Origin: Acidicapsa acidisoli
GTDB lineage: Bacteria; Acidobacteriota; Terriglobia; Terriglobales; Acidobacteriaceae
Length of the DNA: 64,000 nucleotides
Assembly: GCF_025685625.1 (NCBI RefSeq)
Contig: NZ_JAGSYI010000002.1
Location: 558,001 to 622,000, forward strand
Direction of reading: 5' to 3'
This document shows positions 1 through 64,000 of the stretch, in pieces (positions within the stretch are counted from its first letter, which is position 1; the number at the start of each line of letters is the position of its first letter). The translations under genes were made by a program, and so were the position numbers. The notes under the pieces were generated by a model. That model was not told the DNA's origin. It saw only the letters and a program-made list of their open reading frames with translations, and made no database searches.

Positions 1-1566
1 TTTAGCAACCCGCTCTTCCTGCTCGCCTTCGCCGCGGGCCTCATCGCCTTCGCTATCCAATCCGGAGAACTGGGCACCGCCGACACCACCCACCGCCTCC
101 AGTCCGCCCACGCCTTCTGGACCTCCGAGCCACCCGTCTTTCCCAACGAATTCCCCGAATTCGGCGTTCACGGCCGCGGAGACACCCTGCAAAGCTGGTA
201 CGGCATCGGCCAATCCCTGCTCATGCTCCCCGCCGACATCGTCGGCACCGAGATCGAGCACCTGCCCATCTTCGCCAACTACTTCGGCAACGACCCCGCC
301 GTCCGCAGCATCCTCGTCAGCTTCAGCACCAACATTCTGCTCTCCGTCCTCGCCGCGCTCATCTGCTTCCGATTCCTGCGCCAATTCCACTTCACCATCA
401 ATCAATCCGTCGCCGGCACGCTCGCCCTGCTTCTGCTCACCACCCACCTCCACTACACGCAAAACATGATGGAGAACAACTACATCTTTCTCCTCACCAT
501 CGCCGGCTTCTCTTTCCAATACGAGTGGCTGCAAACCGGCTCCCGGCGCGCGCTCCTGATCGGCTCAGCCGCATTCGGACTCAACCTGCTCACCCGCCTC
601 ACTACCGGCCTCGATCTCCTCGCGGGCAGCCTGTTCATCCTGCTCGTACTTCTCTTCGAACGAACCAGCAGCCGCGCCTTCTGGCTGCAATGCCGCACCT
701 ACCTCGCGACCACCCTTCCTGTCTACGCCGTCTTCGGCCTGTTAGACCGCCTCTACCAGTTCTACCGCTTCGGCTCGTTCACCAACACCTACGTCAGCGT
801 CGTCGCCAAAGAAACTCTGGCCCGCCATCCCGATTGGCCCAAAACCTACCCCTTCGAAACCCCATTCCACATCGGCTTCTACGGCGCGCTCTTCGCTCCC
901 GAAAAATCCATCTTCCTCTTCGACCCTCTTCTGATCCTGACCATCCTGCTCATCGCCACATCCTGGAGAAGATTCAGCCCGGCCATCAAGGCCTACACCA
1001 TCACTATCTTCACGCTGCTCCTCACCTACATCTGCTTCTATGCACGCTACACCGTCTGGAGCGGCGACGATGCCTGGGGTGATCGCTACGTCTCCACCAC
1101 CGTCGAGCTAGCCACCCTCCTCGCGCTTCCGCTACTACTCCGCCATCGCCGCCAACTCCCGGCATTCCTCTTGCCCACCGGGATCGCTCTCCTCGCCATC
1201 AGCGCCGTCGTCCAGGCTGCATCGCTTGCATTCTGGATCCCGCTCGAGCTTTACCAGATCGACAACTTCGGCCATCCCATCTTCACCATCGGCCTGCGCC
1301 TCGAAAACATCGCAGCCTTCGCCCTCGGCAAAATGGACGCCTGGGGCCTCAACACCCCAGCCATGACCCAGGACCAATGGGACTACGTCCACATCACCAC
1401 CTGGAACTTCCTACCCTTTTTGTTGAAACGCGTCGGAGCAACCCCGGCCTGGGTGGTTAACATCGCCTTCGCCATCTGGTATGCATCGCTGGCTGCTCTC
1501 GCATCTGTCCTCTGGCAACTCCGTCGAGTCCTCGCGCCCAGCGATTCCACCATCGCCCACCGCTAA
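1..1566 (+). CDS. Polytopic membrane protein, GT-C glycosyltransferase-like (5' partial)
   Basis: The frame is open from the first base, so the N terminus lies outside the window; about 521 residues are visible. The protein has many hydrophobic helices separated by short loops. A long extracytoplasmic-looking loop contains a Trp-Ser-Gly-Asp-Asp-Ala-Trp-Gly-Asp-Arg-Tyr stretch near 1057-1089. This layout resembles GT-C type membrane glycosyltransferases and related hypothetical proteins that use polyprenyl-phosphate sugars, but the N-terminal Asp-rich loop that would support catalysis is not visible. An internal ATG at 223 is probably not the start, because the sequence upstream reads as plausible protein in the same frame (for example the motif GRGDTLQSWYGIG just before it). 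The gene ends 118 bp before the MFS gene on the same strand. The specific function is unknown. Confidence 0.6.
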   Translation, partial: FSNPLFLLAFAAGLIAFAIQSGELGTADTTHRLQSAHAFWTSEPPVFPNEFPEFGVHGRGDTLQSWYGIGQSLLMLPADIVGTEIEHLPIFANYFGNDPAVRSILVSFSTNILLSVLAALICFRFLRQFHFTINQSVAGTLALLLLTTHLHYTQNMMENNYIFLLTIAGFSFQYEWLQTGSRRALLIGSAAFGLNLLTRLTTGLDLLAGSLFILLVLLFERTSSRAFWLQCRTYLATTLPVYAVFGLLDRLYQFYRFGSFTNTYVSVVAKETLARHPDWPKTYPFETPFHIGFYGALFAPEKSIFLFDPLLILTILLIATSWRRFSPAIKAYTITIFTLLLTYICFYARYTVWSGDDAWGDRYVSTTVELATLLALPLLLRHRRQLPAFLLPTGIALLAISAVVQAASLAFWIPLELYQIDNFGHPIFTIGLRLENIAAFALGKMDAWGLNTPAMTQDQWDYVHITTWNFLPFLLKRVGATPAWVVNIAFAIWYASLAALASVLWQLRRVLAPSDSTIAHR

Positions 1567-1644
1567 AACAACAAAATCCGGCGTGCGGGAACCGCAACAC
1601 CCCTGATCTTCGTTCTGACAAAAGCAGTTTCCGCTGTACCATCA

Positions 1645-1674
1645 ATCCAGATCAGAATCAGGATCAGAATCGGT
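1645..1674. repeat. Hexamer repeat tract just before the MFS start codon
   Basis: Five consecutive hexamers (AATCCA, GATCAG, AATCAG, GATCAG, AATCGG) end about 10 bp before the ATG at 1685. The 12-bp unit GATCAGAATCAG is repeated with one mismatch. It lies where the ribosome site of the MFS gene should be, so slippage here could alter translation. That effect is inferred. Confidence 0.6.
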
Positions 1675-1684
1675 TCCCGACCCC

Positions 1685-2977
1685 ATGAGCACCTCCGCCG
1701 CACAACCCGAAGCCACCGGCGAAGCTCGCACCAAAGCTCAGACACCGGCGCCTACCGCATTGTCCATGCGCGAAGTCCTGCGCATCCCCACCATGCGCCG
1801 CCTCTGGTACGCCCAGATCGTCTCCAACTTCGGCGACTTTCTCGCCCTCTTCGCCGTCATCGGAGTCCTCACCTTCAAACTCCACGCCACCGCCCAGCAA
1901 GTCACCGGCGTGCAGATCTCCTACCTCGTCCCCATTGCTATCCTCGGCATCCTCGCCGGAGTCTTCGTCGACCGCTGGCCGCTCAAGCGCACTCTCGTCT
2001 CCAGCGATGTCATTCGCGGCTTCCTCTGCCTGCTCCTGCTCGTTTCCACGCAGATCTGGCACTTCTACGCCATCCTCGCCGCCATTAGCGTTGTCTCCAG
2101 CTTCTTCGGCCCCGCGCAGGGCGTAGTCATCCGCGAAGCGGTTCCATTCCACGGCCTGCGCTCCTCCAACGCGCTCATGCAGCAGGTCATGTTCATGATG
2201 CGCATCATCGGCCCCGCTGCCGCCGGAATGCTCGTCTCCGCCTTCGGGCCGCAGGTCTGCTACTGGCTCGACGCCGTCAGCTTCTTCGCCTCGGCCACCT
2301 TCATTGCGTCCACGATCATCAAACGCTCCCCATCCATCCACCACCACACCGCAGCGGAAGACAAAGGAGCCATCGCCAAAATCTGGCATGACATGCAGCA
2401 GGGCATGTCCTTCATCCTTCATCACTCCGCGCTGCTCTTCGTCATCCTGGCCATGTCCGCCGGAATGTTCGTTCTCGGCTGCTTCGGCCCGCTCATCGCC
2501 GTCTACGTCCGCGACTCCGTCCACGCCTCCACCACCGTCTACGGATGGGCATCCGCCATGATCGGCGTGGGCATGTTAGTCGGCGTCAACGGACTCAACA
2601 CCTGGGGCACAAAGATCCGCAACACCACGCTCGTTTACGTAGGCCTGCTCGGCATAGCCTTCGGCATTCTCATCCTGTGCCTCATCACCTACATCGGGAG
2701 CACCCTGCTCGGAGACTTCCTCATTGGCTGCGCCGTAGCCTGCATCATCATTCCTGCTCAGACCTTGATGCAGCAGGAAACTCCCCCCGAACTGATGGGC
2801 CGCGTCGGCAGCACCTTCATGTCCTGCGTCTTCTCCGCGCAAATCCTCGGCCTGCTCCTCTCCGGAGCACTATCCCGCTTCACCAGCGTCCGCAACGTCT
2901 TCGCCATCTGCGCCGCCATGCTCGTCCTACTTTCGCTCGCAGGCAAACTCTTCATGGAACCGAAAACCTCATCCTGA
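1685..2977 (+). CDS. MFS transporter (EntS/MFS_3-like efflux)
   Basis: This 430-aa protein is a major facilitator superfamily member with about 12 hydrophobic helices. After a short Pro/Ala-rich cytoplasmic N terminus, the first helix follows LRIPTMRRLWYAQIVSNFGD, typical of the MFS_3 (enterobactin exporter-like) group. The loop between helices 2 and 3 carries GVFVDRWPLKRTLVSSD, matching the MFS signature G-x-x-x-D-R-x-x-R/K. The central EAVPFHGLRSSNALMQQ segment is also usual for this family, as in macrolide and siderophore exporters. The substrate cannot be deduced. No strong ribosome site is visible; a hexamer repeat tract occupies the region just upstream. The gene probably follows the membrane protein before it in one transcript, but a 118-bp gap leaves room for its own promoter. 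Confidence 0.85.
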   Translation: MSTSAAQPEATGEARTKAQTPAPTALSMREVLRIPTMRRLWYAQIVSNFGDFLALFAVIGVLTFKLHATAQQVTGVQISYLVPIAILGILAGVFVDRWPLKRTLVSSDVIRGFLCLLLLVSTQIWHFYAILAAISVVSSFFGPAQGVVIREAVPFHGLRSSNALMQQVMFMMRIIGPAAAGMLVSAFGPQVCYWLDAVSFFASATFIASTIIKRSPSIHHHTAAEDKGAIAKIWHDMQQGMSFILHHSALLFVILAMSAGMFVLGCFGPLIAVYVRDSVHASTTVYGWASAMIGVGMLVGVNGLNTWGTKIRNTTLVYVGLLGIAFGILILCLITYIGSTLLGDFLIGCAVACIIIPAQTLMQQETPPELMGRVGSTFMSCVFSAQILGLLLSGALSRFTSVRNVFAICAAMLVLLSLAGKLFMEPKTSS

Positions 2978-3023
2978 GCAAAGCGTCGATCCGCATGACG
3001 GAATCACCCCGCATCGCAGCCGT

Positions 3024-3905
3024 TCAATAAACCGTAAGCGACAAAGTAGCCGCATGCTGCAGCGACCCAGCCGTTGCAGTCACCACAACTACAGAAGTGA
3101 GCGGCTTAAGCGTCGTCGATGACCCGCATCCAACCATCCCGCTCAAACCAGCCACGCTCGCGGCAAGCAACAACAGCATCGGCAACCGCCGCCTTCGACG
3201 CCCCAGGCAGCAAAGCGCCACCGCCAGCCCCGAACTCGAAATCCACAACCCCCTCCCATGTCGGAGCTCCGCCGTAAGCGCGGCAGCGGACACCGTCAAC
3301 GTTGTAGTCGAAGCCGCCGCGCCCGACGGCGTCACCGTCGCCGGAGAAAAGACGCATGTCGCCCCTGAAGGCAACCCCGAGCAACTAAACGAAACCGCCG
3401 AATTGAACCCATTCTCAGGAGTGATCGACAGATTCGTCTTCGTGCTCCGTCCCGCCACAACCGTCAAAGATCCAGACGACACCGCAACCGAAAAATCCGG
3501 AGCAGGCGGAACGATCACGTAGCTAGCCGTCGCTACCGCACTGTTGTTGTATCCCGGAGCTATCGCAATCGCCTTCAACGTTTCTGAGGTTGCAACAGTG
3601 ATCGGCCCTGTATAAACCGTCGAACTCTTCGTCGGCGTACTTCCGTCCGTTGTGTAGTAGATCGTCGCTCCCAGAGTCGCGTCAGCGATAGAAACCAACT
3701 GCGCGCCAGTATAAGTACCACTGGCCAGCGAAAAAGCCCGCGTGGACGCAGGTGGCGGCGCAGGATAGCTCCCTGCCTTGCCCCTCGCCACAACAGTCGT
3801 CTGTCCGACGCAGCACGGTCCGACGCCAATCAGTATCAGCACTGCAAACGCAGCGCCAAGCCTCAGATCACACCATTTCCTTGGAAATCTCCCCTGCCTC
3901 GGCAA
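3024..3905 (-). CDS. Secreted protein with chitobiase-like C-terminal repeat and Ig-like domain
   Basis: This 293-aa protein begins with a signal peptide (basic MPRQGRFPRKW, hydrophobic AAFAVLILIGVG, then Ala/Gly). Residues about 38-108 match the chitobiase/beta-hexosaminidase C-terminal type domain (CHB_HEX_C): Thr-Gly-Ala-Gln-Leu-Val, then IYYTTDGSTPT and LKAIAIAPGYNNS. Residues about 115-200 form an Ig-like segment with the pair CSGLPSGATC. The remainder contains a hydrophobic helix with a downstream GCGSSTTL segment and a short beta-rich end. Such proteins are common in Acidobacteriota as surface or extracellular binding proteins. It has no catalytic domain. It is convergent with the MFS gene and divergent from the oxidoreductase gene. 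The function of the C-terminal part is unknown. Confidence 0.75.
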   Translation of the reverse strand: MPRQGRFPRKWCDLRLGAAFAVLILIGVGPCCVGQTTVVARGKAGSYPAPPPASTRAFSLASGTYTGAQLVSIADATLGATIYYTTDGSTPTKSSTVYTGPITVATSETLKAIAIAPGYNNSAVATASYVIVPPAPDFSVAVSSGSLTVVAGRSTKTNLSITPENGFNSAVSFSCSGLPSGATCVFSPATVTPSGAAASTTTLTVSAAALTAELRHGRGLWISSSGLAVALCCLGRRRRRLPMLLLLAASVAGLSGMVGCGSSTTLKPLTSVVVVTATAGSLQHAATLSLTVY

Positions 3906-4115
3906 CCCGACCCCTCACCACAAATAAATATTCCAAACTAGAAGACCGCCTGGTATCGCCCAATTCGCAGCGTGGGGGGAGAATCACGAACAAATCAGAG
4001 GATCGACCAAAAGAATAATTCACAGAATTCAAAGGAGGCAAAGACACAAGAAATAGTCCGGCTCCTTCCCGCTAAATCCGGCTGCTACAATCTTGGACGA
4101 GCCGAGGGGTTTCCA

Positions 4116-5213
4116 ATGATTCGCGCAGGTCTGGTGGGGTATGGATTGGCGGGCAAAGTCTTTCACGCGCCATTAATCACAGCTGTCGAAGGCCTGGAAC
4201 TGGCCGCTGTCGTCGAGCGCAAATCGCGCAACGCCGAAGCAGCCTATCCCGGCATCACCACCTATCCTTCGCTTGAGGACATGCTCGGCGACCCCACCCT
4301 CGAACTCATCGTCGTCGCCACCCCCGACAATTTCCACGTCGCCCACGCCAAGGAAGCTCTTCAAGCCGGCCGCCACGTCATCGTCGACAAGCCCGTCGCC
4401 GGAACCGCACGAGAGATCGCAGACCTGATGGCCAGGGCTGTGGAAATCGACCGGCATCTCATTCCCTTTCATAACCGTCGATGGGACAGTGACTTTCGGA
4501 CACTTCAGAAACTATTACTTGAAGAGAAACTGGGCCGTGTTGTCTACCTTGAGTCAACCTTCGACCGCTGGCGTCCGCACCCTCGCCTCACAAAATGGCA
4601 AGAAGACGGCAGTACCCCGGGCGGCGTTCTCACCAACCTCGGCACCCACCTCGTCGACCAGGCTCTCGTCCTATTCGGCCCACCCGAGGCCATCAGCGCC
4701 GACATCACCAGCGAACGCGACGGCGCAGCCGCTATCGACTCCTTCACCTTGCGCCTACACTATCCGCGCCAAACCGTAAACCTCGCCAGCAATTACTTAG
4801 CAGCTCTGCCGCGCCCCCGCTATACCGTCCGAGGCACTCAGGGAAATTTTGTAAAGTGGGGCCTCGACCCTCAGGAAGAGCGCTTAAAGGAAACCGGGCG
4901 CGTCGTTGAACCCAACTGGGGACTCGAACCTCCCGCCTCCTGGGGAACCCTGGCCATGGAGCCGAAGGGCGAGCCGGTAGGCGACACAGGCGGCAGCATG
5001 GTCACTCATCCCGCAAAACCCGTTCCCGGCGACTATCGCCTCTACTACGCAGGCGTTCGAGACGCCATCCTCGGCAAATCCCAGCCGCCCATCCAGGCAG
5101 CCGACGCCTGGCGCGTAGCCCAGCTTCTCGAATGGGCCATCGAAAGCAACACCCAGCGCAAAGAAATCCCGTGCAACTGGAATTTGGAGCCTTCCCTCAA
5201 CTGGCTACCCTAA
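4116..5213 (+). CDS. Gfo/Idh/MocA family NAD(P)-dependent oxidoreductase
   Basis: The 365-aa product has an N-terminal Rossmann fold (MIRAGLVGYGLAGKVFHAPL, residues 1-20) and the family's EKP-like motif as VDKPVAGTA near residue 88, where Lys binds the nicotinamide. The C-terminal alpha/beta domain contains LTNLGTHLVDQAL, the family's G-x-H-x-x-D substrate-site motif. It most resembles the YdgJ/YvaA-type subgroup acting on sugars or inositols. The start at 4116 is chosen because the dinucleotide fold begins at once and GAGGGG lies about 10 bases upstream; an in-frame extension from 3972 adds about 48 residues with no family similarity. The stop codon overlaps the stop of the convergent lgt-like gene by 4 bp. 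Confidence 0.88.
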   Translation: MIRAGLVGYGLAGKVFHAPLITAVEGLELAAVVERKSRNAEAAYPGITTYPSLEDMLGDPTLELIVVATPDNFHVAHAKEALQAGRHVIVDKPVAGTAREIADLMARAVEIDRHLIPFHNRRWDSDFRTLQKLLLEEKLGRVVYLESTFDRWRPHPRLTKWQEDGSTPGGVLTNLGTHLVDQALVLFGPPEAISADITSERDGAAAIDSFTLRLHYPRQTVNLASNYLAALPRPRYTVRGTQGNFVKWGLDPQEERLKETGRVVEPNWGLEPPASWGTLAMEPKGEPVGDTGGSMVTHPAKPVPGDYRLYYAGVRDAILGKSQPPIQAADAWRVAQLLEWAIESNTQRKEIPCNWNLEPSLNWLP

Positions 5214-6055
5214 GCAGCCTTCACCAGCTCCGCCGGATCTTCCTGATCTGGCTTCCGCACCGTCGCAATCCAGATCAGGATCAACCCCGCCAATACCGAC
5301 CCGAGACTCGCCAGCTGCGCATTCGATAAACCCCAAAGAATCTTCGGATTGCGCCGGATAAATTCAACCAGAAAGCGAGCGATGCCGGTCAACAGCAGAT
5401 ACTCGCCAACAATCTCGCCCGTACCCAGCTTCTTTCCCCCGCGCTTCCAAAGCCACCACCCAATCGCAAGGCCCACAATCAGCTCATAGATCGGCGTCGG
5501 ATGCACCCGCACCCCCGGCGGCGTCGGATCAATCCCATTCGGAAACCCCATCGCCCATGGAAGATTGCTCGGAATCCCATAATCCCCGTCGCCGGAGGTA
5601 AAACACCCGATCCGCCCCATCGCATAACCAACCGCAGCGGCTGGCGAAGCCAGATCCAGCGTCCGCAAGCCGCTCAATCCATTCATCTTGCCTTGCACAA
5701 TCAGCGCAATAATCCCGGCGACGAGTCCGCCAAACCAGGCAAATCCCCCCGTCGACCAAAGCACCGACCAGCCGTCCATCCGAAACTCCTGCGGTGAATC
5801 CACCACATGCCAAAGCTTCGCGCCGATAATTCCAGCCACCACCGTCAGCGCCACAATCCCCAGCGCATCCGCCAACTGCCCCTGAGAATCGACAACGTGC
5901 GCTCTCTTAAAGCTCCAATGCATCACGATCGCACCGCAGACTGTGGCCACCCAAAGCATCAAGCCAAAAGTAGGAATCTCCCACGGCCCGACTGGGATTA
6001 GCCTTCCCCCAAGGTTCAAAACGAAATGAATTCCAATGTGGATATAAGGCAACAT
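5210..6055 (-). CDS. Prolipoprotein diacylglyceryl transferase-like protein with non-canonical active site
   Basis: The 281-aa polytopic protein has the Lgt fold layout: a GLMLW first-helix motif, GGFAWFGGL in the middle, GRIGCF, a PTPIYE segment and RFLVEFIRR near the C terminus. In Lgt enzymes these read Y-G-L-M, F-H-G-G, G-R-x-G-N-F-x-N-x-E, P-S-Q-L-Y-E and R-x-x-x-E. Here the first Tyr is Phe, the His before Gly-Gly is Phe, both Asn of the signature are Cys and Ser, and Glu is Asp; the two key Arg residues and the late Glu remain. It may be a divergent Lgt or a paralogue with a different acceptor. The start at 6055 is chosen to match family length; a longer frame would run through the heptamer repeats. 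Confidence 0.75.
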   Translation of the reverse strand: MLPYIHIGIHFVLNLGGRLIPVGPWEIPTFGLMLWVATVCGAIVMHWSFKRAHVVDSQGQLADALGIVALTVVAGIIGAKLWHVVDSPQEFRMDGWSVLWSTGGFAWFGGLVAGIIALIVQGKMNGLSGLRTLDLASPAAAVGYAMGRIGCFTSGDGDYGIPSNLPWAMGFPNGIDPTPPGVRVHPTPIYELIVGLAIGWWLWKRGGKKLGTGEIVGEYLLLTGIARFLVEFIRRNPKILWGLSNAQLASLGSVLAGLILIWIATVRKPDQEDPAELVKAA

Positions 6056-6090
6056 AGATTCCAGAATACAGCGACGAGGGACAGAAACCA

Positions 6091-6182
6091 GGGAACAGGG
6101 ATCAGCGAATAGGGAATAGAAACACGAGTGCACGCCGCCTTCCCAGCTATTCCCTGATCCCTGATCCCTATTCCCTATTCCC
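6091..6182. repeat. Inverted arrays of 7-bp repeats between lgt-like gene and hpt
   Basis: Four heptamers at 6091-6118 (GGGAACA, GGGATCA, GCGAATA, GGGAATA) face five at 6148-6182 on the opposite orientation (TATTCCC, TGATCCC, TGATCCC, TATTCCC, TATTCCC). The 29-base centre is unrelated. The arms can pair over about 28 bp with a few mismatches. The array sits between the divergent starts of the Lgt-like gene and hpt. Confidence 0.8.
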
Positions 6183-6207
6183 GGCCTCCCAAGCGATACT
6201 GGAACAC

Positions 6208-6750
6208 ATGGCGACCTCTACCTACCAGGGCCTTGAAGTCCTAATCAGCCGCGAGCAGATCGCGGAGCGCGTGCGTCAGATGGGTGAACAGATCACCCGC
6301 GATCTGGCCGGAGAAAAACTGGTCATGATCGGCGTGCTCAAAGGAGCAGCCCCGTTTCTGGCCGATCTCGCACGCTGCGTCTCAGCCGACGCAACCTTCG
6401 ACTTCGTAGCTGTCTCCAGTTACGGCAAAAGCAATCGCACCTCAGGCGCGGTCAAGCTCATCAAAGACCTGGACGAGCCGATCGAAGGCAAGAACGTTCT
6501 AGTAGTGGAGGACATTCTCGACACCGGGCTGACTCTAACCTTTCTGCGCAAGGTTTTCCTGCAGCACCATCCGAAAACTTTACGCATCGCAGCCCTGCTC
6601 GACAAACCATCCAGACGCATCGAGCAGATCGAAGCCGATTACGTCGGATTTTCCATCCCCAACCTCTTCGTCATCGGGTACGGAATGGACTTCGCGGAGC
6701 GCTATCGCAATCTACCCGACATTTGCCTCATGCCCACCGAAAGTCAGTAG
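6208..6750 (+). CDS. hpt: Hypoxanthine phosphoribosyltransferase
   Basis: The 180-aa protein converts hypoxanthine or guanine and PRPP to IMP or GMP in purine salvage in the cytoplasm. The PRPP-binding loop VVEDILDTGLTL lies near residues 99-110, and the pyrophosphate-site segment GVLKGAAPFLADL near 42-54. The flexible-loop Ser-Tyr pair is present as VSSYGKSN, followed by VKLIKDLD. A late IPNLFVIGYGMDFAERYRNL completes the family pattern, and the size is normal for bacterial Hpt. The ATG at 6208 follows the heptamer-repeat array closely, with only 25 bp between, so the promoter must overlap or lie upstream of the repeats. The deoC gene follows after 97 bp, placing two nucleotide/deoxynucleoside salvage genes together. 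Confidence 0.95.
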   Translation: MATSTYQGLEVLISREQIAERVRQMGEQITRDLAGEKLVMIGVLKGAAPFLADLARCVSADATFDFVAVSSYGKSNRTSGAVKLIKDLDEPIEGKNVLVVEDILDTGLTLTFLRKVFLQHHPKTLRIAALLDKPSRRIEQIEADYVGFSIPNLFVIGYGMDFAERYRNLPDICLMPTESQ

Positions 6751-6754
6751 CCGA

Positions 6755-6800
6755 TGCCGCAAAACAGGGCTATACTCCTGTTCCGGTGTGGGCATCGCAA
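6755..6800 (+). other. Imperfect hairpin between hpt and deoC
   Basis: GATGCC near 6753 can pair with GGCATC near 6790, enclosing ACAGG/CCTGT arms. There is no T-run after it, so it may be an mRNA processing or attenuation structure rather than a terminator. Also possible is a promoter in the loop, which holds TATACT. Confidence 0.35.
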
Positions 6801-6847
6801 CCCCAACCCACTGGAACCGAAAAGCCTTCCCAAAGGAGTAAAGCGGA

Positions 6848-7663
6848 ATGCCAAATCGAACGCAGTACCCCGATGTAGTGCTTACAGCTTCACCGCTGCA
6901 ATCACCCAGCATCGCCCTCGACACCGATGTCGACGCCGATCTGGATATAGACAATGGATACTTTGACGCCGCAGCCTTCGCGGCCGACACACTCTCCGAC
7001 TGGCGTCGGCTCGCAGCCGTCATCGACCACACCCTGCTCAAGCCCGAGGCCACGCGGACGCAGGTCGAAAACCTCTGCGACGAAGCCATCCGCTACCGCT
7101 TCGCCTGCGCCATGGTCAACCCCGTCTGGGTCTCCACCGCTGCAGGCCTGCTCGCCGGAACCGGCGTTCCCGTCGGCGTCGTCATCGGCTTCCCTCTCGG
7201 AGCCTCGCTCGCGTCCACCCTGCGCCAGGAAGCAGCCGCGCTCATCCGCCTCGGAGCACGCGAACTCGACATGGTCATCTCCATCGGCCAGCTCAAAAGC
7301 GGCGAACACGCGGCCGTCGAGCGAACCATCCGCGGAGTAGCCGAAGTCGCCCACAACCACGGCGCACTGCTAAAAGTTATCCTCGAAACCTGCCTGCTCA
7401 CCGTCGAAGAAAAACTCCGCGCCTCCGAAATCGCCATCCACGCAGGCACGGACTTCCTCAAAACCAGCACCGGCTTCTCCACCAGCGGCGCAACCGCCGC
7501 CGACGTAGCCCTGCTCCGCGGAGTAGCCGGAGCCCGCTGCGGCGTCAAAGCCTCCGGAGGAATCCGCACCCTCGCCGACGCCAAAGCCATGCTCGAGGCC
7601 GGAGCCAACCGCATCGGCGCCTCCGCCTCAGTAGCCATGGTCCGCGAACTCGGCGCCGACTAG
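6848..7663 (+). CDS. deoC: Deoxyribose-phosphate aldolase
   Basis: This 271-aa cytoplasmic class I aldolase cleaves 2-deoxyribose 5-phosphate to glyceraldehyde 3-phosphate and acetaldehyde in deoxynucleoside catabolism. The family core starts near residue 55 (LAAVIDHTLLKPEAT), with DMVISIGQLKSG, the Schiff-base Lys in DFLKTSTGFST and VKASGGIRT towards the end. About 50 residues at the N terminus are extra: an Asp-rich linker (IALDTDVDADLDIDNGYF) not found in E. coli DeoC. An AAAGGAG ribosome site 11 bases before the ATG supports the full-length start. The stop overlaps the stop of the convergent VOC gene by 4 bp. Confidence 0.93.
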   Translation: MPNRTQYPDVVLTASPLQSPSIALDTDVDADLDIDNGYFDAAAFAADTLSDWRRLAAVIDHTLLKPEATRTQVENLCDEAIRYRFACAMVNPVWVSTAAGLLAGTGVPVGVVIGFPLGASLASTLRQEAAALIRLGARELDMVISIGQLKSGEHAAVERTIRGVAEVAHNHGALLKVILETCLLTVEEKLRASEIAIHAGTDFLKTSTGFSTSGATAADVALLRGVAGARCGVKASGGIRTLADAKAMLEAGANRIGASASVAMVRELGAD

Positions 7664-8118
7664 CCTACTTTCATCGGGGAGCCCTTGAAGCTCCGGGCTC
7701 CCCAATCCTCCGGCGCCAGATCCCGCACATGCTGCGAAAACAGCCAGCGGTGCCCCTCCAGATCCTCCGCAGCGTACTGCCGTTCCCCGTAGATCGTTTC
7801 GTTCAGTTCCTCGACAATCCGCGCCCCCTCGGCTCTTGTTCGCGCGTAATGGGCATCCACGTCGTCCACAAAAACCGTCAGATACACCGTCCCATGCCCA
7901 AGATCCATCGGAGTCGGGAACCCTCGCGCCCGGGACACCTGAATGCAAGCGTTCCCCGCGTAGACCTGTGCGCCGTTCACAGGTCCTCCACGCTCGCCAT
8001 AGCGGTAATGCTCCACAAACCCGAAGACCCTTCCCAGCCAGGTCAGCGCGTCCGGAATGCACTCATACATCACATGCGGCAACACGGTATCGGTCGGAAC
8101 AGAACGGTTCTTCATCAT
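7660..8118 (-). CDS. VOC-superfamily protein (glyoxalase/bleomycin-resistance-like)
   Basis: The 152-aa product has the paired beta-alpha-beta-beta-beta fold of vicinal oxygen chelate proteins: VLPHVMYECIPDALTWLGRVFGF at the N terminus and YLTVFVDDVDAHYARTRAEGA, then EDLEGHRWLFSQHVRD in the second half. It belongs to the PhnB/YwkB-like group with a 'D-P-x-G-H-x-W'-type ending, here ED-LEGHRW. The specific substrate is unknown. The start at 8118 (MMKNRSV) is chosen because the family fold begins there; an upstream extension to 8271 would overlap the start of the divergent phosphatase gene. The gene is tail-to-tail with deoC. Confidence 0.8.
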   Translation of the reverse strand: MMKNRSVPTDTVLPHVMYECIPDALTWLGRVFGFVEHYRYGERGGPVNGAQVYAGNACIQVSRARGFPTPMDLGHGTVYLTVFVDDVDAHYARTRAEGARIVEELNETIYGERQYAAEDLEGHRWLFSQHVRDLAPEDWGARSFKGSPMKVG

Positions 8119-8198
8119 GGCTCGACATTCTAAGACGATTCTTCCGATTCGCGCCACACCCATCCCCAAAGATCGACATTCCGCTACAATCAAGCCGG

Positions 8199-10082
8199 AT
8201 GCCTGACGAAGCCGCACTTCCTCCGACCGAATTAAAACCAGCTCTCGAAGCCGCCCCAGAAGCAGTTGCACCCGAAGCCGCTTCCATTGACCGGCGCGCC
8301 CCCGAGCTGGAGGGAGATTACCGCCCCGCCGCCGGCAATTACCTCGACCCCATCAACGCCCGCATCGAAACCACCGACCTGAGCGTCCTGCTCCGCATGT
8401 CCGAAGCACTAAACACCACGCTCGACTTGCGCACTCTCCTCAAGCGCACCTCTGAACTCATCCGTTCCGTCATCCAGTACCGCATCTTCGCCATCCTCCT
8501 CCTCGACGAGAGCAGCAAAGAACTCCGCATGCGCTTCCAGATCGGTCACACCCCCGAGATTGAGCGCATGACCTTCCCTCTAGGCCACGGAGTCGTCGGC
8601 CAGGTCGCCCAGACCCGCAACGCCATCCTCATCAACGACGTCTCCAAAGCCGAAAACTACGTCTCCGCCAACGACGCCGTCCGCTCCGAACTCGCCGTCC
8701 CGCTCATCAACAAGAACAAAGTCATCGGCGTCCTCGATATAGAAAGCGAAGAGCTCAATTACTTCCGTCCCGAGCACCTCCACGTGCTCACTCTCACCGC
8801 CTCGCGCATCGGCCAGGCCATCCAGAACGCGCGCCTCTACTCCCGCGTCACCCGCCAGACCCAGGCCCTCGAAGTCCTCAACCAGATCTCAGTCGAACTG
8901 ACCTCCATCCTCGACCTCGACCAGCTCTTCGAACGCATCGGCCAGCTCCTCCGCCGCCTCATCGACTACCAGATGTTCACCATCATGCTCGTCAACCCCG
9001 GCGGAGACCGCCTCGTCACTCGCTACGCCTGGCGCTTCGGCCACGCGAGCACCCCCACCCGCTCCATGCCCATCAGCACCGGACTCGCCGGCGCAGCAGT
9101 TGCCGAGTGGCGGCTCATCAACGTCCCCGACGTCCGCCTCGACCCCCGCTACCACATGGTCAATCCTGAAACCCGCTCAGAGATGATCATCCCGCTCTTC
9201 TACAAAAACCGCGTCATCGGCGTCCTCGACCTAGAACACGTCAAGCCCGGCTACTTCCACGAGCGCCACGAGCGCACCCTGACCACCCTCGCCGCGCAAA
9301 TCGCCATCGCCATCGAAAACGCCCGCCTTTATCAACAGGTCGTCCGCCACGAGCAGCAACTCGAACGCGACCTCTCCATGGCCCGCCAGGTGCAGTTACG
9401 ACTCCTGCCGTCCACCGTCCCCGAACACACTCACGGCGAATTCGCCGCCCGATTCCTGCCAGCCCGCTCCATTGGCGGAGACCTCTACGACTTCGTCGAA
9501 TACGACAACAACCGCACCGCAATCATCCTCGGCGACGTCAGCGGAAAAGCCGCCCCAGCCGCCCTCTTCGCCGCACTCGTCAGCGGTATCATGCGCTCCG
9601 CGGCCATGCAGCGTCCGGCGCCCTCCGAGATGCTCAAGCTCTTGAACGAGGCCCTGCAAGAGCGCAAACTCGAGTCGCAATACGTCACCATGCTCTATTG
9701 CGTCTGGAACGACGACAATCGCACTCTCCAGGTCGCCAACGCCGGAGCCGTCCCGCCCATCTTCTGCCGCGGCGGCCAAATCACCACCATGCGCGCCGAA
9801 GGGTTCCCCCTCGGCATGTTCCCCGAAGCCGAATACGAAGAATTCTCTGTATCCACCCAACCCGGCGACGCCTTCGTCTTCGTGTCGGACGGAATCACCG
9901 ACGCCGAAAACGCCCAGGGCGAAATGTACGGCACCGACCGCCTCACCGGAATCCTCTGCGGCCACCGCACCATGCCCGCCGCCCAGATCGCCGAAGCCAT
10001 CTTCGCCGACGTAGCCCGCTTCCAATCCGGCCAACCCCGCTTCGATGACGAAACAATCTTGGTCCTGCGAGTCAGGTCTTGA
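8199..10082 (+). CDS. GAF-GAF-PP2C (RsbU/SpoIIE-type) serine phosphatase
   Basis: The 627-aa cytoplasmic protein has no membrane segment. A variable Ala/Pro/Glu-rich N terminus (1-60) is followed by two GAF sensor domains (about 70-215 and 235-390; for example GHGVVGQVAQTRNAILINDV and PISTGLAGAAVAEWRLINVPD). A short helical linker (QQLERDLSMARQVQLRLLP) links to a PP2C/SpoIIE phosphatase domain (about 420-625) containing GGDLYDF, GDVSGKAAPAALFAAL, FVSDGITDAEN and DDETILVLR, whose Asp residues bind the metals. Such proteins usually dephosphorylate an anti-sigma-factor antagonist in partner switching. No STAS or anti-sigma kinase gene is next to it. The start at 8199 is inferred from the divergent promoter region; a longer frame from 7836 would run through the VOC gene. 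Confidence 0.88.
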   Translation: MPDEAALPPTELKPALEAAPEAVAPEAASIDRRAPELEGDYRPAAGNYLDPINARIETTDLSVLLRMSEALNTTLDLRTLLKRTSELIRSVIQYRIFAILLLDESSKELRMRFQIGHTPEIERMTFPLGHGVVGQVAQTRNAILINDVSKAENYVSANDAVRSELAVPLINKNKVIGVLDIESEELNYFRPEHLHVLTLTASRIGQAIQNARLYSRVTRQTQALEVLNQISVELTSILDLDQLFERIGQLLRRLIDYQMFTIMLVNPGGDRLVTRYAWRFGHASTPTRSMPISTGLAGAAVAEWRLINVPDVRLDPRYHMVNPETRSEMIIPLFYKNRVIGVLDLEHVKPGYFHERHERTLTTLAAQIAIAIENARLYQQVVRHEQQLERDLSMARQVQLRLLPSTVPEHTHGEFAARFLPARSIGGDLYDFVEYDNNRTAIILGDVSGKAAPAALFAALVSGIMRSAAMQRPAPSEMLKLLNEALQERKLESQYVTMLYCVWNDDNRTLQVANAGAVPPIFCRGGQITTMRAEGFPLGMFPEAEYEEFSVSTQPGDAFVFVSDGITDAENAQGEMYGTDRLTGILCGHRTMPAAQIAEAIFADVARFQSGQPRFDDETILVLRVRS

Positions 10083-10301
10083 AAGTTAGACCTTAAGAGT
10101 CACACCGGACCGCCGGAATCCCTGTCTCAACCACCGCGCTCCAACACCCCCCATCAATAATCGATCCAGTCGCTTCAAAATCCCGGTCGTCCGGATTCCA
10201 TTTCCGTGCTAGCATGAATGCCATTACGCGCTCCGGCCTCTTGCAAATCTGCTGTGGAGCGTCCCTCTCAAAGTTCGCCATAACTCCCAAAGGAGGCGGA
10301 C

Positions 10302-11762
10302 ATGGCTACGATTCCCGCACACGTCCTATCAGCCTGCATCTCAGGCCTGTTTCTTGCCGCCACGCTTCCCGCCCAGGTCACTCCTGAACAGACCCCTCCC
10401 ACCCAAGCCTCTCCTGCCCAGGCCACGGACGACGCCACGCCGCCCTCCGGGGTTTCAAAGGTCCGTATCGTCCGCTTAAGTGAGGTCAAAGGCGAAGTTC
10501 AGTTGGATCGCGACATCGGCCGCGGTTTTGAGCCGGCAATGACCAACCTGCCCATTGTTGAGCACAACCGACTGCGAACCGCCATGGGAGTCGCCGAGGT
10601 CGAGTTCGAAGATAACAGCACGCTGCGGATCACTCCTGATTCGCTCGTGGAGTTCCCGCAGCTTGAGCGCCTTCCTGCGGGCACAACTGCCTCTTCCGTG
10701 CACGTCATAAAGGGCATGGCCTACGTCAGCCTGGTGAAGACGCGAGGCAATGAGTTCAATCTTCTGTTTGGCCAGCAGAAGCTCCAATTGCCGCCCTCCA
10801 GCCACATTCGGCTCCATGTGGATGATTCGGAAGCCAAGCTCGCGGTGCTAGACGGAACAGTGCGCATCGACGGCCCCGCGGGCCCGACCGATGTTCCCAA
10901 GAAAAAGACGGTTACCTTCCACTTGCAGGACCAGGCTCAACCAATCCAGACCAAGGACGTAGCCGCCGAGGCATTTGATACATGGGACAAAAACGCTTCC
11001 GGATACCATGCGCAATCCGCATCCCTCGGTGCATTCGGTAGTTCGCCCTATGCCTACGGCGTGGGCGACATGATGTATTACGGAAGCTTCATGAATGTTG
11101 GCGGTTGCGGCTCCATGTGGCGTCCCTATTTCGCCAGCGCTGCCTGGGATCCGTATTCGAACGGCGCCTGGGCCTGGTATCAGGGCGCGGGCTATTCATG
11201 GGTTTCTCCGTATCCCTGGGGATGGACTCCCTATCACTATGGCAGCTGGTCCTATTGCTCCGGCGCCGGCTGGGGATGGCAACCCGGAGGTTCCTGGAAC
11301 GGGCTGAACAACAGCATCGCGTCAGCTCCAAAGAACGGCACAGGCTTAATTCCGCGTCACCCGATCACACCACCCCGCGCCGGCGAAGCCACACTGACCG
11401 AAGTGAACCTGAAGCCTCTCGTCAAGTCAGAAGTTGCTACAGCAGACTCCTTCGTCTTCCGCAAAGACTCCGCGGGTCTCGGCATTCCACGCGACACCCT
11501 GGGCAAACTGGATAAGTTTTCGCAGCATGCCATAGAACATGGTGCGGCGACCACGGCCATTTACATCAACGCTCCGTCATCCGCCAACGGACGCCCATCG
11601 AATGCTGCCGCAGCAGCAGGCTCGATCCATCGAGGTACTGCCCCGCCCTCAGGAGCGGAGATGTCTTCGAGAATGGGCTCATCGAGCGGCGGGAGTGGGA
11701 ATTCAGCAATGTCAAGTGGGGCCTCCAGCCATTCCTCTGCCGGATCAGGTCATCCGCACTAG
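10302..11762 (+). CDS. Secreted FecR-domain protein with Trp/Tyr/Gly-rich (DUF6600-like) region
   Basis: This 486-aa exported protein has an N-terminal signal peptide (ISGLFLAATLPAQ). A FecR-type beta-helix segment covers about residues 50-210: VRIVRLSEVKGEVQLDRD, the NRLRTAMGVAEVEFEDNSTLRI block and the later HIRLHVDDSEAKLAVLDGTV. Residues about 255-335 are rich in Trp, Tyr, Gly and Pro (for example WAWYQGAGYSWVSPYPWGW and YHYGSWSYCSGAGWGWQPGG), as in DUF6600-type tails common in Acidobacteriota. The last 60 residues are low-complexity Ser/Gly/Ala. An AAAGGAGG ribosome site 6 bases before the ATG makes the start secure. There is no FecI-like sigma factor nearby, so it is probably a structural envelope protein rather than a signal transducer. 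Confidence 0.8.
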   Translation: MATIPAHVLSACISGLFLAATLPAQVTPEQTPPTQASPAQATDDATPPSGVSKVRIVRLSEVKGEVQLDRDIGRGFEPAMTNLPIVEHNRLRTAMGVAEVEFEDNSTLRITPDSLVEFPQLERLPAGTTASSVHVIKGMAYVSLVKTRGNEFNLLFGQQKLQLPPSSHIRLHVDDSEAKLAVLDGTVRIDGPAGPTDVPKKKTVTFHLQDQAQPIQTKDVAAEAFDTWDKNASGYHAQSASLGAFGSSPYAYGVGDMMYYGSFMNVGGCGSMWRPYFASAAWDPYSNGAWAWYQGAGYSWVSPYPWGWTPYHYGSWSYCSGAGWGWQPGGSWNGLNNSIASAPKNGTGLIPRHPITPPRAGEATLTEVNLKPLVKSEVATADSFVFRKDSAGLGIPRDTLGKLDKFSQHAIEHGAATTAIYINAPSSANGRPSNAAAAAGSIHRGTAPPSGAEMSSRMGSSSGGSGNSAMSSGASSHSSAGSGHPH

Positions 11763-11818
11763 GAATCAGTCAGGTTAGGCTAGAAATCCTCCCAACGGAG
11801 GCCATCGCTCTACAAGAT

Positions 11819-11861
11819 CGAACTTAGCCGGTGGGTTTTTACTCCCCACTTGCTAAGTTCG
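11819..11861. terminator. Hairpin between convergent FecR and VOC genes, overlapping the VOC stop
   Basis: The arms 11819-11828 (CGAACTTAGC) and 11852-11861 (GCTAAGTTCG) are perfectly complementary over 10 bp, with an inner GTGGG/CCCAC pair. The TAA stop of the VOC gene lies in the loop, beside a T-run on the + strand. It probably ends both convergent transcripts. Confidence 0.6.
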
Positions 11862-12219
11862 AGCCGAATGCAAGCAGACGACCGTCGCAATCCTTGACTA
11901 CAAACTCCCGCGTGCGCCATGGCATGTCAGCCGGTCCCCGGGTGAACTCCACCCCTTTGGACGCGAACTCCGCGTGAAGCGCGTCTGCGTCTTCGACAAA
12001 GAGATATGCATCCAGCAGTTCGTCCGCATATTTGTCCGGATTGGCAGTCGGCGGATCGGCGCAGCGAAAGTGAATCGCGTGCTGGTCGCGCGCCACGATG
12101 GCGTACGTCGGCGGATCCTGCCATGCCCCCAGACACTCGAAGCCGAGCTTGTCCTTGTAATAGGCAAGCGTGGCGGGAATGTCTGTGGTGAAGAACAGAG
12201 GTGCGATCTGACGGATCAT
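11839..12219 (-). CDS. VOC-superfamily glyoxalase/bleomycin-resistance-like protein
   Basis: The 126-aa protein starts with MIRQIAPLFFTTDIPATLAYYKDKLGF, the typical first module of single-domain VOC proteins. A second module (DAYLFVEDADALHAEFASKGVEF) and a final VKDCDGRLLAFG match the glyoxalase/bleomycin resistance pattern with the conserved Asp-Gly. A probable metal-ligand His is in AIHFRCAD. It may be a detoxifying or fosfomycin-thiol-like enzyme or simply a binding protein; the substrate cannot be assigned. It is unrelated in sequence detail to the VOC gene at 7.7-8.1 kb and to the one at 51 kb. The gene is convergent with the FecR gene. Confidence 0.82.
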   Translation of the reverse strand: MIRQIAPLFFTTDIPATLAYYKDKLGFECLGAWQDPPTYAIVARDQHAIHFRCADPPTANPDKYADELLDAYLFVEDADALHAEFASKGVEFTRGPADMPWRTREFVVKDCDGRLLAFGSNLASGE

Positions 12220-12505
12220 CGATCAAGTGTGCGGCAGCCCAGCTATCGCCGGCGAAGTCGAGCGCCAGCTACTATACATCCCACCTCACAAAGGGATGCT
12301 GCGCCGGTTTTTCGCCACAAGTCCGAGGTCTTGCAGTTGGTTCGTGCACGCAATAACTAATCAGTATCGAAGAATTCAAAGGTGACTAAAGTTGCGCATA
12401 TCCAAGATTCTGCGGTTTATAGAATCAATCAGGCAAAACTGGTCACAAGAGCTCGGCAGCGGTCGCGACCCTTGAAATTCTGGCCCCAAAAACCTGGAGG
12501 AACGG
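12220..12505. other. Gene-free region upstream of the PQQ-like gene
   Basis: I see no protein-coding or RNA gene here. A TTGCGC near 12391 with an AT-rich TTTATAGAAT about 17 bp downstream could be a promoter for the gene at 12506. The ribosome site CTGGAGG ends at 12500. Confidence 0.35.
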
Positions 12506-14437
12506 TTGAAACGCAATCGGTTCGCTTGGATACTTTTCCAGCTCCTGGCCTCGCATGCCTTGGCTCAGAAAGGCCCAACCACGTTCGATTGGCCGGTCTA
12601 CGGAGGAAACATCCAGGGTTGGCATTACAGCCCAGACAGCCGAATCAACGCCGACAGCCTTCGCCGATCGGGAGGCTTGGCTCTCAAATGGTCCTTCGAT
12701 CAAATACCTCGCTACGACGGCCCATGGTTCCACAAACACTCGGAGAGCTGCAAAGACGGTTTCCACGAGACCATGCAGGACACCCCGGAAGTCTCAAGCG
12801 ACGAACTCTTCGTCGCAACCTGGCATCACCTCTACGCCTTCGACACCCGGCCTAAACCAGGTTCCGCCATCCAGCCCAGGTGGATCTATTCGCTCTCCTT
12901 TGAAAACTACTCCTGCACGGGCTACTTGTGGTCCGGTCCGTATCTCGCAGCCTCTGCAACCAATCGCGGAGTAGCAATCGATAAGGGCGTACTATACGCT
13001 ACCACCCTGGACGGCCAGCTGATCGCTCTCAAAGACCTGAAGAAGCCAAAGCCACAATTGCTTCCGGGCTTTCCCATCAATTTGCTGGATCTCAAAACTC
13101 GTACCGGTATCCCACTCAACCAGATACCCGACGACCAGTCGCAAAGCTACTCCACGTCATCGCCGCCTATCGTCTACGACGGGAAGGTAATCGTAGGCGT
13201 GGCCGGTGGCGACGGTTTAGACGACGGCTTCATCCAGGGATTTGTCACCGCAATTGATCCCCACATCCCCGAGGTGAAATGGATCTTCTGCACGGTTCCT
13301 GGGCTGAGTCTCAACGCGGACTCGCCCCTCGGCAACAACGTTATAGGCTGCACCGATGACAAGTCACAGCCGGCCACATGGCCTTCCAACAAAGCCGGCA
13401 GAGAGGGCGGCGGCGCAGTATGGATGACCCCCACTATCGATCCTTCGCATGGGCTGATTCTGTTCGGAACCGGCAATCCCGTAGGCTCCCGCAAAGACGC
13501 CGCGGGAGAGATCCATCGATCGGCGTACACCGGCGACGACAGATCGGGCACGAATCTCTTCACGGACTCGATCGTCGCCCTGGATTCGAAGGGACGACTG
13601 CGCTCCTATTACCAGGAAGTGCACCACGATCTCTGGGACTACGATCAAGCGTCTCCAATCATCGCGATCAAGGACAAAGACATCGACATCCTGGGAGCCG
13701 CTGGCAAAACCGGCTGGTGGTACCAATTCGACGCGGGAAAGTTCACGCGCAACGACCCCGGGTCCGCCATGTTTGATCTCACCGGCAAGCAGGAGACAGC
13801 CGTTTCGGTCCATCCTGCCTATCAACACGCGTGGCCCACGCAGCCCGAGCCAGCGCCGGCATATAACTTCATAGCTCATCGCATGAATATGTTTGCCCCC
13901 CCCATTAAGCCCGTGCATCCAGGCGACACTATCTGCATATCTCCCGGTACCTTCGGAGGCGCGGAATGGGGCCCTGTCACCTATGACCGGCAAACAGGGC
14001 GCATCTACCTGATCGATGTGGAAGAGCCAACCTCCTATGCATCCACCACCGAAGGAGCCCACCGGCCACCATGCATAGGCGTCAATGACCCAAAGCAAAG
14101 CTATATAAGAGCAATCGATCCCCATACCGGCAAAGTAGATCCAAACCTCATCAGTGAAGACCTCGGCGAATATCCCGGCGGATTGCTCTCGACCGCGGGT
14201 GGTTTGATCTTTGTGGGCACGCGTGACGGAAGGCTCAGGGCATATGACACCAGCCTGAAACTCGTGTGGAGCGGCTGTGTCGAGAACGTCGAAAAGATAA
14301 CTGGCTGCCAGTTCACCATAACCGCTGCACCCATGTCGTTCACGATTCGGCGCACTCAATACATCGCCATCACGGCAATGTCGATTGCTCCAGGAGGAAA
14401 CAGCGCAGTCTTCGTGTATGGCCTTCGGGGTAAATAA
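12506..14437 (+). CDS. Secreted PQQ-type beta-propeller dehydrogenase-like protein
   Basis: The 643-aa protein starts at a TTG codon, fixed by a GGAGG 5 bases upstream. A signal peptide (RFAWILFQLLASHALA) is followed by TFDWPVYGGNIQGWHYSPDSRIN, the N-terminal blade of quinoprotein dehydrogenases. Later blades carry typical repeats such as GVLYATTLDGQLIALKDL, HDLWDYDQASP (the W-D-Y-D motif near residue 370), GKTGWWYQFDAGKF and GGLIFVGTRDGRLRAYD. This resembles the PQQ-dependent alcohol or polyvinyl-alcohol dehydrogenases, probably periplasmic. No CxxCH heme motif is present, so it has no fused cytochrome c domain. Whether it binds PQQ cannot be judged; the vicinal disulphide of methanol dehydrogenases is absent. 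No pqq biosynthesis gene is in the window. Confidence 0.8.
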   Translation: MKRNRFAWILFQLLASHALAQKGPTTFDWPVYGGNIQGWHYSPDSRINADSLRRSGGLALKWSFDQIPRYDGPWFHKHSESCKDGFHETMQDTPEVSSDELFVATWHHLYAFDTRPKPGSAIQPRWIYSLSFENYSCTGYLWSGPYLAASATNRGVAIDKGVLYATTLDGQLIALKDLKKPKPQLLPGFPINLLDLKTRTGIPLNQIPDDQSQSYSTSSPPIVYDGKVIVGVAGGDGLDDGFIQGFVTAIDPHIPEVKWIFCTVPGLSLNADSPLGNNVIGCTDDKSQPATWPSNKAGREGGGAVWMTPTIDPSHGLILFGTGNPVGSRKDAAGEIHRSAYTGDDRSGTNLFTDSIVALDSKGRLRSYYQEVHHDLWDYDQASPIIAIKDKDIDILGAAGKTGWWYQFDAGKFTRNDPGSAMFDLTGKQETAVSVHPAYQHAWPTQPEPAPAYNFIAHRMNMFAPPIKPVHPGDTICISPGTFGGAEWGPVTYDRQTGRIYLIDVEEPTSYASTTEGAHRPPCIGVNDPKQSYIRAIDPHTGKVDPNLISEDLGEYPGGLLSTAGGLIFVGTRDGRLRAYDTSLKLVWSGCVENVEKITGCQFTITAAPMSFTIRRTQYIAITAMSIAPGGNSAVFVYGLRGK

Positions 14438-14863
14438 CGCGTCATCAATCTCTAGTGATGCGAGCAGCATTCTCTTACGAGGCATTCGTCAGGCGCCCTG
14501 TGACTATCCTCCACCGCAAAGTGAGTAGATAGGAAAAGCAGTTACTGCAGAGGGCTGCGAGCAAGAATCTTGCACTGCTCGACTTGTTAGAACGAGAGCA
14601 ATGCGGACGACTCAAATCGAACTAGGCCAATCGCATAATTGCGCCGCGTCAAATCTTCGTGTTGCAATGGTCACCCCAAGAGTACCAAGCATTGAGAGAC
14701 ATTGCATTTCGAAGTTTTGGTGTATATCCACGCGCCAGCTAGATTCATTCTCGCAGCGCTCGTGTTCTCCGCGGCTTACCTGCAACGCTGGTTGATTATC
14801 TCGTCCGAAGTGATCGGGACCTGTTTTGGTGCAATTGGGAGACTGGTTCAAGGCGGAAGACAG
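14438..14863. other. Gene-free region before the 1569-aa Ig-like protein
   Basis: No gene or RNA is recognisable across these 426 bp. An in-frame extension upstream from the Ig-like gene exists from 14702 but looks non-coding and would put a second hydrophobic segment before the signal peptide. Confidence 0.5.
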
Positions 14864-17800
14864 ATGAATCGATTGGTAAGGATTGCCTGGTTCTTGCTTG
14901 CGGCTGCTGTGTTTTCTACGGCTTCTCTGGCTTCTGTATCTGTTTCACTTGCTCCCGCAACTGTACACGTACCGCTCGGCGGTCAAACTCAATTCACCGC
15001 GACCGTTGGCGGGACTACCAATAGTGTCGTGATCTGGAGTTTGAACGGCGTAAATTGCAGCGGAAACACATGTGGCCAGATATCCAGTGGTGGTTTGTAT
15101 CTAGCTCCGGCCACTGCTCCATCGTCGAACGTTATCACGGTCACCGCAACATCGCTGGCTGATCTCTCTGCATCCGCCAGCGCATCCGTTATTTTGGGCG
15201 CAACTTCGGACATTACTGTCTCCGTGTCACCGGCACAGGCAACAATCGTTGTGGGCCAGAAGCAGCGCTTCATTGCCATGGTGAACGGAACAACCATCAC
15301 CACTGTTGCCTGGCAGTTAACCGGCGCGGGTTGCAGCGGATCGGCATGCGGCACCCTCACGACTGATGGTCTCTATACCGCACCCTCAGGAGTACCAGCT
15401 CCGCCGCAGGTTACGATCACGGCACTATCTGTGGCTGATCCTGCAAAGTCCGGTTCCGCGACGGTTACGATTGCCCCGCCCGTCGCCGTGAGTGTTTCTC
15501 CTGCGACGGTTCAAGTCACAACTGGAACTCAAAGGCAATTCACGGCAACCGTCACCGGCACATCGAACACCGCTGTATCGTGGAGCCTTGCCGGCAGCGG
15601 CTGCACTGGGGCGGCCTGTGGGAGTATTTCCAGCACTGGACTTTACACTGCGCCAGCGTCCGTGCCCTCGCCTCCTCAGGTATCGGTAACCGCAACATCA
15701 GTGGCTGATCCAACCAAGTCGTCCACAGCGACGGCGACAATCATTCCACCCGTCGTAGTCACGGTTTCGCCATCGACCGCGCAAGTGATCGCCGGAGCCC
15801 AGCAGCAGTTCACGAAAATTGTCACCGGTACATCCAACACCGCTGTATCCTGGAGCCTTGCAGGCAGCGGATGCGCCGGGGCAGCCTGCGGGAGTATTTC
15901 CAGCACTGGACTCTATACTGCGCCATCGTCCGTGCCCTCGCCTCCTCAAGTATCGGTAACCGCAACCTCGGTGGCTGATCCAACCAAGTCGGCCACTGCT
16001 TTGGTGACGATCATCCCGCCTGTCGTAGTCACGGTTTCACCATCGACTGCGCAAGTGGTCGTAGGAGCCCAGCAGCAGTTCACGAGAATTGTCACCGGTA
16101 CATCGAACACCGCTGTATCCTGGAGCCTCGCCGGCAACGGCTGCACCGGGGCGGCCTGCGGGAGTATCTCAAGCACTGGACTTTACACTGCGCCAACGTC
16201 CGTGCCCACGCCTCCGCAGATATCGGTAACCGCAACCTCGGTGGCTGATCCAACCAAGTCGGCCACTGCTTTGGTGACGATCATCCCGCCTGTCGCAGTC
16301 ACGGTTTCACCATCGACCGCGCAAGTGCTCACTGGAGCCCATCAACAGTTCACGGCAACTATCACCGGCTCATCCAACACCGCCGTATCGTGGAGCCTCG
16401 CCGGCAGCGGCTGCACAGGGGCAACCTGCGGGAGTATTTCAAGCACTGGACTTTACACTGCTCCAGCGTCGGTACCCACGCCACCACAGATATCTGTAAC
16501 CGCAACCTCGGTGGCTGATCCAACCAAGTCGGCCACTGCTTCGGTGACGATCATCCCGCCTGTCGCAGTCACGGTTTCACCATCGACCGCGCAAGTGCTC
16601 ACTGGAGGTCATCAGCAGTTCACGGCAACTGTCACCGGCTCGTCCAACACCGCCGTATCGTGGAGCCTTGTCGGCAGCGGCTGCACCGGGGCAACCTGTG
16701 GGAGTATCTCAAGCACTGGACTTTACACTGCGCCAGCCAGCGCTCCTGCTCCGAATCAGGTTACAGTCACCGCAACTTCTGTAGCCGACGGCACCAAATC
16801 TGCCCACGCTACAGTGACAATTATTGGACCGGTGTCGGTCACGATTGCCCCAGCCACCGCACAAGTTGTCATTGGAAGCAGTCAGCAATTTTCCGCCACG
16901 GTGAACGGCATATCGAATACCAACGTCTCGTGGAGCGTAGCCGGCGCCGGTTGCAGTGGAACAGCCTGCGGCACCATTTCCCCTACCGGCCTTTACTTTG
17001 CGCCCGCTGCTGTTCCAAATCCAGCGCAGGTATTTGTCACAGCAACCTCATTGGCCGACGCAACCAAATCGAGTACAGCCACGGTAACAATCACTCCGCC
17101 GATTGCGGTGACGCTCTCACCAACAACGGCGACGTTGACGGTGGGCGGACAACAGCAGTTCAAGGCTGTGGTCACTGGATCGACAAATACCGCTATAACG
17201 TGGAGCGTCAGCGGCAGCGGCTGCGTCGGAGCAGCCTGCGGGATGATCTCGTCAACCGGGCTCTACACTGCACCGGCATCTGTTCCGAGTTCCGCGGTGA
17301 TTGTCAAAGCGGTGTCTGTTGCCAATCCAAGCAGCTTCCGAACCGCCACGGTGACCATTGTCCCGCCAATTGTTGTCAGCGTCTCACCCGCTACAGCGGA
17401 GCTTGTTGCTGGCGCCGATGAGCAGTTCACGGCAACTGTCTCTGGAACGACAAATCGATCCGTCACCTGGAGCGTCACGGGCAAGGGTTGCTCTGGACTG
17501 GCATGTGGCACAATCACGTCCACTGGTTTCTATGGCGCTCCGGGGATCGTTCCTAACCCGGATCAAGTAACTGTGACAGCGACTTCAACCGCCGACCCAA
17601 GCAAGTCGGATAGCGCGACAGTGACTATTCTTCCACCCGTTGCCGTAACGATTTCGCCGTCCAGCACTCAGGTAGTCGCCGGCGGACGCCAGCAGTTCAT
17701 TAGGATCGTGACCGGAACGACGAATACTTTGGTGCACTGGAGCGTAGAGGGTTCGGGTTGCAGTGGAAGCGCCTGTGGAACGATCAGTTCGAGCGGCCTC

Positions 17801-19573
17801 TACATCGCACCGGCTAACATTCCAAGTCCTAATCAGGTGACTGTCAAAGCAACATCGGCGGCTGACAGCACAAAATCGGCATCGGCGATCGTAACGATCA
17901 TTCCGCCGGTTCTTGTGACCATCTCTCCTACGAACGCTGTTGTAGCAACGAACAGCCAGCAGCAGTTCCGTGCGATCGTCGCTGGCAGCACCAATACCTC
18001 CGTCGACTGGAGTCTCAGTGGCGCCTCCTGCTCCGGCTCTACCTGCGGCAGCATTACTTCCGCAGGCTTGTATATGGCTCCGGCAACTGTACCGTCGGGC
18101 GCTACCGTGATTGTCAAAGCTACGTCGCAAATTGACGTTTCGCAGTCTGCTTCTGCAATCGTAACCGTCGTGGCTAACCAGAACTCCAAGTTGCAAGGTC
18201 AATACGCATTCGAATTCACCGGTCTCGACGCCAATGGCATATACGAGTCGGTAGGATCATTCACCGCGGATGGCAATGGAAATATCACATCGGGCGAGCA
18301 AGACGTGAACAACACGCTCGGGCCCAGAACAACTCTCGCCGTCACAGGAAAGTACCAGGTAAGCGGAGAAAATCGTGGCACGCTCTCACTCGTGAGTTCG
18401 AGTGGAAGTCAAACGTTCAGCTTCGCGCTTAACTCGGCCGGGACCTCCGGCAGGTTCATCGAGTTCGATAGCTCCGGGATTCGCGGATCGGGCATTCTTG
18501 AGCAGCAGGATAGCACTGCATTCTCCCTGACTGCGCTGAAGGGGCCGTATGTTCTCAGTCTTGCCGGCAAGACTGGAACAGGCAATCGCATCGGCGCTCT
18601 CGCCATCTTCGACTTCGATGGCTCGGGTGACATTGTCGGCGGCAGCATGGATGTGAACGATGGCGGCACAATTTTGCCGACATTTGCCTCCTTCCAGGGC
18701 ATCTACCGTGTTGACAGCTCGGACAGCTCAGGACGCGGCATTGCGAATCTAAGTATTCCCGGATTCGCCGGCGGCGCGTTGCAGCTAGCCTACTATGTCG
18801 TATCTGCCAATAAGCTCCTGTTGGTTTCCACCGAACCGCTCAGTTCCAGTAGCCCAATCCTCGGTGGCGTCGCAGAGCTGCAATCGGGAGCTCCGTATCT
18901 CGAATCGTCCTTCAAAGGTCCAACGGTATTTAGCCTCAGTGGAGTGAGCGGCAATATCCCGCAAGTCCTGGTGGGGCGAATCTCATTTGATGGAATTTCT
19001 CAGCCATTGGTGGAATTCGATCAGAACACCGGTGGCGCCATAACCACCGGCAACGTGCTCACCGGAGCCTACAGTGTGGGCCTGACTGGAACCGGAACAC
19101 TGAACCTGGATAACTCAAACGGCATGACGAAGGTGTGGGACATGTATGCTATTGCTCCAAATCATGCCTATTTGATGGATGCATCCTCGTCTGATGTCGG
19201 CATGGGCGAACTGAAGCCGCAATTGGCCGAGCCACCTTTCGCGAACACAAGCGTAGTGGGCTCGTATCTCATCGGTTCAGGGGAGCCGCTGGTCTACACG
19301 GCGCCCCTGGACTCTGGCGTGGCCAACTTTGACGGAGTCCGCGCCGTCGCAGGCGTTGAGGACATCAGTTCGAGCTCCGCACTCTCTTCCGCCCAGCCTC
19401 TGATAGGCAGCTATAGCATATCGGGTTCTCTGAATGACGGCAGAGGAACCATGCTTCTCACTTCACCCGGCGCTGCGACTTATGCGCTATGGGTAACTAG
19501 CGCATCCGAGGTATTGGGAGTCGAGATCGATTCGTCCAATCCGCAGCCGGTCGTTCTGCACCTGGAGCAATGA
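14864..19573 (+). CDS. Giant secreted Ig-like repeat protein with a shared C-terminal module
   Basis: The 1569-aa protein has a signal peptide (LVRIAWFLLAAAVFSTASLAS), then 12 tandem Ig-like repeats of about 90 residues. Each repeat contains the strand pattern W-S-L-x-G-x-G-C-x-G-x-x-C-G and then GLYTAP, so each carries a C-x4-C pair that probably forms a disulphide. The last 440 residues (from about 1106, NSKLQGQYAFEF) form a non-repeat C-terminal module with internal motifs such as GSFTADGNGNITSGEQD and GALAIFDFDGSGDI; the same module ends the protein at 21-24 kb. No enzyme domain or anchor is visible. A surface or exported adhesin- or matrix-like role is likely. The start at 14864 follows AGGCGGAAGACAG and puts the signal peptide at the N terminus. 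Repeats 3-7 are nearly identical at DNA level. Confidence 0.85.
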   Translation: MNRLVRIAWFLLAAAVFSTASLASVSVSLAPATVHVPLGGQTQFTATVGGTTNSVVIWSLNGVNCSGNTCGQISSGGLYLAPATAPSSNVITVTATSLADLSASASASVILGATSDITVSVSPAQATIVVGQKQRFIAMVNGTTITTVAWQLTGAGCSGSACGTLTTDGLYTAPSGVPAPPQVTITALSVADPAKSGSATVTIAPPVAVSVSPATVQVTTGTQRQFTATVTGTSNTAVSWSLAGSGCTGAACGSISSTGLYTAPASVPSPPQVSVTATSVADPTKSSTATATIIPPVVVTVSPSTAQVIAGAQQQFTKIVTGTSNTAVSWSLAGSGCAGAACGSISSTGLYTAPSSVPSPPQVSVTATSVADPTKSATALVTIIPPVVVTVSPSTAQVVVGAQQQFTRIVTGTSNTAVSWSLAGNGCTGAACGSISSTGLYTAPTSVPTPPQISVTATSVADPTKSATALVTIIPPVAVTVSPSTAQVLTGAHQQFTATITGSSNTAVSWSLAGSGCTGATCGSISSTGLYTAPASVPTPPQISVTATSVADPTKSATASVTIIPPVAVTVSPSTAQVLTGGHQQFTATVTGSSNTAVSWSLVGSGCTGATCGSISSTGLYTAPASAPAPNQVTVTATSVADGTKSAHATVTIIGPVSVTIAPATAQVVIGSSQQFSATVNGISNTNVSWSVAGAGCSGTACGTISPTGLYFAPAAVPNPAQVFVTATSLADATKSSTATVTITPPIAVTLSPTTATLTVGGQQQFKAVVTGSTNTAITWSVSGSGCVGAACGMISSTGLYTAPASVPSSAVIVKAVSVANPSSFRTATVTIVPPIVVSVSPATAELVAGADEQFTATVSGTTNRSVTWSVTGKGCSGLACGTITSTGFYGAPGIVPNPDQVTVTATSTADPSKSDSATVTILPPVAVTISPSSTQVVAGGRQQFIRIVTGTTNTLVHWSVEGSGCSGSACGTISSSGLYIAPANIPSPNQVTVKATSAADSTKSASAIVTIIPPVLVTISPTNAVVATNSQQQFRAIVAGSTNTSVDWSLSGASCSGSTCGSITSAGLYMAPATVPSGATVIVKATSQIDVSQSASAIVTVVANQNSKLQGQYAFEFTGLDANGIYESVGSFTADGNGNITSGEQDVNNTLGPRTTLAVTGKYQVSGENRGTLSLVSSSGSQTFSFALNSAGTSGRFIEFDSSGIRGSGILEQQDSTAFSLTALKGPYVLSLAGKTGTGNRIGALAIFDFDGSGDIVGGSMDVNDGGTILPTFASFQGIYRVDSSDSSGRGIANLSIPGFAGGALQLAYYVVSANKLLLVSTEPLSSSSPILGGVAELQSGAPYLESSFKGPTVFSLSGVSGNIPQVLVGRISFDGISQPLVEFDQNTGGAITTGNVLTGAYSVGLTGTGTLNLDNSNGMTKVWDMYAIAPNHAYLMDASSSDVGMGELKPQLAEPPFANTSVVGSYLIGSGEPLVYTAPLDSGVANFDGVRAVAGVEDISSSSALSSAQPLIGSYSISGSLNDGRGTMLLTSPGAATYALWVTSASEVLGVEIDSSNPQPVVLHLEQ
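15482..16831 (+). repeat. Five near-identical 270-bp tandem repeats
   Basis: Units start at exactly 15482, 15752, 16022, 16292 and 16562, and the next, more diverged repeat begins at 16832. Each is one Ig-like repeat (90 codons). High DNA identity suggests recent duplication or gene conversion and makes the repeat number likely to vary between strains and hard to assemble. Confidence 0.9.
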
Positions 19574-19843
19574 TGGCCGGGATTTAGAGCGTGGCCAGCT
19601 TCCGGTCATTCAATTTCCGGTTCTACTTGCCACGTGGTTCCGCGCGGCGGGCTAGGCATTCTGGGGAATAGCTTCTCCTCCGCCAGTGTGTCAGCATGTT
19701 CGCCGGGCAACTGGAGCGCCGCTTTGCATGGGTCGAACGAAGCGTTCAACCCGCTCAGGCATGGCGCGATCCAGGCGGCAGGAAGCTTCTATTTACGGTA
19801 AAAGCATCCTGCGATCTTCAACTCGCGAAAGGAGGGTTGACAA

Positions 19844-20326
19844 ATGCCGATGCAGAACACGAAGGCAACCGACAACAAGCAAATTGCGCATAGGTTCATG
19901 GAAGAGTGTTGGAATAAGGGAAACCTCGACGCGATCCCGGAATTCGTCGCTGTAAACTGCCGATTCCACGATCCCGTCTTCCCCCACCTTGTCTCAGGAG
20001 CCGCAAACATGCGCAGCCACATCGAGAACTGCCGCCGTGGCTTCCCCGATACGAAGTTCACGATCGAGGACACGATCGCCGAAGGCAATGAGGTTGTGCA
20101 TCACTGGACAGTCACCGGTACCCACAAAGGTGAGTTCTTAGGCCTGGCCCCCACCAACAGGAAGGCCACCGTTAGTGGCACCTCTATCTTCCGCATCCAC
20201 AATTCCAAAATCGCCGAACAATGGTCGGATTGGAACCTCATGTCTTTGATGGAACAACTGGGAATCGCTTCAGTACAAGCCTCGCCGTCGAAAACGTCGA
20301 AGGCCGAGTCGAAGGTTCACGCCTGA
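19844..20326 (+). CDS. SnoaL-like polyketide cyclase / ester cyclase family protein
   Basis: The 160-aa cytoplasmic protein has the NTF2-like cone fold of the SnoaL/ester cyclase group: NKQIAHRFMEECWNKGNLD, FVAVNCRFHDP, then FPDTKFTIEDTIAEGNEVV and HHWTVTGTHKGEFLGLAPT, and a final ISIFRIHNSKIAEQWSDWN-like strand. Most such proteins outside polyketide clusters have unknown substrates, and no polyketide genes are nearby. The last 20 residues are an extra Ser/Lys-rich tail. A GGAGG ribosome site about 10 bases before the ATG supports the start. It lies between two convergent giant Ig-like genes, but nothing ties it functionally to them. Confidence 0.8.
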   Translation: MPMQNTKATDNKQIAHRFMEECWNKGNLDAIPEFVAVNCRFHDPVFPHLVSGAANMRSHIENCRRGFPDTKFTIEDTIAEGNEVVHHWTVTGTHKGEFLGLAPTNRKATVSGTSIFRIHNSKIAEQWSDWNLMSLMEQLGIASVQASPSKTSKAESKVHA

Positions 20327-20676
20327 AGCTTGCAGAAAGCCCGCCGCGCTCGTCTCTATTACGACGGCCGTTCTCACAATCTCTCTTTGACCAGAGAGAC
20401 CTCCGATGCCCCATCACTGGGTATCGCATTCTTCGGCCTATCTTTGTCACCTCGACTGCGGCGGGTAGTCTAACAGGACAAACCATCCACACCATTTCGC
20501 CGGCTTCGGTCCCGGCCGGCTAGCTCAACTTTTACGGAGATGTCGCTAACCCAGAAACACGCGTCATCTGGTGTTGAACGATAGCGAAGCTACGGCTAGC
20601 CTTTCGAAACATGGTGACCTTGACGGTTCCGGGTTCAGGGACTCCGCTGTCCCCGCTTGCTAGAAATCACTCAAAG
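20327..20676. other. Gene-free 350-bp region
   Basis: No gene or RNA is recognisable. A small CTCTCT/AGAGAG hairpin (6 bp) lies at about 20383-20400, without a T-run. This is where the + strand ester cyclase and the - strand Sel1 gene converge. Confidence 0.4.
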
Positions 20677-21360
20677 TCACTGTTCCGACAGGGCCTTCAC
20701 CGCATCGGTTGCGTCTGGATATCCGTGCGCGCTGGATTTCTGATACCACGCGAGGGCGTCGGTTCGACTCGGAGATGTTCCCAATCCTTTTTCGTAAAGG
20801 TAGCCCACCTTATATTCGGCTTCAGCGCGTCCCTTCTGGGCAGCCATCAGGTACCATTTCATCGCGTTTGGATAACTCTGCGCGACTCCCAATCCTTGCT
20901 CGTACATCTCGCCTAACCGGTATTGGGCTTCGGGCCGTCCTTGTTCGCCCGCTTTCGCGTACCACTTCGCTGCCTCTGCGTAATCCTTGCTCGTTCCGCG
21001 GCCCTGGTCGTACATCACGCCCAGCCGGTACTCGGCATCTTTGTGGCCCTGCTTCGCAGCAAGCGTGTACCACTTGATAGCTTCTGTAGGATTTTGAGGA
21101 GACTGCGCTACATCGTACATTCCTCCCAGCCGATACTGTCCATCGGCATATCCCTGATCCGCTGCAAGCCGGAACCATCGCATCGATTCCCGCACGTTGC
21201 GCGGAACCGCCAGTGCGTACTTCATTCCGAGCCGAACCTGAGCGTTGGGATCGCCCGACGCAGCCTGTTGATTGAGCGCAGCAGCGTCGTCTTGCGGAAG
21301 GCTGAATCCAAGCGGTGCAACCGCAATGACAAGTGAGAGTAAAGCTGAGAGTCGTTTCAT
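20677..21360 (-). CDS. Secreted Sel1-like repeat protein
   Basis: The 227-aa protein has a signal peptide (LSALLSLVIAVAPLGFSLPQ) and five Sel1-type TPR-like repeats of about 36 residues, with the pattern A-x-x-x-Y-x-L-G-x-M-Y-x-x-G and A-x-x-W-Y-x-x-A. Sel1 repeats are protein-protein scaffolds, in the periplasm when exported. An ATG at 21372 overlaps the stop of the preceding Ig-like gene (ATGA), while an ATG at 21360 has GAGGA 5 bases upstream; I chose the latter, but translation is probably coupled in either case. It is therefore likely co-transcribed with the 1124-aa Ig-like protein and could assemble or anchor it. That role is inferred. Confidence 0.82.
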   Translation of the reverse strand: MKRLSALLSLVIAVAPLGFSLPQDDAAALNQQAASGDPNAQVRLGMKYALAVPRNVRESMRWFRLAADQGYADGQYRLGGMYDVAQSPQNPTEAIKWYTLAAKQGHKDAEYRLGVMYDQGRGTSKDYAEAAKWYAKAGEQGRPEAQYRLGEMYEQGLGVAQSYPNAMKWYLMAAQKGRAEAEYKVGYLYEKGLGTSPSRTDALAWYQKSSAHGYPDATDAVKALSEQ

Positions 21361-21368
21361 ATCGGTCC

Positions 21369-24300
21369 TCATTGCTCGAAGTGCAGAATTGTTGGTTGAG
21401 GAGTGGTCGAGTCAACATTCAATCCGACAAATTCGGATGCGCTTGTCACCCAAACCGCGATCGTCTTGCCACTTGGCGAAGTCAGCAAAATCGAACCTCG
21501 GCCATTGTTCGAAACGCTCGATACCGAATAGGTTCCAGTCAGTATCTGATTTGGCGAAAGCGTGGAAGCCTGACTTATATCTTCCGCTCCCGTGGCCGCA
21601 CCAAGGCCCTGGAGATTGCTGCCTCCGTCAAAGTTCGCAGTGCCTGAGTCGAGTGGAGTTGTCTGCAGGATCGGTTCGCCGGAGCCAAATAGATAGCTGC
21701 CGAGTATGTTCGAATTGGAGAAGGGGGCAAACGCCGTTTGCGCCTTCATTTCGCCAACGGACACGGTACCCGTTGAAGCATCCATCAAGAATGCCGTGTT
21801 CGGCGAAATTGCGTATAGATACCAAATCGTAACGCTGCCGTTGGCCGGGTTATCGAGATTGATAGTTCCGCGTCCATTCAGTTCTATGTCGTAAGCACCT
21901 GTCATGACCGTGCCGACACTGACGGTGCCTCCATTGTTTTGATCGAAAACTGCCGTAATGTTTGAGCCACCGTTGAACTCGAAGCGGCCAACGGTATCTT
22001 CAGGAGCCGTTCCATTTGTGCCGCTCAAGCTGAACACAGACCCGCCGCTAAAGGAGGCGGTTGTATAAGGAGCTCCGCTCTGCAATTCGGCCGGACCACT
22101 GAAGATTGGATTGTTGAAGCTGAGTGGATCAGTCGAGATCAGCAACAGCTCGTTCGCAGAGACTACATAGAAAGCGAAGTCGAACATCCCTCCATCAAAG
22201 CCCGGAATGCTGAGCGTTGCAGTTCCGCGTCCCGTCGAATCCACCCCATATGTTCCGGAGAACGTTGCAAAAGTTGGCGAAACAGCGCCACCGTCGTTGA
22301 CATCCAGACTGCTGCCGGAGATGAACCCACTGCCATCGGGAAAAATAAGTCCCAACGCGCCGATACGTTGTCCAGAAACGTCCATGCCCGTAAGCTTGAG
22401 AACATAACCTCCGGCCAGTACGGAAGGATCGAATGCAGTCGTGTCCTGCTTCTCAAGCACGCCGGAACCACGTACTCCGGATGAATCAAACGAGATGAAT
22501 CTTCCCTTCGTCCCGAGAAGGTTCAGTGCAAATCGAAACGTATGCGCTCCCAGCGGCCCACTAATGGTCATCACACCGCGATTGTCGGCGCCAACCTGGT
22601 AGGTTCCTGAGATGGGTGAGTCGCTAAGTACGCTGGCAGTGTTATTAATATCCTCGTGACCTGAAACCAGCTTGCCATTACCGTCAGCAGTGAATGACCC
22701 CGCCTCCTGATAAACGCCATTGCTGTCGAAGCCTGAGAACAGAAAGGCGAATTGCCCCGACAACTTTGCGTTAGCGGTGGGATAGATGGTTACAACGGCT
22801 GAGGCCGAAGTAACGTTGTTGACCTGAGAGGTTGCCTTGACGATCACCGTAGCCACAGAAGGAACAGTCGCCGGCGCCGTATACAAACCCTGAGATGTGA
22901 TGGTGCCGCATGCACTTCCCGAGCAGCCAGATCCACTGACGCTCCATGTTACGGCGTGGTTTGTAGAGCCTGAAACCGTTACTCCAAATTGCTGTTGCTG
23001 CCCAACGGTGACAATGGCGCTTGTCGGCGATATGGTCACCGAAACAGGAAGAATCACAGTGACCGTTGCTGAAGCTGCGGTCTCGCCATCCGCATTAGCG
23101 GTGGCTGTTACCGTCACCTGCGGAGGGTTGGGCACTACACTGGGAGCGGTATACAGTCCAGTCGAAGAAACGGTACCGCACGCCGCACCGGAACAACCAG
23201 CCCCTGTGACACTCCACGTCACGCCGGTTGTCGTTGTGTTTGTCACCTGAGCAGTGAATTGCTGCCGCCCTCCTGCGGCGACCTGTGCCGATTTCGGAGA
23301 TATGCTTACAGCAATCCGCTGAACGATCGTCACCGTCGCCGTACTAGACTGCGTGGAGGCGGCAACGGACGTTGCGGTTACAAATACAAGAGATCCAGCA
23401 GGGAGCGTGGAAGGCGCCGTATAAACCCCGCCTGATGTGATCGTTCCACATGCAGCGCCGGAACAACCATATCCGCTAAGACTCCACAGGACGGCGGTGT
23501 TGCTCGTTCCGGTTACAGTGGCCTTGAAAGTTTGTTGCGCACCTGTATTCAATTGCACGCTGCTTGGTGACACCGCGACAGAAACCTGACCTGGCGCCAC
23601 GATAGTGACCAGGGTAGAGCCCGATTGCGAAGGATTTGCGAGAGATGTCGCGGTGACTGCAACCGTGTTGGGGCTAGGCGCTTTTGCCGGCGCTGTATAG
23701 AGGCCCGTTGACGAGATGGAGCCGCACGTGATGCCGGAGCATCCGCTGCCCGAGACGCTCCAGATCACCACGCCGCTTCCGGGACCGCTCGCGGAGAACT
23801 GTAACGTCGCCCCAGGCTTTACCTGAGGAGCACTGGGAGCGACCTTGATAAGTGAGGAGGAAGCAGCGACTATCGTTGCTGTCGCGCTTGCCGATTTAGT
23901 AGGGGCGGCTACGGAAATCGCCGTGATCGTGACCTTGGGTATCGCTGGAACGCTGGCGGGAGCAGTGTATACGCCGGAAGTTGAAATCGATCCACATGCG
24001 GAACCTGTACAACCAGTCCCGGCAACAGACCATTTCACAGACGTATTCGTAGTGCCCGTAACTTTCGCAGAGAACGTCTGCTGTCCTCCGGCGCTGACTT
24101 GAGCAGTCGACGGCGATACAGAAAGCGAAACCGAGGATGCAGACTCTATGCTCACCGTAGCAGAAGCTGACTTCGTTGGAGTAGCTGCGGAAGTCGCGGT
24201 AACGGTGACTTGTGCCGGTTTCGGAATGACGACCGGCGCTGTATACAAACCGCCCGAAGTGATCGCGCCACAGGCGGTCCCGGAACAGCCTGCTCCGGAT

Positions 24301-24743
24301 ACGGTCCAGTTCACCTTGGTATTCGAACTGCCCGTAACAACTGCGGAGAACTGCTGCTGTCCTGACGGGGCAATTGTTACCAGCGTGGGGGAGATTGTCA
24401 CTCCAATGCCGACAGACGATCCAATCGTAACGCTGGCGCTGCCCGACTGAGTGAGATCGGCAAGGGAGGTTGCAACCACCGCTACGATTGCAGGATTAGG
24501 CGCCGTAGCCGGCGCCGTGTAGAGTCCTTCTGAAGTAATCTCCCCGCAGGAAATGCCACTGCAACCGCTCCCCGAAAGGCTCCAAAGTACAACACCGTCT
24601 GCTGATCCAGTAGCCGTGAACTGCAACTGGCCGCCAGGATTAACATGCGCGGAAGCGGGTGAAACCACTACCGACGCCATGGCGGCACTGTGCAAAGCTG
24701 CAACTAACAGCGCGATCCACATCGAGTTCTGAAGGCACTTCAT
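21369..24743 (-). CDS. Giant secreted Ig-like repeat protein, paralogue of the 1569-aa protein
   Basis: The 1124-aa protein has a signal peptide (MWIALLVAALHSAAMAS) and seven Ig-like repeats with the same W-S-x-x-G-x-G-C-S-G-x-x-C-G pattern and GLYTAP ending as the protein at 14.9-19.6 kb. Each repeat has a C-x4-C pair. The C-terminal 440 residues (from about 670, NAKLSGQFAFLF) align module by module with that protein's end, including SFTADGNGKLVSGHEDIN, GSGVLEKQD and FNLDNP-type motifs. Here the repeats are more divergent from each other, so they are older or have not been recently homogenised. GAGGTGGTCA precedes the ATG. It is coupled to the Sel1 gene downstream and preceded by the DsbA-like gene. 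Surface or matrix function is likely, but not proved. Confidence 0.85.
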   Translation of the reverse strand: MKCLQNSMWIALLVAALHSAAMASVVVSPASAHVNPGGQLQFTATGSADGVVLWSLSGSGCSGISCGEITSEGLYTAPATAPNPAIVAVVATSLADLTQSGSASVTIGSSVGIGVTISPTLVTIAPSGQQQFSAVVTGSSNTKVNWTVSGAGCSGTACGAITSGGLYTAPVVIPKPAQVTVTATSAATPTKSASATVSIESASSVSLSVSPSTAQVSAGGQQTFSAKVTGTTNTSVKWSVAGTGCTGSACGSISTSGVYTAPASVPAIPKVTITAISVAAPTKSASATATIVAASSSLIKVAPSAPQVKPGATLQFSASGPGSGVVIWSVSGSGCSGITCGSISSTGLYTAPAKAPSPNTVAVTATSLANPSQSGSTLVTIVAPGQVSVAVSPSSVQLNTGAQQTFKATVTGTSNTAVLWSLSGYGCSGAACGTITSGGVYTAPSTLPAGSLVFVTATSVAASTQSSTATVTIVQRIAVSISPKSAQVAAGGRQQFTAQVTNTTTTGVTWSVTGAGCSGAACGTVSSTGLYTAPSVVPNPPQVTVTATANADGETAASATVTVILPVSVTISPTSAIVTVGQQQQFGVTVSGSTNHAVTWSVSGSGCSGSACGTITSQGLYTAPATVPSVATVIVKATSQVNNVTSASAVVTIYPTANAKLSGQFAFLFSGFDSNGVYQEAGSFTADGNGKLVSGHEDINNTASVLSDSPISGTYQVGADNRGVMTISGPLGAHTFRFALNLLGTKGRFISFDSSGVRGSGVLEKQDTTAFDPSVLAGGYVLKLTGMDVSGQRIGALGLIFPDGSGFISGSSLDVNDGGAVSPTFATFSGTYGVDSTGRGTATLSIPGFDGGMFDFAFYVVSANELLLISTDPLSFNNPIFSGPAELQSGAPYTTASFSGGSVFSLSGTNGTAPEDTVGRFEFNGGSNITAVFDQNNGGTVSVGTVMTGAYDIELNGRGTINLDNPANGSVTIWYLYAISPNTAFLMDASTGTVSVGEMKAQTAFAPFSNSNILGSYLFGSGEPILQTTPLDSGTANFDGGSNLQGLGAATGAEDISQASTLSPNQILTGTYSVSSVSNNGRGSILLTSPSGKTIAVWVTSASEFVGLNVDSTTPQPTILHFEQ

Positions 24744-24812
24744 TGACCACCTCGTAGTACCTCAAATCAAAGAATGGGGGAGCGCTATTTCCTGGTAGTT
24801 ACAGACAACGGG

Positions 24813-25847
24813 CTATCTCTGTGATATTTGCGGTCTCTGGGCGGCTAAGGCGTTCAACTGCTGATTCACAATGTCCTTGAGGGCCGCATAGTCGACAACG
24901 CCGCTGAAGAAATGGCCATTGACAAAGAAGCTGGGAGTGCCCGTCAATCCAAGACTCTTGGCTTCATCAAAGTCTTTCTTAACTGCAGCCGCCTCTGCCC
25001 CGCTATCAAGGCACGTATCGAAACGATCTCCATCAAGCTTCAACACACGCGCGTGTTCCTTCAGCGCATCCAACTCCGTCAGTTTGCTGTAGAAGAGAAC
25101 GTCGTGATATTCCCAGAATTTTCCTTGCTCGCCAGCACAACGAGATGCCTCCGCCGCCTTTTCCGATCCATGGTGCATTGGCAGTGGAAAGTCTTTAAAC
25201 ACAACTGTGAGCTTGTCACCATACTCCTTTTTGAGTTGCTGTATCTGGGAGTTCACTTTCTGGCAATACGGGCATTGGTAATCGGCAAATTCCACCAGAA
25301 CAACCGGTGCACCTGTCGCTCCGTGCGTATAGGCTTTGGCGATATCCACTTGGGCGGACGGGGGCATCAACTCGATATTGATCGCCGCCTGCTTACGCAA
25401 CTGCTCCACATACGCTGCGCGAGCCTTATTCCTGCGCAGTTCCCGAATGTGCTGCAACACATCATCGTGCACTGATTCAAAAGAGTCTTGCGTGTCCAAT
25501 CCTTCGTAGTAGACCTCGAGCTGGTCTTCTGTGGGATCCTTCACTCCCTTATAGACTTCCGTTTCTAAAAGCTGATCGAGGGGGATACCCTTTTTGCGCG
25601 CTTCATCCGCAAGAAGCCGGTTATCGATTAGTTCTTCGAGAGCCTTTCGCTCGTTAAGATAAAACTGATACTGAGCCTGGAGAAGCTTTCCGCTCTCGAA
25701 CTGCTGCAGATCTGTGAGTGTGAGATCGGCGCCGCTAACCCTGGCAACGACCTGGGCTGATTCTTGTCCGGACTGACCATTCAGCATGGTTGCGGCTGTG
25801 AGAGTTAGTAGAACAACCAAGGAACCTACGATGTGCCCAGTTTTCAT
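24813..25847 (-). CDS. Secreted SurA-N-like/DsbA-like thiol oxidoreductase fusion
   Basis: The 344-aa exported protein begins with a signal sequence (HIVGSLVVLLTLTAATMLNGQ). Residues about 35-165 form a helical domain like the N-terminal domain of SurA/peptidyl-prolyl isomerases: VVARVSGADLTLTDLQQ, NERKALEELIDNRLLADEA and EVYKGVKDPTEDQLEVYYEG. Residues about 175-330 are a DsbA/Thioredoxin_4 domain with VLVEFADYQCPYCQKVNSQ (CPYC active site), VVFKDFPLPMHHGSEKAAEA and the cis-Pro region GLTGTPSFFVNGH. This combination (chaperone-type plus disulphide oxidant or isomerase) suits oxidative folding of exported Cys-rich proteins. The neighbours on the same strand are an eight-cysteine secreted protein and an Ig protein with a Cys pair per repeat. 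The start at 25847 has AAGGA upstream. Confidence 0.85.
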   Translation of the reverse strand: MKTGHIVGSLVVLLTLTAATMLNGQSGQESAQVVARVSGADLTLTDLQQFESGKLLQAQYQFYLNERKALEELIDNRLLADEARKKGIPLDQLLETEVYKGVKDPTEDQLEVYYEGLDTQDSFESVHDDVLQHIRELRRNKARAAYVEQLRKQAAINIELMPPSAQVDIAKAYTHGATGAPVVLVEFADYQCPYCQKVNSQIQQLKKEYGDKLTVVFKDFPLPMHHGSEKAAEASRCAGEQGKFWEYHDVLFYSKLTELDALKEHARVLKLDGDRFDTCLDSGAEAAAVKKDFDEAKSLGLTGTPSFFVNGHFFSGVVDYAALKDIVNQQLNALAAQRPQISQR

Positions 25848-25992
25848 TGCCTTTTCCTTCTCCATCGTTGCGAATGCGTCATTGATAAGTTGTGCCAGGG
25901 CGGGGAAGTCTGCTGCCCCTGGCACTCGAGGACTTTCGGCCGTCTGGCATGCCGTAGTGCCTTTCTTCCTGCATGCCGAGATGGTTTTGTCA

Positions 25993-26574
25993 CTAGTCGC
26001 CAGTACCGCAAGAGCAGATGCCCTGTCCGCTTCCCAGGATGTTCACGAAAGCGCACTGCGCCTGCAGATTTGCAAGCTCGGTCGCGCCAAGTGTGGAATC
26101 CGAGGACTCGGTTTCAGTGATCGGCCAGGCAGTGCCTACGGCGTTCTGGATATGAGTTACCCACGCGCGAAGGTTTGCTTTTGGCGTGACATTGGATGTC
26201 GGATCGCACGGAGAGTTGTTGACCGCGGCAGAAACGATCTTAACAACACCATTCCTCGACACAACGCCGGTCAGTGGATTCGACGTCAGGTTAGAGCGAA
26301 CCGATAGCGTCCGCAGGCCGTTGTGGGTCTCGACGCAACCGCAGCACTCAGTCAGCTGTTGATCTGCGTCAAACACGTAGATCATCGCGCAGAGGTTCCC
26401 GTATGTCAGGCCTGGATTGTCAATCCGGACAGTCGCATCGGGCGCTGGAGCGGCGTTATTCGAGAAGTAGTTGACTTTGTACACATCCTGTGCGGAGGCA
26501 ATGCCGGCGCCGACTGTGATCAGGCCAGCGATTACCAGGGCAACGGAAAGCGTCTTACATGCTGTGAGTTTCAT
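25993..26574 (-). CDS. Small secreted eight-cysteine protein
   Basis: The 193-aa protein has a signal peptide (LSVALVIAGLITVGAGIASAQ). The mature part contains eight Cys: NLC (C1), then 14 residues later ECCGC (C2-C4), SPC (C5), QAQC (C6) and GICSCGTGD as the last residues (C7, C8). The same cysteines, the 14- and 12-residue spacings and the exact CGTGD end are present in the C-terminal domain of the BIG2 lipoprotein at 29.9-32.3 kb. I do not recognise the domain. It is probably a disulphide-stabilised extracellular module. A GGAGGACTCCGA site precedes the ATG. The SurA/DsbA-like gene follows on the same strand after 145 bp. Confidence 0.8.
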   Translation of the reverse strand: MKLTACKTLSVALVIAGLITVGAGIASAQDVYKVNYFSNNAAPAPDATVRIDNPGLTYGNLCAMIYVFDADQQLTECCGCVETHNGLRTLSVRSNLTSNPLTGVVSRNGVVKIVSAAVNNSPCDPTSNVTPKANLRAWVTHIQNAVGTAWPITETESSDSTLGATELANLQAQCAFVNILGSGQGICSCGTGD

Positions 26575-27014
26575 TCGGAGTCCTCCTTAGCGTATTCTCA
26601 GCTTTCGATAACAATAGCTGGGAGCGCTCAGTGCCCAACTCTAACCACAATTCAGTTCTTTGCAATTACCCAGTTGACCTACTCCGGTTAGTTATGCCAT
26701 CCACGCTACTCCATACGCATTAGCCTGACCCCCATATGCATTAGTCCAGCATTCAGCCGATCAGCTTAACCGATAAGAACTAAGCTTTCGCAACATGTTG
26801 AGATCACGTACGACAATCAAATCCGTAGTGCCACGCGGTTAGATCGCATGAAATGCAGGCCCGAGTACGAAAGGAGCATCTGCAGCGCCCTCGTTGAATG
26901 CGGCATCACGATCGACCACAAAACGGTCAATCGCATTCAATCTGCGAAGAGGCCATAAGAGCATTTAGACACATTCCCAACGCACTCATCCGTGGCTTCT
27001 GCGCCGCAAGGGCC
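26575..27014. other. Gene-free region with a possible transposase relic
   Basis: 440 bp without an intact gene. A T-rich segment at 26640-26760 probably holds the promoter of the cysteine-rich gene. The only coding-like piece is the relic at 26848-26958. Confidence 0.4.
26848..26958 (+). pseudogene. Possible IS3-type transposase fragment
   Basis: A 36-codon open piece encodes EYERSICSALVECGITIDHK followed by TVNRIQSAKRP. This resembles the R-I-x-x-x-L-x-x-x-G-I-x-x-x-H-K-T-V-x-R-I helix-turn-helix segment (HTH_21) upstream of the catalytic core in IS3-family OrfB. No flanking DDE residues or inverted repeats remain. The match is short and may be chance. Confidence 0.25.
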
Positions 27015-28064
27015 CTATTGTGGCGGAGACTGATCGTCCAACGCCTGGAGCTGGCGTTTCTGCAGCTCATCCAGAACTTGACCTGTAGTTCTTCCCGACG
27101 CAGCCGCAGCCTGCTGAACATTGAAGCCGGCAGGAACACCGACCACATTAGTTGCACTGGAAGTGGGCTGATTAGGGGGAGGAACTGGTGGGCTTGGCTC
27201 TCCCTGACTGTCATTGGTGAAGCCGGCTGCGCCGTACAATGTCGGGGCTTCAGCTTGATCGGCAACCGGCGAGCTCACGTGCTTCGATCCTGCAGAAGCT
27301 AAGTCAGGCCGTGAACTCAGTATGAGCTTTGTTACATGCTGTGGATCTTCGAATGAAGTCTGAATGACATAGTTAAACTTCGACCCATACAAGAATTGAG
27401 TCAAGGCGTCTCGCAGCGGTGCTGGCCCTACATGATCGAAGATTGGGTCATCCATAGACTCAGCAGGGAGTTCCACCGATATCCCTGTGCGAGTGCGAAT
27501 TGCTCCAATCACATCTCTCAAAGGAATATTCTGCGCGTTGATTGTAAGCATCCCGTCGGAGTAGGAGACGGCCGACGCCTTAGGTGCTGGTTCCCCTTCG
27601 GGTGCTGAACCGGGCTGCTGCGACGGATCGAGGGCTCGCTCCAACTCAGGCCCGGTCTTCTTCTTCTTGCATAGCAAACCTTGTTCTGGCGTTGCTGAAC
27701 TGGAAAGCTTATCTTGTGGAAGACTGAGATCCTTGACTTTCAATTCCGAAGTGCTTTGCGACCCGGACGGTTGCTCTGCATCGACCGCGTCTGCGTTCGC
27801 CGGCTCGCCTTTGTGCACGCCGAGGGCAAGTTTATGCGGATCGTCCTGCTTAAGTCCGTCGCATATCTGAGCTTGGGAATTCCGCGGCTGATCCTCGGTG
27901 GAGGAACTGCCGGTCTGCCCCAGGACGGTTGGCGATGATGAGACAAGCGCCCAGAATGCCGCCAGCAGTAAGAAGTACTCGGAACCGCTCCGAATACCAT
28001 CTGGAAACCGCAAAGATGTCGAATGTTGGCCATTCGAGAATGACAACGATTTGGAACGCAGCAT
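27015..28064 (-). CDS. Secreted STN (secretin/TonB short N-terminal) domain protein
   Basis: The 349-aa protein has an N-terminal hydrophobic stretch (SEYFLLLAAFWALVSSSPTVLGQ) after about 25 residues, acting as signal peptide or anchor. A low-complexity middle (Ser, Gln, Lys, Glu, Pro) leads to an STN domain at about residues 178-248: GMLTINAQNIPLRDVIGAI, RTRTGISVELPAE, then APLRDALTQFLYGSKFNYVI. In secretins and TonB receptors this domain contacts partner proteins; here no barrel or secretin domain follows, only a Pro/Gln-rich tail of about 90 residues. GGAGG 5 bases before the ATG fixes the start at 28064. Acidobacteriota have many such stand-alone STN proteins of unknown role. It is divergent from the LuxR gene. 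Confidence 0.75.
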   Translation of the reverse strand: MLRSKSLSFSNGQHSTSLRFPDGIRSGSEYFLLLAAFWALVSSSPTVLGQTGSSSTEDQPRNSQAQICDGLKQDDPHKLALGVHKGEPANADAVDAEQPSGSQSTSELKVKDLSLPQDKLSSSATPEQGLLCKKKKTGPELERALDPSQQPGSAPEGEPAPKASAVSYSDGMLTINAQNIPLRDVIGAIRTRTGISVELPAESMDDPIFDHVGPAPLRDALTQFLYGSKFNYVIQTSFEDPQHVTKLILSSRPDLASAGSKHVSSPVADQAEAPTLYGAAGFTNDSQGEPSPPVPPPNQPTSSATNVVGVPAGFNVQQAAAASGRTTGQVLDELQKRQLQALDDQSPPQ

Positions 28065-28609
28065 AGCGTCCTCCTGCGGCTCCAATTGCACCACCGCTGT
28101 TGCCTGACCACAATCGCACGTATGGACTAACCAAAGAGACTAGAGATCGCTTATCCGCAGTAGAACTGTTTTGTTGTTTTTCTTATCTGTTCATGCAACG
28201 CTCACTGATATATCGCTTTGTTGCAATTTTGTAAAACTCGCTAGGCTGCAACTTCGCTTTTTGCCGCGCGTCTATTGGGCGATAGTTTCCCCAGCAGGTA
28301 TAAACCAATGTAACTAGAGGTGTAAGTTCGTACTCATATACTACCTACCGATTAGTCCAAATAGGCGAGCCCGAACGGCGCAATCGATTCTTCTTGACAA
28401 TGTCCAAACTACCATGGAAAACTCCGGATGCAACTAAATGAGCTCATTCTAATTGAGCAAAGTCAGCCGTTTCTGGTGTCCGGCGCCGTCCGTGACATGG
28501 ACCGGATGCCAGGCAGTTGTTTCGATGCACGGTTTCCCAGGTTGCCCCTACATCGAATCCTCGCCTCCGGCCACCAAAGTATCGGCACCAAAATGCGGAG
28601 GTAGGAACG
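28065..28609. other. AT-rich intergenic region between divergent STN and LuxR genes
   Basis: 545 bp without a recognisable gene. It is visibly more AT-rich than its surroundings at 28140-28440. A TTGACA at 28394 could be a -35 element for the LuxR gene, but I see no good -10 hexamer at the right distance. A GCTCA/TGAGC small inverted repeat lies near 28441-28457. The region probably holds both divergent promoters. Confidence 0.4.
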
Positions 28610-29143
28610 ATGACTACGGCGTTTACCATGCCGGGCTTTCTGTTACTGAACGAGGGATTCCAGCCGATTGCTTTCAATTCCGAGGCTCTTCAGATATTGG
28701 CGTTTCCCACAAGGCCGGAACGGATTCCGCACACAGCCGTATTTCTCGAAGACAAAATCAGATCAAGCCTCTTGGATCGACGCAACGATTCCTCGCCGGA
28801 ATTTGTCAAAGCGTATCGGTCGGGGGGACGCATGTATATCTGTCGCGCGTTTCACATCGATTGCAAAGGACAAGAGGTTGCACTTTGTACTACGGCTCTC
28901 ATTCTGGAGCGTCACTACTCCTCCGTAGCGGAGTTGAGCGATCTCCTGCGTCAGTTCGATCTGACGCCGCGCGAGTTGGAGACGGTGACCTTGCTGGTCG
29001 AAGGGCTCACCAGCAAGGAGATCGCGAACCGTATGAACATCAGTCCAAATACCGTTAAAGCATTTCTGCGCCTCGTGATGGTAAAGATGGATGTCTCCAC
29101 ACGGTCCGGGATTGTGGGAAAGATCGTAGGGCCTCATTCCTGA
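28610..29143 (+). CDS. PAS-like/LuxR-type transcriptional regulator
   Basis: The 177-aa cytoplasmic protein has a short PAS-like N terminus (GFLLLNEGFQPIAFNSEALQ) and a C-terminal NarL/LuxR helix-turn-helix at about 115-170: LTPRELETVTLLVEGLTSKE followed by IANRMNISPNTVKAFLRLVM. There is no receiver domain with a phospho-accepting Asp, so it is not a classic response regulator; a ligand or redox state sensed by the PAS part may control it. Recognition helix NTVKAFLRL is standard. GGAGGTAGGAACG before the ATG at 28610 supports this start. Downstream on the same strand lie the PilZ and BIG2 lipoprotein genes, and divergently the STN gene, all plausible targets. No binding site is recognisable. 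Confidence 0.82.
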   Translation: MTTAFTMPGFLLLNEGFQPIAFNSEALQILAFPTRPERIPHTAVFLEDKIRSSLLDRRNDSSPEFVKAYRSGGRMYICRAFHIDCKGQEVALCTTALILERHYSSVAELSDLLRQFDLTPRELETVTLLVEGLTSKEIANRMNISPNTVKAFLRLVMVKMDVSTRSGIVGKIVGPHS

Positions 29144-29220
29144 CAGAGTGCTTAAGCTTGCTGAACTAATTCCTCTGAGGAGTTTACCGAACGTCGGGAA
29201 TAGGGTAATCATGGCTCTAC

Positions 29221-29541
29221 GTGAAACGCACAAACCATTTCGATCGGCGTCATGAAGTACGATTGCCTCAAAGCCTTGAGGTAACGGTCAGTGAGCTGCC
29301 CCAGCTCGGCTCAACGGAAGATCCCGGCGTGTGCGCCGTAAAGGCCCGTGTGCAAAATATCAGCCATCATGGGGTTTGCCTTATTACATCCTCGCCAATA
29401 GAGAAGTCATCGCTCATTCGGTGCGAGATTCCGGTTGGAGATGCTCCTTTGCTCATTGCCACTCTGATGCAAGTCCGTTGGACTCGCAAGCAGGTAGCGC
29501 CGCCTGAGAGCTTCATATCAGGACTGGAAGCGCTTCTCTGA
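29221..29541 (+). CDS. Small PilZ-domain protein (GTG start)
   Basis: The 106-aa protein begins RTNHFDRRHEVRLPQSLEV: the RxxxR motif of PilZ is present as R-R-H-E-V-R near residues 9-14. The second motif (D/N-x-S-x-x-G) reads NISHHGVCL near 47. Both c-di-GMP binding motifs are thus at least partly kept; Ser is present but the Asp is Asn. The start must be GTG at 29221, since a TAA lies just upstream in frame at 29206 and no ATG follows before the RxxxR motif. No strong ribosome site is visible; a good one at 29201-29205 would serve a short out-of-frame ATG at 29211 instead, so translation may be weak or coupled. A c-di-GMP effector of surface functions is plausible. Confidence 0.7.
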   Translation: MKRTNHFDRRHEVRLPQSLEVTVSELPQLGSTEDPGVCAVKARVQNISHHGVCLITSSPIEKSSLIRCEIPVGDAPLLIATLMQVRWTRKQVAPPESFISGLEALL

Positions 29542-29863
29542 AAACCACTGCGAGCTCTGCATCTCGCGAGTGATCCGTATTTCCTGGCTCCTGCATAGTC
29601 CTATCTTCTCAAAAGAATTGCCTTTCTCTCGATTGGGAGCAGGGGCTTTACAGCTCCGTTCTTCTGCTGTGCCGTGTCGGCATAGAGTCTAGATGAGTTG
29701 CGATTAGCTCCCATGAAGTAATACAAATGGGCTAACATCCTTGCTCTAACTCGGAGTGTTTAAGCTACTTAGATACTTGCGTCCCACCACCTCCTGGCCT
29801 AAAGTCTTACTCGTTCAAAAGCCTAGCCCATTAGAAGTAGTCGCCGATGAGGTATCTGCAGAT
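29542..29863. other. Gene-free region before the BIG2 lipoprotein
   Basis: 322 bp without a recognisable gene. An in-frame GTG at 29756 would extend the lipoprotein by 36 residues, but this would place the lipobox far from the N terminus. Confidence 0.4.
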
Positions 29864-32278
29864 ATGATCGATGCCAAGACTCAAATTCTCCATGCCAACT
29901 GCAAGCAGCAACTCGCAGCGGTTACCCTGTTTGGACTAATGCTGTCCGGATGCGGAGGGCCGAAAGCGATACTGAGCACTTCTCCTCAAATTGAGCAGTT
30001 GAAGGTTACTCCCACGGCTTCGAGCATTGCGCTCGGGCAGACGGCGAATTTCGCCGCAACAGCGATCTTGACAGATGGCTCTTCCAAGGACGAGACCAAT
30101 TCAGTGACGTGGACTAGCAGCAATGGCGGCGTTGCTAGTATCGATGCAACCGGTCATGCCACATCGGTGTCCCCGGGGAATGCGACGATTGTCGCGACGC
30201 TCCATGGGGTGACAAGCGCTGCATCACTCACAGTTTCCAAAGCCGCAATGGTAAACATCGCAGTCACTCCGTCCTCTTCGTCGCTCGCGTCCGGGACCTC
30301 GATCCAACTGAAGGCGACCGGCACCTTCACCGATCTCAGTACACAAGACGTCACCAACGCTGTCACTTGGAAAACATCTGACCCAGGTATCGCGGCTGTA
30401 AGCTCCGCCGGTCTCGCTGCTTCCATATCTATGGGCAAAGTGTCGATTACTGCATCTGCCGGGTCTGTGAGCGGGTCCTCCCAGCTTACTGTGACGGCGG
30501 CAACGCTTGTCGCCATTTCGCTGAACCCGAGCGGGATCACCGTTCCTGCCGGGATCACAGCTCAATTCACGGCGCAAGGCACCTACTCAGACGGTAGCGT
30601 GCGCGACCTGACGAGCGCCGTCTCATGGAGCAGTTCTCCGCAGGGCATAGCAAGTATCAATTCCTCAGGATCCGCGACCGGTGTAAAGGTGGGAACAGCC
30701 GCGATCGCCGCGCAGTTGGGAGGTGTGAGCGGCACGAGTACTTTGACCGTTTCCGCCGCGCAGCTGAAGTCGATCTCAATCAGCTCTGGGAGTTTCACGA
30801 TACCGCTTGGCAACGTCGAGCAAATGACCGCAACGGGCACCTACACGGATGGCAGCACCCACGACCTGACAAACTCCGTCTCATGGTCCAGCGCTTCCGC
30901 AGCAATAGTCAGTGTCAATTCCTCAGGATCCGTGACAGGCCTGAAGCTGGGAACAGCAGCGATCGACGCGCGATTGGGAGGCATGACCGGCACGAGTACT
31001 TTGACCGTTTCCGCAGCACAGCTGAAATCGATCTCAATCAGCTCGGGAAGCCTCACAATACCGCTTGGCAACGTCGAGCAAATGACCGCAACGGGCACCT
31101 ACACGGATGGCAGCACCCACGACCTGACAAACTCCGTCTCATGGTCCAGCGCTTCCGCAGCAATAGTCAGTGTCAATTCCTCAGGATCCGTGACAGGCCT
31201 GAAGCTGGGAACAGCAGCGATCGACGCGCGATTGGGAGGCATGACCGGCACGAGTACTTTGACCGTTTCCGCAGCACAGCTGAAATCGATCTCAATCAGC
31301 TCGGGAAGCCTCACAATACCGCTCGGCGCCGTCGAGCAAATGACCGCGACGGGCACCTATACAGATGGCAGCACCCGCGACCTGACAAACTCCGTCTCAT
31401 GGTCCAGCGCCTCCGCAGCAATAGTCAGCATCGGCAGCGGCGGCTCCGCCAAAGCCAGCGCACTCGGCAAAACCGACGTTTCCGCAATGAGTTCCAAGAT
31501 CAGAGGTGACGCAACGGTGACCGTCTCCCCTGCGGCTCTTTCCTCAATCGCTGTTTCGCCTTCAAATCCAGCCGTGCCTTTGGGACGGGGTGTTCAACTC
31601 GCTGCCATCGGATCATTTACGGATGGCAGCACGCAAGATGTTACAGGTTCCGTGACGTGGGCAGTGAACGACGATTCCATTGTGAGCGTGAAAAGCACCG
31701 GATACGCGACCGCTATTCACGTGGGATCAACCGGTGCGGAGGCGTCGATGAACGGCATTCAGGGCACCGTAACCATTCTTGTCGAACCCCTTGCGGCAGT
31801 CGGCTATTTCGCTACCAGGCCGAACGGGATCGATACCGCACTGCGTGTGACAAATCCCGGTTCCGATGAACCGAATCTGTGCGTAATGGTCTATGTCTTC
31901 GATCAAGATCAGCAGATGTCCGAGTGTTGCGGCTGTCGGATCTCTGGCGATGGCCTTCGCACTTTCTCCTTGAACAAAGACCTCATCGGCAATCCCCTGA
32001 CTGGCCGTGTTTCAACATCGGGTTCGATCCTTCTGGCAACCGGCGACTATGTCAGTAATCCGTCCTGCAACGCTTCTTCGATCAACCCTACGGGCACGGC
32101 GAGGGCTTGGAGCACACACCTTCAAGCGAACTCCGCAAACTCGAGTACTGTCTCTGAAGAACCCCTCTCCGAAACTCCGCTTAACGCAACCCTGACCCTT
32201 GCGCTGCAAGCGCAGTGTAGTTTCGTTCAGCAACTCGGTGGAGGCCAGGGGATTTGCACTTGCGGCACCGGCGACTGA
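29864..32278 (+). CDS. BIG2 Ig-like repeat lipoprotein with C-terminal eight-cysteine domain
   Basis: The 804-aa protein starts with a lipoprotein signal (LAAVTLFGLMLSGCGG, lipobox L-S-G-C), so it is anchored by lipidated Cys. Seven BIG2-type repeats of about 86 residues follow (for example GTYTDGSTHDLTNSVSW and SGSVTGLKLGTAAI). After residue about 645 a different domain begins (VGYFATRPNGIDTALRVTN) with NLC, ECCGC, NPSC, QAQC and the end GICTCGTGD, matching all eight Cys of the small secreted protein at 26 kb. It is likely an extracellular stalk that displays this domain. The start at 29864 (ATG) is preferred since the lipobox then lies at residue 30. Repeats 4 and 5 are almost identical in DNA. 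Confidence 0.85.
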   Translation: MIDAKTQILHANCKQQLAAVTLFGLMLSGCGGPKAILSTSPQIEQLKVTPTASSIALGQTANFAATAILTDGSSKDETNSVTWTSSNGGVASIDATGHATSVSPGNATIVATLHGVTSAASLTVSKAAMVNIAVTPSSSSLASGTSIQLKATGTFTDLSTQDVTNAVTWKTSDPGIAAVSSAGLAASISMGKVSITASAGSVSGSSQLTVTAATLVAISLNPSGITVPAGITAQFTAQGTYSDGSVRDLTSAVSWSSSPQGIASINSSGSATGVKVGTAAIAAQLGGVSGTSTLTVSAAQLKSISISSGSFTIPLGNVEQMTATGTYTDGSTHDLTNSVSWSSASAAIVSVNSSGSVTGLKLGTAAIDARLGGMTGTSTLTVSAAQLKSISISSGSLTIPLGNVEQMTATGTYTDGSTHDLTNSVSWSSASAAIVSVNSSGSVTGLKLGTAAIDARLGGMTGTSTLTVSAAQLKSISISSGSLTIPLGAVEQMTATGTYTDGSTRDLTNSVSWSSASAAIVSIGSGGSAKASALGKTDVSAMSSKIRGDATVTVSPAALSSIAVSPSNPAVPLGRGVQLAAIGSFTDGSTQDVTGSVTWAVNDDSIVSVKSTGYATAIHVGSTGAEASMNGIQGTVTILVEPLAAVGYFATRPNGIDTALRVTNPGSDEPNLCVMVYVFDQDQQMSECCGCRISGDGLRTFSLNKDLIGNPLTGRVSTSGSILLATGDYVSNPSCNASSINPTGTARAWSTHLQANSANSSTVSEEPLSETPLNATLTLALQAQCSFVQQLGGGQGICTCGTGD
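30583..31356 (+). repeat. Three 258-bp tandem repeats in the BIG2 lipoprotein gene
   Basis: Units start at 30583, 30841 and 31099, exactly 258 bp apart (86 codons). Units two and three are almost identical, and the similarity continues into 31357. This indicates very recent duplication or conversion and possible copy-number change. Confidence 0.9.
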
Positions 32279-32375
32279 ATATCGTCACAAAGCGGCTCCG
32301 CTTGGCTGTCGGGGGCGCACGAAATCAGTGGGCACAAATTCTATCGGTCGGAGTCAACGAATCGAGTCTGCAGTT

Positions 32376-33101
32376 CTACGTAACGATGCCCATTTGTGTC
32401 ATGTAGGCATGCATATCCTGCTCGCTCCCTTGAAAGAGGAGCACATACGTCCTTCGTCCATCGGACCAGCGACTGTCGCTGCCTGCTGTCTCGTGAAAAG
32501 ATTTGATCGTGTTCTCTGCCGTCAATCGGGCATCGATGATCAGCAGGCTGGCGCGTTGCTCGTTCTTCATCTTGAGCAGGACAGCTCTGTGACTGGCGAC
32601 CTTAAGCGAGCTTGCGGCGCGAAACTCTATTTTGCTCAGTTCGGGAGGCAGCTCCGCATCTCCCGAAAGAGCGCGTGCGCTCCAGTCGAGAAGCTGCTTT
32701 TGATCGGTGCTGTTGATCTCCACAGAGGGAGGCTGACTGAGAAGAGTCGCTACCTCTCGGCTCAGACGCGCGTCCTGGAGCCAGGGGCCGAGCCTGAGCG
32801 TGACGCCAAGGAGAAGAGATGCCGCGATGGGTAGCAGAAACCAATTTCTCCAACTGGACTTACGAGGTGCTTTCTGAAGACGCTCATAGTCCAGGCTTGC
32901 GAAGATTTTTGCCTCCAGCGAAGGGCTCTCTGGGATCTCTGAAAAGGTCTGGCGAATCCTCTCATCGCTCGCGCTGAAGTTCGCGAACCATTGCGCACAT
33001 TCGGGGCAGGTTCCAAGATGGTCAAGGAGTGGCTTGGAGTCTGGGAGATTATCACCCGGACGCCACGCGTACATCTCCGATTTGTAAAGTTCGCAGCTCA
33101 T
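32376..33101 (-). CDS. Membrane-anchored anti-sigma factor (zinc-finger type)
   Basis: The 241-aa protein has the ZAS motif H-x3-C-x2-C in LLDHLGTCPECAQWF near residues 25-39. A single transmembrane helix (WFLLPIAASLLLGVTLRLG) lies near 86-104, and the rest is a periplasmic domain of about 135 residues without a recognised fold. The start overlaps the end of the ECF sigma gene by 4 bp (ATGA), a usual arrangement for sigma/anti-sigma pairs, so the two are translationally coupled. It presumably holds the sigma factor at the membrane until a periplasmic signal triggers release. The signal is unknown. Confidence 0.8.
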   Translation of the reverse strand: MSCELYKSEMYAWRPGDNLPDSKPLLDHLGTCPECAQWFANFSASDERIRQTFSEIPESPSLEAKIFASLDYERLQKAPRKSSWRNWFLLPIAASLLLGVTLRLGPWLQDARLSREVATLLSQPPSVEINSTDQKQLLDWSARALSGDAELPPELSKIEFRAASSLKVASHRAVLLKMKNEQRASLLIIDARLTAENTIKSFHETAGSDSRWSDGRRTYVLLFQGSEQDMHAYMTQMGIVT

Positions 33102-33712
33102 AGGAATTTCGCCTTCTTCATCTGAACTAATTTCGTGGGTGCCTTCATCAACTCTTGCAGTTGTTGTCTTGCGCGGGCGAGCCTGGACATGACTGTTCCA
33201 ATCGGGAGTCCCAATGCTTCGGCAATCTCCCGATAGGAGAGATCCTGGAAGTAAAACAGAACAACCGGAAGACGATACCGTTCCTCGAGCTTTTCCAGAG
33301 ACTGATGAAGGGCAAGAGCATCGGCACTGAGAGCCGGCCGGCTCTCCGGCTCATAGAGCATCTCGTCGAAGGAGACTGCCCCTCTCGATTTCGTTCGCCG
33401 CCGCATCTGGCTATGACAGTGTCTTAAGATGCCAACAAGCCATCCTTTTACAAGTTCCACATCACGCAGACTCGAACGAGAACGATAAGCCTGCAAGAAA
33501 GCCTCCTGGGTCAATTCTTCCGCGTCTGTCCGCGAGCCAGTCCACCAGTAGGCGATCCCGAAGAGGAGCCTCTGGTGCTGCCTTACCCAATCGTTGAACA
33601 TCTGGTCAGTGATCTGCACCGTAAACCGTCTTTCGATTGCCCGCTCTGCTTTCACCAATAAAGTGCATTCTGCCTTCCGTTTTATTCCAATGCTTTCTAT
33701 CTTTTCTCGCAA
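33098..33712 (-). CDS. ECF-type RNA polymerase sigma factor
   Basis: The product carries sigma region 2 (WVRQHQRLLFGIAYWWTGS then DAEELTQEAFLQAYRSRSSL) and region 4 (LPVVLFYFQDLSYREIAEAL then GLPIGTVMSRLARARQQL). The frame extends to a TTG at 33712 (204 aa), but the family-like part starts near residue 38; GTG at 33619 or ATG at 33601 (MFNDWVRQHQ) are more likely starts by comparison with ECF lengths. No strong ribosome site helps to decide. The gene overlaps the anti-sigma gene and is divergent from the DUF305 gene, whose 200-bp upstream region may carry its target promoter. Confidence 0.88.
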   Translation of the reverse strand: MREKIESIGIKRKAECTLLVKAERAIERRFTVQITDQMFNDWVRQHQRLLFGIAYWWTGSRTDAEELTQEAFLQAYRSRSSLRDVELVKGWLVGILRHCHSQMRRRTKSRGAVSFDEMLYEPESRPALSADALALHQSLEKLEERYRLPVVLFYFQDLSYREIAEALGLPIGTVMSRLARARQQLQELMKAPTKLVQMKKAKFL

Positions 33713-33919
33713 ATATTCTTCGCAAGGCCTAAATCCATAATTTCATGCGGATTGAATCGCATGAACTCGGAAGCGAATTGAACACCTCGAAGGTTTTCAT
33801 ACACAACAGCGGAAAACTTCCGGCGCTGAGGGAATAAACCGGCTCTCGCTCGACACTTCATTGACAGCAAAGACGAGCCGTATGGAGATTGTCTCGGTAC
33901 GTATAGAAGGAGCAAATCA

Positions 33920-34246
33920 ATGAAGCTCAAATGGATGCTACCCGTTCTACTGGTTACTTTGACGGCGGCTGCGCAAATTCCCTCTGGCATGGATCAGTTC
34001 ATGCAGGTGATGCAGACGAGCATGACAAAGATGGATAAAGGCATGGCCGCCGCACCGATGACCGGAGACGTCGATCACGATTTCGCCACGATGATGACTC
34101 CCCATCATGAGGGTGCCATCGATATGGCCAAGGCGGAGCTGAGCTACGGAAAAGACCCCGTGATGCGCCGGCTCGCAGAAGAGATCATCGTCGATCAGGA
34201 ATCCGAAATCGATGCCATGAACCTTTGGCTCAGCAAGAAACACTAA
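33920..34246 (+). CDS. Secreted DUF305 protein
   Basis: The 108-aa exported protein has a signal peptide (LKWMLPVLLVTLTAAAQ) and the DUF305 core, marked by MTPHHEGAIDMAKAELSYG and a helical EEIIVDQESEIDAMNLWL. DUF305 proteins are helical, ferritin-like-fold candidates often found with copper-handling genes. The Met-rich N terminus of the mature form (MDQFMQVMQTSMTKMDKGM) would suit metal binding, but no copper gene is next to it. GGAGCAAATCA precedes the ATG. The YVTN propeller gene follows 39 bp downstream, so the two are likely an operon and might be controlled by the divergent ECF pair. Confidence 0.85.
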   Translation: MKLKWMLPVLLVTLTAAAQIPSGMDQFMQVMQTSMTKMDKGMAAAPMTGDVDHDFATMMTPHHEGAIDMAKAELSYGKDPVMRRLAEEIIVDQESEIDAMNLWLSKKH

Positions 34247-34285
34247 CCATTACGCTCACCCTTACCTTCGAAAGAGAGACAAACG

Positions 34286-35671
34286 ATGCGCTTCTTAGTG
34301 ATTCCCGCACTCCTGACCGCTTGTGCGGTGTCCGGTCTAGCCCAAACCGCAGACCGCGTCTACACAGCCGACCAGACCTCGAATACGGTCTCGGTCATCG
34401 ATCCTGCGACAAACAAATTCCTCGGCTCCATTCATCTCGGCGATGACGTGCCGGCGGCGCTGAGCCCCCTGTATCACGGCGAACTGCTGGTGCATGGCCT
34501 TGGTTTTTCCCCCGACCACAAGACGCTTGCCGTGGTCTCCATCGGCTCCAATTCCGTCACCTTCATCGACACGGAGACCAATACGGTCAAGGGAAAGGTC
34601 TATGTAGGCCGCTCTCCGCATGAGGCCTTTTTCCGGCCCAATGGTAAAGAGCTCTGGTTGGTGGTGCGCGGTGAAAACTATGTAAGCGTGATCGATCCGG
34701 TGAAGATGAAAGAAGTACGCCGCATCGAGACTGCGAACGGTCCAGGCATGGTGCTCTTTCGCCCCGACGGTAAATATGCATTTGTTCCTTCCAGCTTTAC
34801 TCCGGAGATGGATGTTATCGATACGAAGACCTACAAGATAGTTGCAAGGGTACCGCAGGCAAGCCCGTTTTCCCCAAACCTTGCGGTCGATCAGGACGAA
34901 GTCTGGTTTACTCTCAAGGATTCGGGCAAGACCCAGGTCGTAAGCGCGAAGCCACCCTTCCAGACGCTGGCCACGCTCGAAACAGGACCCATCACAAATC
35001 ACGTTACCTTCATAACAAACGAAGCAGGACGGTTTGCCTATGTCACGGTAGGAGGCAAGGACGAGGTGTTGGCCTACCGCCGCGTGACCGGCTCCGCGCC
35101 TCAGTTAGTGGCAACGATTAAAACTGGTGACCTGCCCCACGGCATCTGGGGGTCCGGCGATGGAAGTAAGGTTTATGTCGGTTTGGAAAATGGGGATTCA
35201 GTGCAGGCTATCGACACGATGACGAATCGCATTGTAGCCACGATCCCTGTCGGCCAGCTGCCCCAGGCGCTCGTTTACGTTCCCGGGGCAGTCTCCTCCG
35301 ATGCGGGCAACGCCAATCTGAAGCCTCTCGGCATTTCAAGCGATGCGCTCCACCTCGAACTGGTCCCACCAACCTCTGGCGATTCACAGGCACACGCGAG
35401 TGTCTCGATCAACTCGCTCGGGCCGATCGACAACGTGCAGATCGCGGCAACGGGCCTTACGCCCGGGAAGAAGTATGACCTGATCCTGACCGGCGGCTCC
35501 GAACCTCAGAAACTGGCAACGTTCAAAGCTAACATTGGCGGCGTCGCGATCGCACAGACGATGGGGCCTATAAAACATGCTGTAACCCCGTCGCAGACCG
35601 CATCCGCTATGACGCTCGAGGTCCTGTCGGACGATGAAAACGGGGGTCAATTGGTGCTGAAGCAGATGTAG
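34286..35671 (+). CDS. Secreted YVTN/YncE-like beta-propeller protein
   Basis: The 461-aa exported protein has a short signal peptide (RFLVIPALLTACAVSGLAQ) and seven-bladed-propeller repeats with the pattern V-x-x-I-D-x-x-T-x-K: NTVSVIDPATNKFLGSI, NSVTFIDTETNTVKGKVYVG, MDVIDTKTYKIVARV and DSVQAIDTMTNRIVATI. The last 120 residues form a beta-rich domain (VSINSLGPIDNVQIAATGL). Such proteins bind ligands or partner proteins in the periplasm; no catalytic residues are evident. The gene follows DUF305 at 39 bp and probably shares its transcript. The combination of DUF305 with a YVTN protein occurs in other bacteria, as I recall from general knowledge. The role is not defined. Confidence 0.82.
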   Translation: MRFLVIPALLTACAVSGLAQTADRVYTADQTSNTVSVIDPATNKFLGSIHLGDDVPAALSPLYHGELLVHGLGFSPDHKTLAVVSIGSNSVTFIDTETNTVKGKVYVGRSPHEAFFRPNGKELWLVVRGENYVSVIDPVKMKEVRRIETANGPGMVLFRPDGKYAFVPSSFTPEMDVIDTKTYKIVARVPQASPFSPNLAVDQDEVWFTLKDSGKTQVVSAKPPFQTLATLETGPITNHVTFITNEAGRFAYVTVGGKDEVLAYRRVTGSAPQLVATIKTGDLPHGIWGSGDGSKVYVGLENGDSVQAIDTMTNRIVATIPVGQLPQALVYVPGAVSSDAGNANLKPLGISSDALHLELVPPTSGDSQAHASVSINSLGPIDNVQIAATGLTPGKKYDLILTGGSEPQKLATFKANIGGVAIAQTMGPIKHAVTPSQTASAMTLEVLSDDENGGQLVLKQM

Positions 35672-35706
35672 CCGTCGATGTCGGGCACGTGCAATCAACA
35701 TGCCTA

Positions 35707-38700
35707 TCACTGGCGGGTCAGGCAAACCGAGGGTGACGACGTTATCATCTCTACCGGCAGGGTGAACAGAAACGTCGCACCCCTTCCCTGGTTGGCGTTC
35801 GCCCATAAGCGGCCACCGTGTGATTCGATGATAGTGCGGCTGATCGCCAAACCCATGCCCGAGCCCTGAGGTTTGGTGGTGAAGAAGGCGCTGAAAATCT
35901 GGTCAGTCTTGTCGGCTGGCAATCCCACACCGGTGTCGCTGACTGAGAGTAGCAGTTGACCATCCTGAGCCAGCTCCGTTTTAACCATAAGTTCACCGCC
36001 AGTGTCTTTCATCGCCTCAATGCCGTTGAGCATGAGGTTCATCAATACCTGCTGCAGTTGCACGCGATCTGCCGTGACCGGAGGAAGTTGGGAGGCTAGA
36101 TTCGCACGCATGTGAATCGAGTAGCGGTTGGCCTCACTGCGCAGCAGGACAAACATTGCAAGAACCAACTCGTTCACATCGACCAATCCACGTTCCGGCG
36201 GAGCGCCTTTCTTATAAAGAGATCGCAAACCGTCGATTATCTCCGTCGCACGGGTGCCGTCTTTCATGATTCTCGATGCCGCTTCGCGCGCCTCTTCCAC
36301 ATCCGGCCGGTCGCGCGTAAGCCATCCCAGGCAGCTCGCGGCGTTTAGCATTGCCGCAGTGATGGGCTGCCTTAGCTCATGAGACAGCGAAGCGGCCAGC
36401 TCTCCCATCATGCTGATCCGGTTCTCATGTGCGAGATCTGCCTGTAGCTGGCGTACTTTCTCGCGTTCCTGTTCTGAGCGTTTGCGATCTTCAATGTCCG
36501 TCAGAGTTCCATACCACTTGAGAACATGTCCGTGCTCATCACGGAACGGCACAGCACGAACTAGAAACCAGCGATAGGCGCCATTCGCATCGCGATGGCG
36601 TGCCTCATTCTCGAAGGGTGCGCCAGTCGCCAGCGACGCTTGCCACTTGCTCAGGTGCTCATCCAGGTCATCGGGGTGAATGGTGAGCTGCAAGCCAGAG
36701 TCCAAATTGGCTCTTTCTGACAGCCCTGTATAGTCCAGCCAAGGTCGATTGACAAATTCCGTGGACCCATCGGACCGGGCGGAGAATGCCATTGCCGGAA
36801 TCGTTTCCACAACGTCCCGAAGGTGCTTTTCCTCTCTCCGGAGCTGCCGAATGCGCCATCGATAAAATGCCCCGAGCAATGTTACAGAAACGATCACGCA
36901 GACCGCACGGAACCACCATGTATTCCACCACGGAGGCAGGATCTTGATGGCTAACTCCAAGCCTGGCTCGCTCCAGGCGCCCCGGCTGGTTGCGCCCTGC
37001 ACACGGAAGGTATACATCCTTGTCGGCAGGGTGGTGTAAGTCGCCAACCGTTGGTTGCTGCCCACCTCGTGCCATTCGTGGTCTAATCCGTCCAGCTTGT
37101 AGCGGTAGCGGTTGGTAGCCGAATTGAAATAGCTGAGTGCGGAGAACTCCAGCGAGAAGACGTTCTGGTCATGAGAAAGGGTGAAGGCGCTGGTGTAGCC
37201 GATGGACTTCCGGAGCGGTGAATCAGTTCCAATCGTCACGGGGTGGTTGAAGAGCCGGAAATCAGTGAGAACGACCGGCGGAACGTATGGACTGTCCCCC
37301 ACCTTGTCCGGATGAAATGCTATGCCTCCACTGAATCCCCCAAAAAACATCTCACCACTCGAGCTTTTGAAACAAGTGCCCCAACCGGTCAAGTCCGCAC
37401 CGGGAAGACCATCCGCGGCGGAGTAGTTCCTGAAGGTCTGCTTTGACGTATCGAATTGCGACAGACCGTTATTGGTGCTCATCCATAGATTGCCGCGTTC
37501 GTCGTCAAGGATGCAACTCACCACATTTCCAGATAAGCCATCTTGCTCGTCGTAAGTCTTAAATCTGCCGGTCTTTGGGTCGAATCTGTCCAGCCCATCC
37601 TGAGTGCCAACCCACATCGTCCCTGCGTGATCGATGTGCACAGAGTTGACCCGGTTGTTGCTCAGGCTCGTCGGGTCATTTGCGTCGTGCTGGTAGATAG
37701 CCGTGAACCGCCCTGTGGTTGGATCGAAACGTTGCAGACCTGAGGAATGCGTGCCAACCCATAACTCTCCCTGACGGTCTTCCTCGATCTCGATATCGAC
37801 CAGCGCCCCGCTTTGTTTATCGGGCTTATACACGGTGAAGTGAGAAGTCGCCGGATCAAAGCGATTGAGGCCATCAAACGTGGTGGCCCACAGCGTACCG
37901 TTGTGATCGATGAGCAGCCGATCCACAACATCATTGCTCAAACTGAATCGATCCGTTGGGCTGTGCCGGAACGTCTTGAGCGCTCCGGTCTTGGGGTCGA
38001 AACGGGCCACCCCATGGCTGTCGCTACCGAGCCAAAGAAAACCCGATCGGTCTTCGACGATAGCAATCGGGCGCGGGCTGACTCCTGGTCCTGCAGTCTG
38101 ATAGAAGGTGTATTGCCCTGTGTTGCGGTCGATGCGGTTGAGCGCGTCAATCGTGCTGATCCACAGGATTCCTTTGCGATCCTGATAGATGCCGTTGACC
38201 ATCGTCCCCTTGAGGCTGTTCGGATTGCCGGGCTCGTGCTTGAATTTCTCAAAGAGCGGCGGTCTCGTAGAGAACCGGTTGGGCGCCAACATGAACATGC
38301 CTGTCCAAATGTCTCCCTCGCGATCCTGAAACAGAGTAATCACATTGTCTTCGCTGAGACTATCCGGGTTCGCGGGGTCATTACGGTAGCGAATGAACTT
38401 CTGGCCCTGTCGGTCATATTTGACAAGGCCGTCGCCATACGTCCCAAACCACAGAGTGCCTTCCCGGTCTTCGAACGCCGTCATAACCCCGGTCAGCAGT
38501 GCATCAGAAAGATGCCCCTTGTGGAACGAATAACGAGTAACCGTATTCGTCTTTCGATCGAAGACCCCTAAACCGCCTCCAGTGAGCTGGAATATCCAGA
38601 ACACGCCAAAGCGATCCTCATAGAACGACGTAGGGGCAAGGTTCTCCAACGGGACGTGGAGCGTGACCTTCCCCGAATCCCGATCGAACGCATCCAGCCC

Positions 38701-39444
38701 TTCGTGGGTCCCAACCCAGAAAATCCCCTCTCTGTCTTCGCCGGTTGTTCTGATCTCGTCGCTGCTCAGGCTCAAGGGATTGTTAGGATCGTGACGATAG
38801 TGAATGATCCGTCCGGTAGAGGGATCGAATCTGTAGAGGCCCTTCCTGGTTCCAAGCCACAACAAACCCGTGTGGTCCTGGCTGATGGTGGTGACAGGAA
38901 CCGTTTCCCCTTGCGAGCCCGCGGTATCAATGCGGTAGTGAGTAAATGTCTCGGTGACCGGGTTGAATTTATCCAGAAAATCATCGCATCCGACCCAAAG
39001 TGTGCCCGAGCGATCCTTGAACAGCGAGTAAATGTAGACTCCGCTTAGACTATTGGCAACACCAGGCTCATGCCTGAACACCTTGAACTTGTAGCCATCG
39101 TACCGGTTCAGTCCATACTGGGAACCAAACCACATGAAGCCCTGATCGTCCTGCACGATCTGCCATACCATCGTTTGTGATAACCCGTCTTCCGTCGAGA
39201 GTCGCGTGAAACGGATATCCTTCCCGTCGACCACTGGCAGGATGACTGTGTGAGGGTCCACATGCGCCTGCCGCACGACTCCAACATTCACGGGCCGATT
39301 GTCGGGGCGACCCGCTGCGTCGTGGGCCATCCCCAATGTGGTAGAACACAAGAGCGCGGCAACAGAATAGCCGACAGCCAGGCGGACGAGGACCGTCCGC
39401 TTAATCATTCCTTGAGAGACAATGGAAATCACAATATTTGCCAC
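35707..39444 (-). CDS. Ligand-sensor (reg_prop/Y_Y_Y) histidine kinase with PAS domain
   Basis: The 1245-aa membrane sensor has an N-terminal signal or anchor (TVLVRLAVGYSVAALLC), then about 14 two-component-regulator propeller repeats (D-x-x-G-x-L-W-x-G-T; for example DRSGTLWVGC, DREGTLWFGT, DHAGTMWVGT). Next is the Y_Y_Y Ig-like domain (YRYKLDGLDHEWHEVGSNQR), a transmembrane helix (FRAVCVIVSVTLLGAFY), a PAS domain (about 860-990) and a HisKA (SHELRQP) plus HATPase_c module with N-box LNGIEAM, DTGVGLP and GSGMGLA. There is no receiver or output domain, unlike Bacteroidetes hybrids, so a separate response regulator must exist; none is near it. The start is uncertain: GTG at 39444 or ATG at 39408, whose AAGGA is too close. 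Confidence 0.88.
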   Translation of the reverse strand: MANIVISIVSQGMIKRTVLVRLAVGYSVAALLCSTTLGMAHDAAGRPDNRPVNVGVVRQAHVDPHTVILPVVDGKDIRFTRLSTEDGLSQTMVWQIVQDDQGFMWFGSQYGLNRYDGYKFKVFRHEPGVANSLSGVYIYSLFKDRSGTLWVGCDDFLDKFNPVTETFTHYRIDTAGSQGETVPVTTISQDHTGLLWLGTRKGLYRFDPSTGRIIHYRHDPNNPLSLSSDEIRTTGEDREGIFWVGTHEGLDAFDRDSGKVTLHVPLENLAPTSFYEDRFGVFWIFQLTGGGLGVFDRKTNTVTRYSFHKGHLSDALLTGVMTAFEDREGTLWFGTYGDGLVKYDRQGQKFIRYRNDPANPDSLSEDNVITLFQDREGDIWTGMFMLAPNRFSTRPPLFEKFKHEPGNPNSLKGTMVNGIYQDRKGILWISTIDALNRIDRNTGQYTFYQTAGPGVSPRPIAIVEDRSGFLWLGSDSHGVARFDPKTGALKTFRHSPTDRFSLSNDVVDRLLIDHNGTLWATTFDGLNRFDPATSHFTVYKPDKQSGALVDIEIEEDRQGELWVGTHSSGLQRFDPTTGRFTAIYQHDANDPTSLSNNRVNSVHIDHAGTMWVGTQDGLDRFDPKTGRFKTYDEQDGLSGNVVSCILDDERGNLWMSTNNGLSQFDTSKQTFRNYSAADGLPGADLTGWGTCFKSSSGEMFFGGFSGGIAFHPDKVGDSPYVPPVVLTDFRLFNHPVTIGTDSPLRKSIGYTSAFTLSHDQNVFSLEFSALSYFNSATNRYRYKLDGLDHEWHEVGSNQRLATYTTLPTRMYTFRVQGATSRGAWSEPGLELAIKILPPWWNTWWFRAVCVIVSVTLLGAFYRWRIRQLRREEKHLRDVVETIPAMAFSARSDGSTEFVNRPWLDYTGLSERANLDSGLQLTIHPDDLDEHLSKWQASLATGAPFENEARHRDANGAYRWFLVRAVPFRDEHGHVLKWYGTLTDIEDRKRSEQEREKVRQLQADLAHENRISMMGELAASLSHELRQPITAAMLNAASCLGWLTRDRPDVEEAREAASRIMKDGTRATEIIDGLRSLYKKGAPPERGLVDVNELVLAMFVLLRSEANRYSIHMRANLASQLPPVTADRVQLQQVLMNLMLNGIEAMKDTGGELMVKTELAQDGQLLLSVSDTGVGLPADKTDQIFSAFFTTKPQGSGMGLAISRTIIESHGGRLWANANQGRGATFLFTLPVEMITSSPSVCLTRQ

Positions 39445-39560
39445 TTCTGTCAGGGAGTTCAGATCTACTCGCTGTAATAATACCCCGCAACTCTACAACA
39501 GGTTACGAGATCACAGTCGCAACGCCGACTTCCCTTCCGCGGCGCCAATCCTCGGGGCCG

Positions 39561-39594
39561 CCCTCATCGCGCTGCGTTCTGCGCACGATGAGGG
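39561..39594. terminator. Strong hairpin after the RibD-like gene
   Basis: The 9-bp arms CCCTCATCG (39561-39569) and CGATGAGGG (39586-39594) are perfect. It follows the end of the RibD-like gene at 39614 on the - strand, before the kinase start. No T-run follows, so it may stabilise the mRNA end rather than terminate alone. Confidence 0.5.
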
Positions 39595-39613
39595 TTGGCT
39601 GGCAACTCTGTCT

Positions 39614-40258
39614 CTAAACTTTCTCCAGCACAATATGGGTCGCGTATTCAGTAGGGCTGTGTTCTGTCACCGAAAATCCAAGCGCAGGCAGGTCGAGATC
39701 GGCGAACAGCGCTTCTCCCTGACCGAGTACGACGGGGGAAAACGCGAATTGCAGAGAATCTATCAGCCCAGCTCGCAGATACTGCCGCACAGTGGAAACA
39801 CCACCTCCGATCTTGACATCTTTCTCGCCCGCTGCTTGCTTCGCGAGTCTCAACGCTTCTTCGATTCCGCCGGTGGTAAAGTAGAAGGTCGTTCCTCCCT
39901 CCATCACCAGAGGCTCCCGCTCGTAGTGGGTTAGAACGAAGGTTGGCGTATGATAAGGCGGGTTATCGCCCCACCAGCCCTTCCATGAGCGATCCAGCCA
40001 CGGGCCGCGCACGGGACCGAACATATTGCGACCGAGGATGAAAGCGCCGAAGTTCTCCATTGCTCTTCGCGCAAACTGATCGTCGGTATCGACAGCTCCA
40101 CCTTCTTGCCCATGCATCGCGCGGAATGTCTTTGTCCGAAAGAACCACTGAAAGATCTCGGTCCCCCGCTTGCCGAGAGGATCACTCAGGCTCTGCTCAA
40201 TCCCAGCGCCGAAACCATCCAACGAAACACTAAATCCTGCAACACGAACCTTTGGCAT
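39614..40258 (-). CDS. RibD-C/dihydrofolate reductase-like family protein
   Basis: The 214-aa cytoplasmic protein begins MPKVRVAGFSVSLDGFGAG, the first strand and loop of bacterial 'dihydrofolate reductase family' (RibD C-terminal domain) proteins. Further family blocks are GAFILGRNMFGP, PTFVLTHYEREP, KIGGGVSTVRQYLRAGLID (the G-G-G cofactor loop) and ALFADLDLPALGF. It probably binds NADPH, but it is neither folate reductase nor RibD proper. It lies downstream of the YciI gene and the ECF42 sigma gene on the same strand, a known association for the RibD-like proteins with DGPF-type regulators. It is most likely a member of the ECF42 regulon. Confidence 0.85.
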   Translation of the reverse strand: MPKVRVAGFSVSLDGFGAGIEQSLSDPLGKRGTEIFQWFFRTKTFRAMHGQEGGAVDTDDQFARRAMENFGAFILGRNMFGPVRGPWLDRSWKGWWGDNPPYHTPTFVLTHYEREPLVMEGGTTFYFTTGGIEEALRLAKQAAGEKDVKIGGGVSTVRQYLRAGLIDSLQFAFSPVVLGQGEALFADLDLPALGFSVTEHSPTEYATHIVLEKV

Positions 40259-40372
40259 CTGTATTCCTTCCTCCTGGATTTCTGTGCAAACTCTTTCTTG
40301 CGTTGGCCGGACGCCGCAGCTAAATCAGCTTCCCTCCCCCGGCCACGGTCCTGATCACTCTTCTGCCCGTCC

Positions 40373-40771
40373 TCAGCGTGCGGTTTCGTTTCGCCGTCGC
40401 TGCTCGCTCTCCTGCATCATCTGGTTTAGATCGGCTGCCGGCCGTATCTCCCACGGCCCATACCTCAGGCCCGGATGCTGCGAGATCAGCTGAATGGCAT
40501 GGTTCATATCCCGCGCCTCCAGAACGAGAATGCCGCCAAGTTGCTCCTTGGTTTCCGCGTAGGGTCCGTCGGTAGTTGCGACTTTGCCGTTCTTCCAGTA
40601 CAGGGTCAACGCGGTTTCCGGGGGTTGAAGAGCCATTCCGGAAGCAAAATGCCCATTGGCGCGCAAATGGGCGTCGTATTCAAAACACTCATCGAGCATC
40701 GCGTGCTGCTGGTCCTCAGTCATGCCCTGGAATTTCCCCGGCTCGATGTATCCCAAACAGATATATTTCAT
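40373..40771 (-). CDS. YciI/DGPF-domain protein, ECF42 partner
   Basis: The 132-aa protein carries the YCII-like dimeric alpha-beta barrel core (MKYICLGYIEPGKFQGM then HLRANGHFASGMAL) and the diagnostic ATTDGPYAETKEQLGG motif, a variant of DGPFAE. Proteins of this 'DGPF' group are encoded beside ECF42 sigma factors and are transcribed by them. The C-terminal LQLISQHPGL-like helix is followed by a charged tail. Its biochemical role is not known. It is located 102 bp downstream of the ECF42 gene and 114 bp upstream of the RibD-like gene, all on the - strand. Confidence 0.88.
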   Translation of the reverse strand: MKYICLGYIEPGKFQGMTEDQQHAMLDECFEYDAHLRANGHFASGMALQPPETALTLYWKNGKVATTDGPYAETKEQLGGILVLEARDMNHAIQLISQHPGLRYGPWEIRPAADLNQMMQESEQRRRNETAR

Positions 40772-40873
40772 CGTACGTCTCCTATTGTTGGCGGCCAGCA
40801 GTACAACCTTGTGTGCTGGATCGTTCCCCCTATAGTCGTCGAGCGTGGGAAAGATCGACAGCAGGGCCGATTT

Positions 40874-42106
40874 TTATTTCAATTCCCGCAGCCGTCCCGC
40901 GAGAAAACGGCGTTCTGGCTCTTGTCGGACAAGGGCCAGCGCCTTCTCATACGAAGCGCGCGCCTCGGGAATTCGCCCCAGCCTGCGACACAAATCCGCA
41001 CGGGCAGAGTGTGCGAGGTGATAGTTGGCGAGTTCCTCGCGTTCCAGCAAGTCATCGATGAGACGAAGACCCAGTTCCGGCCCCTCGGACATTGCGACGG
41101 CAACTGCACGGTTGAGTTCGACGACCGGAGAAGGTTGAATATGAACCAGCCGGTCGTAGAGCAGCCGGACTTGGCGCCAATCCGTCGATGCTGCCGAGGG
41201 AGACTCGGCGTGGACTGCGGCAATGGCGGCTTGAAGGGTGTACGCACCGAAACGCCTCGACGCAAGAGCGCGCTCGGTGAGAGAGATGCCTTCAGCGATC
41301 TGGTCCTTGTTCCAAACGGAGCGATCCTGCTGATCCAGCAGGATCAACTCGCCTTCCGGGGAACTCCGGGCCGCACGGCGCGACTCCTGCAACAGCATAA
41401 GCCCCAACAAACCCATCACCTCCGGTTCCGGAAGAAGGTCGAGGATCAGTCTGCCCAGACGGATTGCCTCGCGGCTCAGCGCGCCGTGTGTCGATTGCGC
41501 CGAATACCCCTCGTTGAAGATCAGATAAACGACCAGAAGTACGGCTCCCAACCTTGCCGGTAATTCTTGCGATACAGGCACCTGGTAAGGAATAGCCTTA
41601 TCGCGGATGACGGCCTTCGCGCGCACGATGCGCTGCGCGAGCGTCGCCGGATTAACGAGAAATGCTCGAGCAACCTCCTCTGTTGTCAGGCCGCACACTT
41701 CACGCAGAGTAAGAGCAACTTGTCCTTCCGGCGCCAGAGCGGGATGGCAGCAGGTGAAGATGAGACGGAGGCGGTCGTCCTCGATCTCCTCTTCCTGGGG
41801 TCCATCGTTGATGCGCGCCTCTAGGTTGAGCGCGAGGTCCGTTTGTGCGGCGTCGAAGCGCGCCCTCCGGCGCATCCCGTCAATGGCCTTGAAGCGTGCG
41901 GTTGAAATGAGCCAGGGGCGCGGGTTGTCTGGTATACCGGCCTTACGCCAGGCGTCCAAAGCAGTAGCAAAGGCCTCGTGCATGGCCTCTTCAGCGAGAT
42001 CGAAATCGCCAAGGAGGCGCACCAGCGTAGCCAGAATCCGGCCCGATTCAGACTGGTAAAGCGTCTCTATGGTTCTGCTCAAATGTTCGGGTACATTCGA
42101 CGGCAT
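40874..42106 (-). CDS. ECF42-group sigma factor with C-terminal TPR-like extension
   Basis: The 410-aa protein has an ECF sigma region 2 (LVRLLGDFDLAEEAMHEAF then TARFKAIDGMRRRARFDAAQ) and region 4 (VALTLREVCGLTTEEVARAF, LAQRIVRAKAVIRDK), then a helical C-terminal extension of about 220 residues (GALSREAIRLGRLILDLLPE, SSPEGELILLDQQDRSVWN, YLAHSARADLCRRLG-type repeats). The extension, needed for activity in this group, replaces an anti-sigma partner. The neighbouring DGPF gene agrees with ECF42. The start at 42106 (MPSNVPEHLSRTI) matches family starts better than a codon at 42142. No ribosome site is strong. The small GTGATCAC palindrome lies about 50 bp upstream. Confidence 0.9.
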   Translation of the reverse strand: MPSNVPEHLSRTIETLYQSESGRILATLVRLLGDFDLAEEAMHEAFATALDAWRKAGIPDNPRPWLISTARFKAIDGMRRRARFDAAQTDLALNLEARINDGPQEEEIEDDRLRLIFTCCHPALAPEGQVALTLREVCGLTTEEVARAFLVNPATLAQRIVRAKAVIRDKAIPYQVPVSQELPARLGAVLLVVYLIFNEGYSAQSTHGALSREAIRLGRLILDLLPEPEVMGLLGLMLLQESRRAARSSPEGELILLDQQDRSVWNKDQIAEGISLTERALASRRFGAYTLQAAIAAVHAESPSAASTDWRQVRLLYDRLVHIQPSPVVELNRAVAVAMSEGPELGLRLIDDLLEREELANYHLAHSARADLCRRLGRIPEARASYEKALALVRQEPERRFLAGRLRELK

Positions 42107-42303
42107 GCAAGCCACACTAGCAAACGTGCTGTCTCGGCACAACCAGTCTCGACTTCACAGTTGTGATCACGACTTGAGAGACTAGCTGTGCTAACAGTCC
42201 AATGGGTTCATTGAAGGCATCTTGCGCCCGGACAACAGGATAAATCCTCGTAAACGCCAATGCGGGCACGGCGAGATTTGACGCCCGCGTTCAGAACCGT
42301 ATC

Positions 42304-42339
42304 AAAAAAAGAGACCGCCACCTTGCATGGAGGTCTCTT
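42304..42339 (-). terminator. Rho-independent terminator of the GT1 gene
   Basis: On the - strand an 8-bp stem (AAGAGACC/GGTCTCTT) with a 3-bp inner CCA/TGG extension is followed by a run of seven T. It is 16 bp after the stop of the glycosyltransferase gene. Confidence 0.85.
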
Positions 42340-42354
42340 GGCATAATACGGGGC

Positions 42355-43668
42355 TTATCGCGCCACATCGCTTTTGATGGATGTGAGAACAGCGTCACAG
42401 GTCAGTTCGTCAATTACCCGCATAACTTCCTGCCCCGTATCAAACTTCGCAAATTCAATAGCCAATTGCGCCGCTGATGATCGATAGTGCGGTTCGTTGA
42501 GGACAGACCGTACGGCTTGCGCCAACGCCTCGACTGTTGGGGTATTCGTCTTTAGATCGATGCCGGCTCCGGACCACTCGACGCGCGCATTTACATCTGC
42601 CTTATCCTCCGTAAGACCGGCTGTCACGAGTGGGATTCCGTGCTTTAACGCTTGATTTACTGTGTTGTAGCCTCCATTCGTTACGAAGACATCAACCTTC
42701 GGCAGGAGCCACTCCAACGAAAAATAGGATGCAGCGCGTGTATTCGCTGGCAACGGCTTTGGCAGTTCATCGATCGAGCGGCCACCAACGCCGACAACTA
42801 CCAAAAGATCTGGATCGTCTTCAAGTGCGGATAACGTCGGCGCCACCAGTTGTGTGAAATTGTGGTTTGAAACAGTCCCCTGAGTAACAAAAACTACCTT
42901 CCGGGAATCATCCAATTCATCTGCCCAGGCCGGAATCGGAGCTTGCTTCGGAACAATTGGCATTGCTCCAACGAAATGCACCGTTGGAGGGAGATCAGCT
43001 CTTGGGAATTCGAAGTCCGGCACGGTGAGTTGCAGACAGGCATCAGGTAACTGGATAACCGCGTCCAAAATGTTCAGCGGCAACGCCGGGAAACCACCGC
43101 CTGTCAGAAGAGAGTTGATGTATTCGCCAATTGGCTTCGTAAATGCAGCATCAATCTCATGGGCAATTTCGGCATAAGCGTTTTTCCAGGCAGGCGGCAA
43201 ACCCAGATTGCATGGAGCATTGTCGTGGCGATGCCAGAGTAAATAGGTTGACCCAACAGAAATGATCGGCGGCCGGTTGGCGCGGGGTCCCAGCAAGAGC
43301 GGAAGAATACCTAAAAACAAATTGTCAACGATGATGACATCGGGGGTAAATGTTTCGATTGCATGTTGTACGTCCCGATTCTGATCAATCAACGGATCTG
43401 CAAAGACGCGTTCGAAGTAAAACCGTGTCATCTCGACACCTGGTGCCATCGTCCGAAACTCCGGATACGCTGCGGCGAAATCCCGTAAGTCAAGATCAGC
43501 AGCTCCGGAGAAAGGTACGAATCTTGCGCCGATGTGCTCGATTCGGTCGCGGAGTACGTTGACCGACAGACCAATCACTTCATGGCCCTGTTCAGTAAGA
43601 ATTCGTCCAACTGAGAGTACGGCATTGAGATGGCCCATGAGGGGTACGGACGTTATAAGAACCTTCAA
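42355..43668 (-). CDS. GT1-family (MGT/UGT-type) glycosyltransferase
   Basis: The 437-aa cytoplasmic protein has the GT-B fold of the macrolide/UDP-glycosyltransferase family. The N-terminal acceptor domain begins MKVLITSVPLMGHLNAVLS with the catalytic-type His in MGHL. The C-terminal donor domain contains VVFVTQGTVSN, LEWLLPKVDVFVTNGGYNTV (the T-N-G-G-x-N-T-x donor-site motif) and HGIPLVTAGLTEDKADVNAR. Such enzymes attach sugars to macrolides, terpenoids or other small molecules. No biosynthetic cluster surrounds it; it is a single gene with its own terminator, flanked by a 1-kb gene-free region. Its base composition looks slightly more AT-rich than the neighbours, consistent with transfer. 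Acceptor and donor are unknown. Confidence 0.88.
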   Translation of the reverse strand: MKVLITSVPLMGHLNAVLSVGRILTEQGHEVIGLSVNVLRDRIEHIGARFVPFSGAADLDLRDFAAAYPEFRTMAPGVEMTRFYFERVFADPLIDQNRDVQHAIETFTPDVIIVDNLFLGILPLLLGPRANRPPIISVGSTYLLWHRHDNAPCNLGLPPAWKNAYAEIAHEIDAAFTKPIGEYINSLLTGGGFPALPLNILDAVIQLPDACLQLTVPDFEFPRADLPPTVHFVGAMPIVPKQAPIPAWADELDDSRKVVFVTQGTVSNHNFTQLVAPTLSALEDDPDLLVVVGVGGRSIDELPKPLPANTRAASYFSLEWLLPKVDVFVTNGGYNTVNQALKHGIPLVTAGLTEDKADVNARVEWSGAGIDLKTNTPTVEALAQAVRSVLNEPHYRSSAAQLAIEFAKFDTGQEVMRVIDELTCDAVLTSIKSDVAR

Positions 43669-44664
43669 GATTTATTCCTTTCGCTTACGTGGTAGAGTTT
43701 GGCTGTTGTACATGTGCAACGGCCGTCTGCCAATTCGAGACAGTTGGCCCCACAGTACTCCTAAGTGGAATCGGGGCATTCCTAACAGCTCGGGAGTGAT
43801 AGGCCTCCCGATGTTAAGTGACCGAAAAGCCCTGTTTTATTCCCAATCTTTTGAAATACCGAAGTAAGCCTCTTCAGAGGCCGATCCGGCGGCGGCATTC
43901 GCCGAGCCAGCGTTCCAGCTCCGACAGAAGGAACGGGGAGGCCGAGCATATGCCGGGAGGCCTGCTTCGGTTAAGATCCATAATCGCCAGTACCTGCAAC
44001 AGTTCAGTAGTGGGGTGCGAAAAGACCTTCACTCTCACTTGTCGCGCCGGATCGAACTGACCGTCCGTAAAAATGCTCGATTCACCGCAAAGATCAAATG
44101 AATAGTGGCTCTTCGGTTTTTTGGGGTAGAGAATGCCGGGCCAGGATCTGGGTTATGCTTTTCTTGCTTCCAACCTTGAGCGGAGTGGAGATTTAATGTC
44201 TGTTGATGTTTGTGACTTCAATCCTTGTTCCTTGCCATCTCTCGACAATAATCCCCAATCACTCCTCGCATCGTCCAAGTGCAAATGCTTATACGGCATA
44301 AGGTTTGTCTATACCACTGCTTTCGAAATCTCTCTACCACGCAGGCACGTTGGTTTTGCTATCAAATAATCCTTCGCGACGAAGAGTCCTGCCGTGAAGT
44401 GCTCCCCTTATCATTCCTGTCACAACAGAGAGTCGTCGAAATATTGAAGTACCGGTCGGTCCGGGTGACTTTTTGTGGCGGCAACGAGAACGGCACTTCA
44501 CTCCAGGAAACCGAATATAGTGCATTCGCATTCTCAACGCATGTACCATCGCCGAGTATCAAATCGAGTTGATTTGAGTTCGAGAAGCGTTTCGGCCTGT
44601 TCACGGAAATCGACATCCATGTAGGTCATTTGTCAAGAAGAAGCACGAAGTCTCTCTGCGCGCT
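43669..44664. other. 1-kb gene-free region between GT1 and amidohydrolase genes
   Basis: I find no convincing gene or RNA in almost 1 kb. Short open frames (78-97 codons) have no recognisable motif and no ribosome site. A TCGGGAG/CTCCCGA small hairpin lies near 43789-43811. It may be a decayed gene, or may hold a small RNA not visible by eye. Confidence 0.4.
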
Positions 44665-45909
44665 TTATTTCTCTGCGTAGATGACCTGCCCGCCTCGTAT
44701 CGTGTAGCGAACTTGTGAAAATGCTGAAGAGTTCTGAGCCGGGTCAGCGCTCAGAATCACAAGATCGGCATCCAATCCTTTCGCTATGCGTCCGCTGCGA
44801 GTGGAGTAGCCGAAGCGCTGAGCGGGGTTCGTAGTGAGGGAAGCCAGAATCTCCTGAAAACTCATCCCGGCGCGGGACATCCACTTGAATTCTTCGGAGG
44901 TGTCGAACTGCTGAATGTAGCCAACATCGGTGCCGAAGAGAACTTGCCCTCCTGCTCGCGAGAAAGCCTCCAGTTGCTGGGCCGCTCTGCTCATCCCCTT
45001 CTCGACATCGTCCGGTGAGGCATTGCCCTTTTTGGATTCGACGTCCCAAAGGGTGAGCGTCGGAGTAAGAGCCATGTGAGCAGCCGCCAGCCGCTGAGCG
45101 AAAGACGCACTCCAAAGCTCGTCGCTGGGAGTGGTGTGGGCCAGGATATCGACCCCGCTCTGAATCGCGACCTCGATTCCTTGATTATTGGAAACATGGG
45201 CAAACACAGGTTTGCCAGCACTGTGGGCCTCGGAGACAATCACCTGGGCGAGGTCTAAAGGCATAGTCAAGATCTCATCGCGCTCGATCGAATTCGCAAA
45301 AATCTTAATGCCATCCGCGCCGTCGCCAATCTGCTGGCGCACTCGCTCCTTGGCTTGCGCCGTTGATTCCACCTCCGGAATGCTGATGTGATTGGCTTCG
45401 AGGAACCCTTTGACGTAAATCGGCGTTCCACCTTTCACCCAAAAGGGCTCGCCGACTGAGAGAATCCGCGGTCCTTTCACGTCGCCGCTTTCTATGCGAT
45501 GGCGGATGAGATTGGTGTTCTGGAGCACAGAAGCGATGTCAAAGACGGTAGTGAATCCCCACCGTGTAAGCATCTGTTGAAGTTGTGACGAGATCTGCCC
45601 GGAGGAGAGATTTTCGGCATGAAGCAGCCCTGGCAAAAGGATGTGCACGTGGCTGTTCCAGAAGCCGGCAGTCACGACGAGACCCTTGCAGTCGATTACG
45701 GTCGTACCGCGTGGGACTTTGATCTCTGCAATCGGTCCAACCGATAGAACGCGGCCGCTGTGTACAAGGATCGTGCCGATTTCGATAGGTGGCTCAGATG
45801 GGGACAGATAAATCTTTGCACCAACCAGGGCCAGATCGGACGCGTGGCTTTGGAAAGTTGCAAAAAATGCCAGAACCAGAAGGATAGGTAGCGTCAGTCT
45901 AAGTCGCAT
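44665..45909 (-). CDS. Secreted amidohydrolase family protein
   Basis: The 414-aa protein has a signal peptide (LTLPILLVLAFFATFQSHA). The amidohydrolase fold shows the H-x-H metal motif in WNSHVHI near residue 95, the DGIKIFAN segment (possible carbamylated Lys), VFAHVSN and ILAHTTPS (ligand His), and FGTDVGYI (catalytic Asp), followed by TTNPAQRFGYSTRSGRIAKG and LDADLVILSADP. This is the imidazolonepropionase/prolidase-like subgroup, often secreted in Acidobacteriota as peptidase-like or Xaa-Pro-type hydrolase. The substrate cannot be given. It is divergent from aroA, whose gene starts about 110 bp away. Confidence 0.87.
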   Translation of the reverse strand: MRLRLTLPILLVLAFFATFQSHASDLALVGAKIYLSPSEPPIEIGTILVHSGRVLSVGPIAEIKVPRGTTVIDCKGLVVTAGFWNSHVHILLPGLLHAENLSSGQISSQLQQMLTRWGFTTVFDIASVLQNTNLIRHRIESGDVKGPRILSVGEPFWVKGGTPIYVKGFLEANHISIPEVESTAQAKERVRQQIGDGADGIKIFANSIERDEILTMPLDLAQVIVSEAHSAGKPVFAHVSNNQGIEVAIQSGVDILAHTTPSDELWSASFAQRLAAAHMALTPTLTLWDVESKKGNASPDDVEKGMSRAAQQLEAFSRAGGQVLFGTDVGYIQQFDTSEEFKWMSRAGMSFQEILASLTTNPAQRFGYSTRSGRIAKGLDADLVILSADPAQNSSAFSQVRYTIRGGQVIYAEK

Positions 45910-46106
45910 CTTTAGAACATACGACCTAAGCTCAAAAATTGTTCCGAAGTGTCTTTAGGAATGATCACTTTGCCATGCGTGATTGAACTTAAGAACGCTC
46001 ATTCCATAATTCGATCGTCGTGGCATTCCCGTCTCTTCGCCGCCCACAATTCTTCGCTAAACTGAAGAGTCATACCAAAATCATCCGCAATCCTCCGGAG
46101 CTTGTC

Positions 46107-47408
46107 TTGCACACCGCCACAGAAGAACGCCTCATCCGTCCCGCCAAAAACATCTACGGCAGCCTGCGCCTTCCCGGCGACAAGTCCATCAGCCACCGCT
46201 ACGGAATGCTCGCCGCCTTCGCCGAAGGCACCTCGCGCTTCACCAACTTCTCCACCGGAGCCGACTGCGCCTCCACGCTGGCCTGCATGAGCGCCCTCGG
46301 CGCACAGGTCAACCGCCGCGAAGACGGCACGGTAGAAGTCACCGGCGTAGCAGGCAAGGTCAACCAGCCCTCCAGCGAGTTAGACTGCGGCAACTCCGGC
46401 AGCACCATGCGCATGATCTCCGGATTGCTCTCCGCTCAGCAAGGCGAATTCACACTCATCGGCGACGAATCGCTCTCGCGCCGCCCCATGAAGCGCATCC
46501 AGCTTCCTCTCGAATCGATGGGCGCCAGACTCACGCTAACTGAAGGCCACGCGCCCATCCACATCCACGGCTCGCAGCTCAAGGCCATCGACTACACCCC
46601 GCCAGTTCCCAGCGCCCAGGTCAAAACTTGCGTTCTCCTCGCCGGTCTGCAAACCCCGGGCACCACCACCGTCCGCGAAAGCATCCGCACCCGCGACCAC
46701 AGCGAACTGGCTCTCCGAGCCTTCGGTGCCAACGTCGAGCGCAGTGTCGACTCCGTCTCCATCACCGGCCCGCAAACCCTCAAGGCCATCGAAGCAGCCG
46801 TCCCCGGAGACATCTCCTCCGCCGCATTCTTCCTCTGCGCCGCCGCGCTCTTCCCCGGCTCGCAACTCCTGCTCGACTCACTCGGCCTGAATCCCACCCG
46901 CGCCACGCTCCTCGACGTCCTGACCTCACTGGGCGTCCAGGTGGCCGTCCTAAATCTCGAAGACAAGCACTCCGAACTCGTCGGTACCGTGCAGATCACC
47001 GCGCCACCCGAAGGCCTCGGCAGCACCTCAGTCACCGGCTCCCTGGCTGCCCAACTCATCGACGAACTGCCCGTCCTGGCCACCATCGCACCCTACACTC
47101 GCGGCGGCATCCGCATCCGCGACGCCAAAGAGCTGCGCGTCAAAGAGTCCGACCGCATCGCCTTGGTCGTTCAGAACCTCCGCGCCATGGGAGCCGAAGT
47201 CACCGAGCACGAAGACGGCATGGACGTCCCCGGTGGCCAGCAACTCCACGGAGCCACCATCGACTCAGGCGGCGACCATCGTATCGCCATGGCCTTCAGC
47301 GTAGCCGCCCTCCGCGCCACCGGAGACTCACTCATCCGAGGCTCAGAATCCGCCGCCATCAGCTTCCCCGAATTCTTCGACCTGCTGGACTTCATAGCGG
47401 AACGATAG
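46107..47408 (+). CDS. aroA: 3-phosphoshikimate 1-carboxyvinyltransferase (EPSP synthase)
   Basis: The enzyme transfers enolpyruvate from PEP to shikimate 3-phosphate in aromatic amino acid synthesis. It carries SLRLPGDKSISHRYGMLAA near the N terminus, LDCGNSGSTMRMISGLL (Gly kept at the glyphosate-affecting position), ESLSRRPMKRIQLPLE, PAQVKTCVLLAGLQ-type block and the late RVKESDRIALVVQNL and DHRIAMAFSVAAL. The start is open: GTG at 46020 gives 462 aa, but TTG at 46107, with GGAG 6 bases upstream, gives 433 aa, close to the usual size, and is used here. Its stop is followed by a strong hairpin shared with the TolC gene. Confidence 0.93.
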   Translation: MHTATEERLIRPAKNIYGSLRLPGDKSISHRYGMLAAFAEGTSRFTNFSTGADCASTLACMSALGAQVNRREDGTVEVTGVAGKVNQPSSELDCGNSGSTMRMISGLLSAQQGEFTLIGDESLSRRPMKRIQLPLESMGARLTLTEGHAPIHIHGSQLKAIDYTPPVPSAQVKTCVLLAGLQTPGTTTVRESIRTRDHSELALRAFGANVERSVDSVSITGPQTLKAIEAAVPGDISSAAFFLCAAALFPGSQLLLDSLGLNPTRATLLDVLTSLGVQVAVLNLEDKHSELVGTVQITAPPEGLGSTSVTGSLAAQLIDELPVLATIAPYTRGGIRIRDAKELRVKESDRIALVVQNLRAMGAEVTEHEDGMDVPGGQQLHGATIDSGGDHRIAMAFSVAALRATGDSLIRGSESAAISFPEFFDLLDFIAER

Positions 47409-47442
47409 CCAGATCAGCTCCATCCCAACTTCAGAACAAACA

Positions 47443-47480
47443 GAAAGGCCCGGCGCCGAAATCTCGGCTGCCGGGCCTTC
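47443..47480. terminator. Bidirectional terminator between aroA and the TolC-type gene
   Basis: The arms AAGGCCCGGC (47445-47454) and GCCGGGCCTT (47470-47479) are perfect over 10 bp, with an inner GCCG/CGGC pair. It lies between convergent genes. A TTCCCTTC tail follows on the + strand and a TTTCTG tail on the - strand, so it can work both ways. Confidence 0.8.
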
Positions 47481-47508
47481 CCTTCTGCGGGGAGAACACT
47501 ATTTCATT

Positions 47509-49650
47509 CTACTGATTCGCTGGCGGCGCAGGCAACGTAGGCTCATTTCCCGGCTTAGCCGGTTCCAGTCCGGGAATCACCGGAACTTCCTTCACCACCC
47601 CCGTCGCAGCATCTCCGAGGCTGATGCCGTAGTGCTGTAAGGTTGTCGCGAGCAACTGATAGAGCAGCGCGCGATCCTTCGCATACGCGGCCTTGGCCGA
47701 GATCAAGCTGTTCTCCGCCGTCGCCAGATTGCGCGACTGCTGCAAGACTAGCGCCGTCGTCGAAGCTCCCAGGTGGAGCTTCTTCTGCTCCGCATCCAGG
47801 CTCTGCGCGTTGTACCGCTGAGACGCCTCCGCAGCCAGCACAGCGGCCCGATCGTTCGTCAACGCAAACTGCTGATTGACCACCTGCATGCGAATCTCGG
47901 TGTAAAGCTGCTCCAGCCGTAACTGCGCCTGCCGGTATTCAATCAAGGACCGAGACCGATCCGCCTGCGCCGTACGATTCCTCAGCGGAACATTCAGCGT
48001 AAAGCCCGCACCCTTATCCGGCGCCGAGTTGTTGAAGAGATTCTGCAGCACTGTTCCATAACCCGACGCGGGAAAGGATCCGGGAGCATACGGCCCACCC
48101 GTCGCGAAATTGAGGGCTTCCGGACTCTGCGCACCGCCCAGAGCACTCGAGTTATAGAAAGCGAAACCATTGAGCTGAGGCAGCAGCCCGTTCTTTGTCG
48201 CCTTCAGCGTGATCTCATCCTTCTTCAGCGAGAGCACAGCCTGTTCCAGCTCCGGCCTCTGCTGAAAGGCCGTCTTCGCCAGATCATCCGCCGACTGCTT
48301 TTCTTCCGGCAGCTCTTCCAGGCTCACCCGGTCCGTCGGAATCACCGGCGCGGCGATGAGCGCCGGCTCGTTCAGATTCCGTGCAATCGCCTGCTTGATG
48401 ATCAACTGCTGATAATTCAGGTTGCTCTGCGAACTGATGAGCGCCTGCTCATCCGAAGCGACCGCTGAATCCGCTGTCACCACATCCAACGGAGCCATTG
48501 TGCCAATCTCAAGCTGCTTGCGGTCGTCCGCCGCAACCTTGCGGGTCTGCTCGATCGCCCGTTCCTTTGCCTGCAAGTCCTCGTACGAGCTCACCAGCGC
48601 CCAGTAGATGTTCTCCACCTGGTTGACCGTATAAAGAATCTGCTGCCGGAAGGCTGAATCGGTAATTCGCCGGTCAAAGATCGCTTCCTGGATATATCGT
48701 TTGTTCACCCATGTCCCAGCCCCGTAGAGGAACGGCTGAATGAGCTTAGCCTGGAAGCTCGAAGACAACTGAGGACTGTAATCGACAAACGGGTTGTCCG
48801 TCGTCTGCCGGCTATTACTAAGGGACACCTGCAGATTGGCGCCCGTTCGAAACCCCTGATAATAACTGAAGTTGTATTGGTCGGTATTGGTAGTAAGCGT
48901 GGTCTTGCCACCCGAAAACAAGGTGTTTGGCTGCGGAGCCGATGCCCGCTCCAACTGGATCGTTCCCGTCAGATAAGGATCGAAGTTCGCCGGCGCCGGA
49001 CCCGCACCGTCCGTCGAAACCACCAGACCCGATGCCCCGGTAGCAGCGCCGGCAGTCGTGCCACCTGGGCCGCCGCCGATCGTCAAGGTAGACGAGCTGC
49101 CGCCCAGCGTGTTGGTCAACAGACCCGAATTGACGCCACGAAAGAGGGAACCAGCCTTGGTGCGCAGAATATCCGTGTCGGCGATATCCAGGTTGTACCG
49201 GGCAATCGCCAGATCGTAGTTGTTTTCGAGCGCCAGAGTGATCGCGTCGCTCAGGCTCAGGTAAATCTTCCCGTTCTTCACCAGGTCCGAAAGCCGCAGG
49301 GAATTCATGAAATTCGCTGGCGGAACATCCGTTCCCTGAAAAATCTTGATCGGATTGGGAAACGGATTGTGTCCTTTGCTGAAGTCCTTGGCCGTATCCC
49401 GCAGGAAGAGCGGTTCTGTGCTCACTGGCGCCGGAGCAGCCGGCACCTCCGTAAGCACCTTGTCCCCAGCCTGCGGAGAGGTCTGCTGGGCGATCCCTGG
49501 TGGCATCGCGGTCGTCAGACTCAGCAGCACCACAGCAGCGGCGCGCAAATTTCCAGTGGTGCCGCTGCGGCTCTTGCCGCGAGATGCTGTGACATTCTCC
49601 ATTTGCTTGCTTTTCTCCTGCGCTAATTCAAGATTCCGGTACAAATGCAT
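47509..49650 (-). CDS. TolC-family outer membrane channel protein
   Basis: The 713-aa protein has an N-terminal signal peptide (LRAAAVVLLSLTTAMPPGIAQ after about 50 residues) and two outer membrane efflux (OEP) domains: the first around 160-420 (ALENNYDLAIARYNLDIADT, TDQYNFSYYQGFRTGANL), the second to the C terminus (VLSLKKDEITLKATKNGLLP, RSLIEYRQAQLRLEQLYTEI). Long helices with regular Leu/Ala spacing match the TolC tunnel. It is longer than E. coli TolC owing to an extra Gly/Thr/Ser-rich stretch near 185-230 and a Pro-rich tail. The start at 49650 follows GGAGAGGATTC; the next ATG at 49602 has a weaker site. No inner membrane pump is next to it. Confidence 0.87.
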   Translation of the reverse strand: MHLYRNLELAQEKSKQMENVTASRGKSRSGTTGNLRAAAVVLLSLTTAMPPGIAQQTSPQAGDKVLTEVPAAPAPVSTEPLFLRDTAKDFSKGHNPFPNPIKIFQGTDVPPANFMNSLRLSDLVKNGKIYLSLSDAITLALENNYDLAIARYNLDIADTDILRTKAGSLFRGVNSGLLTNTLGGSSSTLTIGGGPGGTTAGAATGASGLVVSTDGAGPAPANFDPYLTGTIQLERASAPQPNTLFSGGKTTLTTNTDQYNFSYYQGFRTGANLQVSLSNSRQTTDNPFVDYSPQLSSSFQAKLIQPFLYGAGTWVNKRYIQEAIFDRRITDSAFRQQILYTVNQVENIYWALVSSYEDLQAKERAIEQTRKVAADDRKQLEIGTMAPLDVVTADSAVASDEQALISSQSNLNYQQLIIKQAIARNLNEPALIAAPVIPTDRVSLEELPEEKQSADDLAKTAFQQRPELEQAVLSLKKDEITLKATKNGLLPQLNGFAFYNSSALGGAQSPEALNFATGGPYAPGSFPASGYGTVLQNLFNNSAPDKGAGFTLNVPLRNRTAQADRSRSLIEYRQAQLRLEQLYTEIRMQVVNQQFALTNDRAAVLAAEASQRYNAQSLDAEQKKLHLGASTTALVLQQSRNLATAENSLISAKAAYAKDRALLYQLLATTLQHYGISLGDAATGVVKEVPVIPGLEPAKPGNEPTLPAPPANQ

Positions 49651-50085
49651 GAATCCTCTCCACCTATCTCTGTGCCAGATCGAATGCTGCACATCCAGAC
49701 TCACCAGTCAACCCGCCGGACGCACTTTCTACACACTTGCGCCACGAACCGGGAACCTGTCGAGTAATCCTGTTTCTGCTACGAATCGGATACGTCAGGC
49801 GGAGCAAATTCGTTCCCGCAAACACCTGCAAACGCTCGGAGGACACACCTCACGCATCTCGAAAATCACATGGCTCCGTCCCGCCCCATCAAACCTTGCC
49901 GGAAGCCACCTTGTTTTGGACAGAAAAACTGAGTATATCCCAGCCCCAGGAACAGCCCGGTCAGTCCGACTTGCCCGATGCGGTATCCTCAGCCAAGCGG
50001 ATACCCCAGATTCGAATCGAATTCGATTCGAAGACGATTCCTGAAGACGATTCTTGAATCAGGGTTCCCTTCCTTAGACGAACCA
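49651..50085. other. Divergent promoter region of the TolC-type gene and truA
   Basis: 435 bp without a recognisable gene. It contains the 22-bp palindrome at 50011-50032 and a 13-bp direct repeat (GAAGACGATTCCT at 50030, GAAGACGATTCTT at 50043), both just upstream of truA. Confidence 0.5.
50011..50032. promoter_or_regulatory. Perfect 22-bp palindrome upstream of truA
   Basis: The half-site TTCGAATCGAA is followed by its exact reverse complement, centred on the EcoRI-like GAATTC at 50019-50024. It ends 53 bp before the truA ATG. A dimeric regulator site is the natural reading, but no regulator is known. Confidence 0.7.
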
Positions 50086-50901
50086 ATGCAGAACTGGAAG
50101 CTGACCCTCACCTACGACGGCACCAACTATTACGGATGGCAGGTCCAACCCGGCCTTCCCACCATTCAGGGCGAGCTTCAAGCCGCCATCCAGCGAGTGC
50201 TCAGCAGTTCCTGGGGCGAAGCTCCTCTGCCGCAAGGCTCCGGTCGGACCGATGCCGGCGTCCATGCCCTCGGTCAGGTCGCCAGCTTCGAGCTCGGCGC
50301 ACCCATTCCGCCAGAAAACCTCCAGCGCGCCCTCAACCGCACCCTCCCAGCAGCCATCCGCGTTCTCGATGCCCAAATCGTCCATGCCGCCTTCCACGCG
50401 CGGCACGGCGCCCTAGCCAAGACCTACGAATACCGCATCTTCCGAGGCCAGCTTTGCTCGCCGTTTCTCGCGCCCTACATCCACCACTGCCGCTGGCCTC
50501 TCGATTTCGACGCCATCCAGGATGCAGCCAACGCAATCATCGGGGAACATGACTTCCTCAGCCTTGCGGCCAGCGATCCCGACCTCACTCTCCGAGGCGA
50601 AGAAGAACCCGAAGGCGATACCAGTATCCCAACCCGCTCCACGATCCGCACTATCTTCTCTTCCGAATGGACCGAATCTCCCGGCGAACTACTTGTCTAC
50701 CGCGTCCGAGGCAATGGATTCCTCCATCACATGGTCCGCAACCTCGTCGGCACCATGCTCGAAATCGGCCGCGGCCAGTTCCCTGCCGGCTCCATGCCCG
50801 CAATCCTCGCAGCCCGTTCCCGCTCCATCGCGGGACCCACCGCCCCAGCCCGTGGCCTGTTCCTGCATTCCGTCGAATATCCAGAAGAATCTCTGCTATA
50901 A
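50086..50901 (+). CDS. truA: tRNA pseudouridine(38-40) synthase
   Basis: The 271-aa cytoplasmic enzyme converts U38-U40 in the tRNA anticodon stem to pseudouridine. The first strand is LTLTYDGTNYYGWQVQPGLP, and the catalytic Asp lies in GSGRTDAGVHALGQVASFE near residue 52. Further blocks are AFHARHGALAKTYEYRI, IGEHDFLSLAAS and GFLHHMVRNLVGTMLEIGRG, ending near usual length. The start at 50086 is chosen as MQNWKLTLTYDG begins the fold at once; the in-frame upstream extension from 49978 crosses the palindrome and has no similarity. The VOC gene follows at 58 bp on the same strand, separated by the 14-bp triple repeat. Confidence 0.95.
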   Translation: MQNWKLTLTYDGTNYYGWQVQPGLPTIQGELQAAIQRVLSSSWGEAPLPQGSGRTDAGVHALGQVASFELGAPIPPENLQRALNRTLPAAIRVLDAQIVHAAFHARHGALAKTYEYRIFRGQLCSPFLAPYIHHCRWPLDFDAIQDAANAIIGEHDFLSLAASDPDLTLRGEEEPEGDTSIPTRSTIRTIFSSEWTESPGELLVYRVRGNGFLHHMVRNLVGTMLEIGRGQFPAGSMPAILAARSRSIAGPTAPARGLFLHSVEYPEESLL

Positions 50902-50933
50902 CGAATCTGCTATGACGAATCCGAAATAACGAG
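50892..50933. repeat. Three tandem 14-bp repeats at the truA stop
   Basis: TCTGCTATAACGAA, TCTGCTATGACGAA and TCCGAAATAACGAG lie end to end from 50892 to 50933, with decreasing similarity. The first contains the truA stop codon (TAA). They fill the short gap before the VOC gene. Confidence 0.75.
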
Positions 50934-50959
50934 TCTCTGTTCCGAGGAGGCGAGAAATC

Positions 50960-51319
50960 ATGCCCAACCCCGTCGTCCACTTCGAAATCGGCTGCCGCGA
51001 CCGCGAAAAGTCCACTGCCTTCTACCAGCAGCTCTTCGACTGGGAGATGACATCCGGCCCAATGAGCACCGACATCCGCACCGACGCGGAAAACGCCGTC
51101 GCGCAGGCCATCGGAGGCCACATCGTCAGCCTCGGCCACGAGCCCTTCCATTACACCAACTTCTACGTCGGCGTCAGCAACGCAGCCGAATACCTCGCCA
51201 GAGCCGAAGCCCTCGGAGGCAAAACCCTCGTCCCACCCATCAAGCTCCCCAACGGCAGCACCTTCGCCTGGTTCTCCGATATTGACGGCAACACTGTCGG
51301 TCTTCTCTCCCAAGAATAA
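50960..51319 (+). CDS. VOC-superfamily protein (CFP-30B-like)
   Basis: The 119-aa protein starts MPNPVVHFEIGCRDREKSTA followed by FYQQLFDWEM, typical of the glyoxalase subgroup with a two-strand motif F-Y-x-x-x-F-G/D-W. The second module includes NFYVGVSNAAEYLARAEALG and ends in SDIDGNTVGLLSQ, where Asp and Gly are the family's late motif. It is likely a single-domain metal-binding dimer of unknown substrate. GGAGGCGAGAAATC precedes the ATG. It follows truA at 58 bp, but a functional link is not expected. Confidence 0.83.
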   Translation: MPNPVVHFEIGCRDREKSTAFYQQLFDWEMTSGPMSTDIRTDAENAVAQAIGGHIVSLGHEPFHYTNFYVGVSNAAEYLARAEALGGKTLVPPIKLPNGSTFAWFSDIDGNTVGLLSQE

Positions 51320-51387
51320 GCCAGAATCTCGCGTGTTACTTTAATTTACATACATAACATCAAGATAACGCTCCACTTGCTAATTAA

Positions 51388-51930
51388 CTACCGCCTCTCC
51401 CTCTCAGCTTCCAGCAGCTTCTCCCAGTTCCACATTCCACTCGTTGTCTCCTTCGAGAGCGGAAATCCCAACTGATGCGCCAGCATGCACACCTGTCCGC
51501 GATGGTGAGCTTCATGAGAAAGCATGTAGCAAAGCATCTCCGGACCCACCGGCCACGGTTTCGCCCAACCGTCTCTCCAAAATGTCTCGACCCGTCCTCC
51601 GCCATCGCCAAATGCTTCCGCCAGCATCTCCGAACAGCGAGCAGCGCTCTCAGCCAATCCGGCACGGGCCTCTTCCGGCGTGCAATGCGCCCGGTTGAGC
51701 TGTGCCGGAACGCCCAGATGCGAAGCCGTAAGCCTCACCCACTTCGTGCGGACGTTGTGCACATGCGTGAAGATCGCCGCAATAGTGCGGACTTTACCTG
51801 GCGGTTTCGCCCTCCACACAGCAGGATCAAGGTGTTCAATCAGAATCTGATTCATCCGCTCATTCATGCCAAAGATCTGAACCGCCGCCTGGCCAAATTG
51901 AGAGGAGGGCTTATATCCAGTAGCATCCAC
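51388..51930 (-). CDS. DinB-family protein
   Basis: The 180-aa cytoplasmic protein is a four-helix-bundle DinB member. Metal-ligand His candidates are in FTHVHNVRTKWVRL (helix 2) and SHEAHHRGQVCMLAHQLG (helix 4), the usual His triad positions. Such proteins include thiol S-transferases (bacillithiol or mycothiol type) and damage-induced proteins of unknown activity. Nothing in the sequence shows which. The gene is convergent with the VOC gene and divergent from the M20 peptidase, with 127 bp between starts. Confidence 0.83.
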   Translation of the reverse strand: MDATGYKPSSQFGQAAVQIFGMNERMNQILIEHLDPAVWRAKPPGKVRTIAAIFTHVHNVRTKWVRLTASHLGVPAQLNRAHCTPEEARAGLAESAARCSEMLAEAFGDGGGRVETFWRDGWAKPWPVGPEMLCYMLSHEAHHRGQVCMLAHQLGFPLSKETTSGMWNWEKLLEAERERR

Positions 51931-52057
51931 GGCTCGTCACTCCTAAACCAATACCCGGCTGGAACTTGACCAATATTACCCCCGGTCCGTCCGCAAAGCC
52001 GCATCAAAGCAGGTCAAACCCATCCCCGCCCATACCTGCTAGCCTGAAAGTACAGAT

Positions 52058-53356
52058 ATGGCGATTCTCTCGCGCAGTTCGGCCTTTTCCCGTGTACTTG
52101 CTCTCGCCGAGCAGCGCCCTCTACACGAAGCCTTCCGCTGGCTCCACCTTCACAGCCAGCAGATGCTCCACTGGCAAATGGAACTCGTAGCCATCCCCGC
52201 CCCGCCCTTCGGCGAAGAACAGCGCAGTCTCTGGATGGCTCGCCGATTCCTCGAAGTCGGCCTCTCCGATGTGTACACTGACGCCATCGGCAACGTCTTC
52301 GGCACCATCCCCAAGTCCAATTCCGAGCCAGAGAACGAGCCGGAGGATCAATCACCCATAATCCTCCTGTCCGCCCACCTCGACACCGTCTTTCCGCTCG
52401 ACACCCCGCTCAAACCTATCCTCCGTGGCGAACGTATCGAAGCCCCTGGCGCCTGCGATAACGCTTCTGGAATCATCGGTCTACTGGCAATAGCTCAAGC
52501 ACTCTTAATCTCCCGGATGCCTCTCGGCGCGAACCTCGTCTTCGTCGGCAACGTCGGCGAAGAAGGCGAAGGCGACCTGCGTGGTGTACGTCACATCTAC
52601 CAGCATTCACCCTACGCCGGCCGCATCGCAGCCCACATCGTCCTCGACGGTGCCGGAGCCGAAACCGCAGTCACCCAGGCTCTCGGCAGCCGCCGCTATC
52701 AGGTCACCGTCAACGGTCCAGGCGGCCACAGCTTCACCGACGCTGGAACCCCAAACCCCATTCTTATCCTGGCTTCCGCCCTGACCACGCTCGCCGAATC
52801 CTCACGCGACCACTTTCCGGACGAACCTCGCAGCACGCTGAATGTCGGCACCATCCAAGGCGGCACCTCCGTCAATACGATCCCCGAAATCGCCACCGCA
52901 ACCGTCGAGTTCCGCTGCACCGACCTGCGCCCCCTCGTCCGTCTCGAAGTCGCCCTGCATCGCGCCGTAGAGGACGCCGTGGACGCCGCCAACGCCAAGG
53001 TCAGTGTCCGCTCCGACCGAAGAGAGCAAAAGCATTCTCCAGGATTGCTCCGCTATATTATTGAAAAAATTGGAGATCGACCCGCGTCCGAGCTGCCATG
53101 CGAATCCCCGCTCATGGAGGCCATCAAGGCCGTAGACCGTCATCTCGGTCTCCGCACCGACCTGCGCCTCGGCTCAACCGACGCCAACATTCCGCTCTCG
53201 TTGGGCATTCCCGCCGTCTCGCTTGGGGCAGGCGGCGAAGGCGGCGGTGCGCACACCCGCGCTGAATGGTACTCCGCTGCCAATCGAGAATTGGGTCTGC
53301 GGCGCGTTTTGCTGCTAACCCTCGCCATGCTCGACTGGGCAGGAAAGCAGTCCTGA
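52058..53356 (+). CDS. M20-family metallopeptidase
   Basis: The 432-aa protein has the M20/M25/M40 di-zinc peptidase fold. Ligands can be recognised: HLDTVFPLD (His and Asp in LSAHLDT near residue 110), GACDNASGIIGLLA (bridging Asp), NVGEEGEGDLRG (catalytic Glu-Glu) and GGGAHTRAEW (late His). The lid dimerisation domain starts around GRRRYQVTVNGPGGHSFTD-like text near residue 205 (the S-x-R-x-x-x-V pattern). This matches the tripeptide aminopeptidase/carboxypeptidase G2-like group. No signal peptide is evident, so it is likely cytoplasmic. The ATG lies 127 bp from the divergent DinB gene; the ribosome site is weak. Confidence 0.87.
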   Translation: MAILSRSSAFSRVLALAEQRPLHEAFRWLHLHSQQMLHWQMELVAIPAPPFGEEQRSLWMARRFLEVGLSDVYTDAIGNVFGTIPKSNSEPENEPEDQSPIILLSAHLDTVFPLDTPLKPILRGERIEAPGACDNASGIIGLLAIAQALLISRMPLGANLVFVGNVGEEGEGDLRGVRHIYQHSPYAGRIAAHIVLDGAGAETAVTQALGSRRYQVTVNGPGGHSFTDAGTPNPILILASALTTLAESSRDHFPDEPRSTLNVGTIQGGTSVNTIPEIATATVEFRCTDLRPLVRLEVALHRAVEDAVDAANAKVSVRSDRREQKHSPGLLRYIIEKIGDRPASELPCESPLMEAIKAVDRHLGLRTDLRLGSTDANIPLSLGIPAVSLGAGGEGGGAHTRAEWYSAANRELGLRRVLLLTLAMLDWAGKQS

Positions 53357-53514
53357 TTGCCGAATTTTGCCGTCCGCACAGACGGGACCGCGAACACAGA
53401 TCGTCCGAAATGCTAGATAATTTTTCGGAACTGTTACATCGTTTGCCGGATTTCTAACGTAAAACGCCAGACAAGTTCGATCGATTGTGCCGTGTGAAGC
53501 GCGTCGGCGGAAAG

Positions 53515-54453
53515 CTATCCTCTCATGCGCGGATTCACCCATCGGTAGGTCAGATCCGTTAGCAGGTTTACCAGCACGTAGGTCAGCCCGATAGCCAACA
53601 GACTTCCCTGCACCAGCGCATAGTCCCGACCCGAGATTGCCGTCACCACCAGCCGCCCCAATCCGGGCCAACTGAAAATCGTCTCCGTCACAATCGCCCC
53701 GGCCAGCAGCGCGCCAAACTGCAACCCAACCACCGTCACAATCGGCACCAGCGCATTGGGCAGCGCATGGCGATAGACTACTGCATTCTCCGAGAGTCCC
53801 TTGGCCCGCGCTGTACGAATGTAGTCCTGGTTCAGTTCCTCCAGCATCGCCGTTCGCACCATTCGCGTTAAAATCGCTGCCAGCGAAACCCCCATCGCCA
53901 CCGCAGGCAGCACCAGGTACCTCCAGCCGTCTGCCGAAAACAGTCCACCAGGCCCGGCCCCTGAAACCGGCAGCGATCCCAGCCCGATCGAAAACACCAG
54001 AATCAGTACCGGCCCAAGCGCAAAGGCCGGCACCGAGAGACCGAAGAGGCTCACCAGACCCACCGTCTGATCCTGCCATCGACCGCGGCGCACCGCAGCC
54101 ATCACTCCAGCCGGCACCGCCAGCGCCAGCCCCAGCGCCAACGCCGAGACGGTCAGTTCAATCGTGTACGGATACCGCGTCGCAATCAGATGAACCACGG
54201 TGTCATTCAGCCGGATCGACCGCCCCAGGTCGCCATGGAGCACATCGCGCCAGTAATGCAGATACTGAATCCCGAGCGGCAGGTCCAGCCCATACTGATG
54301 CCGCAACGTCGCCAGATCCGCCGCCGTCGCGCCTTCGCCCAGCATCTGCTGCACCGGATCGCCCGGCACCAGGTGAATCAGCAGAAAGACGAGCGAAACC
54401 ACCACCCACACAACCGGAATCGTCAGCAGCACTCGCGTAAGGATCGACTTCAT
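53515..54453 (-). CDS. Orphan ABC transporter permease, DppB/OppB type
   Basis: The 312-aa inner membrane protein has the pattern of peptide/nickel permease B subunits. The first helix and loop are ILTRVLLTIPVVWVVVSLVF then LIHLVPGDPVQQMLGEGA, a family hallmark. Further blocks are GDLGRSIRLNDTVVHLI and the EAA cytoplasmic loop NQDYIRTARAKGLSENAVVY, which contacts the ATPase. About six hydrophobic helices and an RWVNPRMRG end are typical. No DppC, ATPase or binding protein gene is adjacent: the next gene downstream is on the other strand. It might work with components elsewhere or be a remnant of a lost operon. A small HNH gene lies upstream on the same strand with a 56-bp gap. Confidence 0.88.
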   Translation of the reverse strand: MKSILTRVLLTIPVVWVVVSLVFLLIHLVPGDPVQQMLGEGATAADLATLRHQYGLDLPLGIQYLHYWRDVLHGDLGRSIRLNDTVVHLIATRYPYTIELTVSALALGLALAVPAGVMAAVRRGRWQDQTVGLVSLFGLSVPAFALGPVLILVFSIGLGSLPVSGAGPGGLFSADGWRYLVLPAVAMGVSLAAILTRMVRTAMLEELNQDYIRTARAKGLSENAVVYRHALPNALVPIVTVVGLQFGALLAGAIVTETIFSWPGLGRLVVTAISGRDYALVQGSLLAIGLTYVLVNLLTDLTYRWVNPRMRG

Positions 54454-54509
54454 GGCTCACTTCCACCATAAAGCCTCGCGGCCAGCCGGCCCGAAATCAA
54501 TGGCAGCGA

Positions 54510-54926
54510 CTAGAACACCACCTGCCGAGGGCCTTGCGCGTCCCTGTCGCGGCGGTACGCCCCTCTCGTCATAATCTTGCGCTTGTTGCGCGACCCGCCA
54601 TTGCATTCGCTGCAGGACAAAACCAGATTCCACGGCGAGCCATCGGGGTTCGTCGCATTTTGAGCATCCTGATACAACATCATCAATTCCTGGTCGCCGC
54701 TGTTTCCAAGGTTTTGCGAGGCAACGTGATCCCCTTCCACGCCCGCGGACGTCACCGCCTTCCCGCACCAGAAGCATGTGAACACAGCGTAGAGCGTTCC
54801 TTCGATATTCTTCACTACAAAGTCGCTATTTTGATAAGCGGTGTTGATGACACTCGCTTTGTACGAGTTGCCTGGCCAATCGTTGAGGTCCCATTGATTT
54901 CCATTGCGATCTGTATATCTGGGCAT
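54510..54926 (-). CDS. HNH endonuclease-like protein
   Basis: The 138-aa protein has two CxxC pairs (CFWCGK near 52 and CSECNGG near 106) that can form a zinc ribbon, with VEGDHVASQ (D-H of the HNH core) and NLVLSCSECNGGSRNKRK between and around. This matches the HNH fold with D-H in place of H-H and late Asn. Such small HNH proteins include homing, restriction, toxin-like and phage-type nucleases. No restriction or mobile element genes are adjacent. It is divergent from the SGNH hydrolase gene, with about 240 bp between starts. The ending QGPRQVVF is unremarkable. Confidence 0.78.
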   Translation of the reverse strand: MPRYTDRNGNQWDLNDWPGNSYKASVINTAYQNSDFVVKNIEGTLYAVFTCFWCGKAVTSAGVEGDHVASQNLGNSGDQELMMLYQDAQNATNPDGSPWNLVLSCSECNGGSRNKRKIMTRGAYRRDRDAQGPRQVVF

Positions 54927-55166
54927 ACTGTCTCACATCCCTTCAATGACAACTAAGTCTTCCGGCCGTTGTCTTCTGGACGATTGTGAATGAAAACGAT
55001 CTTCCTGAAGGCCCGCTCTGGATGTCATTGCATCCGCAGGAAGACCACGCAGCGGGTTTATAACACAGTCTTTCAACCACGGTCGAGAAACTTCCGTACC
55101 GCGCAGTATCCGCGAAGTATCATGGATCGGAACTCCAATTCAGTTATCGAGATAAGGGAAAGTCCC

Positions 55167-55877
55167 ATGAAACAATCAGGTCATAGACTTCTGTTAAAAT
55201 TCGCCATTCTGGCTGCTTCTGTATTCGTTCCTTGTGCGCACTCCGCACTCATTGCTCAGACGCCTGTCTCGAAGCCGGAAGAGATCGAGTGGACCTGGGA
55301 AGTTCGCCCCGTGCATCCTGATCCAAAACTCCCAAATGTTCTCCTGCTCGGCGATTCGATCACGCGGGCGTATTTCCCTGAGGTGCAGCGCCAGCTTACC
55401 GGCGTCGCAAATGTCTACCTGATGGCCACATCGGCCTCTCTAGGCGACCCGCGTCTCACGCGCCAGATCGAAGAGTTTTCCTCCGCCGAGGCAGTCAGCT
55501 TCAGCCTCATCCACTTCAACAACGGTATGCATGGCTGGACTTATTCCGAGAAGGAGTATCAGTCGGCATTTCCGGCGCTTCTCACCGAACTCCACACAAT
55601 CGCACCGAAGGCCGCGCTGGTCTGGGCCACATCAACTCCGGTCAGGACGGAAACCCAGCCGGGTCCCACGAATGCCCGGGTCGACGCCAGAAACGCGATC
55701 GCACAAGCCGCAATCCAGCCCAACGGAATTGTTCTCGACGACCAGCACGCGCTCATGGCGCAACACTCCGACCTCTACCAGGACGCGGTGCATTTCAACG
55801 ATCAGGGTGCCGCGATCCAAGGCAAGCAGGCCGCGCAGATCATTCGCGAAAGGCTGGCCAAACTTCCGGCCCAGTAA
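55167..55877 (+). CDS. Secreted SGNH/GDSL hydrolase
   Basis: The 236-aa protein has a signal peptide (LLLKFAILAASVFVPCAHSA). The catalytic Ser is in VLLLGDSITRAYF (block I, GDSIT) near residue 60. Gly and Asn of blocks II-III appear in SASLGDPR and HFNNGMHG, and the final Asp-x-x-His in DAVHFNDQG near residue 211. This suits an exported esterase, acetylesterase or lipase acting on carbohydrate esters. AAGGGAAAG precedes the ATG at 55167; an in-frame extension from 54990 has no signal-like features. The PadR operon follows 85 bp downstream on the same strand. Confidence 0.87.
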   Translation: MKQSGHRLLLKFAILAASVFVPCAHSALIAQTPVSKPEEIEWTWEVRPVHPDPKLPNVLLLGDSITRAYFPEVQRQLTGVANVYLMATSASLGDPRLTRQIEEFSSAEAVSFSLIHFNNGMHGWTYSEKEYQSAFPALLTELHTIAPKAALVWATSTPVRTETQPGPTNARVDARNAIAQAAIQPNGIVLDDQHALMAQHSDLYQDAVHFNDQGAAIQGKQAAQIIRERLAKLPAQ

Positions 55878-55953
55878 CAGGCGATTGCATCTCGCAGAAA
55901 ATTCGCTTCCTAGGGTCGCAATTCCATTGCCTCGAACGACGAATCATGCGATA

Positions 55954-55970
55954 ACTACGTCATGCGTAGT
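55954..55970. promoter_or_regulatory. Inverted repeat spanning the PadR start codon
   Basis: ACTACG (55954-55959) and CGTAGT (55965-55970) are separated by 5 bases that hold the TC-ATG start. A PadR-type dimer could bind here and repress its own gene, as is usual for PadR. The link is inferred. Confidence 0.5.
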
Positions 55971-56303
55971 ACGCGACACGTAGTAGAAGCCGGCAACGTC
56001 CCCGAAATGGGCCATTTTTCCGACCCTCCGTTGCTTGTGCTTGCCAGCCTTGCCAGCGGTCCTAAGCACGGCCACGCCATGATCGAAGACATTGCCGCCA
56101 TCTCCGGCTCGCGCCTCGGCCCCGGCACGCTCTATGGCGCCATCGCCCGCCTGGAGCAGCAAGGCTCGATCGAGCCGCTGCCTCCTGAGGAGCGCCGCCA
56201 ACCCTATCGCATCACGGTGGACGGTCTGCGCGTCCTTCGCGCCAGACTGACCACTCTGCATCACTTCACCAAAGCCGGCCTCAAGCGGTTGGAGGCTCTA
56301 TGA
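55962..56303 (+). CDS. PadR-family transcriptional regulator
   Basis: The 113-aa cytoplasmic protein is a minimal PadR regulator. The winged helix-turn-helix covers LLVLASLASGPKHGHAMIED followed by IAAISGSRLGPGTLYGAIARLEQ, with GPGTLYGAIARLE as recognition helix, and the wing LPPEERRQPYRITVDGLRVL. The short C-terminal helix would mediate dimers. PadR proteins usually respond to phenolics, antibiotics or envelope stress. The stop overlaps the next start (ATGA), so translation is coupled to the membrane protein gene. An inverted repeat lies over the start codon. The N-terminal 15 residues are unusual; a start at 56007 (MGHFSDPPLL) is an alternative. Confidence 0.88.
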   Translation: MRSTRHVVEAGNVPEMGHFSDPPLLVLASLASGPKHGHAMIEDIAAISGSRLGPGTLYGAIARLEQQGSIEPLPPEERRQPYRITVDGLRVLRARLTTLHHFTKAGLKRLEAL

Positions 56304-56797
56304 CACCCGCGCTCGCCCGCCTGCTCACCCGCCTCTATCCCCGCAACTGGCGGGCGCGATACGGCGCAGAGTTCGAGGCTTTTCTTCAGGACACTGAAGG
56401 CGGCATTTCTACGGCAATAAACATCGTCTGCTCCGCACTCGGCGAGCGCATCTTTCCGACGCAAGGAGGCAACATGAATCCCGATCCAAATTCCTTCGGA
56501 GCCATCACAAAGCAGCCAAGCGCCTTTCTTCCACTGACCATGTCCCTTACCGCACTGACAATGCTTGCCTCGGTCCTGATCTGCGAATTGATTCAAAATG
56601 GCCAGATTGTTCGGGAAGCAGACGAAGGCACCGTCGCCCATCTCTGGCAAATCCTGATGGCTGGTCAATTGCCGATCATCGCCTTCTTCGCCATCAAGTG
56701 GCTGCCGCGCGCGCCAAAACCAACACTCGGCATACTCGCCCTGCAAGCGGGAGCTGCGCTCGCATCGATGGCCCCGGTCTATTTCCTCAATCTGTAA
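56300..56797 (+). CDS. Small membrane protein of the PadR operon
   Basis: The 165-aa protein starts LARLLTRLYPRNWRARYGAE then FEAFLQDTEGG, the N-terminal pattern of membrane proteins that follow PadR genes in Acidobacteriota and related phyla. Two or three hydrophobic helices (AFLPLTMSLTALTMLASVLI, MAGQLPIIAFFAIKWLP, GILALQAGAALASMAPVYF) follow. It has no recognised catalytic motif. By coupling with PadR on one side (ATGA) and the cyclotransferase on the other (TAATG), it belongs to a three-gene operon. It may sense or respond to a membrane-active compound. The function is unknown. Confidence 0.75.
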   Translation: MTPALARLLTRLYPRNWRARYGAEFEAFLQDTEGGISTAINIVCSALGERIFPTQGGNMNPDPNSFGAITKQPSAFLPLTMSLTALTMLASVLICELIQNGQIVREADEGTVAHLWQILMAGQLPIIAFFAIKWLPRAPKPTLGILALQAGAALASMAPVYFLNL

Positions 56798-57192
56798 TGG
56801 CCAGCTACCTATTCACCTACGGCACCTTGCAGCCGGGCCTTGCACCAGACTGCATTGCGCACGCGGTCAATAAGCTGCGCTCAATCGGCGAAAGCTCTAT
56901 CCACGGCGAACTCTACGACCTGGGCGAATATCCCGGCGCAGTCCTCAATCCCCGATCCAGGCACCAGATTCACGGCATGGTATTCCTGCTTCCGGAAGAC
57001 GCGAATATTCTCCGTCAATTTGACGATTACGAGGGATTCCAGATCGATTCTCCCGAAACCAGCCTCTTCCTGCGCGAGCTGCACCCGGTAGTCCTCACTG
57101 CCACTGGTCAAACGCTTCCCTGTTGGGTCTATGTCTATAACGGAAAACCAGACCCCGTGCGAATATTGCCAAATGGGAGATTCTTAGGTTGA
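56797..57192 (+). CDS. Gamma-glutamylcyclotransferase (AIG2/GGACT-like) family protein
   Basis: The 131-aa protein begins MASYLFTYGTLQPGLAPDCI, with the family's Y-G-T-L/S-x-x-G substrate loop. The catalytic Glu should be the one in FDDYEGFQ near residue 76. GELYDLGEYPGAVLNPRSR and HGMVFLLPE are the usual following blocks, and VYVYNGKPDP ends the barrel. Such enzymes cleave gamma-glutamyl amino acids or isopeptides to 5-oxoproline. The start overlaps the stop of the preceding gene by 1 bp (TAATG). The same frame is open upstream to 56698 but lies inside the membrane protein gene, so the ATG at 56797 is right. Confidence 0.87.
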   Translation: MASYLFTYGTLQPGLAPDCIAHAVNKLRSIGESSIHGELYDLGEYPGAVLNPRSRHQIHGMVFLLPEDANILRQFDDYEGFQIDSPETSLFLRELHPVVLTATGQTLPCWVYVYNGKPDPVRILPNGRFLG

Positions 57193-57232
57193 AGATAGTT
57201 CAAGATCCTTACCGGCAATGGCCTCGAACCCT

Positions 57233-57550
57233 TTAAGCAACAATCTCCAACCCTTTTTTCTCGACCAGTGAAAGGAGCTTCAGGGATGCTCCATGAGGAT
57301 GCTTCTCTCCACGCTCCCACTTGGAAACCAAGCCGGGAGTCACATTGAGATAAGCCGCAAAGACGGTCTGACTCGCCTTCTCGCGCACTCGCAATGCACG
57401 AATCTTCTCTGGCGTCATCTCTTGAATGGGCGTGAGGCAGAGTGCATCGAATTTGCGCATCGTCTTTTGATCAATTCCCCCAACGCGATGCAGATCGGCC
57501 GCAGTTTCATGAATCGCAGCCATGGCGTTGCTTCGATATTTCTTAGCCAT
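57233..57550 (-). CDS. NadS-type antitoxin / XRE-family regulator
   Basis: The 105-aa protein has an N-terminal helical part (NAMAAIHETAADLHRVGGID) and a C-terminal XRE helix-turn-helix: LRVREKASQTVFAAYLNVTP and GLVSKWERGEKHPHGASLKL, typical of COG2944 (NadS) antitoxins. It should bind the toxin and repress the operon. The start overlaps the toxin stop by 8 bp (ATGGCTAA), so translation is coupled. The order is toxin first, antitoxin second, as in higBA-type systems. No palindromic operator is evident upstream of the toxin. Confidence 0.87.
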   Translation of the reverse strand: MAKKYRSNAMAAIHETAADLHRVGGIDQKTMRKFDALCLTPIQEMTPEKIRALRVREKASQTVFAAYLNVTPGLVSKWERGEKHPHGASLKLLSLVEKKGLEIVA

Positions 57551-57956
57551 TATCTCTCTCCTCCTGTTCATCGACATTGAGCAGCGCACCATTCTGGACC
57601 CGCTTCGTCATCTCCGCTTTCGTGTAACCTAGAAGCACTTCCGCCAGCTCTCGAAACGCCTCAAGCTCATTAGGCTTAATATTTGCAAGATCCTTCTTCT
57701 CAAAGCCGAATACAAACACTGCGCGATCATCTTTCTTGAAGAGAATAATAGAGCGTGAACCACCCGACTTCCCTTCTCCATGACGCGCAATGCGTTGTTT
57801 GATTACTCCTCCGCCAAGATCGGCATCGATCACGCCTTTATTGACTAGCCAAGCCGTCCTCCAAAGGTCTGCGTCGGAGATTCGAGCCTTTTTCGCGAAT
57901 CGTGCAAATGCCTTGCTCTTATAGGCGGAAAACTCCTCTGAAGGCTCTTTCTTCAT
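57543..57956 (-). CDS. RelE/HigB-type toxin (COG4737-like)
   Basis: The 137-aa protein matches the RelE group whose partner is a NadS antitoxin: SAYKSKAFARFAKKARISDA then GGGVIKQRIARHGEGKSGGS and RSIILFKKDDRAVFVFGFEK. Basic residues in KQRIARHGEGKSGG suit an mRNA-cutting or RNA-binding surface. The C-terminal 45 residues are helical (LEAFRELAEVLLGYTKAEMT). The antitoxin gene overlaps its 3' end by 8 bp, so both proteins come from one transcript. The first few residues (MKKEPSEEF) are unusual but an ATG is present. The CNNM/CorC gene on the same strand begins upstream. Confidence 0.85.
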   Translation of the reverse strand: MKKEPSEEFSAYKSKAFARFAKKARISDADLWRTAWLVNKGVIDADLGGGVIKQRIARHGEGKSGGSRSIILFKKDDRAVFVFGFEKKDLANIKPNELEAFRELAEVLLGYTKAEMTKRVQNGALLNVDEQEERDNG

Positions 57957-57972
57957 CTACACAACTATAGCA

Positions 57973-59340
57973 CTAAGTATCATAGTATTCTGAAACCACT
58001 TCTTTCTCCACTGGCTCTACGCGAATCTGTTTGATGCGCCGACCATCCATCTCCGTAACCGTCATACGCCGTCCTTCGAAGACGATGCTTTCGCCACCGC
58101 GTGGAATCTTCCCCAGCCGCATCAGCAGAAACCCGGCCAGCGTCTCCACGCCGCCATCGCGAGGAAGCTTCCATTGCATCTGTGTCTCCAGATCGCGCAG
58201 GTTGACGCTGCCTTCCAAGAGCAACGCTCCTGACGCCGTGGTCAGCACGGGCCGCGCGGGGTCGTCAAATTCGTCGTTTAACTCGCCGGTCAACTGCTCG
58301 ACGGCGTCTTCCACCGTCACCACACCGACTGTCGAACCGTATTCGTCCACCACAATCGCCATCTGCCGCCGCCGCTGCTGAAACTCCCCGATCAGATCGA
58401 GCACCGTCTTCGTCTCCGGAACCATCAACACATCCCGCATTACCTGGCTCACCCGCAGTTCGACAAACGGAGCGACAGCCGACCGAGTGCCCGCCGTGCG
58501 CCGAAAGTGCATCAGCCGCGCCAGGTCCTTCGCGTAAACCACGCCGATAATGTGTTCCGGCCCGCGCGTCTCGTCGTAGACCGGAACCCGTGAGTGCTGA
58601 TGGTCGATCACCGACGCGCTCGCCGCGTCAATCAGCGTGTCCCCAGGCATCGAAATGATCTTCTGGCGCGGCGTCATAATCTCGCGCACAGGAATTTCGT
58701 CAATCTCCAGCGCACGGTGAATCAGCCGCTCCTGAAACGCCGGCAGAACGCCCATCCGCCGCGCCGCTGTCGCAATCAGCTTCAACTCCTCGGGCGAGTG
58801 CGCCGATGCCTCCGCCGTCATCGACACGCGAAACATCTTCAGCACAACCCGCGCCGAGCTCTGCAGCAGCCGAACTCCCGGGCGCGTCACGGCCATGAAA
58901 AAGAGCATCGGCCCGGCCACGGCAATGGCCAGATTCTCAGCCCGGCGCAGCGCCAGCGACTTCGGCACCAGCTCGCCCAGCAGCACATGGAGGTAGGTGA
59001 TCAGCGCAAACCCCACCGTCACCGAGGCGATATGCGCAAAGACAATGGCGTGCGGCAGCCCTTCCATCCATCCGTAAAAAAGCTCAGCCGCCAGCGGCTC
59101 GCCGATCCAGCCCAGCGCCAGGCTGCACAGCGTCACTCCAAGCTGCACGGCCGGCAGGAAGCCATCCAGATCGCGCTGTAACTGCCGCACCGAGGTGGCT
59201 CCGGGAACGCCGGCGGCGATCATCTGCTCGATCCGCGTATCGCGCATAGAAACCAGCGCAAACTCCGCTGCCACGAAGAATCCATTAGCCAGAATCAGGA
59301 TGGCGACAGCGACGATTTGGAGCAGTGGCAGACCGTGCAT
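57973..59340 (-). CDS. CNNM/CorC-type (HlyC/CorC) membrane protein
   Basis: The 455-aa inner membrane protein has a DUF21/CNNM domain of three or four helices (residues 1-190; ILANGFFVAAEFALVSMRDT, TYLHVLLGELVPKSLALRRA), two CBS domains (about 205-335; VREIMTPRQKIISMPGD, VSQVMRDVLMVPETKTVLD), then MAIVVDEYGSTVGVVTVEDA and a CorC_HlyC domain (GSVNLRDLETQMQWKLPRDG). Members transport or regulate Mg2+/Co2+ efflux. The start at 59340 gives the family N terminus MHGLPLLQIVAVAILILANG and has AAGAGAGTC before it. The toxin-antitoxin genes lie downstream; the adaptor gene is divergent, with a 214-bp gap. Confidence 0.9.
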   Translation of the reverse strand: MHGLPLLQIVAVAILILANGFFVAAEFALVSMRDTRIEQMIAAGVPGATSVRQLQRDLDGFLPAVQLGVTLCSLALGWIGEPLAAELFYGWMEGLPHAIVFAHIASVTVGFALITYLHVLLGELVPKSLALRRAENLAIAVAGPMLFFMAVTRPGVRLLQSSARVVLKMFRVSMTAEASAHSPEELKLIATAARRMGVLPAFQERLIHRALEIDEIPVREIMTPRQKIISMPGDTLIDAASASVIDHQHSRVPVYDETRGPEHIIGVVYAKDLARLMHFRRTAGTRSAVAPFVELRVSQVMRDVLMVPETKTVLDLIGEFQQRRRQMAIVVDEYGSTVGVVTVEDAVEQLTGELNDEFDDPARPVLTTASGALLLEGSVNLRDLETQMQWKLPRDGGVETLAGFLLMRLGKIPRGGESIVFEGRRMTVTEMDGRRIKQIRVEPVEKEVVSEYYDT

Positions 59341-59554
59341 GACTCTCTTTTCTTGGCTGAGTCTAACATTCAGCAGTTTCCGCAAACTTTCGCAGGGTTC
59401 ACCGGATTTTCACGAACCCTCTGCCAGGTCCAACCAGGTTCTGGAACCAAACTCCGGAACCAAACGTATGAGTCCTCAGCGACCACCCCCATCTGTGCAA
59501 AAAGTTCGGGGCTGGCCTAAAATTTTCCGCAATCGGCAATCATTGGAGGCAGTT

Positions 59555-60754
59555 GTGGCTGCAAGAAAAAAGGGTCGAATCTGGCTCTGGATCAGCATCG
59601 TCGTAGTCGTGGTTCTCGTCGGAGCAGGCGCCGGCATCGCTCATCTCGCCTCCGGCACCCGGCTCGATCCCAACAAGATCGGAAAGGTCACCCGCGGAGA
59701 CGTCGCAAAATCCGTCGTCGCCACGGGCAAAATCACGCCGATCACCCAGGTTGAGGTTAAGTCCAAGGCTTCCGGCATCGTGCAGCAGCTCTTTGTCGAC
59801 ATCAACAATGTTGTCCGCAAGGGTCAGCCGCTCGCCCAGCTTGACCAGCAGGAGATCTCAGACCAGGTCGCCGCTCAGCGCGCTCAACTCGCCGCCCAGC
59901 AGGCCAACGTCACCAACTTCGAAGCAGCCATCGAGCAGGATAAGGTCAACGCCGCCGCTCCCGACCTTCCCATGTATAAGGTCACTCTCGACCGCAACAA
60001 CGAGATGGTCAAGCAGGGCCTCGTACCCCAGCAAAACCTTGACAACGCCAACCGCGACTACCTCGCCGCCCTCACCAAGCGCGACGCCTCCAAAGCTCAG
60101 ATCGGCGTCGACAACGCCAAGCTCAAGCAGGCACTCGCCCAGGTGCAGCAGAGCGAAGCCAGCCTCAAGCAGCTCGAAGAGCAGCTCGGCTACACCACTA
60201 TCGTCGCACCCATGGACGGCGTCGTTCTCTCGCGCGACGTCGAAATCGGCGACGCAGTCAGCTCCATCCTTGTCCTCGGCTCCACGGCCACACTCGTCAT
60301 GACTGTGGGCGACACCACCGAGGTCTACGTCAAGGGCAAAGTAGACGAAGCCGACATCGCCCACGTCTACATGGGCCAGCCTGCGCGCATCAAGGTTGAA
60401 AGCTTCCGCGACCGTTACTTCCAGGGCAAGGTCACCAAGATCTCACCGATGGGCGTCGAAAAAGACAACGTCACTACTTTTGAAGTCCGCGTCTCGATCA
60501 ATAACCCCGGCGGAGAACTCAAAGCACAGATGACCGCCAACGCCGAAATCCTCCTCGACGAACACAAGAACGTGCTCACCGTCCCGGAGAATGCGGTGAT
60601 CTACGACAACATGAAGAACGCCTCCGTCGAAATCCCCGACAAGGCCCAGAAAGAGGGCAAGCGTAAGATTCCTGTCAAGGTCGGCCTCTCCAACGGGTCG
60701 GTTACCGAATTGCTCAGCGGCCTCAAGGAAGGCGACCAGGTCGTGCTCCAGTAA
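59555..60754 (+). CDS. HlyD/MacA-type efflux adaptor (membrane fusion protein)
   Basis: The 399-aa protein starts at GTG, marked by a GGAGG 5 bases upstream. One N-terminal membrane helix (IWLWISIVVVVVLVGAGAG) is followed by a biotinyl-lipoyl half (VTRGDVAKSVVATGKITPIT), a long coiled coil (QVAAQRAQLAAQQANVTNFE and NAKLKQALAQVQQSEASLKQ), the second lipoyl half (IVAPMDGVVLSRDVEIGD) and beta-barrel and membrane-proximal domains (AQMTANAEILLDEHKNVLT). It resembles MacA. No MacB ATPase follows: a perfect hairpin lies just after the stop. It could partner with the TolC-type protein at 47.5 kb. Confidence 0.87.
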   Translation: MAARKKGRIWLWISIVVVVVLVGAGAGIAHLASGTRLDPNKIGKVTRGDVAKSVVATGKITPITQVEVKSKASGIVQQLFVDINNVVRKGQPLAQLDQQEISDQVAAQRAQLAAQQANVTNFEAAIEQDKVNAAAPDLPMYKVTLDRNNEMVKQGLVPQQNLDNANRDYLAALTKRDASKAQIGVDNAKLKQALAQVQQSEASLKQLEEQLGYTTIVAPMDGVVLSRDVEIGDAVSSILVLGSTATLVMTVGDTTEVYVKGKVDEADIAHVYMGQPARIKVESFRDRYFQGKVTKISPMGVEKDNVTTFEVRVSINNPGGELKAQMTANAEILLDEHKNVLTVPENAVIYDNMKNASVEIPDKAQKEGKRKIPVKVGLSNGSVTELLSGLKEGDQVVLQ

Positions 60755-60760
60755 GTTCCC

Positions 60761-60788
60761 GTTATCCCGCACTTAGTTGCGGGATAAC
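60761..60788 (+). terminator. Perfect 11-bp hairpin after the adaptor gene
   Basis: The arms GTTATCCCGCA (60761-60771) and TGCGGGATAAC (60778-60788) pair perfectly around a 6-base loop, 7 bp after the stop. There is no T-run, so either termination is imperfect or it blocks exonucleases. Confidence 0.6.
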
Positions 60789-60838
60789 TCAATGCGGCGT
60801 TTCATCGCAATGTTCGTTTCCGGACACAGGAGTTGCAA

Positions 60839-60874
60839 ATGCGGACAAGGCCTCGAAACAACAATCCTCCGCAT
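60839..60874. promoter_or_regulatory. Possible enhancer site for the sigma-54 promoter
   Basis: ATGCGGA (60839-60845) and TCCGCAT (60868-60874) are inverted repeats 22 bases apart, 44-79 bp upstream of the sigma-54 -24 element. This fits an activator site, but the position is closer than usual and the assignment is inferred. Confidence 0.35.
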
Positions 60875-60917
60875 CTCCGCAAAACACTTAGAATGAGCAT
60901 GATGCACTCCGGCATCT

Positions 60918-60934
60918 TTGGCACGTGGGATGCT
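60918..60934 (+). promoter_or_regulatory. Sigma-54 promoter (-24/-12) of the DUF4097 gene
   Basis: TTGGCACGTGGGATGCT matches the YTGGCACGrNNNTTGCW consensus at all but the purine position and one T. The GG (60920-60921) and GC (60932-60933) are spaced exactly as required. Its transcript should start near 60945, 85 bp before the DUF4097 gene. Confidence 0.75.
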
Positions 60935-61029
60935 ACTTATCTGGCAACGAGAATAAGGCCGCAGTTGCGAAGATTCTCCGCGGCTCCCATAACGGCAATT
61001 GACCCGGCAATCACCCTGTGAGGAACGAT

Positions 61030-61881
61030 ATGAAGCATTGGATTCCCGCAACTGTCCCAGTACTAGGTCTCGTATTCGCTCTCAGCGCAATCCCGGCGCT
61101 GGCCAGCGAGGCTACCTTCGAACGCACGCTCTCCGTTTCCGGCGCAGTTACGCTGCACATCTCGACCGGCTCTGGTTACATCCATATCAAGCCCGGCTCC
61201 GATGACAAGGTGCATGTCTTCGGCCGCGTCAAATCGTCCGGCTTCGGCGGCAGCGAAGACCGCGTCCGCGACATCGCCGCGCATCCGCCGATTGAGCAGA
61301 CCGGCAGCATCCTCCGTATCGGCGGGCACCAGGAGAACATGCACAACATCTCCATCGATTACGAAGTCGAAGCCCCAGCCCGCGCGTTTCTCGATGCCGG
61401 TTCGGGCTCAGGAGACATCACCGATGACGGCGTCGGCGTCAACGCCCGCCTGAACACCGGCTCCGGCACCATCCACGCCACTGGCCTCAAAGAGAGCTTT
61501 ACCGTTGAAACCGGCTCAGGAGATATCTACGCTGAGCAATCCGGCTCTGGCGACATTAAGGCCAACACCGGCTCCGGCACCATCGAAATCAAGAACATCT
61601 CTGGCGGCCTGCGCGCCCAGACTGGCTCCGGAGACATCAAGCTTGGCGGTCAGGCTAAAGCAGACTGGCGCGTTACTACCGGTTCTGGCAGCGTCGAACT
61701 CTGGCCTGACCACTCCGGATTCACGCTCGACGCCTCAACTGGCTCAGGTGATATCAAAACCGACCACGAAATGCTCGTGCAAGGTTCGATAGAGAGCCAC
61801 CACCACATCACAGGCAAAATCAACGGAGGCGGCCCCACAGTGCGGGTCGAAACCGGCTCCGGAGACATCCGCGTCCACTAG
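61030..61881 (+). CDS. Secreted DUF4097 beta-strand repeat protein
   Basis: The 283-aa protein has a signal peptide (VPVLGLVFALSAIPALAS) and a right-handed beta-helix-like series in which the motif T/S-G-S-G-D/T-I recurs about 12 times (for example TGSGYIHI, SGSGDITDD, TGSGTIHA, TGSGDIKLG). This is the DUF4097 type. Regular Gly/Ser spacing gives a stack of short strands. Such proteins are common in the bacterial envelope, sometimes next to LiaI/PspC-like stress proteins, and may sense cell-wall damage; no such partner is adjacent here. GAGGAACGAT precedes the ATG at 61030. A sigma-54 promoter lies upstream, so expression needs an activator. Confidence 0.85.
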   Translation: MKHWIPATVPVLGLVFALSAIPALASEATFERTLSVSGAVTLHISTGSGYIHIKPGSDDKVHVFGRVKSSGFGGSEDRVRDIAAHPPIEQTGSILRIGGHQENMHNISIDYEVEAPARAFLDAGSGSGDITDDGVGVNARLNTGSGTIHATGLKESFTVETGSGDIYAEQSGSGDIKANTGSGTIEIKNISGGLRAQTGSGDIKLGGQAKADWRVTTGSGSVELWPDHSGFTLDASTGSGDIKTDHEMLVQGSIESHHHITGKINGGGPTVRVETGSGDIRVH

Positions 61882-61906
61882 CTGCGCGAGTCGCTAGTGA
61901 ACAAAC

Positions 61907-61969
61907 GGCCAGCGAACCGTGCACTTCCCACGGCAGTTGCCCCCTGCCTGTGCTTACTGGTCGCTGGCC
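61907..61969 (+). repeat. Long hairpin element after the DUF4097 gene
   Basis: 9-bp arms GGCCAGCGA (61907-61915) and TCGCTGGCC (61961-61969) enclose a smaller hairpin (GGCAG/CTGCC). A GTCGCTAGTG phrase just upstream is related to one arm. It may be a REP-like or RNA structural element. Confidence 0.5.
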
Positions 61970-61989
61970 ATCATTAAAAAGCGTTCCTC

Positions 61990-62033
61990 GGCGAGGTCTG
62001 AAAGGCTCCACGGGACGGGCCTCGCCTTTTTTT
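61990..62033 (+). terminator. Rho-independent terminator after the DUF4097 gene
   Basis: GGCGAGG (61990-61996) pairs with CCTCGCC (62020-62026) and is followed directly by seven T. The loop is 23 bases, somewhat long. Confidence 0.75.
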
Positions 62034-62256
62034 AACGTCAAAAATACAGACTTTCACTCCCTCACGCAAACCCTCTCAAATACCCCCGCGTCCTCCCGCT
62101 TCAATTAGACCCATTCCAATAGCAAAATCCCATCCCCGCGTCGATTTCCCATTTCGGAACTACAACGTAAACGGAATTCTGATTCATGTTTCAAACAACT
62201 GTTTCACGGAGCTACACTTCATCCCATCCGCCCCCAGAATCAGGAGATATTCCACT

Positions 62257-62616
62257 GTGTCCGAAACTGTCCACACCGGTATTTCTGACAACTCCCTTGG
62301 AGCCGTCAGCTACCTCACTCTAATTCCTGCGATCGTCTTCCTGGCTATCGCCCCTTACAACCGGAGTGCATACGTGCGCTTCCATTCCTGGCAATCCATC
62401 ATCGTCGGCGCGATCGCGTTCCTCGTCAACTTCGTCCTTAGTTCCCTGATGCAGTCGACCTCGTTCGTCAGCCCGCGTGTATTTCTCACTCTCAGCGCAT
62501 TGATCGGCGTCGCTTATATGCTCGTCATGATCCTTTGCGCAGTCCGCGCCCTCAACGGCAAACTCTTCAAGCTCCCTTTGGTCGGTGCCTGGGCCGAACG
62601 CCAGGCAAACCGTTAA
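62257..62616 (+). CDS. Small DUF4870/Tic20-like membrane protein
   Basis: The 119-aa protein starts at GTG, with AGGAG about 10 bases upstream. It has three or four hydrophobic helices: AVSYLTLIPAIVFLAIAPYN, then VRFHSWQSIIVGAIAFLVNF, VFLTLSALIGVAYMLVMILC. The RFHSWQS segment and spacing are typical of DUF4870-type small membrane proteins found in many bacteria with unknown role. A perfectly paired hairpin lies about 160 bp after the stop. It is not in an obvious operon. Confidence 0.7.
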   Translation: MSETVHTGISDNSLGAVSYLTLIPAIVFLAIAPYNRSAYVRFHSWQSIIVGAIAFLVNFVLSSLMQSTSFVSPRVFLTLSALIGVAYMLVMILCAVRALNGKLFKLPLVGAWAERQANR

Positions 62617-63082
62617 CCCCACGGACGTTCCCTCAAAAGAGCGCCCACATTTCGATCATCCTTGTAACTCCAGCTTGTCTCTCCACTTGGACAAGCCTCA
62701 CCCGCTGAACGGATATCTGGCTCCGGCAATGCGCAGGCGCCAGCGACCTCAACCATCAGCCCTCCCCTCAACATCTCGCCCATCCTTGCCTCGTCCCAAC
62801 GAGCCAAGGATGGGCCTTATAACTTTCGGATAACATCCACTGGTATTTTCTAAATTCTGCGGAACAACTCCCATCGCAAACTAAATCGATTGCGTTGAAA
62901 GTCGCAGCGAAGAAGCCAAATCTTCCCATTCGGATCGCATCCGAGGACGTCGCAAATCCCTTGACATCGCCACTTCCGGTCAACTAATCTCGCGGCGCTT
63001 CCATCGCGACCTCGCGGCGAACGCGAACGGCCACTCCTCGAATTCAACGCGAATATAGCCAATGTCTACGGGAGAGCTACCA
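62617..63082. other. Gene-free region before the PUD protein
   Basis: 466 bp without a gene. It contains the hairpin at 62778-62815. A poor sigma-54-like sequence at about 62719 is listed among rejected items. The PUD gene start at 63083 has GGGAG upstream. Confidence 0.45.
62778..62815. terminator. Strong 15-bp hairpin
   Basis: GCCCATCCTTG pairs with CAAGGATGGGC over 11 bp, then, after one C-C mismatch, CTCG pairs with CGAG around a TCCCAA loop. It lies 160 bp after the small membrane protein gene. It has no T-run and may be the end of that transcript or a small RNA. Confidence 0.55.
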
Positions 63083-64000
63083 ATGAGATTCCGGACTTCC
63101 ATACCGCGCCTTCCTGGCAAGGCCGTGTACATGCTCGCGCTTTTGCTTTGCATTCTCGCATCGTCCTCGGTCCTTGCGTGGTCCGATCCTGCGATCCCCG
63201 CAGGCCACATCCGCGTTCACTACTTTCGCCCGGACGGCAACTACAGCGGCTGGACAATCTATGCCTTCGACAACACCACCGAAAACACCGGCAACTACGG
63301 CGGCGGCCCTGTTCAGGTGACCGGAACCGACAGCTATGGAGCCTACTTTGACGTCGGCGTGACCACCGGCGCGCAGGAAGTCGGAATCATCATCCACAAC
63401 CCCACCGCCTCAGGCGGCGACCAGAAGGACACCCCCAACAATCTCTTCGTCGATCCTTCAACGCAGGGCTTCGAGTACTGGGCCTATTCCGGCATAGCCA
63501 AGCTCTACACATCGCCGATTAACCTGACCAATCCCACCGCCATTCTGCCCGGATACGTCCGCGTTCACTACCACCGCACGGACGGCAATTACAGCGGATG
63601 GACGATCTACGCCTTCTTCGATACAACCGAATTCGCAGGCGATTACAACAGCGGCCTCGTGCCTGTAACCAATACCGACTCATACGGCGCATACTTCGAT
63701 GTAGCAGTCGTCGCCAACGCCCAGAATCTCGGCCTTATCATCCACAATCCCTCGGCATCCGGCGGCGATCAGAAAGACCCAGGTCCGAATGAGTTTGTCG
63801 ATCCCACGACCGAAGGCTTCGAATACTGGGGCTACACCGGAATCGGCAAGCTCTACAAGAGCCAGCCGAGCCTCACCAATCCCAACGCACTGTTGCCCGG
63901 CTATGCCCGCATTCACTACTACCGGCCCGACGGCAACTACGCCAACTGGTCCGTCTACGCCTTTAACGACACCGCCGAATACACCGGCGACTACAACGAC
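63083..64000 (+). CDS. Secreted protein of tandem CBM41/PUD domains (3' partial)
   Basis: The gene runs off the right edge; 306 codons are visible from the ATG at 63083, which has GGGAGAGCTACC upstream. A signal peptide (VYMLALLLCILASSSVLAW) leads to three repeats of the pullulanase-associated domain (PUD, CBM41-type): GHIRVHYFRPDGNYSGWTIY, GYVRVHYHRTDGNYSGWTIY and GYARIHYYRPDGNYANWSVY, each followed by DVGVTTGAQEVGIIIHNP-like text. CBM41 binds alpha-glucans such as glycogen and starch; Trp and Tyr in NYSGWTIYAF are ligand contacts. A pullulanase or other amylase domain could follow beyond the edge. Confidence 0.82.
   Translation, partial: MRFRTSIPRLPGKAVYMLALLLCILASSSVLAWSDPAIPAGHIRVHYFRPDGNYSGWTIYAFDNTTENTGNYGGGPVQVTGTDSYGAYFDVGVTTGAQEVGIIIHNPTASGGDQKDTPNNLFVDPSTQGFEYWAYSGIAKLYTSPINLTNPTAILPGYVRVHYHRTDGNYSGWTIYAFFDTTEFAGDYNSGLVPVTNTDSYGAYFDVAVVANAQNLGLIIHNPSASGGDQKDPGPNEFVDPTTEGFEYWGYTGIGKLYKSQPSLTNPNALLPGYARIHYYRPDGNYANWSVYAFNDTAEYTGDYND
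63203..64000 (+). repeat. 348-bp PUD-domain repeats
   Basis: Repeats start at 63203, 63551 and 63899, exactly 348 bp apart (116 codons). The third is cut by the window end. DNA divergence is moderate, more than in the Ig-like repeats. Confidence 0.8.

Follow-up and report, generated by a model that had tools for sequence, protein, structure and literature searches.

The window, that is, the whole stretch of 64,000 nucleotides analysed here (C2:558001-622000 of the 7.11-Mb source genome, G000), contains the divergent genes lgt and hpt, and in the spacer between them two arrays of 7-bp repeats face each other (Table 1). From the lgt ATG (complement of 6053-6055) to the hpt ATG at 6208 the distance is 152 bp, in agreement with the roughly 150 bp between divergent starts given in a preliminary description of this DNA. 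The same description counted nine heptamers in two opposing arrays around a 29-base centre, and both the count and the coordinates hold, with four and five units on the two sides. It also took unit and phase to be exact; the phase is indeed exactly 7 nt, but the unit is not, as the G tract is broken (GCG) in one of the nine units and the variable bases differ among them. The left array is readable in a YAG register from 6082 (CAGAAACCAG...) to 6119. With at most one mismatch allowed, seven two-unit matches occur in the window against 0.19 expected, a number that was reached in none of 100 shuffles. The long hairpin that had been considered possible finds support in an inverted repeat (6090-6119 / 6147-6176) with 87% complementarity, and positions 6076-6190 fold at -52.3 kcal/mol as RNA (z -6.1) and with a z of -3.4 as DNA. 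The G strand of the left array has its 5' end 35 bp from lgt, as determined by hand, and that of the right array 25 bp from hpt according to home-made gene calls.

Table 1. Genes, promoter elements and heptad arrays of the lgt-hpt region (positions of the window)
Feature	Position	Strand	Details
lgt, prolipoprotein diacylglyceryl transferase	5210-6055	-	PF01790, E 1.8e-44
lgt -10-like element TATTCT	6063-6068	-	7 nt 5' of lgt ATG
Decayed outer heptads, left array	6077-6090	+	AGGGACA GAAACCA; in-phase match C2:564082
Left heptad array	6091-6118	+	4 units: GGGAACA GGGATCA GCGAATA GGGAATA
Centre between arrays	6119-6147		29 bases, unique sequence
Right heptad array	6148-6182	-	5 units: GGGAATA GGGAATA GGGATCA GGGATCA GGGAATA; GGG intact in all
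TTCCCT at -35 place of hpt	6171-6176	+	18-bp spacing; within right array
hpt -10 element GATACT	6195-6200	+	7 nt 5' of ATG
hpt, phosphoribosyltransferase	6208-6750	+	PF00156, E 7.8e-26; matches in 60/61 genomes

GATACT, with a gap of 6-7 nt to the hpt ATG, is found in all 14 same-genus genomes, and AGTATA or AGAATA (+ strand) precedes lgt in seven of the eight genus genomes with plus-strand loci, as read by regular expression. Because the conserved -10 element of hpt lies outside the array, the hairpin should be absent from the hpt mRNA, and judged from the sequence it should sit between the two core promoters and outside both main mRNAs. The expectation of the preliminary description that the arrays affect expression of hpt goes beyond what is established: an effect on hpt, if any, could be exerted only as promoter-upstream DNA. 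The long hairpin might also bring to mind attenuation or intrinsic termination at hpt or lgt; we consider this most unlikely, given that with transcription from the conserved -10 elements neither mRNA would include the structure and that no terminator-like site (a GC stem followed by a T run) occurs in 6000-6260. A scan with the consensus promoter gave no match, and a search of 5900-6400 against Rfam returned nothing over the gathering score and only sub-threshold matches, mostly to microRNA hairpin models.

Of the 14 genomes, 10 carry TTGGNN or TTGACC at the hpt -35 place (18-bp spacing) and four carry TTCCCY (G000, G010, G011 and G002). Since G011 and G002 have TTCCCY, yet no arrays there, the outermost heptad may derive from a -35 hexamer that already existed, or may have preserved it. 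The lgt-hpt pair is likely to be a passenger from which hpt takes its -35 hexamer and its upstream edge. It was also observed that the longest lgt ORF begins at a GTG (6133) inside the heptad hairpin (window 6056-6133), which is not the conserved start, and that automatic annotation could misplace the start of lgt at this GTG.

The wider comparison covered 61 genomes, the source genome and 60 relatives, with one genome per species. Fourteen genomes of the genus have a full-length hpt, and in 13 of them it lies next to lgt in divergent orientation. Comparison of this orthologous locus, a check that the preliminary description had proposed, revealed heptads in two of the 13 syntenic genomes (the source genome and G010, where they are decayed) and their absence in the other 11. 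In a tree of both proteins the source genome is sister to the heptad-free G004, and at least two changes are required. Compared with shuffles, the 11 heptad-free spacers have no structure (z -1.7 to 1.8), whereas those of the source genome and G010 are structured; the hairpin therefore has no conserved role at this place. At a second array site of the source genome (C2:440863), a GGGAWYA pair was found in none of the 12 relatives with a readable spacer, G006 (855-bp spacer unread) and G014 (no match) being left out of the comparison; the G001 ortholog of this site contains about three units of the AGTGAAC type.

Heptad-free spacers in 11 of 13 syntenic genomes would be compatible with a local accident without wider meaning, to which absence of the repeat elsewhere in the genome would have pointed according to the preliminary description. 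Such an absence was looked for genome-wide and the opposite was found. The strict pattern GGGAWYAGGGAWYAGGGA has 17 matches in the source genome and none when reversed, and a looser pattern gives 30 sites, of which 29 were fetched and 28 passed the array rule, the reversed control being invalid for the looser pattern because, read backwards, it still matches the same arrays. The strict GGGAWYA pattern occurs in nine of the 61 genomes, with 111 matches in G056, a member of the same class. Named genomes contain at least 116 stretches with four-unit GGGAWYA arrays and, among the matches listed, most rows are from Cyanobacteria, in addition to Acidobacteria, Planctomycetes, Clostridia and others. 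A contig under the name 'Acidobacterium sp.' matches the window at 74.5% over 1,176 bases, and an acidobacterial host is therefore most likely. With this recurrence across the genome and the class, a local accident is refuted by the genome-wide counts and retains virtually no credit.

The arrays have a characteristic size and placement. Four units is the modal length, in 15 of 28 arrays of the source genome and 20 of 39 arrays of G056, the search pattern itself requiring about 2.6 units. Of the intergenic arrays, 15 of 23 in the source genome and 19 of 31 in G056 have the 5' end of their G strand no more than 50 bp from a gene, as judged with a home-made gene caller that overlooks short genes and does not find the true start of lgt. 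Many arrays stand alone, with no partner array. These dispersed copies share one dialect of the heptamer and are present or absent at the same site between close relatives, as would be anticipated for a mobile inverted-repeat element, either a MITE or a REP moved by a Y1/RAYT transposase, and Y1_Tnp genes are indeed present in all nine genomes with the strict GGGAWYA pattern. However, Y1_Tnp is found in 47 of the 61 genomes anyway, and none of its four copies in the source genome adjoins a GGGAWYA array. The preliminary description was right in setting the arrays apart from ordinary REP elements. A MITE is further contradicted by the lack of an internal sequence common to the copies, the loops being unrelated between loci (at most two short matches), and either kind of element by how common single arrays are. 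We therefore regard a mobile element as improbable.

Other repeats were noticed in the course of this survey. A palindrome, CCATCCTT...AAGGATGG, at window positions 62780-62813 (G000:C2:620780-620813) represents a second, REP-like family with nine places in the source genome, two of which adjoin heptad arrays (C1:1400436 and C3:462071). In G056, a motif of the ATCCGAGCCGCGA type, another dispersed repeat, is repeatedly seen in the flanks of arrays (L120, L125, L128, L139, L141 and L142), and CGAGCCGC lies within 150 bp of 10 of the 39 arrays of that genome. The window also contains long tandem repeats of 270 and 258 bp, at 15521-16945 and 30604-31428, which probably encode repeated protein domains.

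The preliminary description professed no knowledge of the mode of spread or the function of the repeat, and the literature is not far ahead of it, but repeats of this kind have been described before (PMC4692102; PMC4679880; PMC2700814). G-rich heptamers were reported in Xanthomonas (GGGAATC) and Nostoc (GGGGA(C/T)T) by Rehm et al. (2015; PMC4692102), and they resemble the present arrays in being tandem and intergenic, in preferring four units, in starting on the 5' side within about 50 bp of a gene and in frequently forming facing pairs (70 cases in Xcc), with no link to mobile elements in the part of that report available here. The unit, however, is GGGAWYA in our case, and it is one dialect among many. 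The lgt-hpt copy lies between divergent genes, in a kind of spacer that the G-rich heptamers of Xanthomonas and Nostoc avoid (PMC4692102). Whereas 83% of the repeats of Xcc are at the same place in Xac (PMC4692102), here the orthologous place may hold another dialect.

For the Xanthomonas and Nostoc repeats it was proposed that GGG runs separated by 4-nt loops fold as a G-quadruplex and regulate transcription of the neighbouring genes, and oligonucleotides of (GGGAATC)n do form this structure in vitro (PMC4692102). The right array of the window, with five GGG tracts and 4-nt loops, would be suited to it, as would the 33 of 39 G056 arrays with at least four consecutive intact GGG, a set that was picked with the strict GGGA pattern. 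In the source genome, on the other hand, only 8 of 28 arrays hold four consecutive intact GGG, and the tract is broken in the left array of the window. Changes per 109 units number 6, 6 and 5 at G1-G3 against 3 and 4 at A4 and A7, so the G tract is no better conserved than the adenines. Furthermore, the dialects AGCTNCT, AGTTTTC and AGCTATC have the same architecture without G tracts; non-G-rich dialects with the same layout occur even in the same genome, and the G tracts are not specially kept, unlike the G-rich heptamers of PMC4692102 as far as that source extends. We consider a G-quadruplex element quite unlikely, and the results argue that the potential to form one is a by-product of a single dialect.

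The dialects become apparent at the trnW-rpmG and rpmG-tuf spacers, which were compared in 13 genomes and in which the heptads of the relatives differ in sequence: AGCTNCT and AGAGATC in G001, AGNNNTC in G011 and G002, and AGTTTTC/AGGGGTC in G008. Common to all of them at both spacers is YAG every 7 nt. Five in-phase YAG anchors were found in 48 of the 61 genomes, with match counts that represent overlapping registers rather than loci and with reversed controls that are inflated in G008 because arrays bearing GTCAG match too. A scan that presupposes no anchor was applied to 210,375 bases picked by orthology, not by repeats, and returned 10 period-7 arrays (threshold 16/21) from about seven loci, the ten therefore not being independent; nine have YAG in every unit and the remaining one in five of six units. 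This class of bacteria thus has many dialects and one register, YAG every 7 nt, and it is the hairpin shape and the three-base anchor that persist, the rest of the repeat being swappable between species. The source genome itself possesses a second dialect, AGCTNCT, with facing pairs at C1:702719-702860 and C1:1612259-1612345 (L382 and L381), and one of its AGCTNCT pairs lies about 1 kb from a GGGAWYA pair.

A comparable register can be read in other described heptamers. The TAACTGA direct repeats of Beggiatoaceae, Cyanobacteria and Bacteroidetes (MacGregor, 2015; PMC4679880) are likewise dispersed 7-nt arrays near gene starts, and their reverse complement, TCAGTTA, places CAG every 7 nt; unlike the arrays studied here, they are presented in the accessible part of that work as having one unit sequence and as being inverted only once in the Guaymas genome. 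The heptanucleotide sites of Geobacter metallireducens (PMC2700814) are also dispersed and fall into binding-site classes that are mostly paired, like the present arrays, and class 3, MTYCTGA, is TCAGRAK on the other strand, but they are presented as predicted regulator sites. The STRR of cyanobacteria (PMC2670836) are similar in being 7-bp tandem repeats capable of forming hairpins and differ in that cyanobacteria are the hosts described. Neither dialect turnover at orthologous sites nor a YAG register across dialects was reported in the open-licence PMC literature searched.

The pairs also have a polarity. Defining a pair by three YAG anchors per side, 20-50 nt apart, and again counting overlapping registers, not loci, we obtained facing pairs in 28 of the 61 genomes, with 654 one-strand matches, whereas the reversed control gave 120. 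The latter are outward-facing pairs, found in eight genomes and chiefly in G051 and G059. The 15 genomes of the genus yield 79 facing matches, spread over 7 of them, and no outward-facing match. The same holds for GGGAWYA arrays no more than 250 bp apart, of which five pairs are facing, none outward and one in the same direction in the source genome, compared with four, none and two, respectively, in G056. The outward matches of G051 and G059 belong to CTG-anchored dialects with CTG on the 5' arm. G051 (e.g., C14:75651-75765) has long CTGAGTN/CAGCACT heptad arrays that form outward pairs in YAG terms and offers a test of the polarity rule.

Polarity bears on another explanation, that the array is a binding site for a putative protein that reads YAG (CTR on the other strand) every 7 nt, for instance a DNA-binding regulator or a cold-shock-like protein that binds single strands. 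YAG being kept while the interior is free would suit such a protein, as would the preference for four units, and the Beggiatoaceae and Geobacter heptamers were proposed as regulator or Csp sites (PMC4679880; PMC2700814). Nevertheless, a binding array would require neither two arms nor a fixed polarity, and we judge this explanation to be unlikely.

The two arms of a pair resemble each other beyond the anchor. When the interior 4-mers were compared, with the pairs of G056, G059 and G001 taken among the matches listed, the arms of one locus were alike at 3.17 of 4 positions in G056 (18 pairs) against 2.08 of 4 across loci, and at 3.46 against 2.01 of 4 in G059 (14 pairs), neither difference being reached in any of 5000 permutations. 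The five pairs of G001 gave 36 in 5000 permutations, and in the source genome the likeness was weak (five pairs; 268 in 5000), with locus L116 dropped as its left arm failed the strict rule.

At trnW-rpmG, the arms can be followed between species. G000, G001 and G011 have four heptads plus an anchor per arm, at near-equal distances to the genes, and of 31 positions 23, 23 and 26, respectively, pair between the two arms of the same genome, compared with 12-18 in crosses. Among four genomes, G008 included and G002 (one of five arm-bearing genomes) left out as a near copy of G011, anchor columns are identical in 67 of 90 comparisons for the left arm and 60 of 90 for the right, although this agreement is partly built in by aligning the arms on the inner anchor; for interior columns the agreement is at the level of chance (20 of 96 and 21 of 96, respectively). 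An exception is G008, the own arms of which pair at 15 of 31 positions compared with 26 for its left arm with the right arm of G011, and the placement of its right arm may be off. The left arm of G002 pairs at 27 positions with the right arm of G011 and at 25 with its own, the two genomes being near copies. In all 13 genomes the trnW-rpmG and rpmG-tuf spacers, whether they contain heptads or not, are more stably folded than shuffles (z -1.9 to -9.1), and the heptads therefore occupy places that ordinary hairpins hold in other genomes.

Behind the observed dispersal, register, facing polarity, match of arms within a locus, unlike loops and presence or absence among close relatives, the most likely process is one that combines 7-nt slippage with template switching from arm to arm, with the hairpin either tolerated or put to use as an RNA hairpin between genes; we give this proposal an even chance of being right. 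Neither selection for G-quadruplexes nor transposition nor an attenuator of hpt finds support. The element would consist of two tandem 7-nt arrays, anchored by YAG, that start near both gene edges of a spacer and point inward. The arrays would lengthen and shorten in 7-nt steps by replication slippage, and for heptamers slippage with a 7-nt polymerase footprint was proposed in work cited by PMC4679880. The arms would be kept alike by the DNA polymerase switching template between them (quasipalindrome correction); hairpins reportedly arise and are maintained through template switching (PMC8794818). By such switching the sequence of a locus could be replaced while both arms stay complementary. 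Between co-directional neighbours the hairpin may serve, or be tolerated, as an intergenic RNA hairpin for transcript ending or processing; at lgt-hpt it would be an addition between two core promoters.

This proposal has its limits. The 7-nt unit and YAG need more than slippage alone as an explanation; CTG and CTA are primase start triplets, and a link of these to the heptads was considered. A dialect common to many loci of one genome also requires some copying between loci, and matched arms would arise equally by insertion of whole elements in several dialects. A broader idea, which we hold with more doubt than conviction, is that heptad hairpins persist in their roughly four units per arm, YAG anchor, polarity and anchoring at gene edges, while both arm interiors are rewritten together, locus by locus, into dialects, and that the repeats of Xanthomonas, Nostoc, Geobacter and Beggiatoaceae may be single dialects of one process.

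The heptamer arrays described here belong to a known kind of repeat, and the variant that they represent brings a more general pattern to light. What goes beyond the papers found are the many dialects with one YAG register, the facing polarity in the genus and the arm-matched turnover at the orthologous trnW-rpmG spacer. For hpt itself this is a modest matter. Heptamer repeats have so far been reported piecemeal, in several phyla, and without an accepted origin or function. If slippage and template switching are at work, selection would act at most on the hairpin, and a shared register, a fixed polarity and, at one orthologous site, arms that turn over in a matched way lead to a concrete mechanism that can be tested by strain-level sequencing.

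Follow-up and report, generated by a model that had tools for sequence, protein, structure and literature searches.

A candidate SurA-like/DsbA chaperone-oxidase linked to an eight-cysteine exoprotein family in Acidobacteriota

Introduction

Dedicated pairs of a thiol oxidase and its client protein are, to our knowledge, known from few bacteria, and these are mostly pathogenic. A stretch of 64,000 nucleotides from the soil bacterium lineage Acidobacteriota (Acidicapsa acidisoli; hereafter, the window) harbours, between genes for two types of cysteine-rich exported proteins, a gene for a protein joining a SurA-like module to a DsbA domain. Does this fusion serve particular neighbours and, if so, which of them? 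A preliminary description of the locus had proposed that it couples chaperone-like holding to oxidation for both.

Results

Gene content and conserved order of the locus

The four genes on which that proposal was built, encoding an eight-cysteine protein (Cys8), the fusion (SurDsbA), an Ig-like protein (Ig1124) and a Sel1-repeat protein, were all confirmed in the order claimed and on one strand, the minus strand (Table 1). The reported coupling of the Sel1 gene to Ig1124 through ATGA corresponded to a four-base overlap with the Ig1124 stop codon, the Sel1 gene itself lying just outside the span of 21369-26574 originally described. Two observations had been overlooked: the genes for P359, a LuxR-type regulator and a PilZ-domain protein are members of the same conserved block, and the window encodes a second Cys8 domain, at the C-terminus of the lipoprotein Big840. 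The STN-like (secretin/TonB short N-terminal) segment of P359 was weakly matched in 5 of 10 members. Promoters and terminators across the window showed no excess over shuffled sequence.

Table 1. Features of the locus (positions counted from the first letter of the window).
Feature	Coordinates	Strand	Description
Sel1-repeat exported protein	20677-21372	-	five Sel1 repeats (Pfam 7e-45); accessory
Ig1124	21369-24743	-	exported; Ig-like repeats (Big_2/I-set), seven C-x4-C pairs; accessory, lineage-specific
SurDsbA	24813-25925	-	exported fusion: N-terminal SurA/PrsA-like helical module, C-terminal DsbA domain
SurA/PrsA-like module of SurDsbA	about 25341-25763	-	N-terminal module
Cys8	25993-26574	-	193 aa; Sec-type signal peptide (ASA|QDV) and one domain, eight cysteines downstream
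P359	27015-28094	-	upstream of Cys8; fast-evolving envelope protein, STN-like segment
LuxR-type regulator	28517-29143	+	GerE HTH; divergent
PilZ-domain protein	29221-29541	+	downstream of LuxR
Big840	29756-32278	+	840-aa lipoprotein: LSGC lipobox-type N-terminus, seven Big_2 repeats, C-terminal Cys8 domain
Cys8 domain of Big840	31790-32278	+	second Cys8 domain of the window

The preliminary description had named a lack of conserved gene order as grounds for refuting its proposal. A Cys8 scan of bacterial genome contigs yielded eleven loci, and the order P359-Cys8-SurDsbA-Ig-Sel1 was found as in the window in seven further Acidobacteriota loci (L017, L019, L020, L021, L023, L024 and L025), L019 being from the cultured Paracidobacterium acidisoli. 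Since the order recurs in seven loci, the proposal withstands this check, and the arrangement is unlikely to be due to chance. The divergent LuxR gene is present on the other side in six of the seven, five of which also carry PilZ and Big840; L020 and L021 end early on the LuxR side. The same block was seen in genomes G366, G408 and G410, which may overlap with the numbered loci. A minimal locus, L026, consists of LuxR-Cys8-SurDsbA only, without Ig or Sel1, and genome G036, where LuxR-Cys8 ends 154 bases before a contig end and the fusion starts another contig, is consistent with this same minimal order. LuxR lies beside Cys8-SurDsbA in most loci, the minimal ones included. Cys8 and SurDsbA themselves are adjacent and on the same strand, with a gap of usually 68-180 bp where it could be measured, and the pair is retained through four families in which most of the surrounding genes vary. 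Stand-alone Cys8 copies distant from any fusion occur at L018 and L022, whose genomes contain the module elsewhere, and at L027.

Architecture of the fusion

The preliminary reading of SurDsbA as a SurA-N/DsbA-like fusion with a CPYC motif, encoded beside a cysteine-rich exported protein, held up. In Pfam, the protein matched Thioredoxin_4 (9.6e-30) and DSBA (1.8e-21), and the matches of its N-terminal part to SurA_N_2/3 were under the curated cut-off in the window protein (3.7e-4, 1.2e-3). SurA_N_3 was weakly matched in 12 of 14 members, and a profile of the N-terminal module hit HP_0175, a SurA/PrsA-like isomerase from Helicobacter, at 2e-4 over the N-terminal part of the latter. No parvulin (Rotamase) domain was detected by Pfam in the window SurDsbA. 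The structural model (pLDDT 77.6) comprises two short strands, a bundle of long helices and then the DsbA domain, which aligned to 3gyk and BdbD with target-normalised TM scores of 0.81-0.83; proteins of the ScsC/BcfH type also matched. Both CPYC cysteines and the cis-Pro TP (GTPS in the window) are invariant among SurDsbA members. The GTG start of the reading frame is probably too early, with the ATG at 25847 or that at 25865 being the better candidate.

SurDsbA thus displays DsbA-family features, namely a thioredoxin fold with a helical insertion and a CxxC with a cis-Pro loop, accompanied by a VKOR in the genome. This VKOR (5.9e-19) is the only one there and is encoded on another contig than the locus, and a search of the same genome for DsbB found none; with one VKOR and no DsbB, VKOR is the likely re-oxidant of SurDsbA. 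Among the papers searched, none dealt with this locus or described a protein joining SurA to DsbA.

The fusion tracks Cys8 and not the Ig-like protein

A scan of 399 class genomes detected Cys8 (with profile A1) in 15 and the SurDsbA clade in 14, the latter being delimited at a score of at least 285 bits (after a gap, the next score was 236). Thirteen of the 15 Cys8 genomes possessed the fusion clade, versus 1 of the 384 others (Fisher p = 1.7e-21, in a test that ignores phylogeny, with four families involved). In a maximum-likelihood tree of 35 fusions, the Cys8-linked proteins were gathered in one clade (100/99; 21 linked, 1 not, 1 at a contig end), whereas the remaining SurA-N/DsbA fusions from this class formed a separate one (100/99), with no Cys8 seen alongside in flanks that for some of them spanned only about 1.5 kb each side. 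The single unlinked member belongs to G208, a genome 86% complete in which no Cys8 was found; there, an exported protein of 411 aa, which has 12 cysteines, and a second protein, of 401 aa, are encoded between LuxR-PilZ and the fusion.

The part of the original proposal that concerned Cys8 is borne out by this linkage; the part that concerned the Ig-like protein fared differently. Were the fusion to oxidise Cys8 and the C-x4-C Ig protein alike, the shared strand and order in the window's family would be accounted for, and so would the C-x4-C pairs of Ig1124 (a protein matching Big_2 and others in Pfam), since the seven pairs are indeed present and are retained in 9 of 10 orthologues. However, the C-x4-C Ig repeat occurs in 145 of the 399 class genomes with no association with the fusion clade (7 of 14 genomes with it vs 138 of 385 without; p = 0.21). 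Moreover, in three genomes of another family (f6), the protein downstream of the fusion is a giant PKD/Ig-like one with 0-1 cysteine (2,318 residues in one genome, at least 2,524 in another and, at a contig end, at least 737 in the third), and a 1623-aa Ig paralogue with many C-x4-C pairs in the window's own genome is encoded separately, on the opposite strand. As the repeat does not track the fusion and the f6 proteins are nearly free of cysteine, we restricted the proposed clientele to Cys8, and oxidation of the two alike appears unlikely. Ig1124 as a specific client was ruled out by the class-wide co-occurrence together with these nearly cysteine-free counterparts. In G417 the fusion is followed by an NHL/Big_3_5 protein; a large downstream protein is therefore a recurring neighbour, its cysteines not being the conserved feature.

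SurDsbA could also be a general periplasmic thiol oxidase or isomerase encoded here by chance, given the closeness of its DsbA domain to BdbD and other general oxidases, and since some Cys8 domains cope without it. Indeed, G286 and G152, with 8 and 5 Cys8 domains respectively, have no cognate fusion and only plain DsbA-like proteins, indicating that the fusion is not universally required. But a general role sits poorly with a fusion clade that is nearly confined to Cys8 genomes, is phylogenetically its own and remains Cys8-adjacent in four families, and with the six other DsbA-like places in the window's own genome; we regard it as quite improbable. The results favour a link between SurDsbA and Cys8 in particular.

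Cysteines and constraint in the Cys8 family

Cys8 had no family match in Pfam, NCBIfam or PDB sequences. Its conserved cysteines are C62, C77, C78, C80, C123, C174, C187 and C189, and its C-terminal sequence is GICSCGTGD. In the alignment, 51 of 57 distinct domain sequences kept all eight. C62 and C123 were jointly lost from the Cys8 of G198, and the G421 paralogues had jointly lost one of C77/C78 and one of C187/C189, neighbouring cysteines being indistinguishable in the alignment; in G272, C174 alone was missing, which left seven. Two independent paired losses with survival of the domain favour disulphides over a metal site, and predict two of the four bonds, C62-C123 and (C77 or C78)-(C187 or C189). 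The opposite possibility, that Cys8 is a thiol protein binding a metal or cofactor, with cysteines that SurDsbA isomerises or holds in the reduced state in the manner of ScsC/DsbC, draws on CCxC and CxC motifs able to bind metal and on the presence of ScsC and BcfH among the fold-search matches. Nevertheless, both paired losses preserve an even number of cysteines, and a DsbD-like reductant gene was not recognised among the annotated neighbours in the loci examined, making a metal site very unlikely and disulphides the preferred reading.

The AlphaFold model of Cys8, a beta-sandwich followed by a C-terminal helix, is of low confidence (pLDDT 64.7) and retrieved nothing at E<=0.001 with Foldseek. 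VIA-align gave 1nc7 (TM1070) as the best match (Z 8.7), along with the Anabaena sensory rhodopsin transducer (Z 5.9); these matches were too weak, so neither a fold nor a function was given to Cys8. The family was found only within its own class of Acidobacteriota: in a sample of the phylum (396 genomes) it appeared in the window's own genome only, and PLSDB, where plasmid spread was looked for, returned no Cys8 match.

All 8 Big840 orthologues examined have a lipoprotein-type N-terminus (lipoboxes missed by the strict pattern were judged by eye), Big_2 repeats and then a C-terminal Cys8 domain, an order that probably puts Cys8 at the tip of an Ig stalk anchored by lipid. In another family, the domain terminates several unrelated exoproteins.

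Across loci, a hairpin follows the Cys8 stop codon (mean z -1.67 vs 0.19 for the coding control, p = 0.0009). It might be an attenuator, but a hairpin also follows the fusion gene (mean z -1.13) and that of the window's own Cys8 is weak (z -1.1).

When the window was compared with its nearest relatives, Cys8 was the most constrained of four genes (dN 0.06-0.07, dS about 1), ahead of SurDsbA (dN 0.13-0.19), Ig1124 (0.20-0.29) and Sel1 (0.21-0.28), and all four were under purifying selection, which was strong on Cys8. This selection, and the persistence of the pair in four families among changing neighbours, leave joint horizontal transfer of an island without joint function as the least probable explanation of the linkage, despite the patchy distribution (0 of 14 congeners with the fusion at E<=1e-40) and the lower GC content and flattened GC skew of the region.

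Discussion

Judging from these sequence comparisons, SurDsbA is likely to be an oxidative foldase of the periplasm that is dedicated to Cys8 domains. We infer that, after export of Cys8 by Sec, the unfolded chain would be held by the parvulin-less SurA/PrsA-like N-terminal module while the tethered DsbA domain, through its CPYC, would put in the disulphides, probably four, with a specificity for this client; the single VKOR of the genome would then re-oxidise SurDsbA. Cys8 is used both as a free exported protein and as the C-terminal domain, presumably the distal one, of the lipid-anchored Big840 stalk, and may act at the cell surface. The large Ig/PKD proteins and Sel1 would be lineage-specific surface partners rather than the raison d'être of the enzyme. 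Given the Cys8 domains without a cognate fusion in G286 and G152 and the stand-alone copies, SurDsbA may be an optimised helper that Cys8 does not strictly need, or its place may be taken there by other DsbA proteins. In the window's own genome, too, the six other DsbA-like places could oxidise Cys8. More speculatively, the block might constitute a LuxR-controlled surface system of one acidobacterial class, with a chaperone and an oxidase on one chain folding a previously undescribed four-disulphide domain that is secreted as well as exposed on lipoprotein Ig stalks and that perhaps assembles into an extracellular coat or fibre; we put this forward as a tentative idea.

The locus would thereby extend oxidase-client pairing to a major soil lineage, four of whose families retain the pair; the oxidase carries a chaperone-like module in its own chain, and its client family is missing from the domain and structure databases searched. 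An unannotated exoprotein domain gains a name and a likely partner, and Cys8/SurDsbA offers a small, testable system for the cooperation of a holding domain and an oxidase on one substrate.

Among known systems, DsbL/DsbI with the arylsulfate sulfotransferase of uropathogenic E. coli (Grimshaw 2008, as cited in PMC12724015) is a comparable case, discussed as a possible dedicated redox pair in PMC6067686. DsbL is an extra DsbA-like oxidase specific to one periplasmic client, and the SurDsbA gene likewise accompanies one and the same client gene in different genomes. Unlike DsbL/DsbI, SurDsbA is fused to a SurA-like module and has no DsbI/DsbB-type partner in the locus, nor was one found in the genome; its client also differs in being a small cysteine-rich domain.

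BcfH and ScsC-type proteins (7jve, 7rgv, 4xvw) resemble SurDsbA in combining a DsbA catalytic domain with an added N-terminal region. In proteins of that type the N-terminal part serves trimerisation, whereas the one of SurDsbA is larger and SurA/PrsA-like. BcfH is trimeric according to the title of Subedi 2021, listed in the references of PMC12724015. With SurA, PrsA and HP_0175, SurDsbA shares an N-terminal module that matches the N-domain of HP_0175 and, weakly, SurA_N, but it lacks the parvulin domain and is fused to DsbA. Outside this clade, the class has further SurA-N/DsbA fusions with the same two-domain architecture; these form a separate clade, and no Cys8 neighbour was seen for them. 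Dedicated Dsb-client pairs are thus already known; what is new here is a client family not described before, the lack of a DsbB-type partner and the SurA-like module fused to the oxidase.

Occurrence of Cys8 and possible clients outside the module

Lone copies of Cys8, the exported protein with eight conserved cysteines, were found at two loci (L018 and L022) amid unrelated genes, in genomes which also carry the full module. In one family (loci L089, L092 and L096), several exoproteins that are not otherwise related to one another carry Cys8, with a CxSC-xxGG-like tail, as their C-terminal domain; genomes G286 and G152 contained no cognate SurDsbA fusion. A protease gene next to Cys8 was observed in two related genomes. 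Cys8 was not found in genome G208, where the place between LuxR-PilZ and the fusion is taken by a 12-cysteine exported protein, possibly a replaced client.

Features at the module and at other loci
Feature	Location	Strand	Remarks
Ig1124 paralogue, 1623 aa, Ig repeats	window 14702-19573	+	many C-x4-C repeats similar to those of Ig1124
Exported protein, 411 aa, 12 cysteines	L087:8042-9277 (G208)		between LuxR-PilZ and fusion
Cys-rich pro-kumamolisin-type protease	L079:4963-7161		immediately upstream of Cys8
Cys-rich pro-kumamolisin-type protease	L081:3-2051		immediately upstream of Cys8
Lone Cys8 copy	L018:7947-8582		90% identical
Lone Cys8 copy	L022:7938-8600		75% identical

Genomic surroundings and the Cys8-SurDsbA interval

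Positions 12000-46000 of the window have a GC content of 0.51-0.59, below that of the flanks (about 0.55-0.62), and a flattened GC skew, which is strong in the flanks. The SurDsbA fusion was absent from all 14 congeners examined (cut-off E<=1e-40). The region is a possible island, but no tRNA was found, nor any integrase among the proteins scanned. The Ig1124 paralogue gene runs convergent to the module, which is flanked by homologues of this paralogue at three other loci (L017, L019 and L024).

Strong hairpins lie between the Cys8 stop codon and SurDsbA in several genomes (z <= -2.7 in 8 of 20); they are unrelated in sequence between genomes, and the one in the window is weak. Such hairpins could possibly keep Cys8 expression higher than that of SurDsbA.
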